Shown here piece after piece: positions 1 through 64,000 of a DNA stretch of 64,000 nt (its first letter is position 1; each line of letters starts with the position of its first letter). The position numbers and the translations under genes are program-made. The notes below the pieces were generated by a model. That model saw nothing but the letters and a program-made list of their open reading frames with translations. It was not told the origin of the DNA and ran no database searches. Origin of the DNA: Pseudomonas marginalis (lineage in GTDB: Bacteria; Pseudomonadota; Gammaproteobacteria; Pseudomonadales; Pseudomonadaceae); assembly GCF_024169655.1 (NCBI RefSeq), contig NZ_JALJWV010000001.1, positions 315,001-379,000 on the forward strand, given 5' to 3'.

Positions 1-134
1 CCGATGCGCCCGACCCGCAGGTTGTCGCCCACCGTCGCGCGGTGGACGTCCTGCATATGCACCAGGCGCCGGTCACGCAGGACCACCCGGTCGGCCGCGA
101 TAAAGTCGGCCTCTTCAAGCAGCAGCAGGTTCAC
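1..134 (-). CDS. rsmE: 16S rRNA (uracil-1498-N3)-methyltransferase RsmE, N-terminal fragment
   Basis: Only the first 44 codons are inside the window; the rest lies past the left edge. The peptide starts [11 protein letters not shown] and continues with [21 protein letters not shown], which fits the PUA-like N-terminal part of RsmE, the SAM-dependent enzyme that methylates U1498 of 16S rRNA. The start is a GTG at 134 that overlaps the tatC stop codon in a GTGA, so it is the last known member of a tat-linked transcript. rsmE next to tatC is the usual arrangement in Pseudomonas. The catalytic SPOUT domain cannot be checked here. Confidence 0.82.
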
Positions 135-925
135 GGCTGGGTCGCTGGCGGCTGGTCGTTGTCGTCGGCGGCTTGGTCGTCGGGGTGTTCGCCACGCTTG
201 GTGATCAGGCTGCTGAACAGGATGCCGATCTCGAACAGCATCCACATCGGCACGGCCAGCAGGGTCTGGGAGAAGATGTCCGGCGGGGTCAGGATCATGC
301 CGACCACGAAGCAGCCGATGATCACGTAGGGGCGGACCTTCTTCAGGTATTGCACGTTGACCACGCCGATCCATACCAGCAACACCACGGCCACCGGGAT
401 TTCGAAGGCTACGCCGAAGGCGAAGAACAGCGTCATCACGAAGTCGAGGTAGCTGGTGATGTCGGTCATCATCTCCACGCCGGCCGGGGTGGCGGCGGCG
501 AAGAACTTGAAGATCAGCGGGAACACCAGGAAGTAAGCGAACGCCATGCCGGTGTAGAACAGCAGGATGCTCGACACCAACAACGGCACCGCGATGCGCT
601 TCTCATGCTTGTACAGGCCGGGGGCGATAAAGCCCCAGATCTGGTGCAGGATCACCGGGATCGCCAGGAACAGCGAGACCATCATCGTCAGCTTCAATGG
701 CGTGAGGAACGGCGACGACACGTCGGTGGCGATCATCGTCGCGCCGGCCGGCAGGTAATGGCGCAGGGGCGTGGAGACGAAGGTGTAGATCTGCTGGGTA
801 AAGGCGAACAGCCCGGCAAAGATCACGAAGATCGCCGCCACGCAACGCAGCAGGCGGGTACGCAGCTCGGTGAGGTGCGAGACCAGCGGCATGTGCTGGT
901 CGTTTTCCGGTTTATCAGCGCTCAT
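131..925 (-). CDS. tatC: Sec-independent protein translocase subunit TatC
   Basis: The 264-residue polytopic inner-membrane protein recognises twin-arginine signal peptides and forms the core of the Tat translocase with TatA and TatB. The cytoplasmic N-terminus carries the family motif [12 protein letters not shown] (about residues 16-27), followed by six hydrophobic segments and a short, acidic, Gln/Pro-rich cytoplasmic tail. Length and motif are normal. It overlaps tatB by four bases (ATGA) and rsmE by four (GTGA), so the genes are translationally coupled. Confidence 0.97.
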
Positions 926-1323
926 GGGGCTCGCGGCGGCAATGTAGGGTCATGGGGAGCGGGCGCCGCGATGGGCGCCGGCGCTGGCTCGGTTGGAGTG
1001 GCGGGCGTTGCTTCAACAGCGGGCGTCGGCGCGATGCTGTGCTCGGCCACGGGCGCCACCGGCTTGGCCTGCTCCTGCACCGGCGTCAGAATATTGCGCG
1101 CCTCTTGCTCCAACGACAGGATGTGCTCGTTGTGCAGTTGGCGGCGGATTTCGTCGGCGCCGATTTCCCGTTCAACTTCCTGTTTGATGGCGTTGAAACT
1201 GCGTTTCAGGCGCCCGATCCACAGGCCAGCCGTGCGCGCGGCACCGGGCAGGCGTTCCGGCCCCAGTACCAGCAAGGCCACGAGGCCGACGAGCAGCAGT
1301 TCAGAGAAGCTGATACCAAACAT
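922..1323 (-). CDS. tatB: Sec-independent protein translocase subunit TatB
   Basis: The 133-residue protein has one N-terminal transmembrane helix, the conserved Glu at position 8 ([13 protein letters not shown]), the hinge [11 protein letters not shown], and then an amphipathic helix. TatB works with TatC in the receptor complex for twin-arginine signals. The C-terminal 45 residues are Ala/Pro/Thr-rich low-complexity sequence, typical of pseudomonad TatB and probably disordered. It lies 10 bases after tatA and overlaps tatC. Confidence 0.95.
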
Positions 1324-1333
1324 TAGTCAGTGC

Positions 1334-1612
1334 TCACGAGTCTTTGCGGATCGGCTCTTCGACTTTTTCAGCCTGCACGTCGAAGGTACGACGCTCGGTG
1401 ATCGGCTGGGCTGCCTGCGTGTGGACAGGCTGGGTCGGTGGCACCGGGGTGGCGGCGGGTTCGGCCGGCTTTTCGTCGTCGTTCATGGCCTTGCGAAAGC
1501 CCTTGATCGACTCGCCCACGTCGGTGCCGAGGTTTTTCAGTTTCTTGGTGCCAAATACCAGAACGACTACTACCAGAATGACGATCCAGTGTTTCCAGTC
1601 AAAAATGCCCAT
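1334..1612 (-). CDS. tatA: Sec-independent protein translocase subunit TatA
   Basis: The 92-residue pore-forming Tat component starts [20 protein letters not shown]. It has one transmembrane helix, the FGTKKL hinge (residues 20-25), an amphipathic helix through [11 protein letters not shown], and a charged, Pro-rich tail. It is the first gene of tatABC. The gap to hisE upstream is 25 bases, so hisI-hisE-tatABC are probably transcribed together, an arrangement common in Pseudomonas. Confidence 0.96.
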
Positions 1613-1637
1613 GCTGCAATTCCTCTATAAAAGTTAT

Positions 1638-1970
1638 TCAGGCGGACGGGCGCGAGGCCTTTTCGACATGCCCGGACAAGCCGAAGCGACGGTCCAGTTC
1701 ATCCAGCACGGCCTGCGGATGCTGCCCCAGTTGGGCGAGCATGACCAGGCTGTGGAACCACAGGTCGGCGGTTTCGTAGATCACATCGCTGCAGTCACCG
1801 CTGATCTCGGCATCCTTGGCGGCAATGATGGTCTCGACGGATTCTTCGCCGAGCTTTTCCAGGATCTTGTTCAGGCCTTTGTGGTACAGGCTGGCGACGT
1901 AGGAGCTTTCGGCATCCGCGCCTTTGCGGTCTTCCAGCACCTGGGCCACACGGTTCAGGGTATCGCTCAT
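1638..1970 (-). CDS. hisE: Phosphoribosyl-ATP pyrophosphatase HisE
   Basis: The 110-residue all-alpha pyrophosphohydrolase converts phosphoribosyl-ATP to phosphoribosyl-AMP, the second step of histidine synthesis. The metal-binding EExxE-type motif is visible in [14 protein letters not shown] (residues 41-53), followed by [13 protein letters not shown]. The ATG at 1970 was chosen because it gives the family length and lies two bases after the hisI stop; an open frame upstream is hisI read out of frame. Here hisE and hisI are separate genes, not the fused HisIE of enterobacteria. Confidence 0.96.
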
Positions 1971-1972
1971 GT

Positions 1973-2365
1973 TCAGTGTCCTGCCGAGTAAATGGCGCGC
2001 GGGTCTTTGAGTACCGGCTCCACAACCTTCCACTCGCCGTTCTCGAACACGCGATAGAAGCAGCTGTGGCGGCCGGTGTGGCAGGCGATACCGCCGATCT
2101 GCTCGACCTTGAGGATCACCACGTCGGCGTCGCAGTCGAGGCGTATTTCGTGCAGGGTTTGTACGTGCCCGGACTCTTCGCCCTTGCGCCACAGTTTGCC
2201 ACGTGAACGTGACCAGTAAATGGCGCGCTGCTCAGCGGCGGTGAGGCTCAGGGCCTCGCGGTTCATCCAGGCCATCATCAGCACGCGCCCGGTCTTGTAG
2301 TCCTGGGCAATGGCCGGCACCAGGCCGTCACTGTCCCACTTGATCTCGTCCAGCCAGTCTTTCAT
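1973..2365 (-). CDS. hisI: Phosphoribosyl-AMP cyclohydrolase HisI
   Basis: The 130-residue cytoplasmic enzyme opens the adenine ring of phosphoribosyl-AMP, the third step of histidine synthesis. Metal ligands are visible: the CDAD cluster (C78, D79, D81), C95 in [10 protein letters not shown], and C102. The substrate-binding WMNREAL and [18 protein letters not shown] stretches are intact. The ATG at 2365 gives the normal family length. It lies just upstream of hisE and 41 bases after ubiB, on the same strand. Confidence 0.97.
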
Positions 2366-2406
2366 CTTCGGCTCCGGCAATTTGCGACAGTGTATAACCG
2401 GATTGG

Positions 2407-4011
2407 CTACCGACGCACGATCAGATAAACACCCACGGCGACCATGATACCGGCCGGCCAGTGGCCCAGTTGATTCAGCGGCCCGCCGATGGCCAGCATC
2501 ACCCCGCCGACCAGATGCGCGGCGCCCAGCAGGCGCAGGAACCAGTCGTCCTTGCGCGTGTGCCACGGCGTCGTCGGGTCCTTGGCGTGGGGCTGGGACA
2601 TGCGTTCCAGCAGGTCGCGGGTCATGTTGGCCAGGTGCGGCAGTTGCTCCACCTGGCTCTGCAGGTTGCCCAGCAGGGTTTTCGGGCTGACCCGCTCGCG
2701 CATCCAGCGTTCGAGGAACGGCTGGGCGGTGTTCCACAGGTCGAGATCGGGGTACAGCTGGCGGCCCAGGCCTTCAATGTTCAGCAGGGTTTTCTGCAGC
2801 AACACCAACTGCGGCTGCACTTCCATATTGAAGCGCCGCGCGGTCTGGAACAGGCGCATCAGTACCTGGCCGAAGGAAATATCTTTTAGCGGTTTTTCAA
2901 AGATCGGCTCGCACACGGTGCGGATCGCCGCTTCGAATTCATTGAGCTTGGTTTCTGCGGGCACCCAACCCGAATCGATGTGCAACTGCGCCACGCGACG
3001 GTAGTCACGCTTGAAGAAGGCGAACAGGTTGCGCGCCAGGTAGTCCTGGTCTTCGGGGGTCAGGCTGCCGACGATGCCGCAGTCGATCGCAATGTACTGC
3101 GGGCTCCACGGGTTGATGGTGCTGACGAAGATATTGCCGGGGTGCATGTCGGCGTGGAAGAAACTGTCGCGGAACACCTGGGTGAAGAAGATCTCGACAC
3201 CGCGCTCGGCGAGCATCTTCATGTCGGTGCGCTGGTCGGTCAGGGTCGCGAGGTCGGTGACCTGCACGCCGTAGATGCGCTCCATCACCAACACTTTAGG
3301 GCGGCACCAGTCCCAGTACACTTGCGGCACGTACAGCAGCGGTGAGCCTTCAAAGTTGCGCTTGAGCTGGCTGGCGTTGGCCGCTTCGCGCAGCAGGTCG
3401 AGTTCGTCGTAGATGGTTTTTTCGTAGTCGGCGACCACGTCCACCGGGTGCAGCAGGCGCGCGTCGGCGGAGAAGCGTTCGGCGGCGCGGGCGAGAATGA
3501 ACAGCCACGCCAGGTCCTGGCCGATGATCGCCTTGAGGCCTGGGCGAATCACCTTCACCACCACTTCTTCGCCGGTCTTGAGCTGCGCCGCATGCACTTG
3601 CGCCACCGAGGCCGAAGCCAGGGGCTCGACGTCGAAACGGCTGAACACGTCGCTGATCTTCTTGCCCAACTGCTCTTCGATCAGCTTCATCGATTGCTGC
3701 GAATCGAACGGCGGCACGCGGTCCTGCAGCAGCATCAGCTCGTCGGCGATGTCTTCGGGCAACAGGTCGCGACGGGTCGAGAGGATCTGCCCGAACTTGA
3801 TAAAGATCGGCCCCAGATCCTGCAAGGCCAGGCGCAGGCGCGCGCCACGGCTCAGGTCCAACGGCTTGCGTGGGAACCAGCGCCACGGCAGCACGTAACG
3901 CACGGCCAGCAGGAACCACGGCAAGGGCAGGGCGAACAGCAGGTCATCGAGGCGGTAGCGGATGACGACGCGCTGGATACGGAACAAACGGCGGACGGCG
4001 AGCAGCTTCAT
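2407..4011 (-). CDS. ubiB: UbiB, ATPase-like kinase-fold protein of ubiquinone synthesis
   Basis: The 534-residue member of the ADCK/ABC1 atypical kinase family is needed for aerobic coenzyme Q synthesis and is membrane-anchored. The signature KFGQ lies at residues 72-75 ([18 protein letters not shown]), with the Ala-rich nucleotide loop [11 protein letters not shown] and the catalytic-loop stretch [10 protein letters not shown]. Two hydrophobic helices form the C-terminus. Its start overlaps the ubiJ stop by four bases (ATGA), so ubiE-ubiJ-ubiB form a tight operon. Confidence 0.96.
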
Positions 4012-4631
4012 GCGTTATCGCTTGGATCAAGGGAACGGCTCAGGCGCTCGAAGCGGGCCTCGAGGCGTTCCAGGTCGATTTTGGCCTTGTCGAGTTCACG
4101 AAAGCGCGCTTGCGCTTCCCGTTGTCCGACCAGGGTGCGCGATTCTTCGCTCAGGTATTCGGCGAGGTTCTGGTTGAGGCTGGCGAACCCCTGCTGGTAC
4201 CAGCGCGTGCGGCTGCGCAGGTGACCGCTGATCAATTGGGTGGGCACGGGGCCGATCCAGCGCGACAGTTCGTATTCCCAGTCCAGTTCCAGGTCTTGCA
4301 GCACGGCGGCCAGGTCCATCAGCGCCGCGCTGTCGCCTTCCAGCGCCACTTCGGGGCCGTGGAGGATAGCGGTCTTGTTGCGGCTCAGCGCCAGGTGCAA
4401 CAGGCTCGAGGCCGGCGCACGCAGGGTGCAGTCGGCCTCGGCGGCCCACTGGGTCGCGAGCAACAGGCCTTCATCGCTGGGCAGGATAAACAGCTGCAAG
4501 GCCGGGCTCGTGCAGTCGACGGCGATGATCTTGCCGTTCAAATGCGCGAGCCGCGCCAGGGCGGTGCTGTCCAGGCGCAGCACCCGGTTGACACCGTGTT
4601 CGACGCTGGCGAGCAGGCCTTGGAACAGCAT
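4008..4631 (-). CDS. ubiJ: UbiJ, SCP2-domain accessory factor of ubiquinone synthesis
   Basis: The 207-residue protein has an N-terminal SCP2-type lipid-binding domain (about residues 15-115) and a C-terminal coiled-coil region rich in Glu, Arg and Leu (about 165-205). In E. coli, UbiJ organises the soluble Ubi complex and binds isoprenoid intermediates. It sits between ubiE and ubiB as in most gammaproteobacteria; the start shares one base with the ubiE stop. Sequence is less conserved than its neighbours, so the call rests on domain, length and position. Confidence 0.92.
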
Positions 4632-5401
4632 CAGGGCTTGATGCCGCGGTGCAGGGCGACGATGCCCGAGGTCATGTTGTGGTAGGTCACGCGGTCGAAA
4701 CCGGCGTCCACCATCATCGACTTCAGGGTTTCCTGGTCGGGGTGCATGCGGATCGACTCGGCCAGGTAGCGATAGCTCTCGGCGTCATTGGTGATCAGCT
4801 TGCCCATCAACGGCATGAAGGCGAACGAGTAGGTGTCGTAGACCTTGGACATCAGCGCGTTGGTCGGTTTGGAGAACTCCAGCACCAGCAGGCGGCCACC
4901 GGGCTTGAGCACGCGCAGCATCGAGCGGATCGCGTCTTCCTTGTGGGTCACGTTGCGCAGGCCGAAGGCGATGGTCACGCAGTCGAAATGGTTGTCGGGG
5001 AACGGCAGCTTTTCTGCATCGGCCTGGACGAATTCGATATTGCCGGCCACGCCTTTGTCGAGCAGGCGATCGCGGCCGACCTTGAGCATCGAGCCGTTGA
5101 TATCCGCCAGCACCACCTGGCCGGTCGGGCCGACGAGCTTGGAGAACTTGGCCGCCAGGTCGCCCGTGCCACCGGCGATGTCCAGCACGCGGTTGCCGGT
5201 ACGCACGCCCGACAGCTCGATGGTGAAGCGCTTCCACAGGCGGTGCATGCCGCCGGACAGCACGTCGTTCATCAGGTCGTACTTGGCCGCAACGGAGTGG
5301 AACACTTCAGCGACTTTCTGCGCTTTCTGGCTTTCCGGGACGTTCTTGAAGCCGAAGTGAGTGGTGGGTTCGGCATCGCTGCCTTTGCGCTGATCAGTCA
5401 T
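4631..5401 (-). CDS. ubiE: Ubiquinone/menaquinone C-methyltransferase UbiE
   Basis: The 256-residue class I SAM-dependent methyltransferase adds the C2 methyl group in ubiquinone synthesis. The SAM motif [16 protein letters not shown] is followed by VLADIN and the family stretch [24 protein letters not shown]. The ATG at 5401 ([18 protein letters not shown]) gives the standard length; an ATG 63 bases upstream would add a poorly conserved leader. First gene of ubiEJB, divergent from the small PHA-system gene at 5546. Confidence 0.97.
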
Positions 5402-5545
5402 ATCGCTGTCACCAAAATTGAATGCGGGACATGATAATCCCCAAGGCCTGCTTTGTCTTGGCAAGGCTGAAGGTAAGATAGGTGCTCACCGAGACCTTTT
5501 GCCGCATGGCAGGTGTTCAAGTCGTTATAAAGAGGAGTCATTGCA

Positions 5546-5821
5546 ATGGCCCGTATCACTGTTGAACGTGCGCATTCCCTGGGTAAAGAAGGCGCACGGG
5601 CGAAGGCCGAGAAGCTGGCACAGAAACTCCAGGATCAATATGGCCTGCAGCCTTCATGGTCTGGCGATACGTTGAACCTCAAGCGTTCGGGGGTTAAAGG
5701 CACGGTGTTGGTCGCCGATGATCTGTTGCGTATTGATGTGGAACTGGGCCTGTTGATGTCGGCCATGAGTGGCACGATCAAGACTGAAATCGAGAAAGCC
5801 CTGGATAAAGCCTTGGCCTGA
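5546..5821 (+). CDS. Polyhydroxyalkanoic acid system family protein (small, 91 aa)
   Basis: The small 91-residue protein begins MARITVERAHSLGKEGARAKAEKLAQKL and ends in a Lys/Ala helix. It matches the short family annotated as PHA-granule or PHA-system protein, found beside phasin genes in Pseudomonas. The reaction or binding partner is not known to me. A strong ribosome site (GAGGAG) precedes the ATG. It lies 104 bases upstream of phaI on the same strand and may be co-transcribed with it. Base composition is normal for the region. Confidence 0.8.
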   Translation: MARITVERAHSLGKEGARAKAEKLAQKLQDQYGLQPSWSGDTLNLKRSGVKGTVLVADDLLRIDVELGLLMSAMSGTIKTEIEKALDKALA

Positions 5822-5925
5822 TCCTGCTGTTCTTAGGGTGCCGATTCTAATTTTTCTGCCTACTTTGTGCCCACGCCCTCAACTTCTGCGGGCCGTTCCT
5901 CCACCCTTTTTACGTGAGGTGCATC

Positions 5926-6348
5926 ATGGCCAAAGTTATCCTGAAGAAAAAAATCGACGCCCCGAGCCGCGCCCTGGACGACGTTAAAACCTATGCCCGC
6001 AAGATCTGGCTGGCAGGCCTGGGCGCCTATGCCAAGGTCGGAAGCGAGGGCGGCGAGTACTTCAAAGAGCTGGTTAAGACCGGCCAACATGTTGAAAGTA
6101 AAGGTAAAAAAGTTGCGGTTGAACAACTTGATGCGGCCAACAGTCAGATTGACCAAGTAAAGAGTAATCTCTCCAGCGTCAAAGGCCGGGTGGAAGTTCA
6201 ACTGGATAAAGTTGAAAAAGCTTTTGACAGTCGTGTTGCAAGTGCCTTGAATCGAATCGGCATTGCGTCTAAACATGACGTTGAGACACTCTCTGCTAAG
6301 CTCGAAGAGCTGACGGCATTGCTCGAACGTGTCGCGCGTAAACACTAA
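5926..6348 (+). CDS. phaI: Phasin PhaI, PHA granule-associated protein
   Basis: The 140-residue phasin coats medium-chain PHA granules. The N-terminus MAKVILKKKIDAPSRALDDVK leads into YARKIWLAGLGAYAKVG, the family signature also present in PhaF. A long amphipathic, leucine-zipper-like helix follows (about residues 50-140), suited to lying on a hydrophobic granule surface. ATG 5926 was chosen over one 12 bases upstream because it is preceded by a GTGAGG-type ribosome site and gives the family length. It lies 12 bases before phaF, forming the phaIF operon. Confidence 0.95.
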   Translation: MAKVILKKKIDAPSRALDDVKTYARKIWLAGLGAYAKVGSEGGEYFKELVKTGQHVESKGKKVAVEQLDAANSQIDQVKSNLSSVKGRVEVQLDKVEKAFDSRVASALNRIGIASKHDVETLSAKLEELTALLERVARKH

Positions 6349-6360
6349 GGAGACATCGGG

Positions 6361-7227
6361 ATGGCTGTTAAAAAGACTACTCAGAAAGAAGGCAGCTCGT
6401 GGGTCGGGAAAGTTGAAGAATATTCCCGCAAGATCTGGCTGGCTGGTTTAGGCGTTTACTCGAAGATCGACAGTGACGGCAGTAAACTCTTCGAGACATT
6501 GGTTAAAGACGGCGAGAAGGCCGAGAAGTTGACCAAGAGCACCGTCGGCAAACAAGTGGACGCTGCCAAAGCGACTGCGGGTTCGGCCAAGTCGAAACTC
6601 AGTGACAAATGGGGCGAACTGGAAGGGGCTTTCGATAAGCGTCTGCACAGTGCCATTTCACGACTGGGTGTACCTAGCCGTAGTGAAGTGAAGGCCCTGC
6701 ACAGCAAGGTTGACACGCTGACCAAACAGATCGAAAAACTCACCGGTGCCAAAGTCGCCCCGGTGAAGGCCGCTGCGGCCAAGCCTGCGGCTAAAACCGC
6801 TGCCGCCAAACCGGCTGCGAAAACGGCCGCCAAGCCATTGGTCAAAGCCGCTGCCAAGCCGGCTGCAAAACCCGCGGCCAAAGCGCCAGCCAAAGCGGTG
6901 GCTAAACCTGCGGCCAAGCCGGCGGCGAAAGTGGCAGCGGCTAAACCTGCCGCTAAACCAGTGGCCGCTAAAGCCGCCGCCAAGCCTGCTGCTAAACCTG
7001 CCGCCAAGGCCGCAGCCAAACCCGCTGCCAAGCCCGCCGTAGCCAAACCTGCCGCCGCGAAGAAGCCGGTTGCAGCGAAAAAGCCAGCCGCCGCGAAGCT
7101 GGCCATGGCCGCCAAGCCTGCGACCCCGGCGCCCGCCGCTTCCAGCGCCAACTCGGCAGCCGCGCCGACCGCTGCGCCGGCACCGGCTGCCGCATCGGTA
7201 GCCCCGACGCCATCCAGTCAGTCCTGA
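6361..7227 (+). CDS. phaF: PhaF, phasin with histone-like DNA-binding tail
   Basis: This 288-residue protein has two parts. The first ~130 residues are a phasin domain carrying the PhaI-like signature SRKIWLAGLGVYSKID and the granule-binding helix. Residues ~140-245 are a low-complexity Lys/Ala/Pro region of repeated AAKPAAK and AKPAAKP units, resembling histone H1. In P. putida, PhaF binds granules with one half and DNA with the other, and helps divide granules between daughter cells. The tail ends in an Ala/Pro/Ser stretch. A terminator follows at 7251. Confidence 0.95.
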   Translation: MAVKKTTQKEGSSWVGKVEEYSRKIWLAGLGVYSKIDSDGSKLFETLVKDGEKAEKLTKSTVGKQVDAAKATAGSAKSKLSDKWGELEGAFDKRLHSAISRLGVPSRSEVKALHSKVDTLTKQIEKLTGAKVAPVKAAAAKPAAKTAAAKPAAKTAAKPLVKAAAKPAAKPAAKAPAKAVAKPAAKPAAKVAAAKPAAKPVAAKAAAKPAAKPAAKAAAKPAAKPAVAKPAAAKKPVAAKKPAAAKLAMAAKPATPAPAASSANSAAAPTAAPAPAAASVAPTPSSQS

Positions 7228-7250
7228 TCTTTTCGGGGCACCTGAAAAAG

Positions 7251-7281
7251 CGCCCGGCCTGTGAAGGTCGGGCGTTTTTTT
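7251..7281 (+). terminator. Rho-independent terminator after phaF
   Basis: The stem CGCCCGGCCT / AGGTCGGGCG (one G-T pair) with a GTGA loop is followed by seven T. A run of A on the other side means it could also stop leftward transcripts from the fimbrial operon, which ends at 7301. Confidence 0.85.
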
Positions 7282-7300
7282 GTCTGCGTAAACAGGCTGC

Positions 7301-7828
7301 TCAGTTGTAGGTGATCGACACCGTCACCGCGCTGGCCAAGGTCCCTTGGGTGACCGCCTCGCCGGTTTTATGGTACGCCGCTGTGAGCGGCAACACCGCC
7401 TTGTTGCTGCTGGTCTCCACCGTGCGGCTGCGCTGGGCGTCGGTGCCGTTGGCGGGGATGGTGTAGCCGGGTGTCGTGCGGTGTAACAGCCAAAGGGCCG
7501 TGCCGCCTGAGGTTCCCGTATTGGCAAACAGCACGGCGTTGCCGCTGGAGGCGCTGCCGGCGAACAGGAACGTGACGTTGCGGATGTCCGATTCGCAGTC
7601 GGCCGAGATCTCGAAATCGAACCCCCCGGTGGAGGGCGTGGCATCAAAGTCGGAAATCTTGATGGTCGGCAATGTGACGGTGCGGTTCAGATCGCCGGCC
7701 GCCAGGTTGCAGGTGCCGGCGTTGACCTGGCCGACAAAGGTCAGGGTGCCCGTGGTCGCGGCCTGGGCCGCATGGGCGGCGAGGCCAGCAGTGATTGCCA
7801 GCAGTCGCGGCAGCGTGCGGATGTTCAT
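7301..7828 (-). CDS. Fimbrial minor pilin, last gene of the chaperone-usher operon
   Basis: The 175-residue secreted pilin has a signal peptide ending AAHAAQA, an N-terminal donor strand (TTGTLTFVGQVNAGTC), a pilin disulphide pair (Cys in NAGTCNL and in ISADCES), and the penultimate-Tyr C-terminus SITYN used for chaperone binding. It closely resembles the C-terminal pilin domain of the adhesin encoded just upstream (shared CxLAAGDxNRT, LFANTG, ANGTD, VLPLxAAYHK and QGTLAS blocks), so one probably arose from the other. It could be an adaptor or terminator subunit. It lies 18 bases after the adhesin gene. Confidence 0.85.
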   Translation of the reverse strand: MNIRTLPRLLAITAGLAAHAAQAATTGTLTFVGQVNAGTCNLAAGDLNRTVTLPTIKISDFDATPSTGGFDFEISADCESDIRNVTFLFAGSASSGNAVLFANTGTSGGTALWLLHRTTPGYTIPANGTDAQRSRTVETSSNKAVLPLTAAYHKTGEAVTQGTLASAVTVSITYN

Positions 7829-7846
7829 TGGGTAATCTCCGGCGTT

Positions 7847-8809
7847 TCAGTTATAGGTAATGTTGACGGTGGCGGTACTGGCGAGCGTGCCTTGGCTGAC
7901 CGCGCCGTTTTTGTGATAGGCGGCGCCGAGCGGCAAGACCGCACGGTTGTCGGAAACCACCAGCGTGCGGCTGCTATCCGTGCCGTTGGCGGTAATCGTC
8001 TGGGCCACCCCGTTGATTCGCGAATACAGCCACAGCCCGATGCCACCGGCGCTGCCGGTGTTGGCGAAGAGCGCGTCGTGCCCAGGGGCGGGCGTACCGG
8101 CAAAGCGAAAGGTGACGCTGGTGGCGTCGCTGCAGTTCGCCGTCAACTCGAAGTCGCGCGCGCCTGCGCTGACGGTGCTTTGGAAGGTGCTGACTTGCAC
8201 CGGGTCAAGCGAGATCGTGCGGTTGACGTCACCGGCCGCCAGGTCGCAGGTGGCGGCGGGTCTGACGAAACGTACCGAGTTGTTGATCCGCAGGCTGAAG
8301 CGGCCTAAGTAACCCCAGGGGCCGTGCAGTCTGTATTCAAAGAGGGTTCCGGCAGGCACGACCCCGTCTGTTACCGGCCCGATTTTGTAAAGGATCACCT
8401 CCGCGCTCGTGAAGGAGGGGTGCCTTCCGGGGAGCACGACGGCGTCGGTAAAACTCTCGATGGCATAGGCGTTGGTCGATGGGCGGGCGTCGGTGATGAG
8501 CAGCCGCATGCCAACCCCGGGTGCCTCGGTCGGATAGGACCAGGTTATCGGGTCCAAGGGCTTTGCATAGCGCCCGAAGGCCGAAGCTGGGGTGCCGGTG
8601 CGGCAATTGTAGAAGAGGGCAGGCACAGAGCCGCTGAATGCTTGTTGGGCGATCACACTTCCCAGCGGCAGGCTGTCGGGGACGGTAATCACGGCCGGGA
8701 GGGAGAGGCCAAGCTCGGCGTCAGGAGGATAGCTCTCGCACGCGGCTTGAGCCGCGATTGGCAAGCCAAGCACGAGCAGTATTGAAACGAGGTTTGTGGA
8801 GTGTTTCAT
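7847..8809 (-). CDS. Two-domain fimbrial tip adhesin
   Basis: The 320-residue secreted protein has a signal peptide (MKHSTNLVSILLVLGLPIAAQA). A unique N-terminal domain of ~160 residues follows, likely the receptor-binding or lectin domain, and then a C-terminal pilin domain of ~135 residues ending NITYN. This two-domain plan is that of FimH-like tip adhesins. The ATG at 8809 places the signal peptide correctly; another in-frame ATG 15 bases upstream is possible. It starts 43 bases after the usher gene. The ligand cannot be told from sequence. Confidence 0.82.
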   Translation of the reverse strand: MKHSTNLVSILLVLGLPIAAQAACESYPPDAELGLSLPAVITVPDSLPLGSVIAQQAFSGSVPALFYNCRTGTPASAFGRYAKPLDPITWSYPTEAPGVGMRLLITDARPSTNAYAIESFTDAVVLPGRHPSFTSAEVILYKIGPVTDGVVPAGTLFEYRLHGPWGYLGRFSLRINNSVRFVRPAATCDLAAGDVNRTISLDPVQVSTFQSTVSAGARDFELTANCSDATSVTFRFAGTPAPGHDALFANTGSAGGIGLWLYSRINGVAQTITANGTDSSRTLVVSDNRAVLPLGAAYHKNGAVSQGTLASTATVNITYN

Positions 8810-8852
8810 CTTCAGTTCCGCCATGAAAAGGAGGGCGCTTGCCTGCGCCGGA

Positions 8853-11420
8853 TCAACCGCCTGCATTGCCTTTGCAGGCGCCCGCGTTCAGATGGCGCAG
8901 GCGGTTAGCGCCTTTAGCCGCCGATTTCGTACCCAGGTCGTAGTCCAGCTGGCATATGCCCCCGGCGTCCGTCCCCCACTTGACCGTCAACCGCCCCTGC
9001 GGGCGCGCCACACGCACAAATGCCTTACCGCCCTGCCCGACAATGCCGACGCTGGCACCCTGTTCATCGAAGACATCCGCACCGAAGGGCAAGGGGCTAC
9101 CCTCCTCGCGCAGAGCGGTGATCAACAAGGCCTGGCCGCTGACTGTCTCGAATTGCAGCTTCACCACCGACCCGGCGCGGGGCGCGACGTTTTGCGCGGC
9201 GGTCTTGAGCTCCACATCGACGGAAAGGTCCTTGGGGTCCAGCTCGACGACGTTGCGGCGGTACGGCGTGAGGTGGGGCACCACGGCATAACCGCGCTTG
9301 CCGACTTGTGCGCTGTGGTTGCCGTTGATCCGTGCGCCCTCGGCGTCGGGCGCCTGGACGATGCCGACGGTATCGCCCAACTCCGGCGCGAAGGTCACAC
9401 CGCCGGCATGCGCGACAATGCCGCCGGTCATGCCGAACGAGGCCGAGCGGTAGGCGCTGCTCTGGCCAACGCCGGCGGACAGCACACCGTGGGCGGTCTG
9501 GTATTTCATGTCGGCACTGGTGGCGTTGCCTCTGCCGTGCGTCTGGCTGGCGCCGAGGCCGTAGCTGAATTCGCTGCGCTCGCCCAGGCTGCCGCCGAGG
9601 GTCACGCGCTCACCGCTGCTTTGATCGCCGCGATAGGCCGTGGTGGTCAAGGTGGGCGAGCGTGGGCCGCTGCCCAGGGGCAGGCTGAGGGTCAAGTCCA
9701 CTTGCTTGTCGACGCGTTCACTCAGCAAGTCACGGCTGCGCTGGGCGCTGACGGTGTAGTGAATGCCCTTCCAGGCGCCGCTGTAACCGGCGGTGAAGGT
9801 CAGGTTGCCGCTTTTGCGGTTCCAGTAGTTTTGTGAGGAGCCGGTCAGGTACACCGTGCCGACGCCCAGGCTCTGGTTGAGGCTGATATCCATCCGGTCA
9901 CGCAGCCGCGACAGGCTGTCGACGCGCAGCCCGTCGATGGCGAGGTCACGCACGCGCGCCGCATCGGTCACGCTCAGGAAGCCTTCGGTGGAATACCGGT
10001 AGGCGCCGAGCGCAAAGTGGGTGCCGGTGTCCGCGAAGTTCTTGCTGTAGCGAACCTGCAGGCTTTGCCCATCCCGCGACCCGTGGCCTTTCACGCGCGC
10101 ATTGGACTGGGTCAGGTCCAAAGACAGCGCGCCCAGCGAGGTATTGAACGCCGCGCCCACCAGTTGCGAGTGGTAGTCGTCGGCCAGCACTGCGCCGGTG
10201 TAGGCGCTCAACAGGTTGCTGAGGCCATGCTGGTAGGTGGCCTGCAGCAGTCTGGGAGGGTGGCGCACGCCGATTTCATCCAGTTGGCCGATGCTCAACG
10301 CGTAGCGCTTATAGCCGGCACGCAGCAGGTTGGCGTTGGCGGCGAACGGCACGATGAACTCACGCCGGCGCCCGTCGGCTTCGGTGATCGTGACGTTCAG
10401 GTCGCCGCCATAGCCGGTTGGGAACAAGTCATTGAGCACGAACGGGCCGGGGGCCACCGAGACCTCGTCCAATAACACGCCGCGCTGGCGCACGCTGACC
10501 CGTGCGTTGGTCTCGGCCACGCCACGCACGACGGGCGCAAAGCCGGTCTGCGAGTCCGGCAGCATGCGGTCGTCACTGAACAGGCTTGCGCCGCGCAGGC
10601 GCACGCTGTCGAACAACTCGCCCGCGGTGTAGATCTCGCCCACCATCAACTGTGACTGCAACGGGCTGACATCGCGCTGCACGTAGGTGGCGTTGCTTTG
10701 ATAACCCGAGGCGCTGTCGGTTCGGCTGTAGCTGCCGTTGTGGCGCCAATGCCAGTCGCCCAGGTTAAGCCCGGTATTGAGGCCCAGATACTGGGAACTG
10801 AGCGCGCGGCCGTTGGTGCGGGTCGCAAAGGTATTGACGTTGTAGCGCACAAAGGCGGCATCGATGCCGCTGTCCCACTGGCGCGGGTCGACATAACCGC
10901 GTGCCTGGCGTGCCAGGTAGATCTGCGGGATCTGCAGGTCCAGGCGGTTTTCGCCGGCGTCGAAGGCGCTGCTGGCGCCCGGCAGGTAGGTGGTGATATC
11001 GGCGCAGTCGGCGAACGGAGCAGCGGCTGCGAGACCGGCTTGGGCGGATTGCCGGTCGACCGCGTCCAGGTCGATGCCGAACCTGAGCAGCGCCTCACGC
11101 GCCAGGCACAACTGCGCGCTGTGCTGGCCGTCGACCGCCACGAAGGACACGGTTTCGCGCCCGATCCACTGGCCGTTGAGGTGGACGTCGGTGCGGTAGC
11201 TGCCGGGCAGCACAACGTTGCCCTGGCTGAATTTTGAAATATCGACCTGTAGGCCGCCCGGGCCATTCGGAAAGAAGGCCGGGTTGAATGCGACATGCTC
11301 CACCGCGTGGGCATTCAAGGCATGGGCGCTGCATAGGAGTAACAGGCTTTGTGCCGTCAGCCGCAATCGATGGTGTGTCAGGCGCCCGTGGCTTGGCCTG
11401 GCGGGCATGTTCAAACGCAT
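8853..11420 (-). CDS. Outer-membrane fimbrial usher
   Basis: This is a FimD/PapC-type usher of ~855 residues after the ATG at 11420. The signal peptide ends ALNAHAVEHVAF and is followed by the N-terminal chaperone-binding domain (FNPAFFPNGPGG, DISKFSQGN, LPGSYRTDVHLNG). Then come a long beta-barrel/plug region, including the conserved APGPFVLNDLFPTGYGGDLNVTITEADG, and the C-terminal domains with TDAGGICQLDYDL. It translocates and orders pilin subunits. Further upstream in-frame starts are unlikely because they precede the signal peptide by ~25 polar residues. Confidence 0.95.
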   Translation of the reverse strand: MRLNMPARPSHGRLTHHRLRLTAQSLLLLCSAHALNAHAVEHVAFNPAFFPNGPGGLQVDISKFSQGNVVLPGSYRTDVHLNGQWIGRETVSFVAVDGQHSAQLCLAREALLRFGIDLDAVDRQSAQAGLAAAAPFADCADITTYLPGASSAFDAGENRLDLQIPQIYLARQARGYVDPRQWDSGIDAAFVRYNVNTFATRTNGRALSSQYLGLNTGLNLGDWHWRHNGSYSRTDSASGYQSNATYVQRDVSPLQSQLMVGEIYTAGELFDSVRLRGASLFSDDRMLPDSQTGFAPVVRGVAETNARVSVRQRGVLLDEVSVAPGPFVLNDLFPTGYGGDLNVTITEADGRRREFIVPFAANANLLRAGYKRYALSIGQLDEIGVRHPPRLLQATYQHGLSNLLSAYTGAVLADDYHSQLVGAAFNTSLGALSLDLTQSNARVKGHGSRDGQSLQVRYSKNFADTGTHFALGAYRYSTEGFLSVTDAARVRDLAIDGLRVDSLSRLRDRMDISLNQSLGVGTVYLTGSSQNYWNRKSGNLTFTAGYSGAWKGIHYTVSAQRSRDLLSERVDKQVDLTLSLPLGSGPRSPTLTTTAYRGDQSSGERVTLGGSLGERSEFSYGLGASQTHGRGNATSADMKYQTAHGVLSAGVGQSSAYRSASFGMTGGIVAHAGGVTFAPELGDTVGIVQAPDAEGARINGNHSAQVGKRGYAVVPHLTPYRRNVVELDPKDLSVDVELKTAAQNVAPRAGSVVKLQFETVSGQALLITALREEGSPLPFGADVFDEQGASVGIVGQGGKAFVRVARPQGRLTVKWGTDAGGICQLDYDLGTKSAAKGANRLRHLNAGACKGNAGG

Positions 11421-11567
11421 GGTGACCGTTCCCAGAAAATAGGTGCTGTCCGAATTCGGGCATGGGGAAGCCCTGCCCCGAAAAAAGGGCATCAACCGAA
11501 CGTGTGGAATGACGTGAGTGAGGTGGCCAGCCTGCCTGCGCAGGGGCTGGCGAACGTATTTAGGCTG

Positions 11568-12347
11568 TCATGGCGAGACCTTGGTGCTGTGCGAGACCTT
11601 GGCCCCGAAATCGTCGAGGGTGTGGAACTCTACGGTGGCCGCAGCACCTGGCGGCGTTTTCAGGGTGGGTAGCGCGAAGCGCTGGCGAGCGCCGGGTGTC
11701 ACCATGTTTTCGGCGCCTGATGTGGCGGCCTGGCGGGCATGACGCCGCCCCGACTCCAGCAGGTCGATCTGTTCGAAGGTCACGTGATATGGGCTCGGGT
11801 TGTAGACCTCCAGCGCCTGGCCTTGCGCGTTCGAAACGCGGCGCCATTGCAGTTTTCCGGGCGCGGACTCGACCGCGTAAGGCAGGTTCTGCGGACGGAA
11901 AAACAGCTTGATCCGCGAGCGGAAGGCGAGCTGCAACTGATTGCCCTGTTGGGTGCCAGGCGTTTGCGCGGGCACTTCCAGCACGTTGAACCAGAACAGG
12001 CTTTCCTCGGCCGACGGCAAGCTGTCGCCGGTATAGGCCAGGCGCACCACCTGTTGTTTGCCCGGCTCCATGCGAAAGATCGGTGGCGTGGCGACAAAGG
12101 GCGCTGCGGCGAGGTCCGGCGTCGAGCGTTCGTCGCCGGTGTCCAGCCATGCCTGGATCAGCACCGGCGCCTGGTTCTTGCTTTCGAGCCGGACCGTCAC
12201 CTCCTTGGCCTGCTGCGGGTAGACGATGCGCGTGCTGTTGATCACCACGCTGGCCTGCACGACGGCGGCGCCGAACAACGCCCACGTCAACAGCAGGCAC
12301 TTGGCTGGCCGGTGTGAAAGGGAAGTGGTGTTCATAGCGTCAGTCAC
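11568..12347 (-). CDS. Periplasmic fimbrial chaperone (second of two)
   Basis: This PapD/FimC-type chaperone is ~259 residues from a GTG at 12347 that overlaps the previous stop (GTGA). An ATG at 12335 is equally possible. After a signal peptide (cleavage near VQAS) there are two immunoglobulin-like domains. The subunit-anchoring Arg in VINSTRIVYP (R40) and Lys in RSRIKLFFRP (K147) are both present, so donor-strand complementation should work. It is followed by the usher gene after 147 bases. Confidence 0.93.
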   Translation of the reverse strand: MTDAMNTTSLSHRPAKCLLLTWALFGAAVVQASVVINSTRIVYPQQAKEVTVRLESKNQAPVLIQAWLDTGDERSTPDLAAAPFVATPPIFRMEPGKQQVVRLAYTGDSLPSAEESLFWFNVLEVPAQTPGTQQGNQLQLAFRSRIKLFFRPQNLPYAVESAPGKLQWRRVSNAQGQALEVYNPSPYHVTFEQIDLLESGRRHARQAATSGAENMVTPGARQRFALPTLKTPPGAAATVEFHTLDDFGAKVSHSTKVSP

Positions 12348-13123
12348 TGGGTGGCGGCGGGGGTAAGGCCAGCCGTATGGCGCACGCGGGCGCCGAAGTC
12401 GCTGACCGTCGTGAACTCAACCTGGGGCGCGCCACTGGGGCGTTCGCGCAGCAGCGGCAGCACAAAGCGTTTCACATCACCGGCCGGCATCAGCAGGCTG
12501 TCGTTGGCGGCCTTGTTCGGCGCTTTGCTGAAGCGTTTGCCGTCGCTCAGCAAATCAATCGAGGTGAGGGAAATATGGTAAGGCGTCGGATTGGTTGCCT
12601 GTAGGGCAAAACCCTGGTCGTGGCGCACCAGTTGCCATTGCAGTTTTGCCGGGGCGCTGCTGACCGGGTAGGGCAGTGCCTGCGGTCGCAGGAATACCCG
12701 CAAGCGGGTACGGAACGCGAGTTCGATCTGGTTATTCTGCGCGGCATCGGCGGCCAGCGGCGGGACTTCGAGCACGTTCAGCCAGTACAGGCGTTCACGG
12801 TCGCCGGGGGCTGATTCGCCGGCATAGCGCAGGCGCACCGCCTGTTGCTGATGGGGCTCGATGCGGAAGATCGGCGGCGACAGGCTGAACGGCGTTTGCG
12901 CCGTCGCGGGTGTCGAGCGCACGTCGCCGGCATCCAGCCAGGTCTGCACCAGCGCCGGGCGGTCGCCCTTGTTCTCCAGGCGTACAACTACCTCTTGCCG
13001 GTCGGCTGGGTAGATCACGCGTGTGCCATAGATAATCACGCCCGCGTGGGCGCTGGATGCTTGCAGCAAGAACCCTCCGACAGCACAGCAGGCAAGGGCA
13101 AGGCGGGCGATTGTTTTCATCAT
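12344..13123 (-). CDS. Periplasmic fimbrial chaperone (first of two)
   Basis: A 259-residue PapD-like chaperone, with signal peptide ending SSAHA and then GVIIYGTRVIYPADRQEVVVRL, whose R35 matches the conserved anchoring Arg. The second anchoring residue, normally Lys before the LFYRP-type motif, is Arg here (R142 in RLRVFLRP). The two chaperones of this operon are clear paralogues, which suggests they serve different subunits, for example major pilin versus tip proteins. The upstream start MM gives a choice of two adjacent ATGs. Confidence 0.93.
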   Translation of the reverse strand: MMKTIARLALACCAVGGFLLQASSAHAGVIIYGTRVIYPADRQEVVVRLENKGDRPALVQTWLDAGDVRSTPATAQTPFSLSPPIFRIEPHQQQAVRLRYAGESAPGDRERLYWLNVLEVPPLAADAAQNNQIELAFRTRLRVFLRPQALPYPVSSAPAKLQWQLVRHDQGFALQATNPTPYHISLTSIDLLSDGKRFSKAPNKAANDSLLMPAGDVKRFVLPLLRERPSGAPQVEFTTVSDFGARVRHTAGLTPAATQ

Positions 13124-13140
13124 CTGAATGCTCTTTGAAT

Positions 13141-13197
13141 CAGCGGGCAGGCCCTGCGCGATGGCACTGGTCCAGGGTGCGCAAGGCCAGCCCGCTG
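13141..13197 (-). promoter_or_regulatory. Intercistronic stem-loop between major pilin and chaperone genes
   Basis: Outer stem CAGCGGGC (13141-13148) pairs with GCCCGCTG (13190-13197). After an A/A mismatch GGCC pairs with GGCC (150-153 / 185-188), and after a further mismatch TGCGC pairs with GCGCA (155-159 / 179-183). It has no T-run. It lies right after the major pilin stop codon, where such hairpins in other fimbrial operons stabilise pilin mRNA or weaken read-through so pilin exceeds assembly proteins. Confidence 0.7.
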
Positions 13198-13202
13198 GCC
13201 CC

Positions 13203-13784
13203 TTAATCGGCGTACTCGATCATAAAACCGACCCGGGTTCGCACCGTTCCTTCGGTGGCGGCGCCGCTGGCGTACATTTGCGCGGCCAGCGGGATGACGG
13301 CCTGGTTGTCGGCGATCACCACGCCCGCCGATTTCTCGGTGTAGACGTTAATGGGAGAACCATCGCGGTTCGTCACTTCGATCTGTACGTTCTTGGCGTT
13401 GGTGGTGTCGGCCGGGTCGTTGTAGCCGTCGATGTTCAAGCGCCCGGTCGCCACGTCGATGGCCGGGCTGGTTGGGTCGAAGGCCACCATCGCAGTGCGG
13501 CCGTTGGCGCAACTGCCTTCGCCCGGTCCACCGATGCGAATGGTGAAACCGGTCAGGTTGGCGCGATCACCCGGGTTCGCCAGGCGCGCAGCGGCGACGC
13601 CTCCCAGGTTGACGTCCTTGACCACGGCGCCCGTACCCGGCGCCGAGCCTTCGACGGTGCAGGTCACGTCGTTGACCAACCCACTGAAATTGAGGGTGCC
13701 ATCCGTTGCCGCGAGCGCGGGTTGCGATGCGGCGGCGGCCACGACAAGCATGGCCGCAACGGTGGATAGAGCGTTGTTGTTCAT
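13203..13784 (-). CDS. Major fimbrial pilin
   Basis: The 193-residue pilin is the first gene of the chaperone-usher operon. The signal peptide ends ASQPALA, then comes TDGTLNFSGLVNDVTCTVEG (donor strand and first Cys); the second Cys is in GEGSCANGRT. The C-terminus is MIEYAD, with the Tyr near the end that chaperones recognise. Being first, followed by a hairpin, and a single pilin domain argue for the shaft subunit. An in-frame ATG 15 bases upstream is possible but the chosen one gives the cleaner signal peptide. Confidence 0.88.
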   Translation of the reverse strand: MNNNALSTVAAMLVVAAAASQPALAATDGTLNFSGLVNDVTCTVEGSAPGTGAVVKDVNLGGVAAARLANPGDRANLTGFTIRIGGPGEGSCANGRTAMVAFDPTSPAIDVATGRLNIDGYNDPADTTNAKNVQIEVTNRDGSPINVYTEKSAGVVIADNQAVIPLAAQMYASGAATEGTVRTRVGFMIEYAD

Positions 13785-13817
13785 AGTGTTCCCGATCATA
13801 GATTAGCGGTAGGCCCC

Positions 13818-13848
13818 GCCACTTCCTCAAACGCAGAACGGAAGTGGC
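13818..13848 (-). promoter_or_regulatory. Hairpin in the leader of the fimbrial operon
   Basis: Perfect 9-base inverted repeat GCCACTTCC (13818-13826) / GGAAGTGGC (13840-13848) with a 13-base loop, starting 34 bases upstream of the major pilin ATG. In the transcript this is a 5' UTR hairpin; on DNA it could be an operator. Confidence 0.55.
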
Positions 13849-13928
13849 TCTTTAAAGTGGCTGGGACGGTGTAATTGTTCGTTGAAACCTGTGGTTTTCC
13901 TATAGAGAAGTAACTAAATTTGTCTCGT

Positions 13929-13948
13929 GATTGTTCGAAAAAACAATC
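13929..13948. promoter_or_regulatory. Inverted repeat, candidate operator
   Basis: Perfect 7-base arms GATTGTT (13929-13935) and AACAATC (13942-13948) around a 6-base spacer, inside the AT-rich control region. A plausible regulator site, possibly for the response regulator encoded to the right. Function is inferred only. Confidence 0.45.
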
Positions 13949-14022
13949 GGCGCTTATTCGGGTTTTTTCTAAATAACGGTGTCGCAATTTTTCTGTAAGA
14001 AGTAACTGTCAGAGACTACTTA

Positions 14023-14035
14023 AAGAACAGTTCTT
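14023..14035. promoter_or_regulatory. Short palindrome upstream of the response-regulator gene
   Basis: AAGAAC (14023-14028) and GTTCTT (14030-14035) around a single A. Lies about 100 bases upstream of the regulator start codon, so it could be an autoregulatory site. Short enough to be chance. Confidence 0.3.
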
Positions 14036-14138
14036 AGTGTGTTTATGTATTGCTCAGTGGTGTGGGCTGGGATATACCGAGCTTGTAATGGCGAGAGTCT
14101 GTTTGTCATGAGCTGAATCCACTTATGCAGGTTTCGTG

Positions 14139-14834
14139 ATGACTACTTCACTTTCCGACACCTATGCGGTCATGTTGCTCGATGACCATGAGATGGTTCG
14201 ACAGGGGATCGAATTGGGGCTGGGCAAAGAGGCCGACCTCAAGGTGATTGGCTCCTTCGGGACCAGCAGGGAGTTGTTGGCAGCGCTCGCTCAGCGGGTG
14301 GCGGATATCGTGGTGATGGACTTTATCCTGGGGCCCTCGGACATGGACGGCCTCAGCCTGATCCAGGCGCTGAACCGACGTTTCAGCCAGTGCAGGGCGA
14401 TCGTTGTTTCGTCGCACTACACACCCGCAACGGTTTCACTGGCCTTGAAAGCCGGAAGTTGGGGCGTGTTGGGCAAAACTCAGAATCTGATTGAGTTGAT
14501 CACGGCGATTCGCACGGTCGCCCAGGGCCGGATTTACTTGCAGCCTTGTATGTTGCCGACCCTGCGGGGTATACCGCCGATTCGTGATATTGCAACCACC
14601 GGATCGAAAATAGAGTTATCGATTCCGCAGCGCTTGCACGCTTGCCTCACGCCCAAGGAACAGGAAGTACTGCGTTGTTTTCTGGATGGCATGTCGGTCA
14701 ATTCGATTGCGACAAAGTTCTCGCGCAGTGCGAGTACGATCAGCACGCAAAAACAATCGGCGTATCGAAAGTTGGGGATCAGGAATGATTGTGAACTGTT
14801 CAAGTTCTCGCAACAGTTCGGTGAGCCTCAATGA
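14139..14834 (+). CDS. Orphan LuxR-family response regulator (RcsB/FimZ-like)
   Basis: The 231-residue two-domain regulator has a receiver domain (residues ~10-125) with acidic pocket D15/D16, phospho-acceptor D61 (VVMDFILG), S91/S92 and K113. A LuxR-type helix-turn-helix follows near the C-terminus (LTPKEQEVLRCFLDGMSVNSI). No histidine kinase gene is adjacent. Its divergent position beside the fimbrial operon suggests it controls fimbriae, as FimZ does in Salmonella. ATG 14139 is preferred over an in-frame GTG just before it. Codon use is more AT-rich than neighbours (several ATA, TTA, AGG), hinting at transfer. Confidence 0.85.
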   Translation: MTTSLSDTYAVMLLDDHEMVRQGIELGLGKEADLKVIGSFGTSRELLAALAQRVADIVVMDFILGPSDMDGLSLIQALNRRFSQCRAIVVSSHYTPATVSLALKAGSWGVLGKTQNLIELITAIRTVAQGRIYLQPCMLPTLRGIPPIRDIATTGSKIELSIPQRLHACLTPKEQEVLRCFLDGMSVNSIATKFSRSASTISTQKQSAYRKLGIRNDCELFKFSQQFGEPQ

Positions 14835-14857
14835 CGCAGTGCCTGTAAGGCGGACAG

Positions 14858-15478
14858 TTAAACCGGATCGTCCATATAGCGCAGCGCCAAGCGCTCCGTC
14901 GCTTCCCGCGCCGCCGGCAACAGGTGCGGCGCGACCAGCATCATGATCTGGTACACCACCACCTGCACTTCGCCTTCGCGGTCGAGAATGCGCTGGTAGT
15001 CCAGGGAAAACAGCAGGGTCAGGGTGATCTGCTCCACCAGTTGGCCCAGTGCCTGGGTGCTGCTGACCAACTGCCCCGCCGCCTGCAACCGTGCGAGTAA
15101 TGAAGCCAGGGTGCGCTTGAGCGCCGTGAGCAGGTGGCGAATGCCCCTGGCCAGCTTCGGCAGGCGCCCCGCCAGGTTCGACAGGTCCTGGAACAGAAAC
15201 CGGTAATGGGCCATGCGCTCGACGATCAGGTGCAGGAACAGCCAGTAGTCCTGGGCCTCCAGTTGCGCGCCCGGCGGTGGGTCGAGCAGGGGCGCCAGCT
15301 CACTCTGGAACCGCTCGAACAGCCCGAGCACCAGCGGCTCCTTGCCATGGAAGTGGTAGTAGAGGTTGCCGGGGCTGATCCCCATTTCATTGGCCACCTC
15401 CATGGTCGACACGTTCGGTTCGCCCTTGTGGTTGAACAACAGCAGGGCACATTCAAGGATACGGTCGCGGGTTTTCAT
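14858..15478 (-). CDS. phaD: PhaD, TetR-family regulator of the PHA cluster
   Basis: The 206-residue TetR-type protein has an N-terminal helix-turn-helix (ILECALLLFNHKGEPNVSTMEVANEMG then PGNLYYHFHGKEPLV) and an all-helical ligand-binding domain. In P. putida, PhaD activates phaC1 and phaI promoters, probably sensing a fatty-acid intermediate. Last gene of phaC1ZC2D, 28 bases after phaC2. Here the usual neighbour phaF is displaced by the fimbrial block. The convergent response-regulator gene ends 23 bases away with no clear terminator between. Confidence 0.93.
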   Translation of the reverse strand: MKTRDRILECALLLFNHKGEPNVSTMEVANEMGISPGNLYYHFHGKEPLVLGLFERFQSELAPLLDPPPGAQLEAQDYWLFLHLIVERMAHYRFLFQDLSNLAGRLPKLARGIRHLLTALKRTLASLLARLQAAGQLVSSTQALGQLVEQITLTLLFSLDYQRILDREGEVQVVVYQIMMLVAPHLLPAAREATERLALRYMDDPV

Positions 15479-15506
15479 CCGGTCTTCTTAAATAGGATCG
15501 TTGAGC

Positions 15507-17189
15507 TCAGCGGACCCGCACGTAAGTGCCTGGCGCTGCTTCCATCGGTGGGTAATTCTGGTTGCCCAGGGCGGTGAGGGTTTCGCGTTGTACGCCCGAG
15601 CGCTGTTGAATCCACGCCAGCCACTGTGGCCACCAACTGCCTTCGACGTGGCTGGCGTCGTAGTACCAGGCGCGTGGGTCGCTGCTCAGTTTGAGGTTTT
15701 CGACGTAGTTGGCCTTGGGGTTGCCCGGCGGGTTGAGGATGCTCTGGATATGCCCGCTGTTGGACAACACGAAGCGCCGCTCACCGCCCAGCAACTGCGT
15801 GGAGCGGTACACCGCGTCCCATGGCGTGATGTGATCGTTGATCCCGGCCACGCTGAAGCTGTCCACCGTGACCTTTTGCAGGTCGATGGGCGTGCCGCAC
15901 ACCTCCAGGCCACCGGGATGGCTCAGCGGGTTGTGCTTGAAGAAGTCCAGCAGGTCGCCGTGCAGGGCGGCGGGCAGGCGCGTGTTGTCGTTGTTCCAGT
16001 ACAGGATGTCGAAGGCCGGCGGTTCCTTGCCCAGCAGGTAGTTGTTGATCCAGTAGTTCCAGATCAGGTCGTTGGGGCGCATCCAGGCAAACACCTTGGC
16101 CATGTCGCGACCATCCAACACACCCTGCTGGTAGGAGCGGCGCTTGGCGGCTTCCAGGGTTTGCTCGTCGACGAACAGGGTGGCGGGGCTGTCGATCTGG
16201 CTGTCGAGCAGGCTCACCAGATAGCTGGCGCTGGAGACGCGGCGCAGTTGGCGCTTGGCTTGCAGGTGGCCTTGCAGGGCGGCGATGGTCAGGCCGCCGG
16301 CACAGGCGCCCATCAGGTTGACCTCGCGCGCGCCGGTGATTGCGCGGCAGACGTTGAGTGCCTCCTCCAGCGCGGCCACATAGGTGGACAGGCCCCATTC
16401 GCGGTGGCGCACATCCGGGTTGCGCCAGCTGACCATGAAGGTCTGCAGGCCGTTTTTCAGGGCGTATTGCACGAAACTGTTGGCCGGGCTCAGGTCGAAG
16501 ATGTAGTACTTGTTGATTTGCGGCGGCACGATCAGCAGCGGTTTGGCGTACTGTTTTTCGCTCATGGGCTTGTACTGGATCAGCTCCAGCAGCTCATTGC
16601 GAAACACCACCGAGCCTGGGGTGGTGGCGACGGTCTTGCCCACTTCAAAGGCGTGCTTGCTGACCTGGCGCGGCAGGCCGTTGTTGTGCAGCAAGTCTTC
16701 GAACAGGTTGCTCACGCCGCGCACCACGCTGTTGCCGCCGGAGTTGAGCAACTCCTTGACGGCCAGCGGGTTGAGCAGGGTGTTGGAGGGCGATACCGCA
16801 TCGTTGATCAGGGTGAACGCGAAGTGCGCACGGGCGCGGTCATCGGCGTTCAGGGTGCTGTCATCGATCCAGTGGCGGGTCTGTTTCTGCCAGCTCAAAT
16901 ACGCCTGCAGGCTACGCCGATACAGCGGGTTGAGGGCCCAGGTCGGGTCGATGAAGCGGCTGTCGTGAGGGTTGGGTTCATGCACCGTTTCGCCGAGCAG
17001 CACACGCCCCAGTTGGCCGCCGAGGGCCAGGGCATGACGGGCGGTATGCACCGGGTTGCGCAAACTGTGGGCTGCGACGCTACGCAGGGTCGACAGCAAG
17101 TCCCGGCCGCGCAGGCCGGTGATCGCATTTTGCGCGTTGATGAACACGGCAGGGGTGGGCGCCGGGTTCGTCACGGGTCTTTCTCGCAT
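15507..17189 (-). CDS. phaC2: Class II PHA synthase PhaC2
   Basis: This 560-residue synthase polymerises (R)-3-hydroxyacyl-CoAs of medium chain length on the granule. The lipase-like box GACAGG holds the nucleophile C296. The catalytic Asp lies in GINDHITPWDAVY and the His in SNSGHIQSILNPPGNPK. ATG 17189 (MRERPVTNPAPTP) gives the family length. It is a paralogue of PhaC1 with nearly colinear sequence but a differing N-terminus. Gap to phaZ is 88 bases. Confidence 0.97.
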   Translation of the reverse strand: MRERPVTNPAPTPAVFINAQNAITGLRGRDLLSTLRSVAAHSLRNPVHTARHALALGGQLGRVLLGETVHEPNPHDSRFIDPTWALNPLYRRSLQAYLSWQKQTRHWIDDSTLNADDRARAHFAFTLINDAVSPSNTLLNPLAVKELLNSGGNSVVRGVSNLFEDLLHNNGLPRQVSKHAFEVGKTVATTPGSVVFRNELLELIQYKPMSEKQYAKPLLIVPPQINKYYIFDLSPANSFVQYALKNGLQTFMVSWRNPDVRHREWGLSTYVAALEEALNVCRAITGAREVNLMGACAGGLTIAALQGHLQAKRQLRRVSSASYLVSLLDSQIDSPATLFVDEQTLEAAKRRSYQQGVLDGRDMAKVFAWMRPNDLIWNYWINNYLLGKEPPAFDILYWNNDNTRLPAALHGDLLDFFKHNPLSHPGGLEVCGTPIDLQKVTVDSFSVAGINDHITPWDAVYRSTQLLGGERRFVLSNSGHIQSILNPPGNPKANYVENLKLSSDPRAWYYDASHVEGSWWPQWLAWIQQRSGVQRETLTALGNQNYPPMEAAPGTYVRVR

Positions 17190-17277
17190 GAGCCAACACT
17201 CCTTCGTCAAGTCATCAACAGGCATGCCAATTCAGAACCATAGTCGGTTCTCGGCAAGTTGCGCGGCGGTGTGGTCC

Positions 17278-18123
17278 TTACACCGCCGGACGGGGATGAA
17301 TCACCGCCCGCAGGCGTTCCTCCTCGAGAAATTTCATGATGATCGGCGCCACGGCTTCGGCGCGGGTGATCAGGAACAGGTGGCCATCATCGATGATGTG
17401 CAACTGTGCGTTGGGAATACGCCAGGCGAGCATGCGCATGTTGATCAGCGGGATCAGCGGGTCGTCGTCCCCGGCCAGCACCAGGGTCGGCTGACGGATC
17501 TTGTGCAGCCAGTGGATGCTGGTCCAGCCCAGCCCGGCGAACAGTTGCCAGTAGTAACCCAGCTTGCCGGCCGAGCGCACTTTGCTGGCGTGTTCGGCGG
17601 CCAGTTTCGAATCGCGACGGAACGAGCCGCCATAAATCATCGGCGCAATGCGCACCACGTGGGACGGCTGGATATAGCGCCGCGGGCTCGCCATCAGCCA
17701 CAGCACTTTCGGCTTGCCTGGCACCATCACCGCACCGGCGGCGGTCGCGGCGAGAATCAGCTTCTTGCAGCGCTCCGGGTAGTCGTAGGCAAACTGCTGC
17801 GCCAGCGCGCCGCCCCAGGACACGCCCACTACATTCACCTGGCCGTAGTCCAGGTAATCGAGCATGCGCGCGGTGAGTTTGGCCAGGCCGGGAAAGCGAT
17901 ACGGCCGCTTGGGCGTGGAGGAACCGCCGACGCCCGGTACATCGAAGGCGATCACTTCCAGGTCCGGGTCCAGCGCCTGGACGAACGGAAACACCAGCTC
18001 GAGGTTGGCGCCGATGCCGTTGAAGATCAGCAGCGGCGTCAAGTGCGGCTTGCCCGGGCGTACCGCCGTGCGGATGGTTTGGCCATCCAGGTCGATGGTG
18101 CGGAAGATGAACGGTTGCGGCAT
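17278..18123 (-). CDS. phaZ: Intracellular PHA depolymerase PhaZ
   Basis: The 281-residue alpha/beta hydrolase degrades stored medium-chain PHA. The nucleophile S102 lies in the box GVSWGG; a catalytic Asp candidate is in AGDDDPLIPL and the His in DDGHLFLI. The ATG at 18123 (MPQPFIFRTIDLDGQ) is the conserved start. It lies between phaC1 and phaC2 as in all mcl-PHA pseudomonads. A REPIN sits in the gap to phaC1, so expression may be partly uncoupled from it. Confidence 0.96.
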   Translation of the reverse strand: MPQPFIFRTIDLDGQTIRTAVRPGKPHLTPLLIFNGIGANLELVFPFVQALDPDLEVIAFDVPGVGGSSTPKRPYRFPGLAKLTARMLDYLDYGQVNVVGVSWGGALAQQFAYDYPERCKKLILAATAAGAVMVPGKPKVLWLMASPRRYIQPSHVVRIAPMIYGGSFRRDSKLAAEHASKVRSAGKLGYYWQLFAGLGWTSIHWLHKIRQPTLVLAGDDDPLIPLINMRMLAWRIPNAQLHIIDDGHLFLITRAEAVAPIIMKFLEEERLRAVIHPRPAV

Positions 18124-18162
18124 GCTCAAGCCCTGTGAAGTGTTACCGCTAGAATGCACTCC

Positions 18163-18255
18163 AAATGTGGGAGGGGGCTTGCTCCCGACAGCATCACTGC
18201 GGTGTAACAGATGCACCGCGCCGCCTGCATCGGGGGCAAGCCCCCTCCCACATTT
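18163..18255. repeat. REPIN (GTGGGAGGGGGC type) between phaC1 and phaZ
   Basis: Two inverted REP arms, AAATGTGGGAGGGGGCTTGC on the left and its complement on the right, around a ~50-base centre containing GACAGCATCACTGCGG. Each arm can fold on itself and the pair can form one long hairpin. The element lies 40 bases upstream of phaZ and 31 after phaC1, within the operon. Confidence 0.9.
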
Positions 18256-18286
18256 GATCCCATTTCAATCCCAAAAAAAGTGTGCT

Positions 18287-19966
18287 CTAGCGTTCATGCA
18301 CATAGGTACCCGGTGCGGCTTCGGCTGCGGCGTAGGTTTTGTTACCCAAACTCGTCGGTGCCTTCTTCAGCTTGCCCGCACGTTCTGCCTGCCACACTTG
18401 CCAATGCAACCACCAGGAATCCGTGTGCTTGGTCGCATTTTCCTGCCACTCCAGCGGTTTTCCCGCCAGGCTGTCGCTGGTCTGGTAGCGCGCCTTGGGG
18501 TTGCCCGGCGGGTTAAGGATGCTCTGGATATGCCCGCTGCTGGACAGCACAAACTCCACCTTGCCGCCAAACAGTTGCGCCGACTTGTAGCAGGATTGCC
18601 ACGGCGTGATGTGGTCGTTGGTGCCGGCCAATGAGTAGATATCGGCTGTGACCTGCTTGAGGTCGATCGGCGTGCCGCACACCTCCAGGGCGTTGGCGCG
18701 CACCAGCGGGTTGTTCTTGAACAGCTCGATCAGGTCGCCGTGGAAGGCCGCCGGCAAGCGCGTGGTGTCGTTGTTCCAGAACAGGATGTCGAACACCGGC
18801 GGCTCGTTGCCCAGCAGGTAGTTGTTGACCCAGTAGTTCCAGATCAGGTCGTTGGGGCGCATCCAGGCAAATACCTTGGCCATGTCGCGGCCTTCCAGTA
18901 CGCCGGCCTGGTAGGAATGGCGCTTGGCCGCTTCCAGCGTCTGTTCATCCACAAACAGCGCCACCTGAGTGTCCAGCGTGGTGTCGAGCACGCTCACCAG
19001 CAGGGTCAGGGCGTTGACCTTCTTCTCCCCCAGCGCCGCGTAGTGGCCGAGCAGGGCGGTGCAGGTGATGCCGCCGGAGCAGGCGCCGAGCATGTTGACG
19101 TCTTTGCTGCCGGTAATCGCGGTGACCACGTCGACCGCTTCCTTGAGCGCCTCGATATACGTCGACAGGCCCCACTCGCGCTGGGCCTTGGTCGGGTTAC
19201 GCCAACTGACGATAAACGTCTGCTGGCCGTTGCGCAGGCAGAAACGCGCCAGGCTCTTATCCGGGCTCAGGTCGAAGACATAGAATTTGTTGATCTGCGG
19301 CGGCACCACCAACAGCGGGCGTTCGTGGACCTGTTCGGTGATTGGCTTGTACTGGATCAGCTCCAGCACGTCATTGCGAAACACCACCGCGCCTTCGGTG
19401 GTGCCCAGGGACTTGCCCACTTCAAAGGCGCCCATGTTGACCTGGCTCGGCATGCCGCCGTTATGCACCATGTCCTTGGCCAGGTGGGACAGGCCGTCCA
19501 GCAGGCTTTTGCCGCCGGTTTCAAAGAAGCGTTTGACCGCCGCCGGGTTGGCCGCCGTGTTGGAGGGGGCCATGGCTTCGGTCATCAGGTTGATCACGAA
19601 GTGACCACGGCTGATGTCCTGTTCTGACAGGTTGCTGTCGCCGATCCAGTCGTGCAGTTCCTTGCGCCACGCCAGGTAGGTTTGCAGGTAACGCTTGTAG
19701 AGTGGGTTCTGGCTCCAGGCCGGGTCGTGAAAGCGACGGTCATCGCTTTCGGGCACCAGCGCGGACTTGCCGAACATCACATTTTTCAATTCGACGCCAA
19801 AGTGGGCGACATGCTTGACGCTGTGCAACGGTTGTCTGATGGCTTGGCTCAGCACCATCTTCGCTGAGGCCAATAAGTCCTTTTTACGTAACGCGATGAT
19901 CGGGTTCAGCCCCAAGGTGTTTTCCGAGGCCTGGCGTTTCAAGTCATCGTTATTCTTGTTACTCAT
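18287..19966 (-). CDS. phaC1: Class II PHA synthase PhaC1
   Basis: This 559-residue medium-chain PHA synthase is the first gene of phaC1ZC2D. The lipase-like box GACSGG holds the nucleophile C296, with Asp in GTNDHITPWQSCY and His in SSSGHIQSILNPPGNPK. The N-terminus MSNKNNDDLKRQASENTLGLNP is the conserved pseudomonad start. Expected on granules with PhaI/PhaF. The 249-base upstream gap contains two inverted repeats that may take part in control by PhaD or global regulators. Confidence 0.97.
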   Translation of the reverse strand: MSNKNNDDLKRQASENTLGLNPIIALRKKDLLASAKMVLSQAIRQPLHSVKHVAHFGVELKNVMFGKSALVPESDDRRFHDPAWSQNPLYKRYLQTYLAWRKELHDWIGDSNLSEQDISRGHFVINLMTEAMAPSNTAANPAAVKRFFETGGKSLLDGLSHLAKDMVHNGGMPSQVNMGAFEVGKSLGTTEGAVVFRNDVLELIQYKPITEQVHERPLLVVPPQINKFYVFDLSPDKSLARFCLRNGQQTFIVSWRNPTKAQREWGLSTYIEALKEAVDVVTAITGSKDVNMLGACSGGITCTALLGHYAALGEKKVNALTLLVSVLDTTLDTQVALFVDEQTLEAAKRHSYQAGVLEGRDMAKVFAWMRPNDLIWNYWVNNYLLGNEPPVFDILFWNNDTTRLPAAFHGDLIELFKNNPLVRANALEVCGTPIDLKQVTADIYSLAGTNDHITPWQSCYKSAQLFGGKVEFVLSSSGHIQSILNPPGNPKARYQTSDSLAGKPLEWQENATKHTDSWWLHWQVWQAERAGKLKKAPTSLGNKTYAAAEAAPGTYVHER

Positions 19967-20050
19967 CTACGACGCTCCATTGTCCGAAAGACGAGTACCG
20001 GGTACCGCTGCGCACCACCTTTCGATACACAACACAAGCCAGGTACTGCG

Positions 20051-20118
20051 ACTCGGGTGACCGTTGATACCGCATCGTCAAATGCAGGGAACTTGCCAGT
20101 TCCATTGGTTACCCGAGT
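20051..20118. promoter_or_regulatory. Long-spaced inverted repeat upstream of phaC1
   Basis: 12-base arms ACTCGGGTGACC (20051-20062) and GGTTACCCGAGT (20107-20118), matching at 11 of 12 positions, 44 bases apart, 85 to 152 bases upstream of the phaC1 ATG. Could be a pair of sites for one regulator or a leader-RNA stem. Confidence 0.5.
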
Positions 20119-20137
20119 TTATTTTTTTTCGCAAGTG

Positions 20138-20152
20138 GGCCAATCATTGGCC
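20138..20152. promoter_or_regulatory. Palindrome upstream of phaC1, candidate operator
   Basis: Perfect arms GGCCAA / TTGGCC around TCA. Placed 20 bases beyond the longer inverted repeat, in the phaC1 upstream region. No regulator can be assigned from sequence alone. Confidence 0.4.
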
Positions 20153-20215
20153 ACAGGAGTGGGCATTCAAGCAGATGGAATTAGAAAATGCCCTCTAAAG
20201 AGCAAGAAGCCTGGG

Positions 20216-20593
20216 CTAGAGCATCAGCCGCACGACCGACTGATCCGGGTCGCGGGTTTTTCCGGCCGCTTTGAGTTCGGCGAGGTAATCGATCCACAGC
20301 GCGTCCTGACGCACGGCCAATTGATAGAGGTAGTCCCAGGTGAACAATCCGCTGTCGTGCCCGTCGTCGAAGATCAATTTCAGTGCGTATTGACCGGCCG
20401 GTTCGATCTTGTTCAAGCGCACGTTGAGCTTGCCGAATTGCAGGATCGGTTTGCCGTGGCCCTGGACTTCGGCGGAAGGCGAATGTACCCGTAGGAATTC
20501 GGCGGGCAACTGGTAGACCTCGTCGGCGCCGTAGGTGAGTCCGAGGGTGTTTGAGGTTTTGTGCAGGTTTACAGCAGTAGGAAATTTCGACAT
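20216..20593 (-). CDS. DUF971 / GBBH-like N-terminal domain protein
   Basis: The 125-residue protein is the small beta-fold also found at the N-terminus of gamma-butyrobetaine hydroxylase. Typical stretches are LPAEFLRVHSPSAEVQGHG and LKLIFDDGHDSGLFTWDYLYQLA. Stand-alone copies occur next to hslVU in many pseudomonads; related proteins have been linked to iron-sulphur handling, but the function here is not established. ATG 20593 (MSKFPTAVNL) was chosen over one 69 bases upstream that lies in a REP sequence. Confidence 0.85.
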   Translation of the reverse strand: MSKFPTAVNLHKTSNTLGLTYGADEVYQLPAEFLRVHSPSAEVQGHGKPILQFGKLNVRLNKIEPAGQYALKLIFDDGHDSGLFTWDYLYQLAVRQDALWIDYLAELKAAGKTRDPDQSVVRLML

Positions 20594-20623
20594 TGATGAG
20601 GGTCCTGAATAAACCGGCTTCAA

Positions 20624-20655
20624 AATGTGGGAGGGGGTAAGCCCCCTCCCACATT
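20624..20655. repeat. Single REP palindrome between hslU and the DUF971 gene
   Basis: Perfect 14-base stem AATGTGGGAGGGGG / CCCCCTCCCACATT with a TAAG loop. A lone arm of the same REP type as the REPINs elsewhere; probably also acts as a transcript-end hairpin after hslU. Confidence 0.85.
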
Positions 20656-20680
20656 GAAGCAAAGCAGCGCTGTGTGAGGT

Positions 20681-22018
<1,338 letters not shown>

Positions 22019-22055
22019 AATGTTTGCGGTCCTCAAGCGGGAATAAGCCTACGGC

Positions 22056-22586
22056 TTACTCGGCGAGGTCCTGCTCCTCAATGGTGAAGTTGTGGTTGGT
22101 GAACACGCAGATATCGCCGGCGATACCGAGGGCGGTCTCGACGATTTCGCGGGCCGACAGGTCGGTTTTCTTCAACAGTGCGCTGGCCGCCGCTTGGGCG
22201 AAGCCACCGCCGGAGCCCATGGCGATCAGGCCGTGTTCAGGCTCAACCACATCGCCGTTACCGGTGATGATCAGGGACGCGTCTTTGTTGGCGACGGCCA
22301 GCATGGCTTCGAGGCGGCTGAGGGAGCGGTCGGTGCGCCATTCTTTGGCGAGTTCGACGGCGGCGCGAACCAGATGGCCCTGGTGTTTTTCCAGTTGGCC
22401 TTCGAAACGCTCGAACAGGGTGAAGGCGTCGGCGGTAGCGCCGGCAAAGCCCGCGAGCACCTGGCCATGGTACAGGAGGCGCACTTTTTTCGCGTTGCCT
22501 TTCATCACGGTATTGCCAAGGGAAACCTGGCCGTCGCCGCCCATGACGACTTTGCCGTGGCGACGTACTGAAACGATGGTGGTCAA
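22056..22586 (-). CDS. hslV: ATP-dependent protease peptidase subunit HslV
   Basis: The 176-residue proteasome-beta-like peptidase starts at a TTG codon. The next residues, [19 protein letters not shown], are the conserved mature N-terminus whose first Thr is the catalytic nucleophile. GGAG nine bases before the TTG supports this start, and no ATG in frame fits. HslVU degrades misfolded and regulatory proteins. Transcription is likely heat-induced from the sigma-32 type promoter at 22634-22662. Confidence 0.95.
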
Positions 22587-22633
22587 GAGGAGAGTCTCCA
22601 CGCAGCGGGGCGAAAATGCCCTGGTGGGAACTG

Positions 22634-22662
22634 ATATGGGGGTAGCGGGGATGATTTCAACC
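22634..22662 (-). promoter_or_regulatory. Sigma-32 (heat-shock) type promoter of hslVU
   Basis: Read on the minus strand: -35 GGTTGAAA (22662-22655), 13 bases, then -10 CCCCATAT (22641-22634), close to the RpoH consensus CTTGAAA-N13-14-CCCCATNT. It is about 50 bases upstream of the hslV start codon, and hslVU is a known RpoH target in E. coli. Confidence 0.8.
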
Positions 22663-22729
22663 TTGGGAGGTTGGTACGGACGAATGGTGTCTATTGATCT
22701 GACACACTTTCGAGAACCGCCTAAAACCC

Positions 22730-22823
22730 AATGTGGGAGGGGGCTTGCCCCCGATAGCAGTAGATCAGTCAATATTTTCGGCGACTGATACACCGCTATC
22801 GGGGGCAAGCCCCCTCCCACATT
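22730..22823. repeat. REPIN (GTGGGAGGGGGC type) upstream of hslV
   Basis: Arms AATGTGGGAGGGGGCTTGCC and its complement around a ~50-base centre, in the gap between the SPOR-protein gene (ends 22845) and hslV. Confidence 0.9.
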
Positions 22824-22844
22824 TTGATTGGTGTTGGCTTTAGG

Positions 22845-23546
22845 TCAGCGGCTCTGGCGCTGTTGTAATAACAGGTTGCTAAAGCCCGCGCCGGCCAATT
22901 GTTTCTGCGCCACGGTCAGTTGTTCACGGTTGCTGAATGGCCCCACCAACACGCGATACCAGGTCGCATCCTTCACTGTGCCGGATTCCACCGTGACCGC
23001 CTGGCCCAGCAGGATGATCTGCGCACGCACGCGATCGGCGTCCGCCTGTTTCGGGAACGAGCCCGCCTGCAGGAAGAACTTGGTCACCGGCGCGGCCTTG
23101 GTGGTCGCAACCGGTGGCGGTGGTGGCGGGGTGATCCCGGCCAGCGCGGCCTGGGCTCGTGCCGTGTCGATTTTGGCCGCTTCCGCCGGGGTGACCGGCG
23201 TGGTCGGTACTTGCGGCGTCGGCAGGGTTTTCTCCGGCACGGCGTCGGGCGGCACGATCACTTCCGATTCCGGCAGCAGGGTGTAGAAGTCGTACTTGGG
23301 CTTCACCGGCGCGGTCGGGCTTGGGGCGGTCTTGTTGGCTTCGGCCATTTTCGTGGCTTTTTGCTGCTCCTGTTTGACCCGTTTGACGTCATCGCCCTGG
23401 CCTGGGTCCAGCTTCATCAAAAATACGATAAACGCGCCGACCGTGAGGCCGATGGCCATCCACAGCCAGCCCGGAATAGGCTGCTTCGCCGGTGCCTGGT
23501 AGCGGCTGGCGCCGCGCTTGGGTGCAGGTTTTTTCTTGGCAGCCAA
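22845..23546 (-). CDS. SPOR-domain cell-division protein (FtsN-like)
   Basis: The 233-residue bitopic inner-membrane protein has a basic cytoplasmic N-terminus (MAAKKKPAPKRGASRY), one transmembrane segment (about residues 27-43), and a long Pro/Thr/Ala linker with a run of six Pro. The C-terminal SPOR domain (about 155-230, FFLQAGSFPKQADADRVRAQI) binds denuded septal peptidoglycan. Position between argS and hslV is that of the FtsN-like protein in Pseudomonas. It lies one base after the argS stop. The symbol ftsN is plausible but not certain. Confidence 0.88.
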   Translation of the reverse strand: MAAKKKPAPKRGASRYQAPAKQPIPGWLWMAIGLTVGAFIVFLMKLDPGQGDDVKRVKQEQQKATKMAEANKTAPSPTAPVKPKYDFYTLLPESEVIVPPDAVPEKTLPTPQVPTTPVTPAEAAKIDTARAQAALAGITPPPPPPVATTKAAPVTKFFLQAGSFPKQADADRVRAQIILLGQAVTVESGTVKDATWYRVLVGPFSNREQLTVAQKQLAGAGFSNLLLQQRQSR

Positions 23547-23547
23547 C

Positions 23548-25284
23548 TTACATACGCTCCAGAGTTTCCAGGCCCAACAGTTCCAGGCCTTGCTTGAGGG
23601 TCCGTCCAGCCAGTGCGGCGAGGCGCAGGCGACTTTGCTTGTGGGCTTCGTCGTCGGCGGTGAGGATCGGGCAGTTCTCGTAGAAGCTGGAGAACAGCCC
23701 GGCGACTTCGTACAGGTAAGTGCAGAGGATATGCGGCGTACCTTTCTCGCCGACGCTGTTCAGCACTTCAGCGAACTGCGCCAGCTTGGCGCCCAGTTCC
23801 TGTTCCTGGGGCGCTTCCAGCACGATCTGCCCCTGCACTTCGCTGAAGTCCTTGCCCAGCTTGCGGAACACCCCGGCCACGCGGGTATAGGCGTACAGCA
23901 GGTACGGCGCGGTGTTGCCTTCGAAGTTGAGCATCAGCTCGAAGTTGAAGCTGTAGTCGCTGGTGCGGTGCTTGGACAGGTCGGCGTATTTCACCGCGCC
24001 AATGCCCACCACGCGAGCGATGTTGCGCAGGTCGGCGTCCGCCAGCTCCGGGTTCTTTTCCTTCACCAGGTTGTAGGCACGTTCCTGGGCTTCGTTCAGC
24101 AGGTCGATCAGCTTCACGGTGCCGCCGTCACGGGTCTTGAACGGGCGGCCGTCGGCGCCGTTCATGGTGCCGAACCCCATGTGTTCCATGTGCATCGGGT
24201 GCGTGACGAAACCGGCGCGGCGCGCCACTTCGAACACCTGCTGGAAGTGCAGGGCCTGGCGCTGGTCGACGAAATACAGCGCACGGTCGGCCTTGAGCAC
24301 GCCACTGCGGTAGCGCACGGCGGCCAGGTCGGTGGTGGCATAGAGGTAGCCGCCATCGGCCTTGACGATGATCACCGGCAGCGGCTCGCCCTCGGCGGTC
24401 TTGAATTCTTCGAGGAACACGCACTGCGCGCCGTTACTTTCCACCAGCAGGCCTTTGGCCTTGAGGTCGTTGACCACGTTGATCAGGTCGTCGTTGTAGG
24501 CGCTTTCGCCCATGACGTCGGCCATGGTCAGCTTGACGTTGAGCAGTTCGTAGATTTTCTGGCAGTGCGCCAGCGAGATCTCGCGAAAGCGCGACCACAG
24601 CGCCAGGCATTCCTTGTCACCGGCCTGCAGCTTGACCACCAGGCCACGGGCGCGGTCGGCGAAGGCTTCGGATTCGTCGAAACGCTTCTTCGCGGCGCGG
24701 TAGAAGTTTTCCAGGTCCGACAGCTCGTTGCTGGTGATCGGGTTTTCCTGCAGGTAAGCCATCAGCATGCCGAACTGGGTGCCCCAGTCGCCCACGTGGT
24801 TCTGACGGATCACGGTGTCGCCGAGAAACTCCAGCACCCGCGCCACGCCGTCGCCGATGATGGTCGAGCGCAGGTGGCCGACGTGCATCTCTTTGGCCAG
24901 GTTGGGCGCCGACAGGTCGATGGCCACGCGCTCGGCAGGGCCGGCCTTGCGCACGCCGATTTTGGCGTCGGCCAGGGCGGCGTCGAGGCGTGAAGCCAGG
25001 GCCTCGGTGTTCTGGAAGAGATTGATAAAGCCCGGGCCGGCGATTTCGGCCTTGCTCACCTGCGGATCGGCCGGCAGCGCGGCGATGATTTTCTCCGCCA
25101 GGTCGCGCGGCTTCATGCCGGCCGGCTTGGCCAGCATCATCGCGATGTTGCTGGCGAAGTCACCGTGGGTCTTGTCGCGGGTGTTTTCCACCTGGATCGC
25201 CGGCGTCAGGCCTTCAGGCAACACACCTTCGTTGACGAGTTGGGTGAGGGCTTGTTGGATCAGCTGGCGAATGGTGTCTTTCAT
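23548..25284 (-). CDS. argS: Arginyl-tRNA synthetase
   Basis: The 578-residue class I aminoacyl-tRNA synthetase shows the HIGH-type signature [12 protein letters not shown] with the preceding [10 protein letters not shown], an N-terminal Add-1 domain, and a C-terminal anticodon-binding domain starting near [25 protein letters not shown] 25284 ([14 protein letters not shown]) is the conserved start. It is followed immediately by the SPOR gene. Confidence 0.97.
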
Positions 25285-25411
25285 GGTGTTCTCTTTCGAC
25301 CGCAAGCGGTGGCGCGCGATGCGCAGGTGGAAAAACTGGGCATTATCCGTGGCGAGGGCGGGCTTGCCAACCGTTCCAGACCTGCGGGGCTTTTTAAGGG
25401 CATCCTGCCCA

Positions 25412-25512
25412 CTGTAGGAGCGAGCTTGCTCGCGAAAATCGTCAACGATAACGCGGATATTCGGGTTTACGCGGTGCTCTCGGGTTTTTCGCGAGCAAGC
25501 TCGCTCCTACAG
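25412..25512. repeat. REPIN (GTAGGAGCGAGC type) between priA and argS
   Basis: Inverted arms CTGTAGGAGCGAGCTTGCTC and complement, 101 bases overall. Ends two bases from the priA stop codon, so it may serve as the priA transcript end. Nearly the same element occurs inside the LolA-like gene near 58.9 kb. Confidence 0.9.
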
Positions 25513-25514
25513 GG

Positions 25515-27734
25515 TTAGTACAAATCGACCGGGTCCACATCCATTGACCATCGCACCTGGCGCCCGCTGGGCATTTGCTCCAGCGCAAGTAACCAGCTAC
25601 TTAATAGCCGATGCAGCGGCGCGCGGGACGTCGCCTGCAAGAGTAGCTGAGCGCGATACCGTCCGGCGCGGCGCTCCATGGGCGCGGGCACCGGGCCGAG
25701 CAATTCGATGCCGCTCAGGCCCAGCTCTGCGAGCAGACGTTCGGCGGCGCTGCAGGCTTCATCGAGAAACCCCTCCGCCTGCCCCGGCTTGTGCGCCTCG
25801 GCACGCAGCAGCGCGAGGTGGGCAAAGGGCGGCAGGCCGGCGGCGCGGCGTTCGCTCAAGGCCTGCTCGGCAAACGCGAAGTAACCTTGCTCGGTCAGTT
25901 GAATCAGCAGCGGATGGTCAGCCAGGTGGGTCTGGATGATCACCTTGCCCGGCTCCTCGGCACGCCCGGCACGCCCGGCGACTTGCACGATCAACTGCGC
26001 CATGCGCTCGCTGGCGCGGAAGTCGCCGGAGAACAAGCCGCCGTCGGCATCCAGGATCGACACCAGGGTCACCCGGGGAAAGTGATGCCCCTTGGCCAGC
26101 ATCTGCGTGCCGACCAGGATGCACGGTTGGCCCTTCTGGATGGTGGCGAACAGCTGGTTCATCGCGTCCTTGCGCGAGGTGCTGTCGCGATCGACCCGCA
26201 GCACCGGGTAGTCCGGGAACAGAATGCCCAGGCGTTCTTCGGCGCGTTCGGTGCCCGCGCCAACCGGTCGCAGGTCGACTTTGCCGCATTGCGGGCAATG
26301 GCGCGGTACACGTTCCACATGGCCGCAGTGATGGCAGCGCAACTCGCCATGGCGCTGGTGGACGGTCATGCGCGCATCGCAGCGCTCGCATTCGGACATC
26401 CAGCCGCAGTCATGGCACAACAAGGTCGGTGCGAAGCCGCGACGGTTGAGAAACACCAGGACTTGCTGGCCGGCGGCGAGGGTCTGGCCGATGGCTTGTT
26501 GCATCGGCCCGGAAATGCCGCTGTCCAGTGGTCGGCTTTTTACATCCAGGCGTAGGAAGCGCGGTTGCTTGGCGCCGCCTGCTCGCTCATTCAGGCGCAG
26601 CAGGCCATAGCGGCCGGTGTAGGCGTTATGCAGGCTTTCCAGGGAAGGGGTGGCCGAACCCAGCACGATCGGGATGTCTTCCTGGCGTGCGCGCACCAGG
26701 GCCAGGTCGCGGGCGTGGTAGCGCAGGCCCTCCTGTTGTTTGTACGAACCGTCGTGTTCTTCGTCGATGATGATCAGCCCGGGGTTTTTCATCGGGGTGA
26801 ACAGCGCCGAGCGGGTGCCGATAATAATGTCGGCCTCGCCGTCCCGCGCTGCCAGCCACGACTCCAGGCGTTCACGGTCGTTGACCGCCGAATGCACCAG
26901 GGCGATGCGTGCGTTGAAGCGCTGTTCGAAACGCGCCAGGGTTTGCGGGCCTAGGTTGATCTCGGGGATCAGCACCAGCGCCTGTTTGCCGGCCTGCAGG
27001 GTTTCGCGGATCAACTGCAGATAGACTTCGGTCTTGCCGCTGCCGGTCACGCCAGCCAGCAGGAACGCGTGAAAGCTGTCAAAACCTGCGCGAATGGCTT
27101 CATAGGCCGCACGCTGTTCGGGGTTCAGCGGCAATTCCGGTTGGGCCAGCCAGTGTTCATGGCGCGGGTCCGGGGCGTGCTTGCGGATCTCGACTTGCAC
27201 CAGGCCTTTGGCGAGCAGCAGGTCGAGGCTGTCTTTGCTCAGCATCAGCTTGCTCAAGAGCTGATGGGCCACGCCATGGGGGTGCTGGGCCAGTGTCGCC
27301 AGGGCCTCGCGCTGACGCGGAGCGCGGGCGATGCGCGGGTCGTCGAGGCGTGCGCCGGGCACCGTCGACCAGAAGCGCTCCTGGCGTGCTTCGGCCAACT
27401 CGCCCTGGCGCAGCAGCACCGGCAGCGCCCAGCTCAAGGTGTCGCCCAGGCTGTGCTGGTAATACTGGGCAGTCCACAGGCACAGCTTGAACAGCGCGGG
27501 CGGTAGCGGCGGCGTGGTGTCGAGGATGGCCACGGCGGGTTTGAGCTTTTCTGCCGGGACTTCGCTGTGATCGGCCACTTCTACCAGGATGCCGATCATT
27601 TCCCTTCGGCCAAACGGCACCCGTACCCGCATGCCCGGCTGCAACTGCTCCCGCAGCACGCCGGCCGGGGCCCGGTAGTCGAACAGGCGGCGCAGGGGCG
27701 AGGGCAGGGCTAGGCGCAAAATGGCGTCGGGCAC
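25515..27734 (-). CDS. priA: Primosomal protein N', replication restart helicase PriA
   Basis: The 739-residue 3'-to-5' helicase reloads the replisome at stalled forks. Order of domains: 3'-binding domain and winged helix; helicase core with Walker A GVTGSGKT and DEEH box (IIIDEEHDGSYKQQEG); a zinc-binding insert with eight Cys in CxxC pairs (CHDCGWMSECERC, then CHHC and CPQC); and helicase motifs RGFAPTLL and VAGRAGRAEEPG. The start MPDAILRLALPSPLRR is typical. Divergent from rpmE. Confidence 0.97.
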   Translation of the reverse strand: MPDAILRLALPSPLRRLFDYRAPAGVLREQLQPGMRVRVPFGRREMIGILVEVADHSEVPAEKLKPAVAILDTTPPLPPALFKLCLWTAQYYQHSLGDTLSWALPVLLRQGELAEARQERFWSTVPGARLDDPRIARAPRQREALATLAQHPHGVAHQLLSKLMLSKDSLDLLLAKGLVQVEIRKHAPDPRHEHWLAQPELPLNPEQRAAYEAIRAGFDSFHAFLLAGVTGSGKTEVYLQLIRETLQAGKQALVLIPEINLGPQTLARFEQRFNARIALVHSAVNDRERLESWLAARDGEADIIIGTRSALFTPMKNPGLIIIDEEHDGSYKQQEGLRYHARDLALVRARQEDIPIVLGSATPSLESLHNAYTGRYGLLRLNERAGGAKQPRFLRLDVKSRPLDSGISGPMQQAIGQTLAAGQQVLVFLNRRGFAPTLLCHDCGWMSECERCDARMTVHQRHGELRCHHCGHVERVPRHCPQCGKVDLRPVGAGTERAEERLGILFPDYPVLRVDRDSTSRKDAMNQLFATIQKGQPCILVGTQMLAKGHHFPRVTLVSILDADGGLFSGDFRASERMAQLIVQVAGRAGRAEEPGKVIIQTHLADHPLLIQLTEQGYFAFAEQALSERRAAGLPPFAHLALLRAEAHKPGQAEGFLDEACSAAERLLAELGLSGIELLGPVPAPMERRAGRYRAQLLLQATSRAPLHRLLSSWLLALEQMPSGRQVRWSMDVDPVDLY

Positions 27735-27861
27735 GCAGGGGTTCTCTATAAAGGAGGGTGATGACGAAGGGCGGGAGCCTAGCAGACGAGGGATGCGTTG
27801 GGTATGCCGCGGTTTTCGGATGAAAGGGGCTTTGGTGTGCTGAATCGATGCAGAGCGGCGC

Positions 27862-27889
27862 TTGCGCGTTTAAAAAGGTCTGGTAGAAT
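27862..27889 (+). promoter_or_regulatory. Sigma-70 promoter of rpmE
   Basis: -35 TTGCGC (27862-27867), 16-base spacer, -10 TAGAAT (27884-27889), about 70 bases upstream of the rpmE start codon. The leader after it could carry autoregulatory structure but none is obvious. Confidence 0.6.
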
Positions 27890-27959
27890 CCGCGGCCTAA
27901 TTACGTGCGGTATTCGACAATGGTGTCGAGTGGCGGCACGCTAGCCTGAGGAAGTCACC

Positions 27960-28193
27960 ATGAAAGCCGGTATCCATCCAGCGTACGAAACCATCGAAGT
28001 CACCTGCAGCTGCGGCAACAAGTTCGAAACCCGTTCGAACCTGTGCAAGCCACTGGGCACTGACGTATGCAACGAGTGCCACCCGTTCTACACCGGTAAG
28101 CAGAAAACTCTGGACACTGGCGGCCGTGTACAGCGCTTCGCAGATCGCTTTGGTGCTTTCGGCAAGAAGCCTGCTGCTACTCCAGCAGAGTAA
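27960..28193 (+). CDS. rpmE: 50S ribosomal protein L31 (zinc-binding form)
   Basis: The 77-residue protein [20 protein letters not shown] carries the zinc-ribbon Cys set of the C-plus form: C16, C18, C37 and C40 ([19 protein letters not shown]). L31 bridges the subunits of the ribosome. The C-terminus is slightly extended (KKPAATPAE) relative to E. coli. Two hairpins follow the gene. Confidence 0.97.
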
Positions 28194-28198
28194 GGCTC

Positions 28199-28217
28199 AA
28201 AAGCCCTATGGGCTTTT
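28199..28217 (+). terminator. Hairpin directly after rpmE
   Basis: AAAAGCCC / GGGCTTTT stem with a TAT loop, six bases past the stop codon. Ends in four T; probably the first of two tandem terminators. Confidence 0.6.
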
Positions 28218-28233
28218 GCCAGCTGTTGAAAAA

Positions 28234-28258
28234 GGCGCCCCTTGTGGGCGCCTTTTTT
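28234..28258 (+). terminator. Rho-independent terminator after rpmE
   Basis: Stem GGCGCCC / GGGCGCC with a CTTGT loop followed by six T. Confidence 0.9.
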
Positions 28259-28512
28259 GTGCCCGCGATTTGGCTGTTGGCGGCCAGACAAGAACTCCAA
28301 CGCGATTGCGCTTGTTGAAATCGATATTGGAAGAAAAATTGTAGACATTTTTTAGGTGGATTGTGAGCAGTTCGCTCCTTGTATCCCGCAGCTCTTGGCC
28401 AAAAGTCGTAGTGCATAGCCCTTGACACCACTGACTGTCCAGTCTTGTAGGGGCTTTACGACACGAGTATCCTCGGCGGTCCGTCGACCAACAGTAAAAG
28501 CGGAATGCCGAT
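28259..28512. promoter_or_regulatory. Upstream region of maeB
   Basis: Together with the two hairpins this completes the ~320-base gap between rpmE and maeB. It contains a perfect -35 hexamer TTGACA at 28422-28427, 86 bases before the maeB ATG, but the hexamer 17 bases on (TTGTAG) is a poor -10. No other structure seen. Confidence 0.35.
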
Positions 28513-29781
28513 ATGTCTGATTTGAAAACTGCCGCTCTCGAATATCATGCCCATCCTCGTCCAGGAAAGCTGAGTGTAGAGCTCACCAAAGCCACTGCCA
28601 CCGCCCGTGACCTGTCGCTGGCCTACAGCCCTGGCGTTGCCGAGCCTGTACGTGAAATCGCCCGTGACCCTGAGTTGGCGTACAAATACACCGGCAAAGG
28701 CAACCTGGTTGCAGTGATTTCCGATGGCACCGCGATTCTCGGCCTGGGTAACCTCGGCCCATTGGCTTCCAAGCCAGTCATGGAAGGTAAAGGCGTGCTG
28801 TTCAAGCGCTTTGCCGGCATCGATGTGTTCGACATCGAAGTCGATTCCGAGAGCCCGCAGGCTTTCATCGACACCGTCAAGCGCATTTCCATCACCTTCG
28901 GTGGCATCAACCTGGAAGACATCAAGGCACCTGAGTGCTTCGAGATCGAAAAGGCCCTGATCGAGCAGTGCGACATTCCGGTATTCCACGATGACCAGCA
29001 CGGCACCGCGATCGTTACTGCGGCCGGCATGATCAACGCCCTGGAAATCGCTGGCAAAACCCTGGCTGACGCCAAGATCGTCTGCCTGGGCGCCGGTGCT
29101 GCGGCCATCTCGTGCATGAAGCTGATCGTCAGCATGGGCGCCAAGCTGGAAAACATCTACATGGTCGACAGCAAGGGCGTGATCCAGTCCGAGCGTACCG
29201 ACCTGAACCAGTACAAGGCGATGTTTGCGCATCCGTCCTCCAAGCGCACCCTGGCTGAGGCCCTCGACGGTGCTGACGTATTCGTCGGCCTGTCCGGTCC
29301 GAACCTGCTAAGCGCTGAAGGCCTGAAGGCCATGGCGGCCAACCCGATCGTGTTCGCCTGCTCCAACCCGGACCCAGAAATCGCGCCGGAACTGGCACAC
29401 GCCACCCGCGACGACGTGATCATGGCCACCGGCCGTTCGGACTACCCGAACCAGGTCAACAACGTACTGGGCTTCCCGTTCATCTTCCGTGGTGCCCTGG
29501 ACGTTCGCGCCAAGCGCATCAACGAAGAAATGAAAGTGGCTGCCGCCAACGCCCTGCGTGAACTGGCCAAGCTGCCGGTGCCTCAGGATGTGTGCGATGC
29601 CTACGGCGGCGCCAAGCTGGAATTCGGTCGTGAATACATCATTCCGAAACCAATGGACAAGCGCCTGATCACCCTGATCTCCGACGCCGTGGCCAAAGCC
29701 GCGATCGAGACCGGTGTGGCCACCCTGCCGTATCCGAAAAACTACCCGCTGCAAAGCGTGGATGATGTGTTCAACGGCTAA
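28513..29781 (+). CDS. maeB: NADP-dependent malic enzyme, short form
   Basis: The 422-residue enzyme oxidatively decarboxylates malate to pyruvate and CO2, yielding NADPH. The catalytic core shows SLAYSPGVAEPVREIARDP and the metal-site stretch VFHDDQHGTAIVTAAGM. The NAD(P)-binding fold GAGAAAISCMKLI and the C-terminal NYPLQSVDDVFNG follow. It lacks the phosphotransacetylase-like domain that makes E. coli MaeB ~760 residues long; this short form is common in Pseudomonas. A clear terminator follows. Confidence 0.93.
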   Translation: MSDLKTAALEYHAHPRPGKLSVELTKATATARDLSLAYSPGVAEPVREIARDPELAYKYTGKGNLVAVISDGTAILGLGNLGPLASKPVMEGKGVLFKRFAGIDVFDIEVDSESPQAFIDTVKRISITFGGINLEDIKAPECFEIEKALIEQCDIPVFHDDQHGTAIVTAAGMINALEIAGKTLADAKIVCLGAGAAAISCMKLIVSMGAKLENIYMVDSKGVIQSERTDLNQYKAMFAHPSSKRTLAEALDGADVFVGLSGPNLLSAEGLKAMAANPIVFACSNPDPEIAPELAHATRDDVIMATGRSDYPNQVNNVLGFPFIFRGALDVRAKRINEEMKVAAANALRELAKLPVPQDVCDAYGGAKLEFGREYIIPKPMDKRLITLISDAVAKAAIETGVATLPYPKNYPLQSVDDVFNG

Positions 29782-29800
29782 GCCGTTGTAGCGCACCCAC

Positions 29801-29834
29801 AAAAAGCCCCGGCTCTCGCGAGTCGGGGCTTTTT
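29801..29834 (+). terminator. Rho-independent terminator after maeB
   Basis: Stem AAAAAGCCCCG / CGGGGCTTTTT with an inner GCTC/GAGT pairing, ending in five T. The A-run on the other side makes it potentially bidirectional. Confidence 0.9.
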
Positions 29835-29870
29835 GCTGTGTGGCTATAAACCCAAGGCCTGGGCAGAACC

Positions 29871-29965
29871 AAATGTGGGAGGGGGCTTGCCCCCGATAGC
29901 GGTGTGTCAGTCACCTGATGAGTTGACTGGTCCACTGCTATCGGGGGCAAGCCCCCTCCCACATT
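29871..29965. repeat. REPIN (GTGGGAGGGGGC type) between maeB and mrcA
   Basis: Left arm AAATGTGGGAGGGGGCTTGC and its complement on the right (the last base of the left arm flank is not mirrored), centre CGATAGCGGTGTGTCAG. Lies 26 bases from the mrcA stop codon. Confidence 0.9.
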
Positions 29966-29991
29966 GGATCTGTGTTCAAACACAGACTCCG

Positions 29992-32457
29992 TCAGAACAG
30001 GTCGATCGGTGCCGCCTCATCCGCCGGCAGCGGGCTGCCCGGCGCCACGCCATTGCCCAGTTCGTTGATCGACGGCGGCGTGTCTTCGCTCTTGAACAGC
30101 TCGAAGTACGCATTCGGCGTGCTCGGCGATGCCGCGCGGCCACTGACCGGGTCGATCCGCAGGCTGAGGATGCCTTCCGGTTCTGGCTGGGTATGCAGCG
30201 GCTTGTCTTTCAGGGCCGCGCCCATGTAGCTCATCCAGATCGGCAGCGCGACGGTGCCGCCGAACTCGCGGCGACCGAGGCTTTCCGGCTGGTCGTAGCC
30301 GGTCCACACGGTGGTCACGTAGTCGGCGTTGTAGCCGGAGAACCAGGCGTCCTTGGATTCGTTGGTGGTACCGGTCTTGCCTGCAATGTCCGCGCGGCCC
30401 AGGGCCAGTGCGCGGCGGCCGGTGCCTTTCTTGATCACGTCTTCCAGGATGCTGTTGAGGATGTAGGTGGTGCGGCCATCCACCACGCGCTCGGCCACCG
30501 CCGGCGCTTGCGGTTCAGGTGCGGCCGCCGGGTTGGCCACGGGCGTTGCGCCTGGGGTCGGCTCGATGGTGATACCGCCGTTGCTTGGTGCGGCCAAGCC
30601 ATCGCTGGCGGCCACGCCGTTGACCACATCACCCGGCACTCGTGGCGGGTTGGCGGTGAACAGGGTGTCGCCATTGCGGCTGTCGATCTTGTCGATCAGG
30701 TACGGCGTGATCTTGTAGCCGCCGTTGGCAAATGTGCTCCAGCCGGTGGCGATTTCCATCGGCGTGAGGGTCGCCGTCCCCAGGGCCAGGGACAGGTTTG
30801 GCGGCAGATCTGCCTTGTTGAAGCCAAAGCGCGTGATGTAGTCGATGGTCTTGTTCACGCCCATCGCCTGCAGCAAGCGGATCGACACCAGGTTGCGCGA
30901 CTTGTACAGCGCCTCGCGGATGCGGATCGGGCCGAGGAAGGTGTTGGTGTCGTTCTTCGGACGCCAGACCTTGTCCAGGTACTCGTCGACAAACACGATC
31001 GGGGCATCGTTGACCAGGCTGGCGGCGGTGTAGCCGTTGTCCAGGGCGGCACTGTAGACGAACGGCTTGAAGCTCGAGCCGGGTTGGCGCTTGGCCTGGG
31101 TGGCACGGTTGTAGTTGCTCTGCTCGAACGCGAAGCCGCCGACCAGGGCGCGGATCGCACCGTTCTGCGGGTCGAGGGAAACCAGCGCGCCTTGTGCGAC
31201 TGGCACCTGGCTGAATTTCAGGCTGTCGTCTTTCTGGCGTTGCACGCGGATCAAGTCACCCACCTGCGCCACGTCCGACGGCTGCTTGGGCATCGGGCCC
31301 ATGCTGTTGGTGTTCAGGAATGGGCGCGCCCATTTCATGCTGTCCCACGCCACATGCGCTTCGCCGGTGCGGGTCAGTACCTGCACGCCGTCCTTCTTCA
31401 CCTGGGTGACGATGGCCGGTTCCAGGCCGCTGATCGTGCGCTGTTTGCCGAGTTCGGTGGTCCAGGCGCTCAGGGTCTTGCCCGGCAGGCGCGATTCTGG
31501 GCCGCGGTAGCCGTGGCGCTGGTCGTAGGTGATCAGGCCTTCATGCACCGCGTTGTTGGCGATTTCCTGCAAGTCGCTCGGAACGGTCGTGGTCACGCGA
31601 AAGCCTTCGGTGTAAGCCTCGCTGCCATAACGGCCGACCATCTCGGCACGCGCCATTTCCGCGATATAAGGGGCGTTCACTTCCGGGGTCGGTACGTGGT
31701 AACTGGCGTTCAACGGCTCGGCCACCGCGCTTTCATAGGCGCTCTGGCTGATTTTGCCCAGCTTGTACATGCGCCCCAGAATCCAGTCGCGCCGCTCTTT
31801 GCTGCGCGCCGGGTTGGCCAGCGGGTTGAAGCGCGAGGGCGCCTTGGGCAGGCCGGCAATCATCGCCATCTGCGCCAGGCTGGCGTCACGAATCGACTTG
31901 CCGTAGTAGACCTGGGACGCGGCTTCGATGCCGTAGGCGCGGTTGCCCAGGTAGATCTTGTTGACGTACAGCTCAAGGATCTCGTCCTTGGTCAGCTGCC
32001 GCTCGATCTGCAGTGCCAGCAGGATCTCGGTGGCTTTGCGTGAAAAGCTGCGTTCGCTGGTGAGGAAGAAGTTCTTCGCCACTTGCATGGTGATCGTGCT
32101 GCCGCCGGATTGAATGTGTCCGCTTTTTACCAACTGCGTGGCGGCCCGTACCAGGCTGCTGGGGTCGACGCCGTAGTGGTTGGCGAAATTATCGTCCTCG
32201 GCCGACAGCAGGGCGTTGATGAAATTGGGCGGAATATCCGCGAAACGGATCGGGGTGCGGCGCATTTCGCCGAACTCCGCGATCAGCTTTTCATCGCTGC
32301 TGTAGACCCGCAAAGGAATCTGCAACTGGATGCTTCTCAGGGCCTCTACGGAGGGCAAACCCGGACTAAGGTAGAGGTAGGCGCCGCTGAGGACGAGCAG
32401 CAGCCCGCAAACGATGGCGACAATGGAGTACCCGAAAAACTTCAGCAGACGAATCAA
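29992..32457 (-). CDS. mrcA: Penicillin-binding protein 1A
   Basis: This 821-residue bifunctional peptidoglycan synthase has a short cytoplasmic tail and one transmembrane helix (about residues 9-30), then the GT51 glycosyltransferase domain (AEDDNFANHYGVDPSS, GGSTITMQVAKN). An OB-like insert precedes the transpeptidase domain with SxxK (PGSSFKPFVYSAAL), the SRN-type KSRNLVS, and KTGT (AGKTGTTNES). Acts in side-wall growth. Divergent from pilM with 218 bases between, as in other pseudomonads. Confidence 0.96.
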   Translation of the reverse strand: MIRLLKFFGYSIVAIVCGLLLVLSGAYLYLSPGLPSVEALRSIQLQIPLRVYSSDEKLIAEFGEMRRTPIRFADIPPNFINALLSAEDDNFANHYGVDPSSLVRAATQLVKSGHIQSGGSTITMQVAKNFFLTSERSFSRKATEILLALQIERQLTKDEILELYVNKIYLGNRAYGIEAASQVYYGKSIRDASLAQMAMIAGLPKAPSRFNPLANPARSKERRDWILGRMYKLGKISQSAYESAVAEPLNASYHVPTPEVNAPYIAEMARAEMVGRYGSEAYTEGFRVTTTVPSDLQEIANNAVHEGLITYDQRHGYRGPESRLPGKTLSAWTTELGKQRTISGLEPAIVTQVKKDGVQVLTRTGEAHVAWDSMKWARPFLNTNSMGPMPKQPSDVAQVGDLIRVQRQKDDSLKFSQVPVAQGALVSLDPQNGAIRALVGGFAFEQSNYNRATQAKRQPGSSFKPFVYSAALDNGYTAASLVNDAPIVFVDEYLDKVWRPKNDTNTFLGPIRIREALYKSRNLVSIRLLQAMGVNKTIDYITRFGFNKADLPPNLSLALGTATLTPMEIATGWSTFANGGYKITPYLIDKIDSRNGDTLFTANPPRVPGDVVNGVAASDGLAAPSNGGITIEPTPGATPVANPAAAPEPQAPAVAERVVDGRTTYILNSILEDVIKKGTGRRALALGRADIAGKTGTTNESKDAWFSGYNADYVTTVWTGYDQPESLGRREFGGTVALPIWMSYMGAALKDKPLHTQPEPEGILSLRIDPVSGRAASPSTPNAYFELFKSEDTPPSINELGNGVAPGSPLPADEAAPIDLF

Positions 32458-32675
32458 GGCTTTTGGATTTCCAGAGAAAAGAATGGGTTAGGCGCCGGGG
32501 CATGCATGGCAAACGATGAATCGACCCGAGCTGCAGATAAAAAGCGGGAAAAAACGCTGGGCATTAAAGCATTTTTCAGCTTGGGGCGTCATTCGCGCCT
32601 CGCAAACAAGGCGATCGAATGCACGGTGCCCCGCGCCAATCAGGCGGTATGACAGGGAAAGTTTTAGGGAGTTTT

Positions 32676-33329
32676 ATGGGAAAGGGATTTTTCAGGCAAA
32701 AAGTCGATACCGTCCTGGGTGTCGACATTCAGGACACGGGCATCCGGCTGATCGAACTCGGCCGCTCGCCCACTGGCTACAGCGTACAAAGCTATGCCAC
32801 TCAGGCACTACCGGCCCAAGCCGTGGTCGATAGCAGCATGCTCGACCTCGACGGCGTCGGGCAGGCGTTGTCCCAGGCGTTGGCCCGGTTGCGCACCTCG
32901 GCCCGCCAAGCGGCCGTGGCCGTGTCGGGCCCTTCGGTTATTACGCGGGTGATCGAGTTGGAGGCGGGGCTCAGTGAGGAAGAAATGACCTGGATGATCC
33001 AGATGGAGGCCGACCAGTATATCCCGTACCCGCTGGATGAGATGGCCTTGGATTTCCAGGTTCGCGGGCCATCGGCCCAGAATGGGGCGCGGGTTGATGT
33101 ATTGCTCGTCGCGTGCCATAAGGCCCAGGTAGAGGCTCGCGTCGCGGTTTTGAGCCTGGCTGGGCTGGTGCCGAAGGTGGTGGATGTGGAAGCATTTGCA
33201 TTGGCGCGCGCTTGCGGTCAGGATTTCGGCAGCTTCACGCCGGGCCATCGAGTCGATGGCGCACAATGGGCCGTGGATGCCCACGGGATGGGAATTGCTT
33301 GCGGGTTGGCCCTGAGGAGTTTCGCTTGA
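32676..33329 (+). CDS. pilM: PilM-like protein, internally shortened
   Basis: This 217-residue version of the actin-like PilM of type IV pilus assembly is well short of the ~354 expected. Residues 1-177 follow PilM well: MGKGFFRQKVDTVLGVDIQDTG, the phosphate-1 region, MEADQYIPYPLDEMALDFQV, and PKVVDVEAFALAR. The sequence then jumps to a tail GMGIACGLALRSFA that matches the very C-terminus of PilM. About 135 residues of subdomain 2, with the second phosphate and adenosine motifs, are missing. The frame is open, so it reads as an in-frame deletion. The N-terminal face that binds PilN may survive. Confidence 0.85.
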   Translation: MGKGFFRQKVDTVLGVDIQDTGIRLIELGRSPTGYSVQSYATQALPAQAVVDSSMLDLDGVGQALSQALARLRTSARQAAVAVSGPSVITRVIELEAGLSEEEMTWMIQMEADQYIPYPLDEMALDFQVRGPSAQNGARVDVLLVACHKAQVEARVAVLSLAGLVPKVVDVEAFALARACGQDFGSFTPGHRVDGAQWAVDAHGMGIACGLALRSFA

Positions 33330-33880
33330 TGACACGAATCAACCTTTTGCCCTGGCGCCAGGCGCTGGCGGAACGGCGGCGCAAATACTTCCTGGTGCTG
33401 CTGCTGGCGTTTGCCTGTGTGGCGCTTGCTGCCGTGTGGCTGGCCGATCAAGTGATCGACCAGGCGATTGACCGACAAGTGACGCGTAATAACCATCTGG
33501 ACAAGGACGTTGCCATCCTTGACTCGCGCATCAAGACCATCGATGACCTGCAGGAGCAAAGCCAGCAATTGGCGGAGCGCATGAAGGTCGTGCAGGACTT
33601 GAGCGAAGCCCGTTCGGCCGGTGCCCAGCTCTTGGATCAGTTGGCCCGCGCGATGCCAGACGGCGTGCATTTGCATGAAGTGGTGGCGAAGGGCGATACC
33701 GTCAGTATCCGCGGCAGCGCCGATTCCAGCCAGGACATCGCCCAACTGATGCGCCGCCTGCAAGCCTCCGAAGGCGCCCACGCCACTCGACTGCAACGTG
33801 TGCGGATGGAAGATGACCAGGGCGGCAACGAGTTTCAATTGACGGTGCGCCAGGGAGAGTCCGTCGAGGCCCAGCCGTGA
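33329..33880 (+). CDS. pilN: Type IV pilus inner-membrane protein PilN
   Basis: The 183-residue bitopic protein starts MTRINLLPWRQALAERRRKYF, with the INLLPWR motif that binds PilM. A transmembrane helix (about residues 20-38), a coiled coil, and a periplasmic ferredoxin-like domain follow. Length is normal. The ATG overlaps the pilM stop by one base. PilN normally pairs with PilO in the alignment complex. Confidence 0.93.
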   Translation: MTRINLLPWRQALAERRRKYFLVLLLAFACVALAAVWLADQVIDQAIDRQVTRNNHLDKDVAILDSRIKTIDDLQEQSQQLAERMKVVQDLSEARSAGAQLLDQLARAMPDGVHLHEVVAKGDTVSIRGSADSSQDIAQLMRRLQASEGAHATRLQRVRMEDDQGGNEFQLTVRQGESVEAQP

Positions 33881-34848
33881 GCCTGCCCAGGCTCGACTTT
33901 TCCGCTCTCACCCACAACGCTGCGAAATGGCCCTTGCCCGCCAAGGCCGTGCTCGGCTGCGCGCTCGCCGGCCTGGTGCTGTGGGTGGGCGATGGGATGT
34001 ACCTGAGCCCGTCGCGGGAGCGGTTGCAGGGGATCGAGGCGCAGGGCGTCGTCTTGCAGCGCCAGGTCGCCGAAAAGGCGGGCCTTGCCGCCAGTCTTGA
34101 GGCGCGCAGCCTGCAGTTTCAGGCGATGCAGGCGCGCTTTACCGGGCTGTTGCAGCAGTTGCCTGGCGCGTCCGGGGTACCCGCTTTGCTCGAAGATATT
34201 GCCCGGCTGGGCGCGGCCAATGCGGTGCTCGTCGACGAGATCGTGCTGTTGGATGAGCAGCCCCGGCCACTCTATATCGAGCAGCCGTTACACCTGCGCG
34301 TCACCGGGGCTTATCACGACCTGGCGATGTTTGTGAGCGCCTTGGGCGGCTTGCCGCGCATCGTCACGGTGCATGATGTCGCGCTGCGAGTGGATGGGGC
34401 GGCATTGCGCCTGGAGTTGCTGGCCAAGACGTATCGCAATCCGTCACCGGGCGCTCAGCCGGGCCAGGCCTTTGAGCCTGGGCCGCGCTTTGTCTATGAC
34501 GCGCTTGCCTTGCGCAATCCGTTCCAGCCACGCGCCTTGCAGGTCGATCACGTGCCTGGCCGGCCCGCGTTCGCGCCAGACCCCGACCGCGCCCGCGGAG
34601 CCCTGGAAGGTATCGCCGTCGACCAGTTCGAAATGGTCGGCACGCTGTCCCGAGGCATGCAAACCTTCGCCCTGCTACGTGCCGCGGCCACCGTCCACAG
34701 GCTGGCAGTCGGCGATTACCTGGGGCCGGACCACGGTCGGGTCACGGCCATTGCTGAAGGCTATGTCGAATTGGTCGAGTTGTTTCCCGACGAACAGGGC
34801 GCATGGCTGGAGCGCCCGCGAACCCTCGTGCTAAGCGTCAACTCATAA
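33877..34848 (+). CDS. PilO-PilP fusion of the type IV pilus alignment complex
   Basis: One 323-residue open frame covers two usual genes. Residues ~1-185 are PilO-like: a transmembrane helix at ~22-42, a coiled coil at ~45-90, then a ferredoxin-like domain with LPRIVTVHDVAL. Residues ~205-323 are PilP-like: RNPFQP (213-218), LEGIAVDQFEMVGTL, VGDYLGPDHGRVTAI, and the end RPRTLVLSVNS. PilP is normally a separate ~175-residue lipoprotein; here no signal peptide or lipobox remains, so PilP is tethered through the PilO helix. The GTG start at 33877 overlaps the pilN stop (GTGA). Confidence 0.88.
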   Translation: MSLPRLDFSALTHNAAKWPLPAKAVLGCALAGLVLWVGDGMYLSPSRERLQGIEAQGVVLQRQVAEKAGLAASLEARSLQFQAMQARFTGLLQQLPGASGVPALLEDIARLGAANAVLVDEIVLLDEQPRPLYIEQPLHLRVTGAYHDLAMFVSALGGLPRIVTVHDVALRVDGAALRLELLAKTYRNPSPGAQPGQAFEPGPRFVYDALALRNPFQPRALQVDHVPGRPAFAPDPDRARGALEGIAVDQFEMVGTLSRGMQTFALLRAAATVHRLAVGDYLGPDHGRVTAIAEGYVELVELFPDEQGAWLERPRTLVLSVNS

Positions 34849-34860
34849 CGGAATCAAACA

Positions 34861-36243
34861 ATGAAAAGGACTTTCTCGTCCTTCGGTGTGGCGCTATGGA
34901 TAGCGTTCACGGCACCGATGGCTGCTGCTGTGCCCAATCGTGTGGATCTGATCCAACTGCCGCCTCCCGGCAGTGCGGCATCAGGCACCTATACCGGCGA
35001 CAAGCTGAACCTCAACTTCCAGAACATCGAGCTGCGCGCTGTGTTGCAGCAGATTGCCGATGTGGCGGGCCTGAACCTGGTCGCCAGCGACGATGTGCAA
35101 GGTTCGATCACCCTGCGACTCAAGGGCGTGCCTTGGGATCAGGCGCTGGACCTGGTGTTGCAAAGCAAGGGGCTGGACAAGCGAATAAAGGCCGGCGTGC
35201 TGTTGGTGGCGCCCGCCGAAGAGTTGGCCGCGCGCGAACTGCTGACGCTGGAGGCGCGCAAGCAGATGGCCGAACTGGCGCCATTGCGTCGCGAGCTGCT
35301 GCAGGTCAATTACGCCAAGGCTGCGGACCTGGCCAAGTTGTTCCAGTCGGTGACCGGCCTGGAGGGCACCACCGATGAGCGCGGGTCGGTGGCGGTGGAT
35401 GACCGCACCAATAACATCATTGCCTACCAGACCGGCGAGCGCCTGGAAGAGCTGCGGCGCATCGTGGCGCAGTTGGACATTCCGGTGCGCCAGGTGATGA
35501 TTGAAGCGCGGATTGTCGAGGCCAATGTCGACTACGACAAAAGCCTGGGCGTGCGCTGGGGAGGGCAGGTCAATCGCGGCAACTGGGGCGCCGGTGGTAT
35601 CCAGCAACCTCCGGCGCCGGGGGCGGAGCCTGTGGACAATCCACCCAGTGCGCCCTTCGTCGACTTGGGTGCGCTCACCGGCACCTCCGGCTTGGGTATC
35701 GCGTTTATCACCGACAACCTGCTGCTGGACCTGGAACTGACCGCCATGGAGAAAACCGGCAACGGCGAGATCGTCTCGCAGCCCAAGGTGGTCACGTCCG
35801 ACAAGGAAACTGCGCGCATCCTCAAGGGCACTGAGATTCCCTACCAGGAATCCAGCTCCAGCGGCGCCACCTCGGTGTCGTTCAAGGAGGCTTCGCTGTC
35901 CCTGGAGGTCACCCCGCAAATCACGCCTGACGACCGCGTGATCATGGAGGTGAAAGTCACCAAGGATGAGCCGGATTATCTGAACAAACTCAACGACGTA
36001 CCGCCGATCAAGAAAAACGAGGTCAACGCCAAGGTGCTGGTCAGGGACGGCGAGACCATCGTCATTGGCGGGGTTTTCTCCAATACCCAAAGCAAAGTGG
36101 TAGATAAAGTGCCATTTTTGGGCGATGTGCCGTATCTTGGCCGCCTTTTCCGGCGCGATGTGCTGGCGGAGAAAAAATCCGAGCTGCTGGTATTCCTGAC
36201 TCCGCGTATTATGAATAACCAGGCGATTGCTGTGAGTCGTTGA
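34861..36243 (+). CDS. pilQ: Short PilQ-type secretin
   Basis: The 460-residue secretin has a signal peptide (to about AAA-23), then directly the secretin N0-like domain ([22 protein letters not shown]), an N1 domain ([17 protein letters not shown]), and the C-terminal secretin pore domain with VEVTPQ-like [15 protein letters not shown] and [17 protein letters not shown]. aeruginosa PilQ is ~714 residues and has two N-terminal peptidoglycan-binding AMIN domains; both are absent here. The gene begins 12 bases after pilOP. It could also work as an outer-membrane pore for a DNA-uptake type pseudopilus. Confidence 0.9.
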
Positions 36244-36247
36244 TTCT

Positions 36248-36766
36248 GTGCGAAATTTGATTCTTGTAGGACCGATGGGCGCTGGAAAAAGCACCATCGG
36301 CCGTTTGCTGGCCAAAGAGCTGCGCCTGCCATTCAAAGACTCCGATAAGGAAATTGAATTGCGCACGGGTGCCAATATCCCGTGGATCTTCGATAAGGAA
36401 GGCGAGCTGGGCTTTCGTGATCGTGAGCAGGCGATGATTGCCGAGCTGTGCGGCTGCGACGGCGTGGTCTTGGCGACTGGCGGCGGTGCCGTGATGCGCG
36501 AGGAGAACCGCCGGGCACTGCATGCCGGTGGTCGGGTGGTCTATCTGCATGCGTCGGTCGAGCAGCAGGTGGGGCGCACCGCGCGCGATCGCAATCGCCC
36601 ACTGCTGCGCACCGCCGACCCGGCGAAAACCCTGCGGGATCTGCTGGCGCTGCGCGATCCGCTGTATCGGGAAATCGCCGATCTGGTGGTGGAAACCGAT
36701 GAGCGGCCACCTCGGATGGTGGTGCTCGACATTCTTGAGCGCCTGCAACGGCTGCCACCCCGTTAA
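36248..36766 (+). CDS. aroK: Shikimate kinase
   Basis: The 172-residue enzyme phosphorylates shikimate, step five of chorismate synthesis. Walker A GPMGAGKS is at residues 8-15; the substrate-binding DKEIELRTG and ATGGGAV and the lid RDRNRPLL are present. The start is a GTG four bases after the pilQ stop, so it is probably expressed with the pil genes as in other pseudomonads. Confidence 0.96.
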
Positions 36767-36891
36767 AGCCAGGCCCGAAATGCGCTATTCTCGGCGGCGC
36801 GCTATCACCCTGTGGGGTGTGGCGTAGAGCCATCAGGCGACGTCGGATCGCGACGTTGCCGGTCGTTAATACATCTTCAACGCGGGGACAC

Positions 36892-37992
36892 ATGCAGACA
36901 CTTAAGGTCGATCTAGGCGAGCGCAGCTATCCGATCCATATTGGCGAAGGTCTGCTGGACCAACCCGAGTTGCTCGCACCGCATATTGCCGGGCGGCAAG
37001 TGGCGATCATCTCCAATGAAACGGTCGCGCCGCTGTATCTTGAGCGTCTGAGCCGCAGCCTGGCGGCGTACTCGGTGATCTCCGTGGTGCTGCCCGACGG
37101 CGAAGCCCATAAGAACTGGGAAACCCTGCAACTGATCTTCGATGGCTTGCTGAGCGCACGCCATGATCGGCGCACCACCGTGGTCGCCCTCGGTGGCGGC
37201 GTGATTGGCGACATGGCCGGTTTTGCAGCCGCCTGCTATCAGCGCGGCGTGGATTTCATCCAGGTGCCGACCACCCTGCTGTCCCAGGTCGATTCGTCGG
37301 TGGGCGGCAAGACCGGCATCAACCATCCGCTGGGCAAAAACATGGTGGGCGCGTTCTACCAGCCTCAGGCCGTGCTGATCGACACCGCGACCCTCAACAC
37401 CTTGCCACCGCGCGAACTGTCGGCGGGCCTGGCGGAAGTCATCAAGTACGGGCTGATCTGTGACGAACCGTTCCTGACCTGGCTGGAAGAACATGTCGAC
37501 GCCCTGCGCGCGCTCGACCAAGTGGCGCTGACCGAGGCGATCTCGCGTTCCTGCGCCGCCAAGGCGCTGGTGGTGAATGCCGACGAACGGGAGTCCGGTG
37601 TTCGGGCCACCTTGAACCTGGGCCACACCTTCGGCCATGCGATCGAAACGCACATGGGCTATGGTGTGTGGTTGCATGGGGAAGCCGTAGCGGCTGGCAC
37701 AGTGATGGCATTGGAGATGTCGCAACGCCTGGGCTGGATCAGCGCCCAGGAGCGGGATCGGGGCATCCGCCTGTTCCTGCGCGCCGGGTTGCCGGTGATC
37801 CCGCCCGAGGAGATGAGTGAGGCGGATTTCCTCGAACATATGGCGATAGACAAGAAAGTGATCGACGGTCGACTGCGACTGGTGCTGCTGCGCCGCATGG
37901 GCGAAGCGGTGGTGACCGACGATTATCCGAAAGAGATTTTACAGGCCACGCTGGGAGCGGATTACCGCGCCCTGGCCCAGCTTAAAGGTTAA
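36892..37992 (+). CDS. aroB: 3-dehydroquinate synthase
   Basis: The 366-residue NAD- and zinc-dependent enzyme makes 3-dehydroquinate from DAHP, step two of chorismate synthesis. Visible motifs: NAD-binding [34 protein letters not shown], and zinc ligands in [12 protein letters not shown] and [10 protein letters not shown] 36892 ([15 protein letters not shown]) gives the family length. It follows aroK after 125 bases and precedes the DamX-like gene by 10. Confidence 0.97.
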
Positions 37993-38002
37993 TAAGAGCC
38001 CG

Positions 38003-39559
38003 ATGACTAGTTTGCATGCCGACGAGGCGTTCCTCGGCCATTACCAGTTAAGCCACGACCCCTTCGCTCCACGGGTGCCTGGTTTCAAATTCTTCCCTGC
38101 GCAGCGCAAACCGGTGCTCGGGCAGTTGCATCACCTGGCGCGCTACAGCCAGTTGTTGCTGGTCGTCACCGGCCCGCTGGGCAGCGGCAAGACCTTGCTG
38201 CGCCAGGCGCTGGTCGCCAGCACCAACAAGCAATCGGTGCAAAGCGTGGTGGTGTCGGCCCGTGGCGCCGGTGATGCGGCCGGCGTGCTGCGCCAGGTGG
38301 CCCAGGCCCTGGACGTTGCCAGCGCCGAGCCGAATGCGATTCTAAAGCAAGTGGTGCAACTGGGCCTGACCGGCCAGGAAGTCTACCTGCTGGTGGACGA
38401 CGCCGAACAGCTTGACGAGTCGGCCCTCGAGGCGCTGCTGGCGCTGGCAGCGGGTACGCCGGAAGGCCGTCCGCATGTGTTCCTGTTCGGTGAATCGTCC
38501 CTGATCGCCGCTCTGGAGCAGATCAGCGGCGAGCAGGAGCTGTTCCACGTCATCGAATTGCAGCCGTATGAAGAGGAAGAAACCCGCGAATACCTGGCGC
38601 AACGTCTCGAAGGCGCCGGGCAGGGCATCGAACTTTTTTCCGCTCAGCAGATCTCTGATATTCACGAAAGCTCCGACGGCTGGCCTGGCACCATTAATCA
38701 GGTCGCCCGGGATGCCATGATTGAAGCCATGATTGCCAGCCGCTCTGCGGTCAAGCGTCCAAAGATGGGGTTCACTATGCCTAAGAAGCACGTATTGGCT
38801 ATTTCCGCCGTTGTCGTGGTCGCTGTCGCCGCCGCCTGGTTGATCCCGGGTCGCAGCAAGGCACCGACCACTGCCGGCGCGCCAACCGAACAGGCGCAGT
38901 TGCCACTGGGTAAACCGACGCCAAATGTCGAATTCGCCAACTCCGGCCAACCGACCAGCCTGCCGATGGTCGGCCAGCCTGTCATGCGCGGCCCGCTCGC
39001 CGAAGAAGCAGGCGGTATCTCCGAAGGCGACGACGGCGTGCCGGTGGAAGGCTCCAGTGCCACACCGCCGACCGTGACCACCACTGCGCCACCTGCGGGC
39101 GTCCCCGCCGGCCAACCGGCGGCAAAACCAACGCCTGCGCCTACGGTCGCGACTGCCAAGCCGGCGCCCGTCACCAAGCCGGTCGCGCCAGCGCCTGTCG
39201 CCAAGCCAGCTCCGGCCCCGGCCACCAAACCGGCGGAAAAACCGGTGACTGTCGCCAAGGCCGGCGCCACCGGTAGCAGTTGGTACACCAGCCAGCCTAG
39301 CGGTAACTTCGTGGTGCAGATCCTCGGCACCAGCTCCGAAGCCAACGCTCAAGCCTTCGTCAAAGAGCAGGGCGGCGAGTACCGTTATTTCAAGAAAGTG
39401 CTCAACGGCAAGCCTCTTTACGTGATCACTTACGGCAGCTTCTCAAGCCGTGCCGCCGCCGATACCGCTATCAAAGCCTTGCCAGCGAAGGTTCAGGCTG
39501 GTAAACCTTGGCCTCGCACTGTTGCCAGCGTTCAACAAGAACTGGCAGCAACTCGCTGA
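38003..39559 (+). CDS. DamX-like AAA ATPase with C-terminal SPOR domain
   Basis: This 518-residue protein carries an N-terminal AAA/ExeA-type ATPase (about residues 15-245) with Walker A GPLGSGKT (57-64) and Walker B-like YLLVDDAEQL. One transmembrane helix follows (about 264-283), then a long Pro/Ala/Lys-rich periplasmic linker. The C-terminal SPOR domain (about 430-515, NFVVQILGTSSEANAQAFVKEQ) binds septal peptidoglycan. The aroKB-damX order is conserved in gammaproteobacteria. Expected role is in division and septal wall remodelling. Confidence 0.92.
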   Translation: MTSLHADEAFLGHYQLSHDPFAPRVPGFKFFPAQRKPVLGQLHHLARYSQLLLVVTGPLGSGKTLLRQALVASTNKQSVQSVVVSARGAGDAAGVLRQVAQALDVASAEPNAILKQVVQLGLTGQEVYLLVDDAEQLDESALEALLALAAGTPEGRPHVFLFGESSLIAALEQISGEQELFHVIELQPYEEEETREYLAQRLEGAGQGIELFSAQQISDIHESSDGWPGTINQVARDAMIEAMIASRSAVKRPKMGFTMPKKHVLAISAVVVVAVAAAWLIPGRSKAPTTAGAPTEQAQLPLGKPTPNVEFANSGQPTSLPMVGQPVMRGPLAEEAGGISEGDDGVPVEGSSATPPTVTTTAPPAGVPAGQPAAKPTPAPTVATAKPAPVTKPVAPAPVAKPAPAPATKPAEKPVTVAKAGATGSSWYTSQPSGNFVVQILGTSSEANAQAFVKEQGGEYRYFKKVLNGKPLYVITYGSFSSRAAADTAIKALPAKVQAGKPWPRTVASVQQELAATR

Positions 39560-39910
39560 AGATCCGGCGGCCTTACCCAGGCCGCCCTCCCGGCACCTCA
39601 AAAAAAACCGCAAGTGCGTGCAGCCCTCAAGGCCGCGCGCGTTGTGGTGTCTGCGTCACAGTGGCTTTTGAGTCGTAGCGGTCAAAATTAAAAAAGTTTT
39701 GACTAGCACAGCATATCGCTTTAAACCTTTCATAAATGCGACATAGATTTGCGACATCTCGTCGCTAAATTTGTGAGCGTCTGTGTCGGTGTGTACAATG
39801 ACCTCCCTTTTGCCCCTGCAAAGCCGACGAACGTTCGGCGTAGAAGGTAACTGGTTGAATTGAAAAGAAATTTGCCTCGATATAAGAGGCAGCCTGGTGA
39901 GAAAGCGTCT
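39560..39910. promoter_or_regulatory. Leader and promoter region of gltB
   Basis: A ~350-base gap. It opens with a stem-loop GGCGGCCT / AGGCCGCC (39566-39586) just past the damX-like stop, without a T-run. An AT-rich stretch follows, then a promoter (39771-39799) and a small inverted repeat GCCGA / TCGGC (39823-39839) with an overlapping CGAACGTTCG palindrome in the gltB leader. No gene is credible here. Confidence 0.6.
39771..39799 (+). promoter_or_regulatory. Sigma-70 promoter of gltBD
   Basis: -35 TTGTGA (39771-39776), 17-base spacer, -10 TACAAT (39794-39799), giving a leader of ~105 bases before the gltB ATG. Confidence 0.65.
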
Positions 39911-42900
39911 ATGAAAGCAGGTCTGTACCAACCCGATGAATTCAAGGATAACTGCGGTTTCGGCCTGATTGCCCATATGCAGGGCGAGCCCAGTCATACC
40001 CTTTTGCAAACGGCCATCGAGGCCCTGACCTGCATGACCCACCGTGGTGGGATCAACGCCGACGGCAAGACCGGTGACGGGTGTGGCTTGCTCATTCAAA
40101 AGCCCGACCTGTTCCTGCGCGCTGTCGCCAAAGAACATTTCGCGGCCGATCTGCCCAAGCAGTACGCCGTGGGCATGGTGTTCTTCAACCAGGACCCGGT
40201 CAAAGCCGAAGCCGCTCGCGAGAACATGAACCGCGAAATCCTCGCGGCCGGCCTGCAACTCGTCGGCTGGCGCAAAGTGCCGATCGACACCAGCGTGCTC
40301 GGTCGCCTGGCCTTGGAGCGCCTGCCGCAGATCGAACAAGTGTTCATCGCGGGCGACGGCCTGAGCGACCAGGACATGGCGATCAAGCTGTTCACCTCGC
40401 GTCGTCGCTCGTCCGTGTCCAATGCCGCCGACACCGACCACTACATCTGCAGCTTTTCGCACAAGACCATCATTTATAAAGGCCTGATGATGCCGGCGGA
40501 CTTGACCGCCTTCTATCCGGACCTGAGCGATGAGCGCCTGCAAACCGCAATCTGCGTGTTCCACCAGCGCTTCTCCACCAACACCCTGCCGAAATGGCCG
40601 CTGGCCCAGCCATTCCGCTTCCTCGCCCACAACGGCGAGATCAACACCATCACCGGCAACCGCAACTGGGCCGTGGCCCGTCGCACCAAGTTCGCCAACG
40701 ATTTGATGGACCTGGAAGAACTCGGCCCGCTGGTCAACCGCGTCGGCTCCGACTCCTCCAGCATGGACAACATGCTCGAACTGATGGTCACTGGCGGCAT
40801 CGACCTGTTCCGTGGCGTGCGCATGATCATTCCGCCTGCGTGGCAGAACGTCGAGACCATGGACCCCGATCTGCGGGCGTTCTATGAGTACAACTCGATG
40901 CACATGGAACCGTGGGACGGCCCGGCCGGTGTGGTCATGACCGACGGCCGCTACGCGGTGTGCCTGCTCGACCGTAACGGTCTGCGCCCAGCGCGTTGGG
41001 TGACCACCACCAACGGTTTCATCACCCTGGCGTCGGAAATCGGCGTGTGGAACTACCAGCCGCAAGACGTGATCGCCAAAGGCCGCGTCGGCCCTGGCCA
41101 GATCCTCGCCGTGGACACCGAAACCGGGCAGATCCTCGACACCGATGCGATCGACAACCGCTTGAAGTCCCGTCACCCGTACAAGCAATGGCTGCGCAAG
41201 AACGCCCTGCGCATCCAGGCGACCATGGAAGACAACGACCACGGTTCGGCGTTCTACGACATCGACCAGCTCAAGCAGTACATGAAGATGTACCAGGTCA
41301 CGTTCGAAGAGCGCGACCAGGTGCTGCGTCCGCTCGGCGAGCAAGGCTACGAGGCGGTCGGCTCGATGGGCGACGACACGCCGATGGCCGTGCTGTCCCA
41401 GCGCGTGCGCACGCCATACGACTACTTCCGCCAGCAGTTCGCCCAGGTGACCAACCCACCGATCGACCCGCTGCGTGAAGCCATCGTGATGTCCCTGGAA
41501 GTCTGCCTCGGCGCCGAGCGCAACATCTTCCAGGAATCGCCTGAGCACGCCTCCCGCGTGATCCTCAGCTCGCCGGTCATTTCCCCGGCCAAGTGGCGCT
41601 CGCTGATGACCCTGGAGCGCCCAGGCTTCGACCGTCAGATCATCGACCTGAACTACGACGAGAGCCTCGGCCTTGAAGCTGCGGTGCGCAATGTCGCGGA
41701 CCAGGCCGAAGAAGCCGTGCGCGCCGGGCGTACCCAGATTGTGCTGACCGACCGTCACATTGCACCGGGCAAGCTGCCGATCCACGCCTCCCTGGCCACC
41801 GGCGCGGTCCATCACCGCCTGACCGAAAAAGGCCTGCGCTGCGACTCCAACATCCTCGTGGAAACCGCCACCGCCCGCGACCCGCACCATTTCGCGGTGC
41901 TGATCGGTTTCGGCGCCTCGGCGGTGTACCCGTTCCTCGCCTACGAAGTGCTCGGTGATCTGATCCGTACCGGTGAAGTCCTGGGCGACCTCTACGAGGT
42001 GTTCAAGAACTACCGCAAAGGCATCACCAAGGGCCTGCTGAAGATCCTGTCGAAGATGGGCATCTCCACCGTCACTTCCTACCGTGGCGCGCAGTTGTTC
42101 GAGGCCATTGGTCTGTCGGAAGAAGTCTGCGACCTAAGCTTCCGTGGCGTACCGAGTCGCATCAAGGGTGCGCGTTTCGTCGACATCGAAGCCGAACAGA
42201 AAGCCCTGGCAGCCGAAGCCTGGAGCGCGCGCAAGCCGATCCAGCAAGGCGGCCTGCTCAAGTTCGTACACGGTGGCGAGTACCACGCCTACAACCCGGA
42301 CGTGGTCAGCACCCTGCAAGCCGCCGTGCAGCAGGGCGACTACGCCAAGTTCAAGGAATACACCGCGCTGGTGGATAACCGCCCGGTGTCGATGATCCGC
42401 GACATGTTCAAGGTGAAAACCCTGGATACGCCGCTGGACATCAGCGAAATCGAACCGCTGGAATCGGTCCTCAAGCGCTTCGACTCCGCCGGTATTTCCC
42501 TGGGCGCCTTGTCGCCCGAGGCCCACGAAGCCCTGGCCGAAGCCATGAACCGCCTGGGTGCGCGTTCCAACTCCGGCGAAGGCGGCGAAGACCCGGCGCG
42601 CTACGGCACCATCAAGAGCTCGAAAATCAAGCAAGTGGCGACTGGCCGTTTCGGTGTAACCCCCGAATACCTGGTCAACGCCGAAGTGCTGCAGATCAAA
42701 GTCGCTCAGGGTGCCAAGCCCGGTGAGGGCGGCCAACTGCCAGGCGGCAAGGTCAACGGTCTGATCGCCAAGCTGCGTTATGCGGTACCGGGCGTGACCC
42801 TGATTTCGCCGCCGCCGCACCACGACATCTACTCGATCGAAGACTTGTCGCAGCTGATTTTCGACCTTAAACAAGTCAACCCGCAGGCTCTGGTCTCGGT

Positions 42901-44356
42901 GAAACTGGTCGCGGAAGCCGGCGTGGGCACCATCGCCGCCGGTGTGGCCAAGGCCTATGCCGACCTGATCACCATCTCCGGCTACGACGGCGGCACCGGC
43001 GCTTCGCCGCTGACCTCGATCAAGTACGCTGGCGCACCGTGGGAGCTCGGCCTGGCCGAGACGCACCAGACCCTGCGCGGCAACGACCTGCGCGGCAAAG
43101 TCCGCGTGCAGACCGACGGTGGCCTGAAAACCGGCCTCGACGTGATCAAGGCCGCCATCCTCGGCGCCGAAAGTTTCGGCTTCGGCACCGCGCCGATGAT
43201 CGCCCTGGGCTGCAAATACCTGCGCATCTGCCACCTGAACAACTGCGCCACCGGCGTCGCCACTCAGAACGAGAAGCTGCGCAAGGATCACTACATCGGC
43301 ACCGTCGACATGGTGGTGAATTTCTTCACCTACGTCGCCGAAGAAACCCGTGAGTGGCTGGCCAGGCTGGGCGTGCGCTCCCTCGAAGAGCTGATCGGCC
43401 GCACCGATCTGCTGGACATCCTCGAAGGCCAGACCGCCAAGCAACAACACCTGGACCTGACGCCGCTGTTGGGCAGCGATCACATCCCGGCAGACAAGCC
43501 ACAATTCTGCCAGGTGGACCGCAACCCACCGTTCGACAAAGGCCTGCTGGCCGAGAAGATGGTCGAGATGGCCGCTTCGTCGATCAACGACGCCAGCGGT
43601 GGCGAATTCAGCATGGACATTTGCAACTGCGACCGCTCCATCGGCGCACGCATCTCCGGCGAAATCGCGCGCAAGCACGGCAACCAGGGCATGGCCAAGG
43701 CGCCGATCACCTTCCGCTTCACCGGCACCGCGGGCCAGAGCTTCGGCGTGTGGAACGCCGGCGGCCTGCACATGTACCTGGAAGGTGACGCCAACGACTA
43801 CGTGGGCAAGGGCATGACCGGCGGCAAGCTGGTGATCGTTCCGCCTAAAGGCAGCGTCTACAAGACCCAGGACAGTGCCATCATCGGCAACACCTGCTTG
43901 TACGGCGCCACGGGCGGCAAGCTGTTCGCCGCCGGTACGGCCGGTGAGCGTTTCGCCGTGCGTAACTCCGGCGCCCACACCGTGGTGGAAGGCACTGGCG
44001 ATCACTGCTGCGAGTACATGACCGGGGGCTTTGTCGCGGTACTGGGCAAGACCGGTTACAACTTCGGTTCGGGCATGACCGGCGGTTTCGCCTACGTGCT
44101 GGACCAGGACAACACCTTCGTCGACCGGGTCAACCACGAGTTGGTCGAGATCCAGCGGATCAGCGGCGAAGCGATGGAATCCCACCGTAACCACTTGCAG
44201 CACGTGCTGGACGAGTACGTCGAGGAAACCGGCAGCGAATGGGGTCGTAACCTCGCCGAGAACCTTGATGATTACCTGCGTCGTTTCTGGCTGGTCAAGC
44301 CCAAGGCTGCCAACCTGAAATCGTTGCTTTCCAGCATCCGTGCCAACCCGCAGTGA
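39911..44356 (+). CDS. gltB: Glutamate synthase (NADPH) large subunit
   Basis: The 1481-residue subunit makes two glutamates from glutamine and 2-oxoglutarate. The short propeptide ends at N14; C15 in [10 protein letters not shown] becomes the N-terminal nucleophile of the glutamine amidotransferase domain (to ~430). A central domain, the FMN/2-oxoglutarate synthase domain ([26 protein letters not shown]) and the 3Fe-4S Cys cluster [12 protein letters not shown] follow. The C-terminal beta-helix domain has repeated GxxxGGK units. ATG 39911 fits this maturation site. Pairs with GltD. Confidence 0.98.
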
Positions 44357-44379
44357 TATGCGCCTGAAGAGTTTGATGA

Positions 44380-45807
<1,428 letters not shown>

Positions 45808-45833
45808 CCCATTTCACCTTTGAAATGTGGCCA

Positions 45834-45928
45834 AAATGTGGGAGGGGGCTTGCCCCCGATAGCGGTGGCCCAGTTAAAGATACTTAGACTGACACACTGC
45901 AATCGGGGGCAAGCCCCCTCCCACATTT
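45834..45928. repeat. REPIN (GTGGGAGGGGGC type) after gltD
   Basis: Arms AAATGTGGGAGGGGGCTTGC and complement around a ~50-base centre (CGATAGCGGTGGCCCAG). 26 bases after the gltD stop. Confidence 0.9.
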
Positions 45929-45973
45929 GGTGTTGATGTGCCCAAGAGATTGTCGTAAATCAACCCGATAGAT

Positions 45974-46001
45974 AAAAGGCACGGCTCATCCCGTGCCTTT
46001 T
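45974..46001 (+). terminator. Terminator between gltD and hemE
   Basis: Stem AAAAGGCACGG / CCGTGCCTTTT with loop CTCATC, ending in four T. Likely end of the gltBD transcript. Confidence 0.75.
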
Positions 46002-46048
46002 GCGTCGCGCTCTGAGAAAATGCCCGTACTTTTTTTGCGGATGCCGAC

Positions 46049-47116
46049 ATGACTGCCCTCAAGAACGACCGTTTCCTTCGTGCCCTGCTCAAGCAGCCCG
46101 TTGACGTCACCCCTGTGTGGATGATGCGTCAAGCCGGTCGCTACCTGCCGGAATACCGCGCCAGCCGCGCCAACGCCGGCGACTTCATGAGCCTGTGCAT
46201 GAACCCGGAGTTCGCCTGCGAAGTCACGATGCAGCCGTTGGACCGCTACCCGGAACTGGATGCGGCCATCCTCTTCTCCGATATCCTCACCATCCCTGAC
46301 GCCATGGGCCAAGGCCTGTACTTCGAGACCGGCGAAGGCCCGCGGTTCAAGAAAGTCATCAGCACCCTGGCCGACATCGAAGCGCTGCCGATCCCGGACC
46401 CGCACAAAGACCTCGGTTACGTGATGGACGCCGTCAGCACCATCCGCCGCGAGCTCAATGGCCGCGTGCCGCTGATCGGCTTCTCCGGCAGCCCCTGGAC
46501 CCTGGCGACCTACATGGTCGAAGGCGGTTCGTCGAAAGACTTCCGCAAGACCAAGGCCATGCTCTACGACAACCCACAGGCCATGCACCTGCTGCTGGAC
46601 AAGCTGGCGCAGTCGGTCATCTCGTACCTCAACGGCCAGATCATGGCCGGTGCGCAAGCGGTGCAGATCTTCGACACCTGGGGCGGCAACCTGTCGTCGG
46701 CGGCGTACCAGGAGTTCTCCCTGGCCTACATGCGCAAGATCGTCAGCGGCCTGATCCGTGAACACGAAGGCCGTAAAGTGCCGGTGATCCTGTTCACCAA
46801 GGGCGGCGGCCTGTGGCTGGAAAGCATCGCCGATGCCGGCGCGGATGCCCTGGGCCTGGACTGGACCTGCGACATCGGCGAAGCCCGCCGCCGCGTCGGC
46901 AATCAGGTCGCGCTGCAAGGCAACATGGACCCGACCGTGCTGTACGCCAAGCCGGAAGCCATCTGCACCGAAGTCGGGCGCATCCTGGCCAGCTACGGCA
47001 AGGGCAGCGGGCATGTGTTCAACCTGGGTCACGGCATTACGCCGGAAGTGAACCCGGAACATGCCGGTGCGTTCCTGCGTGCGGTGCATGAGTTGTCGGC
47101 GCAGTATCACGAGTGA
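46049..47116 (+). CDS. hemE: Uroporphyrinogen decarboxylase
   Basis: The 355-residue cytosolic enzyme removes four carboxyl groups from uroporphyrinogen III to give coproporphyrinogen III in haem synthesis. The signature [12 protein letters not shown] (about residues 25-36) and the second motif [17 protein letters not shown] are intact, with [10 protein letters not shown] near the C-terminus. It stands alone between two terminators. Confidence 0.97.
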
Positions 47117-47134
47117 TCGGCGCGCAATGAAACA

Positions 47135-47159
47135 CGCCCGGCTTATGCCGGGCGTTTTT
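47135..47159 (+). terminator. Rho-independent terminator after hemE
   Basis: Stem CGCCCGGC / GCCGGGCG, loop TTAT, five T. Serves hemE; the leftward MFS gene ends at 47165. Confidence 0.9.
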
Positions 47160-47164
47160 GTTTG

Positions 47165-48433
47165 TCAGGCCGTTTGCAGCGGCGCCAGTTTCGCCAACTT
47201 CAACGCCACCAGCAACGCGCCGATCAACAGTGCGACGATAAACCCACCAATCCCGTTCCACCCGGCGAAGTGCCAGAAGAACCCACCCGCAGTGCCGGCA
47301 ACGCTCGACCCCGCGTAGTAGCAGAACAGGTACAACGACGACGCCTGCCCCTTGGCTTTCACCGCGCGGCGGCCGATCCAACTGCTGGCCACCGAGTGGG
47401 CGCCGAAGAAGCCGAACGTGAACACCAGCATGCCGGGGATCACCAGCCACAGCGGAGTGAACAGGGTCAGGGCGATGCCGGCAAGCATCGACACGATGGT
47501 CGCCCACAGCACGCGGCGGCGGCCGAGGCGGTCGGCCAGGGAGCCGATTTTCGCCGAGCTGTAGATGCCCGAGAGGTACACCAGCGACAGCAGGCCGACC
47601 ACGGCCTGGCTCAGGTCATACGGGTCGGCCAGCAAGCGGTAGCCGATGTAGTTGAACATCGTCACGAACGCGCCCATCAGCAGGAAGGCCTCGAGGAACA
47701 GCCACGGCAGGCCCGCGTCCTTGAAGTGCATGACAAAGCCGTCCACCAGGCTGCGCGGCTTGAGGCTACTGGCGCGGAAGTTGCGCGATTCGGGGAGGAT
47801 CTTCCAGAACACCGTCGCCGCGATCAGGGCCAGGGCGCCGATGATCAGCATTGCCGTGTGCCAACTGACGAAGTCGATCAACACGCCGATGATCAGCCGC
47901 CCGCTCATGCCGCCGATGGCGTTGCCGCCGATGTACAGGCCCATGGCGAGGCCGATGTGCTGGGGGTGGATCTCTTCGCTCAGGTAGGTCATCGCCACGG
48001 CGGCCAGGCCACTCAGCGACAGGCCCACCAGCGCGCGCATCAGTAGAATCCCTTCCCAACTCGGCATCAGGCCGCTGGCGATGGTGGCCAGCGCGGCGCA
48101 GAACAACGCGGCGACCATCACCGGCTTGCGCCCCAGCGTGTCGGAAATCGGCCCGGTGATCAGCAGGCCCAGGGCGAGCATCGCCGTGGACACCGACAGC
48201 ACCAGGCTGCTTTGCGCCGCGTTGATGGAAAATTCGTGGGACAACGCCGGCATCATCGGCTGCACGCAATACAGCAGGGCAAACGTCGCGAAACCGCCCG
48301 AGAACAGCGCCAGCACGGTGCGCATGAACATCGGTGTGCCTTTTTCGATGTACGTGTCAGTGAGCTGCTCCACCCTTTTATCCAGGGCAGTCGGCGGGAC
48401 TTCTTGAGCGAATGGAGCGACAGCAGATTTCAC
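47165..48433 (-). CDS. MFS exporter (YnfM-like)
   Basis: The ~422-residue, 12-helix major facilitator transporter has an unusually long hydrophilic N-terminus before helix 1 (about 40 residues). The MFS signature between helices 2 and 3 is GPISDTLGRKPVMV, repeated as GSLADRLGRRRVLW in the second half. It is closest in feel to the YnfM/AraJ drug-efflux type; the substrate is unknown. The GTG at 48433 has a GAGG ribosome site nearby; a TTG 18 bases upstream is possible. Divergent from a LysR regulator that probably controls it. Confidence 0.85.
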   Translation of the reverse strand: MKSAVAPFAQEVPPTALDKRVEQLTDTYIEKGTPMFMRTVLALFSGGFATFALLYCVQPMMPALSHEFSINAAQSSLVLSVSTAMLALGLLITGPISDTLGRKPVMVAALFCAALATIASGLMPSWEGILLMRALVGLSLSGLAAVAMTYLSEEIHPQHIGLAMGLYIGGNAIGGMSGRLIIGVLIDFVSWHTAMLIIGALALIAATVFWKILPESRNFRASSLKPRSLVDGFVMHFKDAGLPWLFLEAFLLMGAFVTMFNYIGYRLLADPYDLSQAVVGLLSLVYLSGIYSSAKIGSLADRLGRRRVLWATIVSMLAGIALTLFTPLWLVIPGMLVFTFGFFGAHSVASSWIGRRAVKAKGQASSLYLFCYYAGSSVAGTAGGFFWHFAGWNGIGGFIVALLIGALLVALKLAKLAPLQTA

Positions 48434-48557
48434 GGGGACCTCGGGGAGCAAAAGCCTGCCAGGACCGGCAATGCAAAAAAGAATATAGCTGCCTAATGAT
48501 TCTTTCCAATATATTGTTCGACCTGTTTGATAGCTTTAACGACCTAATGAGGCTGCT

Positions 48558-49451
48558 ATGGAATTACGTCACCTGCGCTACTTCATCGCCGTCGCCGAAG
48601 AGCTGCATTTTGGCCGGGCGGCGCAGGTCCTCGGGATCTCGCAACCGCCTCTGAGCCAGCAGATCCAGGCGCTGGAGCACGAGGTGGGCGCGCGTTTGTT
48701 CGAGCGCACCAACCGTCGGGTCGAACTGAGCGAAGCCGGGCGGTTGTTCCTGCACGAGGCGCGACTGGTGCTGGCGCAAGTCGATAAGGCCGCGGATGTG
48801 GCACGCCGGGCGCAGTTGGGTGAGCTGGGCGAACTGAAGATCGGTTTCACGTCGTCGGCGCCGTTCAATTCGAGCATCCCCCAGGCGATCTTTGCGTTTC
48901 GCCAGGCGTTCCCGGCGGTCCACCTGAATTTGCAGGAAATGAGCAGCGCCGTAGTCGCCGAATCGCTGGTGGATGAGTCGATCCAGGTTGGCCTGATGCG
49001 CCCGCTGCCGTTGCCGGATTCGCTAAGTGTGGTGGAGTTGATGCGCGAACCCTTGGTGGCGGTGCTCAACGCCGGTCATCCCTTGGTGCAAGGCAGCGAG
49101 CGGGGCTTGCACCTGGCGCAGTTGGCCGAGGAGCCGTTCGTGTTTTTCCCGCGCAGCTACGGCAGCGGTCTCTACGCGCAACTGCTCAACCTGGCCCGCG
49201 ACGCCGGCTTCAGCCCGCACTTTGCCCAGGAAGCCGGGGAGGCGATGACGATCATCGGGTTGGTCGCGGCGGGGTTGGGCGTGTCGGTGCTGCCGGCGTC
49301 CTACCAGCGCATCCGCATCGATGGCGTGGTCTATCGCACCCTGCTCGACCAGGAGGCGGTGACGGCGGTGTGGCTGGTGCAGCGCAAGGGCGTGCAAACG
49401 CCGATGGCGCAGGCGTTTGTGGAGTTGTTGACGCGTAAGGCGGTGCAATAG
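48558..49451 (+). CDS. LysR-family transcriptional regulator
   Basis: The 297-residue regulator has an N-terminal winged helix-turn-helix (MELRHLRYFIAVAEELHFGRAA, then ISQPPLSQQIQALEHEVGARLF) and a C-terminal two-lobed effector domain. A TGAGG ribosome site precedes the ATG. The 124-base gap to the divergent MFS exporter is AT-rich and should hold the shared operator, as is usual for LysR regulator-exporter pairs. Inducer unknown. Confidence 0.92.
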   Translation: MELRHLRYFIAVAEELHFGRAAQVLGISQPPLSQQIQALEHEVGARLFERTNRRVELSEAGRLFLHEARLVLAQVDKAADVARRAQLGELGELKIGFTSSAPFNSSIPQAIFAFRQAFPAVHLNLQEMSSAVVAESLVDESIQVGLMRPLPLPDSLSVVELMREPLVAVLNAGHPLVQGSERGLHLAQLAEEPFVFFPRSYGSGLYAQLLNLARDAGFSPHFAQEAGEAMTIIGLVAAGLGVSVLPASYQRIRIDGVVYRTLLDQEAVTAVWLVQRKGVQTPMAQAFVELLTRKAVQ

Positions 49452-49472
49452 GCGTGCTGAACTGGCTTTATG

Positions 49473-49498
49473 TGGCGAGGGAGCAAGCTCCCTCGCCA
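49473..49498. repeat. REP palindrome between lysR and APE cluster end
   Basis: 12-base stem TGGCGAGGGAGC / GCTCCCTCGCCA with a two-base AA centre. A third REP type, present here as a single arm; may end both converging transcripts. Confidence 0.8.
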
Positions 49499-49514
49499 TA
49501 GAGTTGGAACGATT

Positions 49515-49934
49515 TCAGTTCTGCGGCGCCGTATTCGCTTCATTCACACCATAGTTGCGCAACCCCGCCATGATGTCCCGATCCAGCATGCTCACCCAAC
49601 GGTTGTAGTTGCGATGGATCTTGCCGTCCTTGTAGCCCAGGTCGCGGCTGTCGCGGTAGGTGATCGCGTAACTGTTGCGGGTGTAGCGGATGTCGATGGC
49701 GGCGTAGAACTGATTGCGCACGGTGATCTCAGCCTGCACCAGTTGCGGGCTCAGGCGTTGCACGGTCCATTCGCGTTTTTGCAGGGCGGCGACGATCGCC
49801 TGTTTGACTTTTTCTTCGCTGACCTGGGCATTCGCCGGCAGGTCGTGCTGGGTGTTGAGCACCGGTTTGCTGGTGCAACCGGCGCTGCTCAGCAGGGCCA
49901 GGGTGATCAGGGTGGCGCGTAGCAAGGAAGACAT
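49515..49934 (-). CDS. Small outer-membrane-type lipoprotein at the end of the APE operon
   Basis: The 139-residue predicted lipoprotein has the signal LITLALLSSAGC, with lipobox SAGC giving Cys20 as the lipidated residue. The mature part has an alternating beta pattern (QAEITVRNQFYAAIDIRYTRNSYAITYRD) and ends GVNEANTAPQN. Function unknown. It starts 25 bases after the ApeR-type synthase gene on the same strand, so it is probably the last gene of the aryl polyene operon, although similar lipoproteins also occur elsewhere. Confidence 0.75.
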   Translation of the reverse strand: MSSLLRATLITLALLSSAGCTSKPVLNTQHDLPANAQVSEEKVKQAIVAALQKREWTVQRLSPQLVQAEITVRNQFYAAIDIRYTRNSYAITYRDSRDLGYKDGKIHRNYNRWVSMLDRDIMAGLRNYGVNEANTAPQN

Positions 49935-49959
49935 TCCGTTTTCTCCAGTCGATTAAAAG

Positions 49960-51186
49960 TCAGGGCCAGCGGCGGAAGATCAACGAGGTGTTGACGCCGC
50001 CGAAGGCAAAGTTGTTGTTCATCACGTAGTCGTGGTGCATCTCGCGAAACTCACCTTGCAGGTAATCCAGCTCGCCACACTGCGGGTCGACGGAATCCAG
50101 GTTGAAGGTGTGGACGTACTGGTCGCGGTTCATCATCTCGATGCTGAACCACGACTCCAGCGCCCCGCACGCGCCCAGGGTGTGGCCGAGGAAGCTCTTC
50201 TGCGAACTGATGGGCATGCGGCTGCCGAACAGGCTGTGGGTGGCCAGGGTCTCGGCGATGTCGCCCTGGTCGGTGGCGGTGCCATGGCCGTTCACATAGC
50301 CGATGGCCGAGGGCTCAAGCCCGGCGTCTTCCAGGGCCAGCTCCATGGCGCGGCGCATGGTTTTCTGTTCCGGGCGGGTGGTGTGCTGGCCGTCGGCGTT
50401 GCTGCCGAAACCGACAATTTCGGCGTGGATATGCGCGCCACGGGCCAGGGCGTGTTCGAGTTCTTCAAGCACCAGCATGCCGCCGCCTTCGCCGATCACC
50501 AGGCCGTCGCGGCCGCTGTCGTAGGGGCGCGGGCTGGTCTGTGGCGCGTCGTTCTTCAGGCTGGTGGCGTAGAGTGCGTCGAACACCATGGCTTCGGTGG
50601 GGCACAGCTCTTCGGCGCCGCCGGCGAGCATCAGCGGCAGGCGTCCGAACTTGATCGCCTCATAGGCATAGCCGATGCCCTGGCTGCCGCTGGTGCAGGC
50701 GCTGGACGTGGGGATCAAGCGCCCGGTGAGGCCGAAGAAGATGCTGATATTCGCCGCCGTGGTATGGGGCATCATGCGCACATAGGAGTTGGCGTTCAGC
50801 CCCTCGGCCACCGAGTTGAGCAGCATGTTGCCGAACGCCTTGATCTCGTCGGTGCTGCCGGTGGACGAGCCGCAGGCCACGCCCATGCGCCCGTCCTTGA
50901 TCGACTCGTCACCGAGCAAGCCGGCGTCTTTCAGCGCCTGCTCCGCCGCCCACACCGCCAGGCGCGATACGCGGCCCATGCTGCGCAGTTGTTTGCGCGT
51001 CCAGTGCGCGGGCACGACGAAGTCGTCGATCGGCCCGGCCAGGCGCGTGTTCAACTCGCTGAAGCGGTCCCACTCGTCCATGCGCCGGATGCCGCTGCGG
51101 TTGGCGCGAAAGTTGGCGGCGATGGTGTCCCAGTCGCTGCCCAGGGAGGTGATGCCGGCCATGCCGGTTACGACCACGCGCTTCAT
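49960..51186 (-). CDS. apeR: Beta-ketoacyl-ACP synthase, ApeR-type
   Basis: This 408-residue FabF-like condensing enzyme has the full Cys-His-His triad: C164 (SSACTSG), H301 (NGHGTATDQGD) and H335 (KSFLGHTLGACGA). The gene order KS-DH-KR-KS in this operon equals apeO-P-Q-R of described aryl polyene clusters, where ApeR is a stand-alone condensing enzyme for early chain extension. ATG 51186 shares one base with the upstream reductase stop. The symbol is assigned by order and family. Confidence 0.82.
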   Translation of the reverse strand: MKRVVVTGMAGITSLGSDWDTIAANFRANRSGIRRMDEWDRFSELNTRLAGPIDDFVVPAHWTRKQLRSMGRVSRLAVWAAEQALKDAGLLGDESIKDGRMGVACGSSTGSTDEIKAFGNMLLNSVAEGLNANSYVRMMPHTTAANISIFFGLTGRLIPTSSACTSGSQGIGYAYEAIKFGRLPLMLAGGAEELCPTEAMVFDALYATSLKNDAPQTSPRPYDSGRDGLVIGEGGGMLVLEELEHALARGAHIHAEIVGFGSNADGQHTTRPEQKTMRRAMELALEDAGLEPSAIGYVNGHGTATDQGDIAETLATHSLFGSRMPISSQKSFLGHTLGACGALESWFSIEMMNRDQYVHTFNLDSVDPQCGELDYLQGEFREMHHDYVMNNNFAFGGVNTSLIFRRWP

Positions 51187-51914
51187 CAGCACAGACCTCC
51201 GTTCACGGCCAAGACCTGGCGGGTGATATAGCCCGCTTCGGCCGACATCAGGAAATTCACCGCGCCGGCGACTTCTTCCGGCGTGCCCATGCGCTGCGCC
51301 GGGATCATCTTCATCAGCTCTTCCACCGGTACGTTTTCATCGAGCATCGCGGTGTCGATCAAGCCCGGTGCGACGCAGTTGACGGTGATCTTGCGCTTGC
51401 CCAACTCGATGGCCAGGGCCTTGGCCGCGCCGATCAGGCCGGCCTTGGAGGCGCTGTAGTTGACCTGGCCGCGATTGCCGATCAGCCCGGACACCGAGGT
51501 GATACACACGATACGCCCGGCTGCGCGCCGACGGATCATCGGCATCATCACCGGGTGCAGCACGTTGTAGAAACCGTCGAGGTTGGTGCGCATCACCACG
51601 TCCCAATCGTCTTCCGACAAGGCCGGGAACGCGCCGTCGCGGGTCAGGCCTGCGTTGAGCACCACGCCATAATACGCGCCATGTTGCTCCACGTCGGCTT
51701 CGAGGATTGCCTTGCACTCGGCACGCTCGGAAACGTCGAATTGCAGCACCCGCGCCTTGCGGCCCAGGGCCTCGATCTCGACCTGCACCGCGTCGGCTTC
51801 TGCTCGACCGCTGCGGCAATGCAGCACGATGTCGTGCCCGGCCTGGGCCAGGCGCAAGGCAATGGCGCGGCCGATGCCACGGCTGGAGCCGGTGACCAGT
51901 ACGGATTCAGTCAT
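51186..51914 (-). CDS. apeQ: 3-oxoacyl-ACP reductase, ApeQ-type
   Basis: The 242-residue FabG-like short-chain dehydrogenase has cofactor motif VTGSSRGIGRAIALRLA, the NAG motif in VVLNAGLTRDG, catalytic Ser in ITSVSG, and YSASKAG. It reduces the beta-keto group in each polyene elongation round. The start overlaps the dehydratase stop by four bases (ATGA). Confidence 0.88.
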   Translation of the reverse strand: MTESVLVTGSSRGIGRAIALRLAQAGHDIVLHCRSGRAEADAVQVEIEALGRKARVLQFDVSERAECKAILEADVEQHGAYYGVVLNAGLTRDGAFPALSEDDWDVVMRTNLDGFYNVLHPVMMPMIRRRAAGRIVCITSVSGLIGNRGQVNYSASKAGLIGAAKALAIELGKRKITVNCVAPGLIDTAMLDENVPVEELMKMIPAQRMGTPEEVAGAVNFLMSAEAGYITRQVLAVNGGLC

Positions 51915-52372
51915 GGCGTTTCGTCCTTCGATTCATCTAAATAGGTGGCCGCCTGGGGCGGTCTAAATACGTTCAAGCGGGCGCTGGCGTGGATGCCGTC
52001 GCCGGTGAGGTGGCATTCGAACACACCCATGCCGTTGTCGTCTTCCAGGGACCGCAGGCCGTGGATGGTCAGCTCGGTACCGGCCGGGAAGTGCTCGACG
52101 TTGCACTCGAACTTACGTGTGCCCAACAGGAAGCCCAGTTCTACCGCCTGGCCGTTCTGGCGCGCGCGGCAACCGGCGTAGGCCGCGACGCTTTGCGCCA
52201 TCAGCTCGATACCGACCCAGGCCGGCAGGCTGCCGTCCGGGCGATTGAACAAGCCACCAGGCTTGACGGTGAGGCGGGTGTGAATCTGCTCTTCATCGAA
52301 CGACAGCACCTGGTCAATCAGGATCATGTCGCCCGCATGGGGCAGCAGTGTGGCGAGTGGCCAATCGATCAT
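51911..52372 (-). CDS. apeP: 3-hydroxyacyl-ACP dehydratase, ApeP-type (hotdog fold)
   Basis: The 153-residue single-domain hotdog protein starts MIDWPLATLLPHAGDMILIDQV, with the catalytic-type His in LLPHAGDM, and carries PAWVGIELMAQSVAAYAG on the central helix. This is the FabZ/FabA-like dehydratase that makes the trans double bonds of the polyene. ATG 52372 overlaps the upstream synthase stop by four bases. An upstream reading frame extension is the synthase read out of frame. Confidence 0.87.
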   Translation of the reverse strand: MIDWPLATLLPHAGDMILIDQVLSFDEEQIHTRLTVKPGGLFNRPDGSLPAWVGIELMAQSVAAYAGCRARQNGQAVELGFLLGTRKFECNVEHFPAGTELTIHGLRSLEDDNGMGVFECHLTGDGIHASARLNVFRPPQAATYLDESKDETP

Positions 52373-53535
52373 GGGGCCTCTCCGATAATCAGGCTGACGT
52401 TGTTGCCGCCGAACGCAAACGAGTTGCTCATCAGGCAGCGTTTTTCCAGGGCGGCGCCGCTGCGTGCCCACTGCAAGGCGGGCAGCGCCGGGTCGCCCTG
52501 GCCGTCCCAGACGTGGGGCGGCAGCCGGCCGTGGGCCAGGCTCAGCCAGCAGAACGCCGCTTCCAGCGCGCCGGCCGCGCCCAGGGTGTGGCCGCTCATC
52601 GGTTTGGTCGATGAACAGGCCACGCCGTCGGGAAACAGGCTGGCGACGGCCAGGCTTTCCATGGCGTCGTTGTGTTGGGTGGCGGTGCCGTGCAGGTTCA
52701 GGTAGCCGATCTGCTCAGGCGTTAAGCGAGCGCTGGCCAGGGCCTTGCGCATTGCCTGCAACGCGCCTTTACCGCTGGGCTCCGGCGCGGAAATATGATG
52801 CGCATCGCAACTCGCGCCACTGCCCAGCAGCGCGATGGGGGCCGGCTCGCGAGTCATCAAAAATAACACCGCTGCTTCGCCGATGTTGATGCCGTTGCGG
52901 TTCACCGAAAACGGGTTGCAACGTTCGTTCGAGACCGCCTCCAGCGCGGTAAAACCGTTGAGGGTCAGCTTGCACAGGCTGTCGACGCCGCCGCAGATCA
53001 CCGCATCGCACAGCCCCAGCTCCAGCAGGCGCCGAGCGCTCATCAAGGCGCGGGCGCTGGAGGTGCAGGCGGTGGAAATCACATAGGCCGGGCCGCTCAG
53101 TTGCAGCCAGTCGGCGAGGAAGTTCGCCGGGGCGCTGAGTTCCTGTTGTTGGTAGTCATAGTCGTCGGGGAACTGGTGATCGCGCAGGTAATGGGCAATG
53201 CCGCGACTGGCTTCGTCGATGCCCGAGGTGCTGGTGCCGAGCACAATGCCGACCCGCGCCGCGCCGTAGCGTTCGATCGCCTGGCGGATCTGGCCTTCGA
53301 TCTGCAACGCGGCTTCCAGCAGCAACTGGTTATTGCGGCTGCTCTGCTGGCCCAACTCGGGCGGGATGGTCGCCAGTTCGCCCGGCACACCGCCAACCGG
53401 CAGCACCCGCTCGGGCACCCAGCCGCTTTCGGCGCGCATGCCGGAGCAGTCGCCGGCAAACAGGCTGCGGCTGACGTCGGTCTGGCCGCGCCCGAGGGCG
53501 CAGATCACGCCGAGGGCATTGAGGTAGGCGGTCAT
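52369..53535 (-). CDS. apeO: Beta-ketoacyl-ACP synthase, ApeO-type
   Basis: The 388-residue condensing enzyme has an intact triad: C157 (STACTSSA), H282 (LHGTATQHND) and H316 (KPMSGHTLGAAGA). In characterised APE systems, ApeO forms a heterodimer with a chain-length factor (ApeC). No such factor is in the window, so it should lie past the right edge. ATG 53535 (MTAYLNALGVICALG) overlaps the DUF3261 gene stop by four bases. Confidence 0.82.
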   Translation of the reverse strand: MTAYLNALGVICALGRGQTDVSRSLFAGDCSGMRAESGWVPERVLPVGGVPGELATIPPELGQQSSRNNQLLLEAALQIEGQIRQAIERYGAARVGIVLGTSTSGIDEASRGIAHYLRDHQFPDDYDYQQQELSAPANFLADWLQLSGPAYVISTACTSSARALMSARRLLELGLCDAVICGGVDSLCKLTLNGFTALEAVSNERCNPFSVNRNGINIGEAAVLFLMTREPAPIALLGSGASCDAHHISAPEPSGKGALQAMRKALASARLTPEQIGYLNLHGTATQHNDAMESLAVASLFPDGVACSSTKPMSGHTLGAAGALEAAFCWLSLAHGRLPPHVWDGQGDPALPALQWARSGAALEKRCLMSNSFAFGGNNVSLIIGEAP

Positions 53536-54014
53536 CGCGCCATTCCCAGCGGGGTGATGCGATAGCTCAGCGGTTGCCCGCGCATGCGAACGCTGAACAC
53601 CTCGGATGACTGATAGACGATTTGCCAATGACCCGGCAGGGTGCGCGTCAGGTCCATCGCTTGGGCGTTCGGGTAAAGCGCGCGGAGGTCATCCGCCGAG
53701 GTCAGGGCAAACAGCAACGCGGCGAACAGCTCGCGCGCTTGCGGATTGGGCGGCAGCAACCCGTCGGCCTGCCACGTTCCGTCGATCAGTTTTTGCCGGG
53801 CCTGGGGGATGCCCAGCGGGTCCATCATCGACCAGCGGATCGCAGCGCCTTCGCGCTGGATCACCAGCAACCAGTCCTGGCTCTGACCGTCCGCCAGGCG
53901 CTGCACGTGCAGTTGCATCGGCAAGGCGAGTGCCGGGGTTCTTTCCGGCAATGGCGGTTGACTGGCGCAGGCGCTCAGCAGCAACAGGCAGCCGATCAGC
54001 AGCAAACGCATCAT
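53532..54014 (-). CDS. DUF3261 lipoprotein of the APE cluster
   Basis: The ~160-residue predicted outer-membrane lipoprotein has the signal MRLLLIGCLLLLSACASQ with lipobox LSAC. The mature domain has YRIT-type beta strands. DUF3261 lipoproteins are a constant part of aryl polyene clusters, probably helping deliver or anchor the pigment with the LolA-like and MMPL proteins. Two adjacent ATGs (54014 and 54011) are both possible and overlap the methyltransferase stop. Confidence 0.85.
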   Translation of the reverse strand: MMRLLLIGCLLLLSACASQPPLPERTPALALPMQLHVQRLADGQSQDWLLVIQREGAAIRWSMMDPLGIPQARQKLIDGTWQADGLLPPNPQARELFAALLFALTSADDLRALYPNAQAMDLTRTLPGHWQIVYQSSEVFSVRMRGQPLSYRITPLGMAR

Positions 54015-54745
54015 GGTGCCGCGCTCGCCAAGGGCTTGCGTGCCACGCAGTTGACCAGGGTTTCTTCGCGCTGGCCCACCGGCGGTGCCTTGCGCAGGCC
54101 CCAGCGTTCCAGCAGGCCGAAATCACTGGCCCGGCTCCACCACAAGTAGGGGTACGAGACGTTCTGCGTGCCGAACTCAAAGCCCTGTTCGTGCAGCATC
54201 TGCAGGTACTCTTCGGCGCTTTTCTGCACCTGCATGGGGTGGCGGAACAGCCAGCGAATCACCCAGGTGTCGATATAGGCTTCGGTGGACTCGGCAAACA
54301 GCAAATAGCCGCCGGGCTTGAGCACCCGATAGAACTCTTTCAGTGCGCGATGCTGCTCAACCAGATGATGGAAGGTCTGGTGGCAAAACAGGATATCGAC
54401 GCTGGCGTCCGCGACGTTGAGGGTGGCGCAGTCGCTGCCGATCAGCTCGACGTTCAGCCCTTGGCGCGCGGCCTCCGCCTTGCTCAGTTCCAGGCTGTGC
54501 GGGTCGGCATCCAGCCCGATCAGGCGCGACGGCTCGAACACCTGCTGCAGCAGCTTGAAGGATTTGCCCTGGCCGCAGCCGGCGTCCAGCAATACCGGCG
54601 CCACCGGCAGCGGCTCGCTGAACAGGCGGCGCAGGTCGTTGATCGCCACGCGCAACACGTGGTGCTGCCAGGTGTGGCTGCGCAGGAACCAGAAGCCGAA
54701 TTTGGTTTCCTCGACGTAGTTCTTACTTAAGTACTGACTGCTCAC
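54011..54745 (-). CDS. Class I SAM-dependent methyltransferase of the APE cluster
   Basis: The 244-residue methyltransferase has SAM motif LLDAGCGQGKSFKLLQQVF, post-motif LIGLDADP, and VDILFCHQTFHHL. APE head groups are often O- or C-methylated, so it may modify the aryl ring. The GTG at 54745 overlaps the flavoprotein stop (GTGA); the frame stays open far upstream but that part is out of frame with the flavoprotein and not protein-like. Confidence 0.87.
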   Translation of the reverse strand: MSSQYLSKNYVEETKFGFWFLRSHTWQHHVLRVAINDLRRLFSEPLPVAPVLLDAGCGQGKSFKLLQQVFEPSRLIGLDADPHSLELSKAEAARQGLNVELIGSDCATLNVADASVDILFCHQTFHHLVEQHRALKEFYRVLKPGGYLLFAESTEAYIDTWVIRWLFRHPMQVQKSAEEYLQMLHEQGFEFGTQNVSYPYLWWSRASDFGLLERWGLRKAPPVGQREETLVNCVARKPLASAAP

Positions 54746-55989
54746 ACGGCATCCCCTGCACAAATTTCCGACAACATCCGTAACCGCCGTTTGGGCTCGC
54801 TGACAAACGGGTTGCGCTCGTCCCAGGCGTAGCCGGCGAGGATCGAACTGATCATCCGGCGAATCTCCGGCGAGCTGCCGGGGTGAAAAATAACATCCTG
54901 GAACGTCCCGGCGTACCAGCCTTCGACGTAGCAGCGGAAGGTGTCGACGCCGCGCTTCAACGGCTCGGCAAACTCGCGCTGCCAGTCCACGGCTTCGCCG
55001 TTGAGCTGACGATGCAGCACGCCGGCCGCCATGCTCGCCGAGCGCATGGCGATGGTCACGCCGGAGGAGAACACCGGGTCGAGGAATTCCGCCGCGTTGC
55101 CCAGCAGTGCAAAGCCCGGGCCGTGCAAGGTTTTGACGTTGGCCGAGTAGCCGCCGATGGTGCGCGCGGGGGTGTCCCACACGGCGTTTTGCAGCACGCC
55201 GGACAGGCTCGGGGTTTCGTCGATGAACCCGCGCAGGCAGGCGTCGAGATCGGCGTCACGGCCGGCAAAATGCTCCTTGGCCGCCACCACACCGACCGAG
55301 CAACGGCCGTTGCTGAACGGGATGGTCCAGAACCAGATGTCGCGTTGGGTCGGGTGGGTTGTCACGAGGATCTTGGTGCGGTCGAAGCCTGGGTGTTCGA
55401 TGCGGTCCTCGACATGGGTGAACACCGCCTGGCGCAGCGGGAAGTCCGACGGCGCTTCGAGGTCCAACAGGCGCGGCAGTACGCGGCCATAGCCGCTGGC
55501 ATCGAGCACGAATTTGGCTTTGACGTGATACTCGCTGCCGTTCTCCCGGCGCACATGCAGGTAGTGGGTTTCACCGCTGAAATCCACGCCGACGATGGTT
55601 TCGCCGTAACGGATGTCGACGCCTTGCAGCGCCGCCTGATCGGCCAGCAACTTGTCGAACTCGCCGCGCTGCACCTGGAAGGTGGTCGGCTTGCCGTGGC
55701 TGAACGTGTCAGCGAAATCAAACGCGCTGTAACGCTCGCCCCAGGCGAACGCGGCACCGGTTTTTACCTGGAAGCCGGCCGCCTGCACGGCGTCGAGCAT
55801 GCCGGCTTCTTCGATAAAGTCGATGCAGTGCGACAGCAGGCTTTCACCAATCGAAAAGCGCGGGAAATGCTGGCGCTCGATAATCAGCACATCATGCCCT
55901 TTACGCTTTAACAGCGCGGCGGCGATGGCACCGGACGGGCCGGCACCGATCACCACCACCTGGCGACGTTCCATTTCAACTATGGGCAC
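54742..55989 (-). CDS. FAD-dependent halogenase-like oxidoreductase of the APE cluster
   Basis: The 415-residue flavoprotein has N-terminal FAD motif GAGPSGAIAAALL (15-27) and IGESLL. It also has two features of flavin-dependent halogenases: the lysine K76 in FQVKTGAAF, aligning with the lysine that carries the hypohalite, and the motif WFWTIP (219-224), fitting WxWxIP. A second FAD motif, LLGNAAEFLDPVFSSG, follows. It may halogenate the aryl starter, as proposed for xanthomonadin clusters, or be a halogenase-related oxidase. Start is GTG 55989, with ATG 55974 as alternative. Confidence 0.8.
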   Translation of the reverse strand: MPIVEMERRQVVVIGAGPSGAIAAALLKRKGHDVLIIERQHFPRFSIGESLLSHCIDFIEEAGMLDAVQAAGFQVKTGAAFAWGERYSAFDFADTFSHGKPTTFQVQRGEFDKLLADQAALQGVDIRYGETIVGVDFSGETHYLHVRRENGSEYHVKAKFVLDASGYGRVLPRLLDLEAPSDFPLRQAVFTHVEDRIEHPGFDRTKILVTTHPTQRDIWFWTIPFSNGRCSVGVVAAKEHFAGRDADLDACLRGFIDETPSLSGVLQNAVWDTPARTIGGYSANVKTLHGPGFALLGNAAEFLDPVFSSGVTIAMRSASMAAGVLHRQLNGEAVDWQREFAEPLKRGVDTFRCYVEGWYAGTFQDVIFHPGSSPEIRRMISSILAGYAWDERNPFVSEPKRRLRMLSEICAGDAV

Positions 55990-56022
55990 GAGGGCTCCTT
56001 GCCACTTTGGCGATAATCACAT

Positions 56023-58353
56023 TCATGAGGCATGCTTCTGGCGGCCGGCCCAGGGCGCCAGCATAAAGCTGAAGGCCAGGCCCAGGCTGACCGACAGGCC
56101 GAAATTACTCACCGCAGGCGTACTCGACACCGCCAGCAGGCCGAACGACAACCACGTCGTCAGCGCCGCCAGCAGCGTCCCCAAAAGGCTCACCGCCGGG
56201 CCGCCGATCTGCTCACGCATCAGGATCGCGTAGTCGACACTGATGGCGGTGACCAGCAGCAGGCCGAACAGGCTGAACAGCGTCAGCGGCTGGCCCAGCC
56301 AACCGAAGCTGGCCAGGCTGCACAGCGCGGCCAGCAACGGCAGGGCGACAATGCGCAGTGCGCCGCCAAAGCCGAAGGGCACGATCAGCAACAGCACGAT
56401 CAGCCCGCAGGACATCAGTTTCAATTCAGCCGCGCTGATCTGCGTGGCGGCGAACACCCGGTTCAAATCCCCCAGGCGATCCACCAGTTGCACTCCCGGC
56501 AGATCCACGGCCTGCACCTGCAGCAGCGCCGGGTTGTTCAAGCCTTGCAGGCTGACCATGGCCGCTACGCCGCCGTCGACCGGGCCCAGCCACAGCGTGC
56601 GCCAGGGTTCGCCCAGCGGCCCGAGCAGCGCGGCGTCGATGTCTTCGGTGGGCAGCGCTTGCAGTTGAGCGACTTCGGCTTGCAGCGCGCTGACGGGCAC
56701 GCCGAGGTCGAGCAGCGGCTGCCAGTGCGCGGGAAGTGCATTCAGTGCCTCGCGCAGCCGTTGTTGCTCGGCGGGCAGGTTGACCAGTTGATTGAGCGCC
56801 AGATAACCCTGGAGCTTGTCCATATTCACCAACTGCTCCAGGCGCTGGCCCAGGGCGGCCTGGCGTTCCAGCAACTGCTGCTGATTGTCGGCGCGCACTA
56901 GGAAGAACTGGCTGGTGGGTTGGAACCCGGTGATCCGCGCCACGGCCTGGGCTTCCTGTAGCAATTGCGGCGGGGCGCCGATCCACTGGCGCAGATCGTT
57001 TTTACTGTTCAACTGCCACAAGCCGCCGGCACAAAACAGCAGCACCCACACCAGCAGCACTGCGCTCGGCACGCGTTTGATCAACCCGCTACGCATCAGC
57101 CACAGGCTTTCGGCGATGCGCAGCGGCCATTGCGCCGGGCGCAGTTCGACGCCGTTGAGCAGCGCTGGCAGCAGGCATACGGCGGACAGGTACGCGCCGA
57201 CCAGGCCTGCGGCGGAGAACACGGCGATCTGGGTCAGCGCCGGGAACGGCGTCCAGGCCAGCGCCAGGTAGCCGATGCAACTGGTCGCCAGGCTCAGGCT
57301 CAGGCCCGGCAGGGTCAGGCGCAACGCCGGCCAACTGCGCCACGGCTGCAGGCTCCAGCTTTTCGACAAGTAGTGCAGCGGGTAATCCACCGCCACGCCG
57401 ATCAGGCTGGAGCCGAGCACCAGCGTCATCACATGCATATGCCCGAACAGCGCCACACAGGCCACCGCGCCGAACAGCATGCCCACCAGCACCGGCACGA
57501 AGGCCAGCAGCACGCGCCAGCGCCGGAACGCGAGGAGCAACAGCAGCAGAATGCCGACGGTCGCGCCGCCGCCGACCCAGGTGATTTCGCGGGTGGCTTG
57601 CTGTTGCCCGGCGGCGGCGTAGAGCAAACCGCTGGCCGCGAGCAGTTGCGCGCCGTGCTCGGCGGCCTGGGCGCGGCTGGCCTGGAGCAAATCGGCGACT
57701 TGCAGCGGCAGTTTCATATCGAAGGCATTGCCGGTGGTGCGCGCGCGCAGCATCACCCAGCTCTTGCCGTCGGCATCGGCGACCAACGTGCCGCTGCCGA
57801 TATCCAATTGCACCGCGCCGCGCTGCGGCTGGCTGTTCTGAATGCGCCCGGTCAGGCCCAGCCAGTCGTCCTGGCTCGGCACCAGGCTGAACCCGGTGAA
57901 CGGGTCGAACAGCGCTTGCACACGCTGCTGGATGAACGCGTCGGGGTGGTCGATCAGTTGTTCGCGGTCCTTGGCCGCGAGCATCGACAAGCGCCCGCGC
58001 AACAATTGCTCGCGCAGCGCCGGCAGGTCGGCTTGCAGGTTCCATTGGACTTTTTCAAACAGGCCGCTGGCTTGCCAGCGCTCACCCAATTGCTCGGCTA
58101 CGTTGACCGCTTGCTGGCGGTCTGCGTGCCCCACCAGAACCAGCATTTCGCGGTTCAGCGGTTCCTGCATGCGCTGTTCGGCTTGCAGTTCGAGGGCGTC
58201 CGGCGTGCTACCCGGCACCAGTTCCATCAGGTTGGCCGACAACGGCGCGCCATGGCGCCATTGCCAGCCGGCCAGGGCCAGCACGGCCACCAGCAGGATC
58301 AGGAACAGGCGCGGCAATAAACGCTCACTGGGCAAAGTCGTGTTGCTCCGCAT
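56023..58353 (-). CDS. MMPL/RND-type exporter of the APE cluster
   Basis: The 776-residue inner-membrane transporter has a two-fold repeat of six helices: helix 1 at about residues 13-28, a large periplasmic domain, five clustered helices near 250-420, and the same again in the second half. Typical stretches are SSLIGVAVDYPLHYLSKS and LVTAISVDYAILMREQIGG, the paired helix-4 motifs. Probably moves the polyene-lipid across the inner membrane, handing over to the LolA-like carrier. The start overlaps the LolA-like gene by 29 bases. Confidence 0.9.
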   Translation of the reverse strand: MRSNTTLPSERLLPRLFLILLVAVLALAGWQWRHGAPLSANLMELVPGSTPDALELQAEQRMQEPLNREMLVLVGHADRQQAVNVAEQLGERWQASGLFEKVQWNLQADLPALREQLLRGRLSMLAAKDREQLIDHPDAFIQQRVQALFDPFTGFSLVPSQDDWLGLTGRIQNSQPQRGAVQLDIGSGTLVADADGKSWVMLRARTTGNAFDMKLPLQVADLLQASRAQAAEHGAQLLAASGLLYAAAGQQQATREITWVGGGATVGILLLLLLAFRRWRVLLAFVPVLVGMLFGAVACVALFGHMHVMTLVLGSSLIGVAVDYPLHYLSKSWSLQPWRSWPALRLTLPGLSLSLATSCIGYLALAWTPFPALTQIAVFSAAGLVGAYLSAVCLLPALLNGVELRPAQWPLRIAESLWLMRSGLIKRVPSAVLLVWVLLFCAGGLWQLNSKNDLRQWIGAPPQLLQEAQAVARITGFQPTSQFFLVRADNQQQLLERQAALGQRLEQLVNMDKLQGYLALNQLVNLPAEQQRLREALNALPAHWQPLLDLGVPVSALQAEVAQLQALPTEDIDAALLGPLGEPWRTLWLGPVDGGVAAMVSLQGLNNPALLQVQAVDLPGVQLVDRLGDLNRVFAATQISAAELKLMSCGLIVLLLIVPFGFGGALRIVALPLLAALCSLASFGWLGQPLTLFSLFGLLLVTAISVDYAILMREQIGGPAVSLLGTLLAALTTWLSFGLLAVSSTPAVSNFGLSVSLGLAFSFMLAPWAGRQKHAS

Positions 58354-59011
58354 CGCTCAGGGGAAGGTCGGCGCTGCTGTCTTGCATGCGCAGCACGGTG
58401 CTGTCGCCCTGGGTTTCCAGCAGTTCGATGGTGTGGACCAGCGTGCCGCCGTCGATATTGATCTGATTGAACACTTGCTTGAGCAGCAGCGAGCGCGGGG
58501 TCAGCGTCAGCTTCCACTGCTCGGCTTCACCCTGTAGTTGCAGGTCGAAGTCACGCTGCAAGCCGCTGCTGTCGCCCTGGAGCACGGCGAGGAACAGGCG
58601 GTTCTGTTCGGCCCCGGCGCTCTTGTTCGGCAGCGTTTGCCAGCCATTGGCATCCCGCCGCGCAATGCCTTGGGCGCTGATGCGGTAATCCTGTTGCAGT
58701 GGGGTTTTGAGCAGCCACAGCAGGCCGTGGTCCTTGGCCAGGACGAAGGTGCCTTTGCTGACCAAGGGTTGCGGCAGGGCGCGCAGGTGTTTTTCCTGGA
58801 TAAAGCTGCCGTGGATCACGCTGGGTTTGGCCAACTGATCGCTGAGTTGCTGCAGGTCGAAGGCCTGGGCCGCCGCCGAAAAACCAAACAACGCGAACAC
58901 TGTAGGAGCGAGCTTGCTCGCGAAAAACCGGAGGGCACCACGGGGTGTCAGGTGACCAGCGTTATCGTTGACGATCTTCGCGAGCAAGCTCGCTCCTACA
59001 GGGCTCAGCAT
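58325..59011 (-). CDS. LolA-like periplasmic carrier with REPIN-derived N-terminus
   Basis: The 228-residue protein is related to outer-membrane lipoprotein carrier LolA: FDLQQLSDQLAKPSVIHGSFIQEKHL, then KGTFVLAKDHGLLWLLKTPL. The only usable ATG, 59011 (ATGCTGA, overlapping the thioesterase stop), places the first ~37 residues ([13 protein letters not shown] to FFASKLAPT) inside a 102-base REPIN. The hydrophobic core VFALFGFSAAAQA and signal cleavage site AQA/F lie just beyond it. REPIN length is a multiple of three, so the frame stays open. Expected to shuttle the pigment or lipid conjugate to the outer membrane. Confidence 0.85.
   Translation of the reverse strand: MLSPVGASLLAKIVNDNAGHLTPRGALRFFASKLAPTVFALFGFSAAAQAFDLQQLSDQLAKPSVIHGSFIQEKHLRALPQPLVSKGTFVLAKDHGLLWLLKTPLQQDYRISAQGIARRDANGWQTLPNKSAGAEQNRLFLAVLQGDSSGLQRDFDLQLQGEAEQWKLTLTPRSLLLKQVFNQINIDGGTLVHTIELLETQGDSTVLRMQDSSADLPLSDAEQHDFAQ
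58900..59001. repeat. REPIN (GTAGGAGCGAGC type) inside the LolA-like gene
   Basis: Inverted arms CTGTAGGAGCGAGCTTGCTC and complement, 102 bases overall, in coding sequence. The inner part shares ATCGTCAACGATAACGC with the REPIN at 25412 (read in the matching direction). It lies three bases past the thioesterase stop codon. Confidence 0.92.
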
Positions 59012-59433
59012 TTCAGGGCCTTTTCGACGGCGTGGGTGAAGACGGTGGGTGAGGCCAGTTGCATCTCGCGGCTGGCGATGTCGACCGCCACTTGCACCGT
59101 GCTGGCGCGGGTCAGGCGTTCGCCGCTGGCGCGGTCGGTGATCAGGTAGTTGACCTTCAAACGGTTCTCCCATTCCACCAGGCTGGCGCGCACGTTGATC
59201 GTCTGGCCGAAGGTAGCGCCGCGCACATAGCGCAGTTGCAGGTCGATCACCGGCCAGGCGTAGCCGGATTCGAGCATCGCCGTGTAGTTGTGGCCGATCT
59301 TGTCGAGCAAGGCGCAGCGGGCGATTTCCAGGTACTTCACGTAGTGCCCGTGCCAGACCACGTTCATGGTATCGATGTCGAAAAACGGCACGAGGATTTC
59401 AGTGTCGCAATGCAGCACGCCCTGACTACGCAT
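59005..59433 (-). CDS. 4HBT-type acyl-thioesterase of the APE cluster
   Basis: The 142-residue hotdog thioesterase has the YbgC-like motif FFDIDTMNVVWHGHYVKYLEIAR, whose Asp and His are catalytic in the family. Expected to release or edit acyl chains from the ACP, the role of ApeK in described clusters. The start overlaps the ammonia-lyase gene by eight bases. Confidence 0.87.
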   Translation of the reverse strand: MRSQGVLHCDTEILVPFFDIDTMNVVWHGHYVKYLEIARCALLDKIGHNYTAMLESGYAWPVIDLQLRYVRGATFGQTINVRASLVEWENRLKVNYLITDRASGERLTRASTVQVAVDIASREMQLASPTVFTHAVEKALKC

Positions 59434-60967
59434 GCAGCCTCCAGTGTTGCTCGGCGATGCGTTGCAGGCACAGGCGCAGTTCGCCTTCGAGGGCGCGGTC
59501 TTCGATCACTGGCGGGAAGTCTTTGGCCAGCTCGCTGTGCATCGCCGCCAACGCCGGCGGCAGTGGGCGCGCCTCGGCGGCCTGGGCGCGCAGCCACACG
59601 CCTTGGTTGGCAGCGAGCAGGGTGGCGGCGGCGACCTGTTCGGTCAGCTCCAGCACGCGGATCGCATCACGGGCGGCGATGGTGCCCATGCTCACTTTGT
59701 CCTGGTTGTGGCACTCGGTGGAGCGCGAGAACACGCTGGCCGGCATGGTGTTTTTCAGCGCTTCGGCGGTCCAGGCGCTGGTGCCGATCTGCACCGCTTT
59801 GAAGCCATGGTTGATCATCGCGCGATCGGCCGGGGCGCCCGACAGGTTGCTCGGCAGGCCGTGGTTGTAACGCACGTCGACCAGCAGCGCGAGCTGGCGG
59901 TCGAGCAGGTCGGCGACGTTGGCCACCAGGGTCTTGAGGCTGTCCATGGCGAAGGCGATGTGCCCGCCATAGAAGTGCCCGCCGTGCAGCACGCGCTCTT
60001 CTTCGGCGTCGATGATCGGGTTGTCGTTGGCGCTGTTGAGTTCGATCTCGATGAACGAGCGCAGCCAGTTCAGGCTGTCGGCCAGCACGCCGAGGACGTG
60101 GGGCGCGCAGCGCAACGAGTAGCGATCCTGCAAACGGTGCAGCGGCGCAGTCGGCGCATCAATCGCCAGATCCTTGCGCAACCACGCGGCGACTTGCATC
60201 TGCCCCGGGTGCGGCTTGGCGGCGAACAGGCGCTCGTCGAAGTGTTCCGGGTTGCCTTGCAGCGCCACCACGTTCAGCGCGGTGATGCGCGTGGCCAGTT
60301 GCAGCAGGTAGTCGGCGCGGGCGAAGGCCAGGCAGGCGAGGCCGGTCATCACGGCGGTGCCGTTCATCAGCGCGAGGGCTTCCTTGGGGCGCAGTACCAG
60401 CGGTTCCCAGCCCAGTTCGCGGTGCACGTCGATGGCCTGGCGGCGTTCGCCACGGAACAGCACGTCGCGTTCGCCGGACAGCGTCGCGGCCACGTAGGAC
60501 AGCGGCGTCAGGTCGCCGCTGGCGCCCACCGAGCCTTCTTCCGGGATCAGCGGCAGCACATCGTGTTCGAGGAACGCGTGCAGGCGTTCGAGCAGTTCCA
60601 CGCGCACCCCGGACACGCCGTGGCACAGCGACTGCAAGCGCGCCGCGAGCACGGCACGGGTGGCTTGGGCGTCGAGCAACTTGCCCAGGCCGCAACCGTG
60701 GAAGGTGTACAGGTGACGCGGCAGGGCTTCGACGTGCTGCAACGGCACGGCCACCACGCACGAGTCGCCATAACCGGTGGTCACGCCGTAGATCACGCCT
60801 TCCTTGTCCAGCAGCGAGTCGAGGAACTGCGCGCCCTTGGCGATGCGCTGGCGATAGGCGGCATCGTCCTGCAAGTGCGTGGGCGCCTGACGGTTGGCCA
60901 GGGCCAATACGTCTTCAATGCGCAAAGCGCGTTCGCCAAACGTTACCGGCTCAAGATGCGTCGTCAT
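59426..60967 (-). CDS. MIO-type aromatic amino acid ammonia-lyase of the APE cluster
   Basis: The 513-residue member of the histidine/phenylalanine/tyrosine ammonia-lyase family has the self-forming MIO cofactor triad A149-S150-G151 in GSVGASGDLTPLSY and catalytic tyrosines Y60 and Y66 (VIYGVTTGYGDS). The substrate-selectivity pair is F89-H90 (LYTFHGCG), unlike HAL (S-H) or plant PAL (F-L). In an APE operon it probably makes a cinnamate or coumarate starter. The start overlaps the acyltransferase gene by 17 bases. Confidence 0.88.
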   Translation of the reverse strand: MTTHLEPVTFGERALRIEDVLALANRQAPTHLQDDAAYRQRIAKGAQFLDSLLDKEGVIYGVTTGYGDSCVVAVPLQHVEALPRHLYTFHGCGLGKLLDAQATRAVLAARLQSLCHGVSGVRVELLERLHAFLEHDVLPLIPEEGSVGASGDLTPLSYVAATLSGERDVLFRGERRQAIDVHRELGWEPLVLRPKEALALMNGTAVMTGLACLAFARADYLLQLATRITALNVVALQGNPEHFDERLFAAKPHPGQMQVAAWLRKDLAIDAPTAPLHRLQDRYSLRCAPHVLGVLADSLNWLRSFIEIELNSANDNPIIDAEEERVLHGGHFYGGHIAFAMDSLKTLVANVADLLDRQLALLVDVRYNHGLPSNLSGAPADRAMINHGFKAVQIGTSAWTAEALKNTMPASVFSRSTECHNQDKVSMGTIAARDAIRVLELTEQVAAATLLAANQGVWLRAQAAEARPLPPALAAMHSELAKDFPPVIEDRALEGELRLCLQRIAEQHWRLHA

Positions 60968-61886
60968 CGGTCTTCCAGAAAGGGTAAAAGTTGAACCATT
61001 GTTGGGGCGCTTCCAGGCAGAACTGGCCCAGGCGTGCGGCGTAGCGCGCGGTCCACAGGGCTATGACCTGCTCGCGGGTGCTGCGTTTCCATTCGATCAG
61101 TTGGGTAAACGGTTCGATGGTCAGGCGATAGCGGCCCTGGTGCTTGAGGCACATCAGCAGGTTGACCGGGCATTTCAGCAGCCCGGCCAGCAGCCACGGG
61201 CCTTGGGGGAAGGCGGCATCGTGGCCGAGGAAGTCCACGCGCACCGTGCGCCCGCCGTGCAGCGGCACGCGGTCACCGGCGATGGCCAGCCATTCGCCGT
61301 CGTCCAGGCGCTGGCTGAGCAGCAGCATGGTGGCCGGGTCCAGCTCGCTGACCTGGATCAGGCGCAAATGGGTCGCGCCGGCTTCGCCCAGCAGACGGTT
61401 GAAGCGTTCGGCGTGCTTGGTGTGGACCAGCACGTTCATGGTGACTTTTTCGCCAATCTCCGCGAGCGCGCGGCACACTTCGAGGTTGCCCAGGTGCGCG
61501 CCCACCAGCATCTGCCCGCGTTGGCCGCGCAGTTGGCCGCGCAATTGCGCCGGGTCGTTGATTTCGATCTGCTCGATGCGCAGCTTGCCGTTCCATACGT
61601 CGAGCTTGTCCAGCAGCGCATCGGCAAACGCCATGAACTGGCCGAAGACTTTGCGCAGGGTCGGGCGCAGCTCATCACGGCCGCTCCATTGCGCCAGGCG
61701 CTGCTGGTAATGCCAGGCGCTCTGGCGCGCGGTGCGGCCGAACAAGAAGAAGTACAACACGATGCCGTACAACAGCGGGCTCAACAGTCGGCGCCCGAGC
61801 AGCTTGGCGGCGACAGCGGTGAGTTTCATCAGCCAGAAACTGCCGCGCTCTTCGCGGTCGGCCCAGTGTTTGCCGCTGTCGCTCAT
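60951..61886 (-). CDS. LpxL/HtrB-type lipid acyltransferase of the APE cluster
   Basis: The 311-residue protein of the lysophospholipid/lipid A acyltransferase family has an N-terminal hydrophobic helix (LLSPLLYGIVLYFFLFG) and the HxxxxE motif in VGAHLGNLEVCRAL, then IAGDRVPLHGGRTV. It likely attaches an acyl chain to the lipid anchor of the polyene. ATG 61886 overlaps the glycosyltransferase stop by four bases. Frames further upstream are shadows of neighbouring genes. Confidence 0.88.
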   Translation of the reverse strand: MSDSGKHWADREERGSFWLMKLTAVAAKLLGRRLLSPLLYGIVLYFFLFGRTARQSAWHYQQRLAQWSGRDELRPTLRKVFGQFMAFADALLDKLDVWNGKLRIEQIEINDPAQLRGQLRGQRGQMLVGAHLGNLEVCRALAEIGEKVTMNVLVHTKHAERFNRLLGEAGATHLRLIQVSELDPATMLLLSQRLDDGEWLAIAGDRVPLHGGRTVRVDFLGHDAAFPQGPWLLAGLLKCPVNLLMCLKHQGRYRLTIEPFTQLIEWKRSTREQVIALWTARYAARLGQFCLEAPQQWFNFYPFWKTDDDAS

Positions 61887-62617
61887 GCCTGCCACCGTCG
61901 CCACAGAATCATCGGTGCGCGCACCAACATGCCGAAGAACAGCCGGGTGTGCATGGCCGAGATGCGCACGTTGTCGCGGAACAGGCGGAAGTGCGACAGG
62001 CCGTCGGCGGGGTAATGCACCTTCGTCGGCAGCCAGCGCATCGGCTGGTTGCGCCAGGCCAGGCGCACCAGGATGTCCGAGTCGAAATCCATGTGGGTGC
62101 CGATGTAGGCCGAGTCCATCAGGGCCAGGGTCGGTGCCAGCGGGTACACGCGAAAGCCGCACATCGAATCGCGAATCTGCAGCGACAGGGTGTTGATCCA
62201 CACCCACACGTGGGTCAGGTAACGCGCGTACAGGCGGCCCTTGGGCACGCTGTCGTCGTATTCGGGGTAGCCGCAGATCACCGCCGTGGGGTGTCGGCGC
62301 GAGGTGTCGATAAAGTGCTCGACTTCGCGCAGGTCATGTTGGCCGTCGGCGTCCACTTGCAGGGCATGGGTAAAGCCCAGGCGCGCCGCTTCGCGGAAAC
62401 CCGCCATCACGGCGCTGCCCTTGCCTTGGTTGGTGGGCAGGGTGAGCAGGCTGACGTTGTCGAGGCTCGCCAATTGCGCCAGCACCGCCGCGCATGCCGG
62501 GCTGCTGCCATCGTCCACCAGCAGGCACGGCAGGCCGCTGTCGAGCAGGCTGTGGACCACGGCCGGTACGGCGGCTTCATGGTTGTAGACCGGGATCAGG
62601 GCGCAGGGGTTATGCAT
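61883..62617 (-). CDS. Family 2 glycosyltransferase of the APE cluster
   Basis: This 244-residue GT-A fold glycosyltransferase, like dolichol-phosphate mannosyltransferases, opens with [19 protein letters not shown]. It has the nucleotide-sugar acidic motifs LLVDDGSS and DADGQHD, then GFRVYP. One short hydrophobic stretch near the C-terminus may touch the membrane. It probably adds the sugar that links the aryl head group to the lipid. The ATG at 62617 overlaps the previous stop by eight bases. Confidence 0.88.
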   Translation of the reverse strand: MHNPCALIPVYNHEAAVPAVVHSLLDSGLPCLLVDDGSSPACAAVLAQLASLDNVSLLTLPTNQGKGSAVMAGFREAARLGFTHALQVDADGQHDLREVEHFIDTSRRHPTAVICGYPEYDDSVPKGRLYARYLTHVWVWINTLSLQIRDSMCGFRVYPLAPTLALMDSAYIGTHMDFDSDILVRLAWRNQPMRWLPTKVHYPADGLSHFRLFRDNVRISAMHTRLFFGMLVRAPMILWRRWQA

Positions 62618-64000
62618 GCGCAGGTTCCAGTTGAATCCGGCCACTGGAGCAGGCCGCGACGCCGTTACGGTAGGCGAAATACAGCTTGCTGCGTTCCGGG
62701 TCGAAGCGCAGGTGCAGTTCGATCTGGTCGCCGGGGCGCACCAGTTGCTGGAACTTGAGCACTTCCATGCCGGCAAAGGTTGCCGGCAGGTCGAGCAGTT
62801 GCTGGCCGAAGTTGAACGCCCACTCCACCTGCACCACGCCCGGCAGCACTGGCGTCACCGGGAAGTGGCCGCTGAAGTAGGCCAGGTCCGGCGGGATGCT
62901 CAGTTGCAGGGTCCATTCGCCGTCGATTTCGACTTGTTCCAGCACGTCCGGTGCTTTTGGCCGGGGCGCGAGTAGCAGTGCTTCGATGTCGGCCTGGGGC
63001 AGCTTGCCTTGGCTGTTCAGGGGCAAGTGCCGCAGTAGACGCCAGCGACGCGGCAGGGCCAGGGCTTCGCAGTGTTGGCTGAGGTGTTGGCGCAGGGTTT
63101 GCGTGACGGTACGCCGGCCCTGGTTGCGCAGGGCATGCAGGCCATCGGCGCTCAGCACCACGAGAGCCCCGAGGCTGGCGCGGTTTTCCTGGACCACGCC
63201 CAGGCGGGTGTCGGCGACCCAGGGGTGCGCCATCAGGGCCTGTTCGAGCATGGGCAGGGAGATACGTTTTTCTTCCAGTTTGACGATGCGATCCAGGCGG
63301 CCCAGCAGTTCGAAGCGGCCATCGGCATGCAGGCGGGCGGCGTCGGCGGTCTGTTCGATATGCCCGACGGGCAGGTACGGTGAGGCGATGCACAGGGCGC
63401 CGTCGGCGTCCTGGCTCAGTTTTACGTCGGCGAACGGTTGCCACGGTTGCGCGCCCTGGCGCCAGGCAATGCCGCCGGTTTCCGAGCTGCCGAGGATTTC
63501 CGTCGGCCATTGCTGCAAGCGCTCGTACAGGCTGGCGGCCGCGTCGATGGGCAAGGCGCCGCCGGAGGAGAACACCCGCGACACTTGGCTCAGGGCCGGC
63601 CAGTCGAGGTTGTCGCCCATCCGCTTGAGCAGCGCCGGGCTGGCGACCCAGGCGAACTGTGGGTGCTCGCGGCTGGCGCGCTGCAAATCCTCCGGGAAGG
63701 CCAGTTGGCGGCGCACGAAGGTACGGCCGGCGCATAACGGCCACAGCACGCGGAACAACAAACCGTAGATGTGCTGGGTGGCGACGCTGCCGATGATGCA
63801 CGCGTCTTTAAGGTCTGCGCCCCACAGCGCTTCCAGGGCCTGCACCTCGTTGGCCAGTTGGCGCAGGGTCTTGTCGATGCGCTTGGGTTCGCCGCTGGAG
63901 CCGGAGGTACACAGGCTCAATTGGCACGCATCCAAATCGAGGGCGGCAGGGCTCAACGGCGCTTGATACAGCGCGTCCAGATCGGCGGCTTCGGTCAGCC
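62610..64000 (-). CDS. AMP-dependent acyl ligase fused to hotdog dehydratase (partial)
   Basis: The C-terminal ~463 residues of a larger protein; the frame is open to the right edge, so the start lies outside. Visible ligase motifs: [19 protein letters not shown] (phosphate loop), [30 protein letters not shown], and a C-terminal NSQGKLPQ. After a short linker a ~115-residue hotdog domain follows ([25 protein letters not shown]), like ApeI/FabA dehydratases. In E. coli-type clusters these are two proteins (ApeH and ApeI). It likely loads the aryl starter and dehydrates intermediates. Confidence 0.87.

Follow-up and report, generated by a model that had tools for sequence, protein, structure and literature searches.

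Repeat-derived insertions in frame at the signal-peptide start of a lolA-like gene in Pseudomonas

REPs have been described as extragenic elements, and in SBW25 just 14 16-mers of 1,067 occurrences overlap genes, according to the part of that account available (Bertels and Rainey, 2011; PMC3116915). GTAG/CGTC REPs have also been found inside genes of several species, N-termini included, and for most of the N-terminal REPs of P. putida, C. koseri, and S. maltophilia the available text favours a reading as non-coding control elements (Di Nocera et al., 2013; PMC3733652). In Yersinia, a YPAL/RU-2 element lies in the signal peptide of YPO1552 (Delihas, 2007; PMC2759123), and in Rickettsia, palindromic elements (RPEs) occur in frame within 19 reading frames, the gmk product being active (Ogata et al., 2000, via PMC2229807). 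As far as the accessible portions of these sources extend, intragenic REPs, Rickettsia RPEs, and one signal peptide built from a repeat are therefore already known. RPE segments stay in Rickettsia proteins, whereas signal-peptide cleavage would be expected to take away the segment encoded in the lolA-like gene considered here. Autotransporters carry extended, unusually long N-terminal signal peptides; the likeness to the extension in LolA is one of length, and the latter is repeat-derived and freely variable.

The element at lolA resembles the REPINs and REP doublets described for Pseudomonas, in that inverted REP halves enclose a loop, the unit is about 100 bp long and dispersed, and the own genome has a Y1 transposase gene; unlike extragenic REPs, the repeats at lolA appear to be coding, and they occur in many species at one gene (compare the available text of PMC3116915). 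With RPEs they share a palindromic structure and a reading in frame within proteins, many RPEs being conserved (PMC2229807, in part). YPO1552, as presented in the accessible part of PMC2759123, is one putative exported protein, whereas lolA is a conserved gene that can be compared across many species, with several families of repeat, with orthologues that have no REPIN, and by statistics of the frame. The N-terminal REPs of PMC3733652 were, in the portion available, mostly read as non-coding, whereas the frame evidence at lolA favours coding. A search of open papers found no report of REPINs at the lolA signal peptide; what is new is the recurrence of repeats at one signal peptide with the frame kept.

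The lolA-like gene and its REPIN

The window, that is, the whole stretch of 64,000 nucleotides of Pseudomonas marginalis DNA that was analysed, carries a LolA-like periplasmic carrier gene (58325..59011, reverse strand, as are all genes and gene features below; 228 codons, ATG 59011-59009) in what a first-pass annotation labelled an APE-type operon. Its product matches the Pfam families LolA_3 (E 9.3e-9) and LolA (E 3e-7), each passing the cut-off. Upstream lies a thioesterase gene (4HBT in Pfam; 59005..59433), which served as the fixed landmark for all comparisons, and downstream an MMPL-type gene, likewise named by Pfam (56023..58353), overlaps the end of lolA. The start codon of lolA and the stop codon of the thioesterase gene (TGA 59007-59005) overlap in the sequence ATGCTGA at 59005..59011.

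Directly behind this junction, a REPIN of exactly 102 nt occupies 58900..59001 in frame; it begins at base 2 of codon 4 and ends at base 1 of codon 38, so that residues 4 and 38 are each encoded by it in part. The 5′ REP half on the coding strand (58977..59001) has the core GCGAGC-TT-GCTCGC, and the 3′ half (58900..58924) encodes ASKLAPT directly before the hydrophobic core VFALFGF, which together with the A-Q-A cleavage site makes up residues 38-50 (58862..58900) and is followed by the mature Phe51 at 58861. The inverted arms (58895-58924 and 58977-59006) are 30 nt long and 93% complementary. Inverted REP palindromes around a loop and many dispersed genomic copies identify the element as a REPIN; the extragenic placement usual for REPINs, a property that is not required for identity, is lacking, as the element sits within the lolA reading frame. 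Length, position, and frame are thus as the first-pass annotation had given them, and its statement that frame and AQA site survive also holds: the reading is open from ATG 59011 through the REPIN to AQA and the FDLQ that follows. Initiation at the native ATG would be expected to yield repeat-encoded peptides such as IVNDNAGHLTPR in REPIN-bearing strains. A GTG at the core had been taken for the only internal start candidate, but a TTG inside the REPIN (58985..58987) is a further possible start, with a repeat-supplied AGGAG (58997-58993) five bases 5′ of it; this TTG is absent from some orthologues. A second type-A REPIN, the type found in lolA, is present in the window at about 25412-25512 (C1:340412-340512).

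In the own genome, the 102-nt element (59001-58900) has 92 matches at E ≤ 0.001, a figure that covers both orientations of a near-palindrome with 40 of 96 candidates scored, and the exact REP core has 97 copies (48 and 49 by strand). There are two Y1_Tnp matches, one of which (C1:5881816-5882139, RAYT-like) is flanked by REPIN matches at 5881632 and 5882287. A search of plasmids with a REPIN peptide gave two places, with no annotated feature at either. At C1:3479186-3479904, about six REPIN-like units stand in tandem with a spacing of about 124 bp, and five of them have the exact core GCCGGC.

Apart from the lolA copy, the 49 top matches of the REPIN peptide in the own genome include 4 with a stop codon, in a search that favours open copies, and among 19 copies from sites picked for long open frames, 18 are open in the lolA frame and 18 have a length of 102 nt. 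An open reading frame in the REPIN was not accepted as proof of coding, because most of the own-genome copies seen are likewise open and 102 nt long, and part of the kept frame therefore comes free with the element. As the insertion of an open 102-nt type-A REPIN easily keeps the frame, the case for coding rests on flank lengths, other repeat families, orientations, and tandem copies; by sequence comparison, it is a frame conserved from species to species, rather than one open copy, that exceeds chance. From 116 own-genome matches, counted in both orientations, 20 REPIN sites with long open frames were selected for six-frame listing, and eight of the listed reading frames went through a Pfam scan; no second REPIN-bearing signal peptide was found among them. 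The scan identified a GMC oxidoreductase and an ammonium transporter, the other six frames being without a Pfam match. The true start of the ammonium transporter probably lies behind its REPIN, and the GMC oxidoreductase (L190; C1:2042100-2047100) takes a C-terminal tail of about 20 residues and its stop codon from a REPIN at about 2525-2632.

Frame, repeat types, and inheritance among orthologues

Orthologous loci came from a genus search, which gave a match in 254 of 298 genomes and from which the 150 loci listed were analysed, and from a scan of the genome contigs of relatives, of which the best 80 of 535 were kept. One locus with no thioesterase match (L214) was dropped before the counts. 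Of the 229 that remained, 35 had the same sequence as another over the region compared, and their removal left 194 distinct loci. The sampling is skewed to close relatives and, in the set of 80, also to REPIN-bearing ones; because that set was ranked on its likeness to a query with a REPIN, the genus-search loci are the fairer guide to prevalence, and of these 82 of 149 are repeat-bearing, 66 are short, and 1 is a duplication.

A start codon that overlaps the thioesterase stop and is in frame with mature LolA, with no stop between, is present in 193 of the 194 distinct loci. The overlap takes the form ATGA in 175 of these and ATGNTGA in 18, with a GTG start in L167 and L248. Between the thioesterase stop and the mature Phe lie 53 to 635 nt, in 40 different lengths, 39 of which are 2 mod 3. 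Only L148 departs from this frame: a short start region, with the thioesterase end and the lolA start, is duplicated there in tandem, giving two start sites with the second in frame with LolA; this locus was excluded from the analyses of start candidates and SD-like sequences, signal peptide and mature protein, dN/dS, and flanks. Repeat-derived insertions are found in 125 of the distinct loci, and 68 are REPIN-free with a short, normal signal peptide. Lengths match clean insertion, as 65 + 102 = 167 (17 loci) and 53 + 102 = 155 (7 loci), among 135 loci. The 5′ flanks of type-A elements (15, 18, 21, 24, 30, and 123 nt; 81 recognised arms) fall in one phase, as do the 3′ flanks (40, 43, 46, 52, and 163 nt; 75 recognised arms).

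The first-pass annotation had suggested that the REPIN serves as an over-long signal-peptide n-region, a reading that would lose ground if REPIN-free orthologues began at a different conserved codon. All 68 REPIN-free loci begin at the same codon as the REPIN-bearing ones and not at another, which supports the suggestion. The first-pass annotation covered a single strain; the REPIN is real in the source strain, but it is not confined to it, being recurrent in many Pseudomonas species.

Among the 125 repeat-bearing loci, type A accounts for 96, a decayed element (L163) included, and the type-A loop is inverted in two more (L072 and L139); the remainder comprise types B (11), C, which is B reversed (3), D (4), E (3), and A2 (2), and four singletons. 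Two REP families are thereby found in both orientations at lolA. For A, B, C, and D, whole elements were confirmed as dispersed repeats in the genomes that bear them, and for the type of L151 it is mainly the arms that recur. Similar REP arms are common to A, D, E, A2, and some singletons, so that some of the types are related; no similarity to the A loop is seen in those of A2, D, and E. Tandem in-frame units number five in L018 (P. proteolytica) and four in L020 (P. brenneri). In L020 (1360-1880), every tandem REPIN unit brings an ATG and an SD-like stretch of its own, which would allow translation to begin at several places.

When traced on two trees built from the thioesterase and mature LolA, the trait repeat versus short requires 22 changes, and 100 label shuffles on the first tree require at least 46 (mean 56). 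Judged from these trees, for which short genes, uneven support, and possible recombination have to be borne in mind, the insertion is inherited, yet it has been gained or lost many times. Of the 98 arms on each side, 17 at the 5′ end and 23 at the 3′ end did not match the arm-core pattern; of the 81 recognised 5′ arms, 66 are fully paired over three variable positions, with five alternative cores that differ by double changes, and the 3′ arm, which adjoins the hydrophobic core, is more uniform. The core GCCGGC is abundant (217 and 415 copies) in only two of 20 genomes, and in these two lolA bears GCCGGC, which hints at exchange between lolA and the genomic pool. A simple rule by which lolA follows the REP fashion of its genome is contradicted by three genomes rich in GGGGGC, namely the own genome, G188, and G168 (450, 973, and 1072 copies), in which the lolA core is nevertheless GCGAGC. 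In G158, lolA has a related imperfect core and the genome holds no GCCGGC copies.

Translation, tolerance, and rival explanations

With repeats, the total signal peptide measures 37 to 213 residues, as against 18 to 28 without. The mature protein is 178 residues long in 193 of 193 loci, A-x-A is present in 124/125 repeat-bearing and 67/68 short loci, and the mean hydropathy of the core is 2.62 in both groups; K/R is missing within the 8 residues before the core in 4/193 loci, and A-x-A in 2/193. Judged by charge, hydropathy, and A-x-A motif only, the features of a Sec signal peptide are thus in place. Between related pairs, the median dN/dS of mature LolA is 0.118 with repeats and 0.133 without. 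The pathway looks functional from these comparisons, and no sign of damage from the REPIN or of an insertion peculiar to the source strain is seen. The kept frame, the shared start codon, and an intact, constrained mature LolA together indicate that the insertion is probably translated and then removed by signal peptidase.

We consider it likely that the thioesterase/lolA junction is a recurrent landing site for REPINs, and that in-frame copies are translated from the native start, only lengthen the n-region, and are tolerated. Because the lolA start codon stands just before the thioesterase stop, DNA directly behind that stop is not intergenic and would fall between start and hydrophobic core; through this overlap, the space behind one gene, where such elements usually land, would become the signal-peptide n-region of the gene that follows. 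In-frame copies would survive because the n-region tolerates both length and sequence and because the whole extension is expected to be cut off, which would leave mature LolA unchanged and make the insertion nearly neutral over the long term. It could then be inherited, gained or lost, duplicated, and flipped, with REP halves that sometimes match the REP types of the host.

One alternative, that the REPIN is a non-coding hairpin between genes and LolA starts downstream of it, accords with the argument made for REPs at annotated N-termini in the available part of Di Nocera et al. (2013; PMC3733652). Any start behind the REPIN would need to fall 11-22 codons before the mature Phe, and an in-frame ATG, GTG, or TTG does occur there in 97 of the 125 repeat-bearing loci, but 28 have none, an SD-like tetramer precedes such a candidate in only 5/125, and a downstream start leaves unexplained why 193 of 194 loci are in frame with the upstream one; we regard a downstream start as quite improbable. 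Two observations count against initiation at the native start in repeat-bearing loci: an SD-like tetramer is found there in 95/125 of them but in 62/68 short loci (30 and 6 are without it), and the start region (-18 to +39) is predicted to fold somewhat more strongly with repeats (mean -15.0 kcal/mol) than in short loci (-12.2 kcal/mol), which could lower initiation. A further possibility, that export suffers from the insertion and the source strain's pathway is decaying, was raised by the first-pass annotation and draws on the unusual length of the n-region and on nothing else; mature LolA is intact throughout, the 125 repeat-bearing loci included, purifying selection on it is similar whether or not a repeat is present, and P. 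veronii (97% identical, the best-scoring among the relatives listed) has a REPIN at the same place, so that decay is hardly credible.

More can be said for an adaptive extension, in which the hairpin or the long n-region tunes the translation or export of LolA as in the extended signal peptides of autotransporters. The extension is retained in many species, and the pairing of the REP stem is kept through the double changes noted above. Stem pairing is, however, also expected if REP halves are refreshed from the genome, and relatives carry other repeats, a decayed one, or none. The loop comparison drew on 61 loops of 92 nt (59 distinct) out of 98 loci, reduced to 58 when the inverted L139 loop was later removed: pN/pS is 0.57 for the 59 loops and 0.54 for the 58 distinct type-A loops, against 0.66 for 18 own-genome control REPINs in the same frame, and the interval of the difference from a bootstrap over codons (-0.49 to 0.20) includes zero, the controls coming partly from sites chosen for open frames. 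Strong domestication at the level of the peptide was rejected on this weak difference, and we judge an adaptive role unlikely. The first-pass suggestion that the repeat may have been domesticated accordingly fares less well than its reading as an n-region: no greater constraint is measurable on the loop peptide than on those of other own-genome REPINs read in the same frame, other lineages have other repeats or none, and the REPIN in LolA looks tolerated rather than domesticated.

The reading as a tolerated, translated landing site bears on how such repeats are viewed in general. The lolA locus provides strong comparative evidence against the non-coding view, with repeats that recur at a single gene across many species and are read in its frame. 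With total signal peptides of 18 to 213 residues, it is also a natural experiment on the weak constraint upon the n-region. It is tentatively possible, though doubtful as a general rule, that n-regions at operon junctions with overlapping stop and start codons are a safe harbour for bacterial REPs, the peptide being removed by signal peptidase in what would amount to an excision at the protein level. If so, selfish repeats could live inside genes, spread there in tandem, and swap REP halves at no cost, and selfish DNA could persist within a gene for the proposed reason that the part it encodes is discarded during export.
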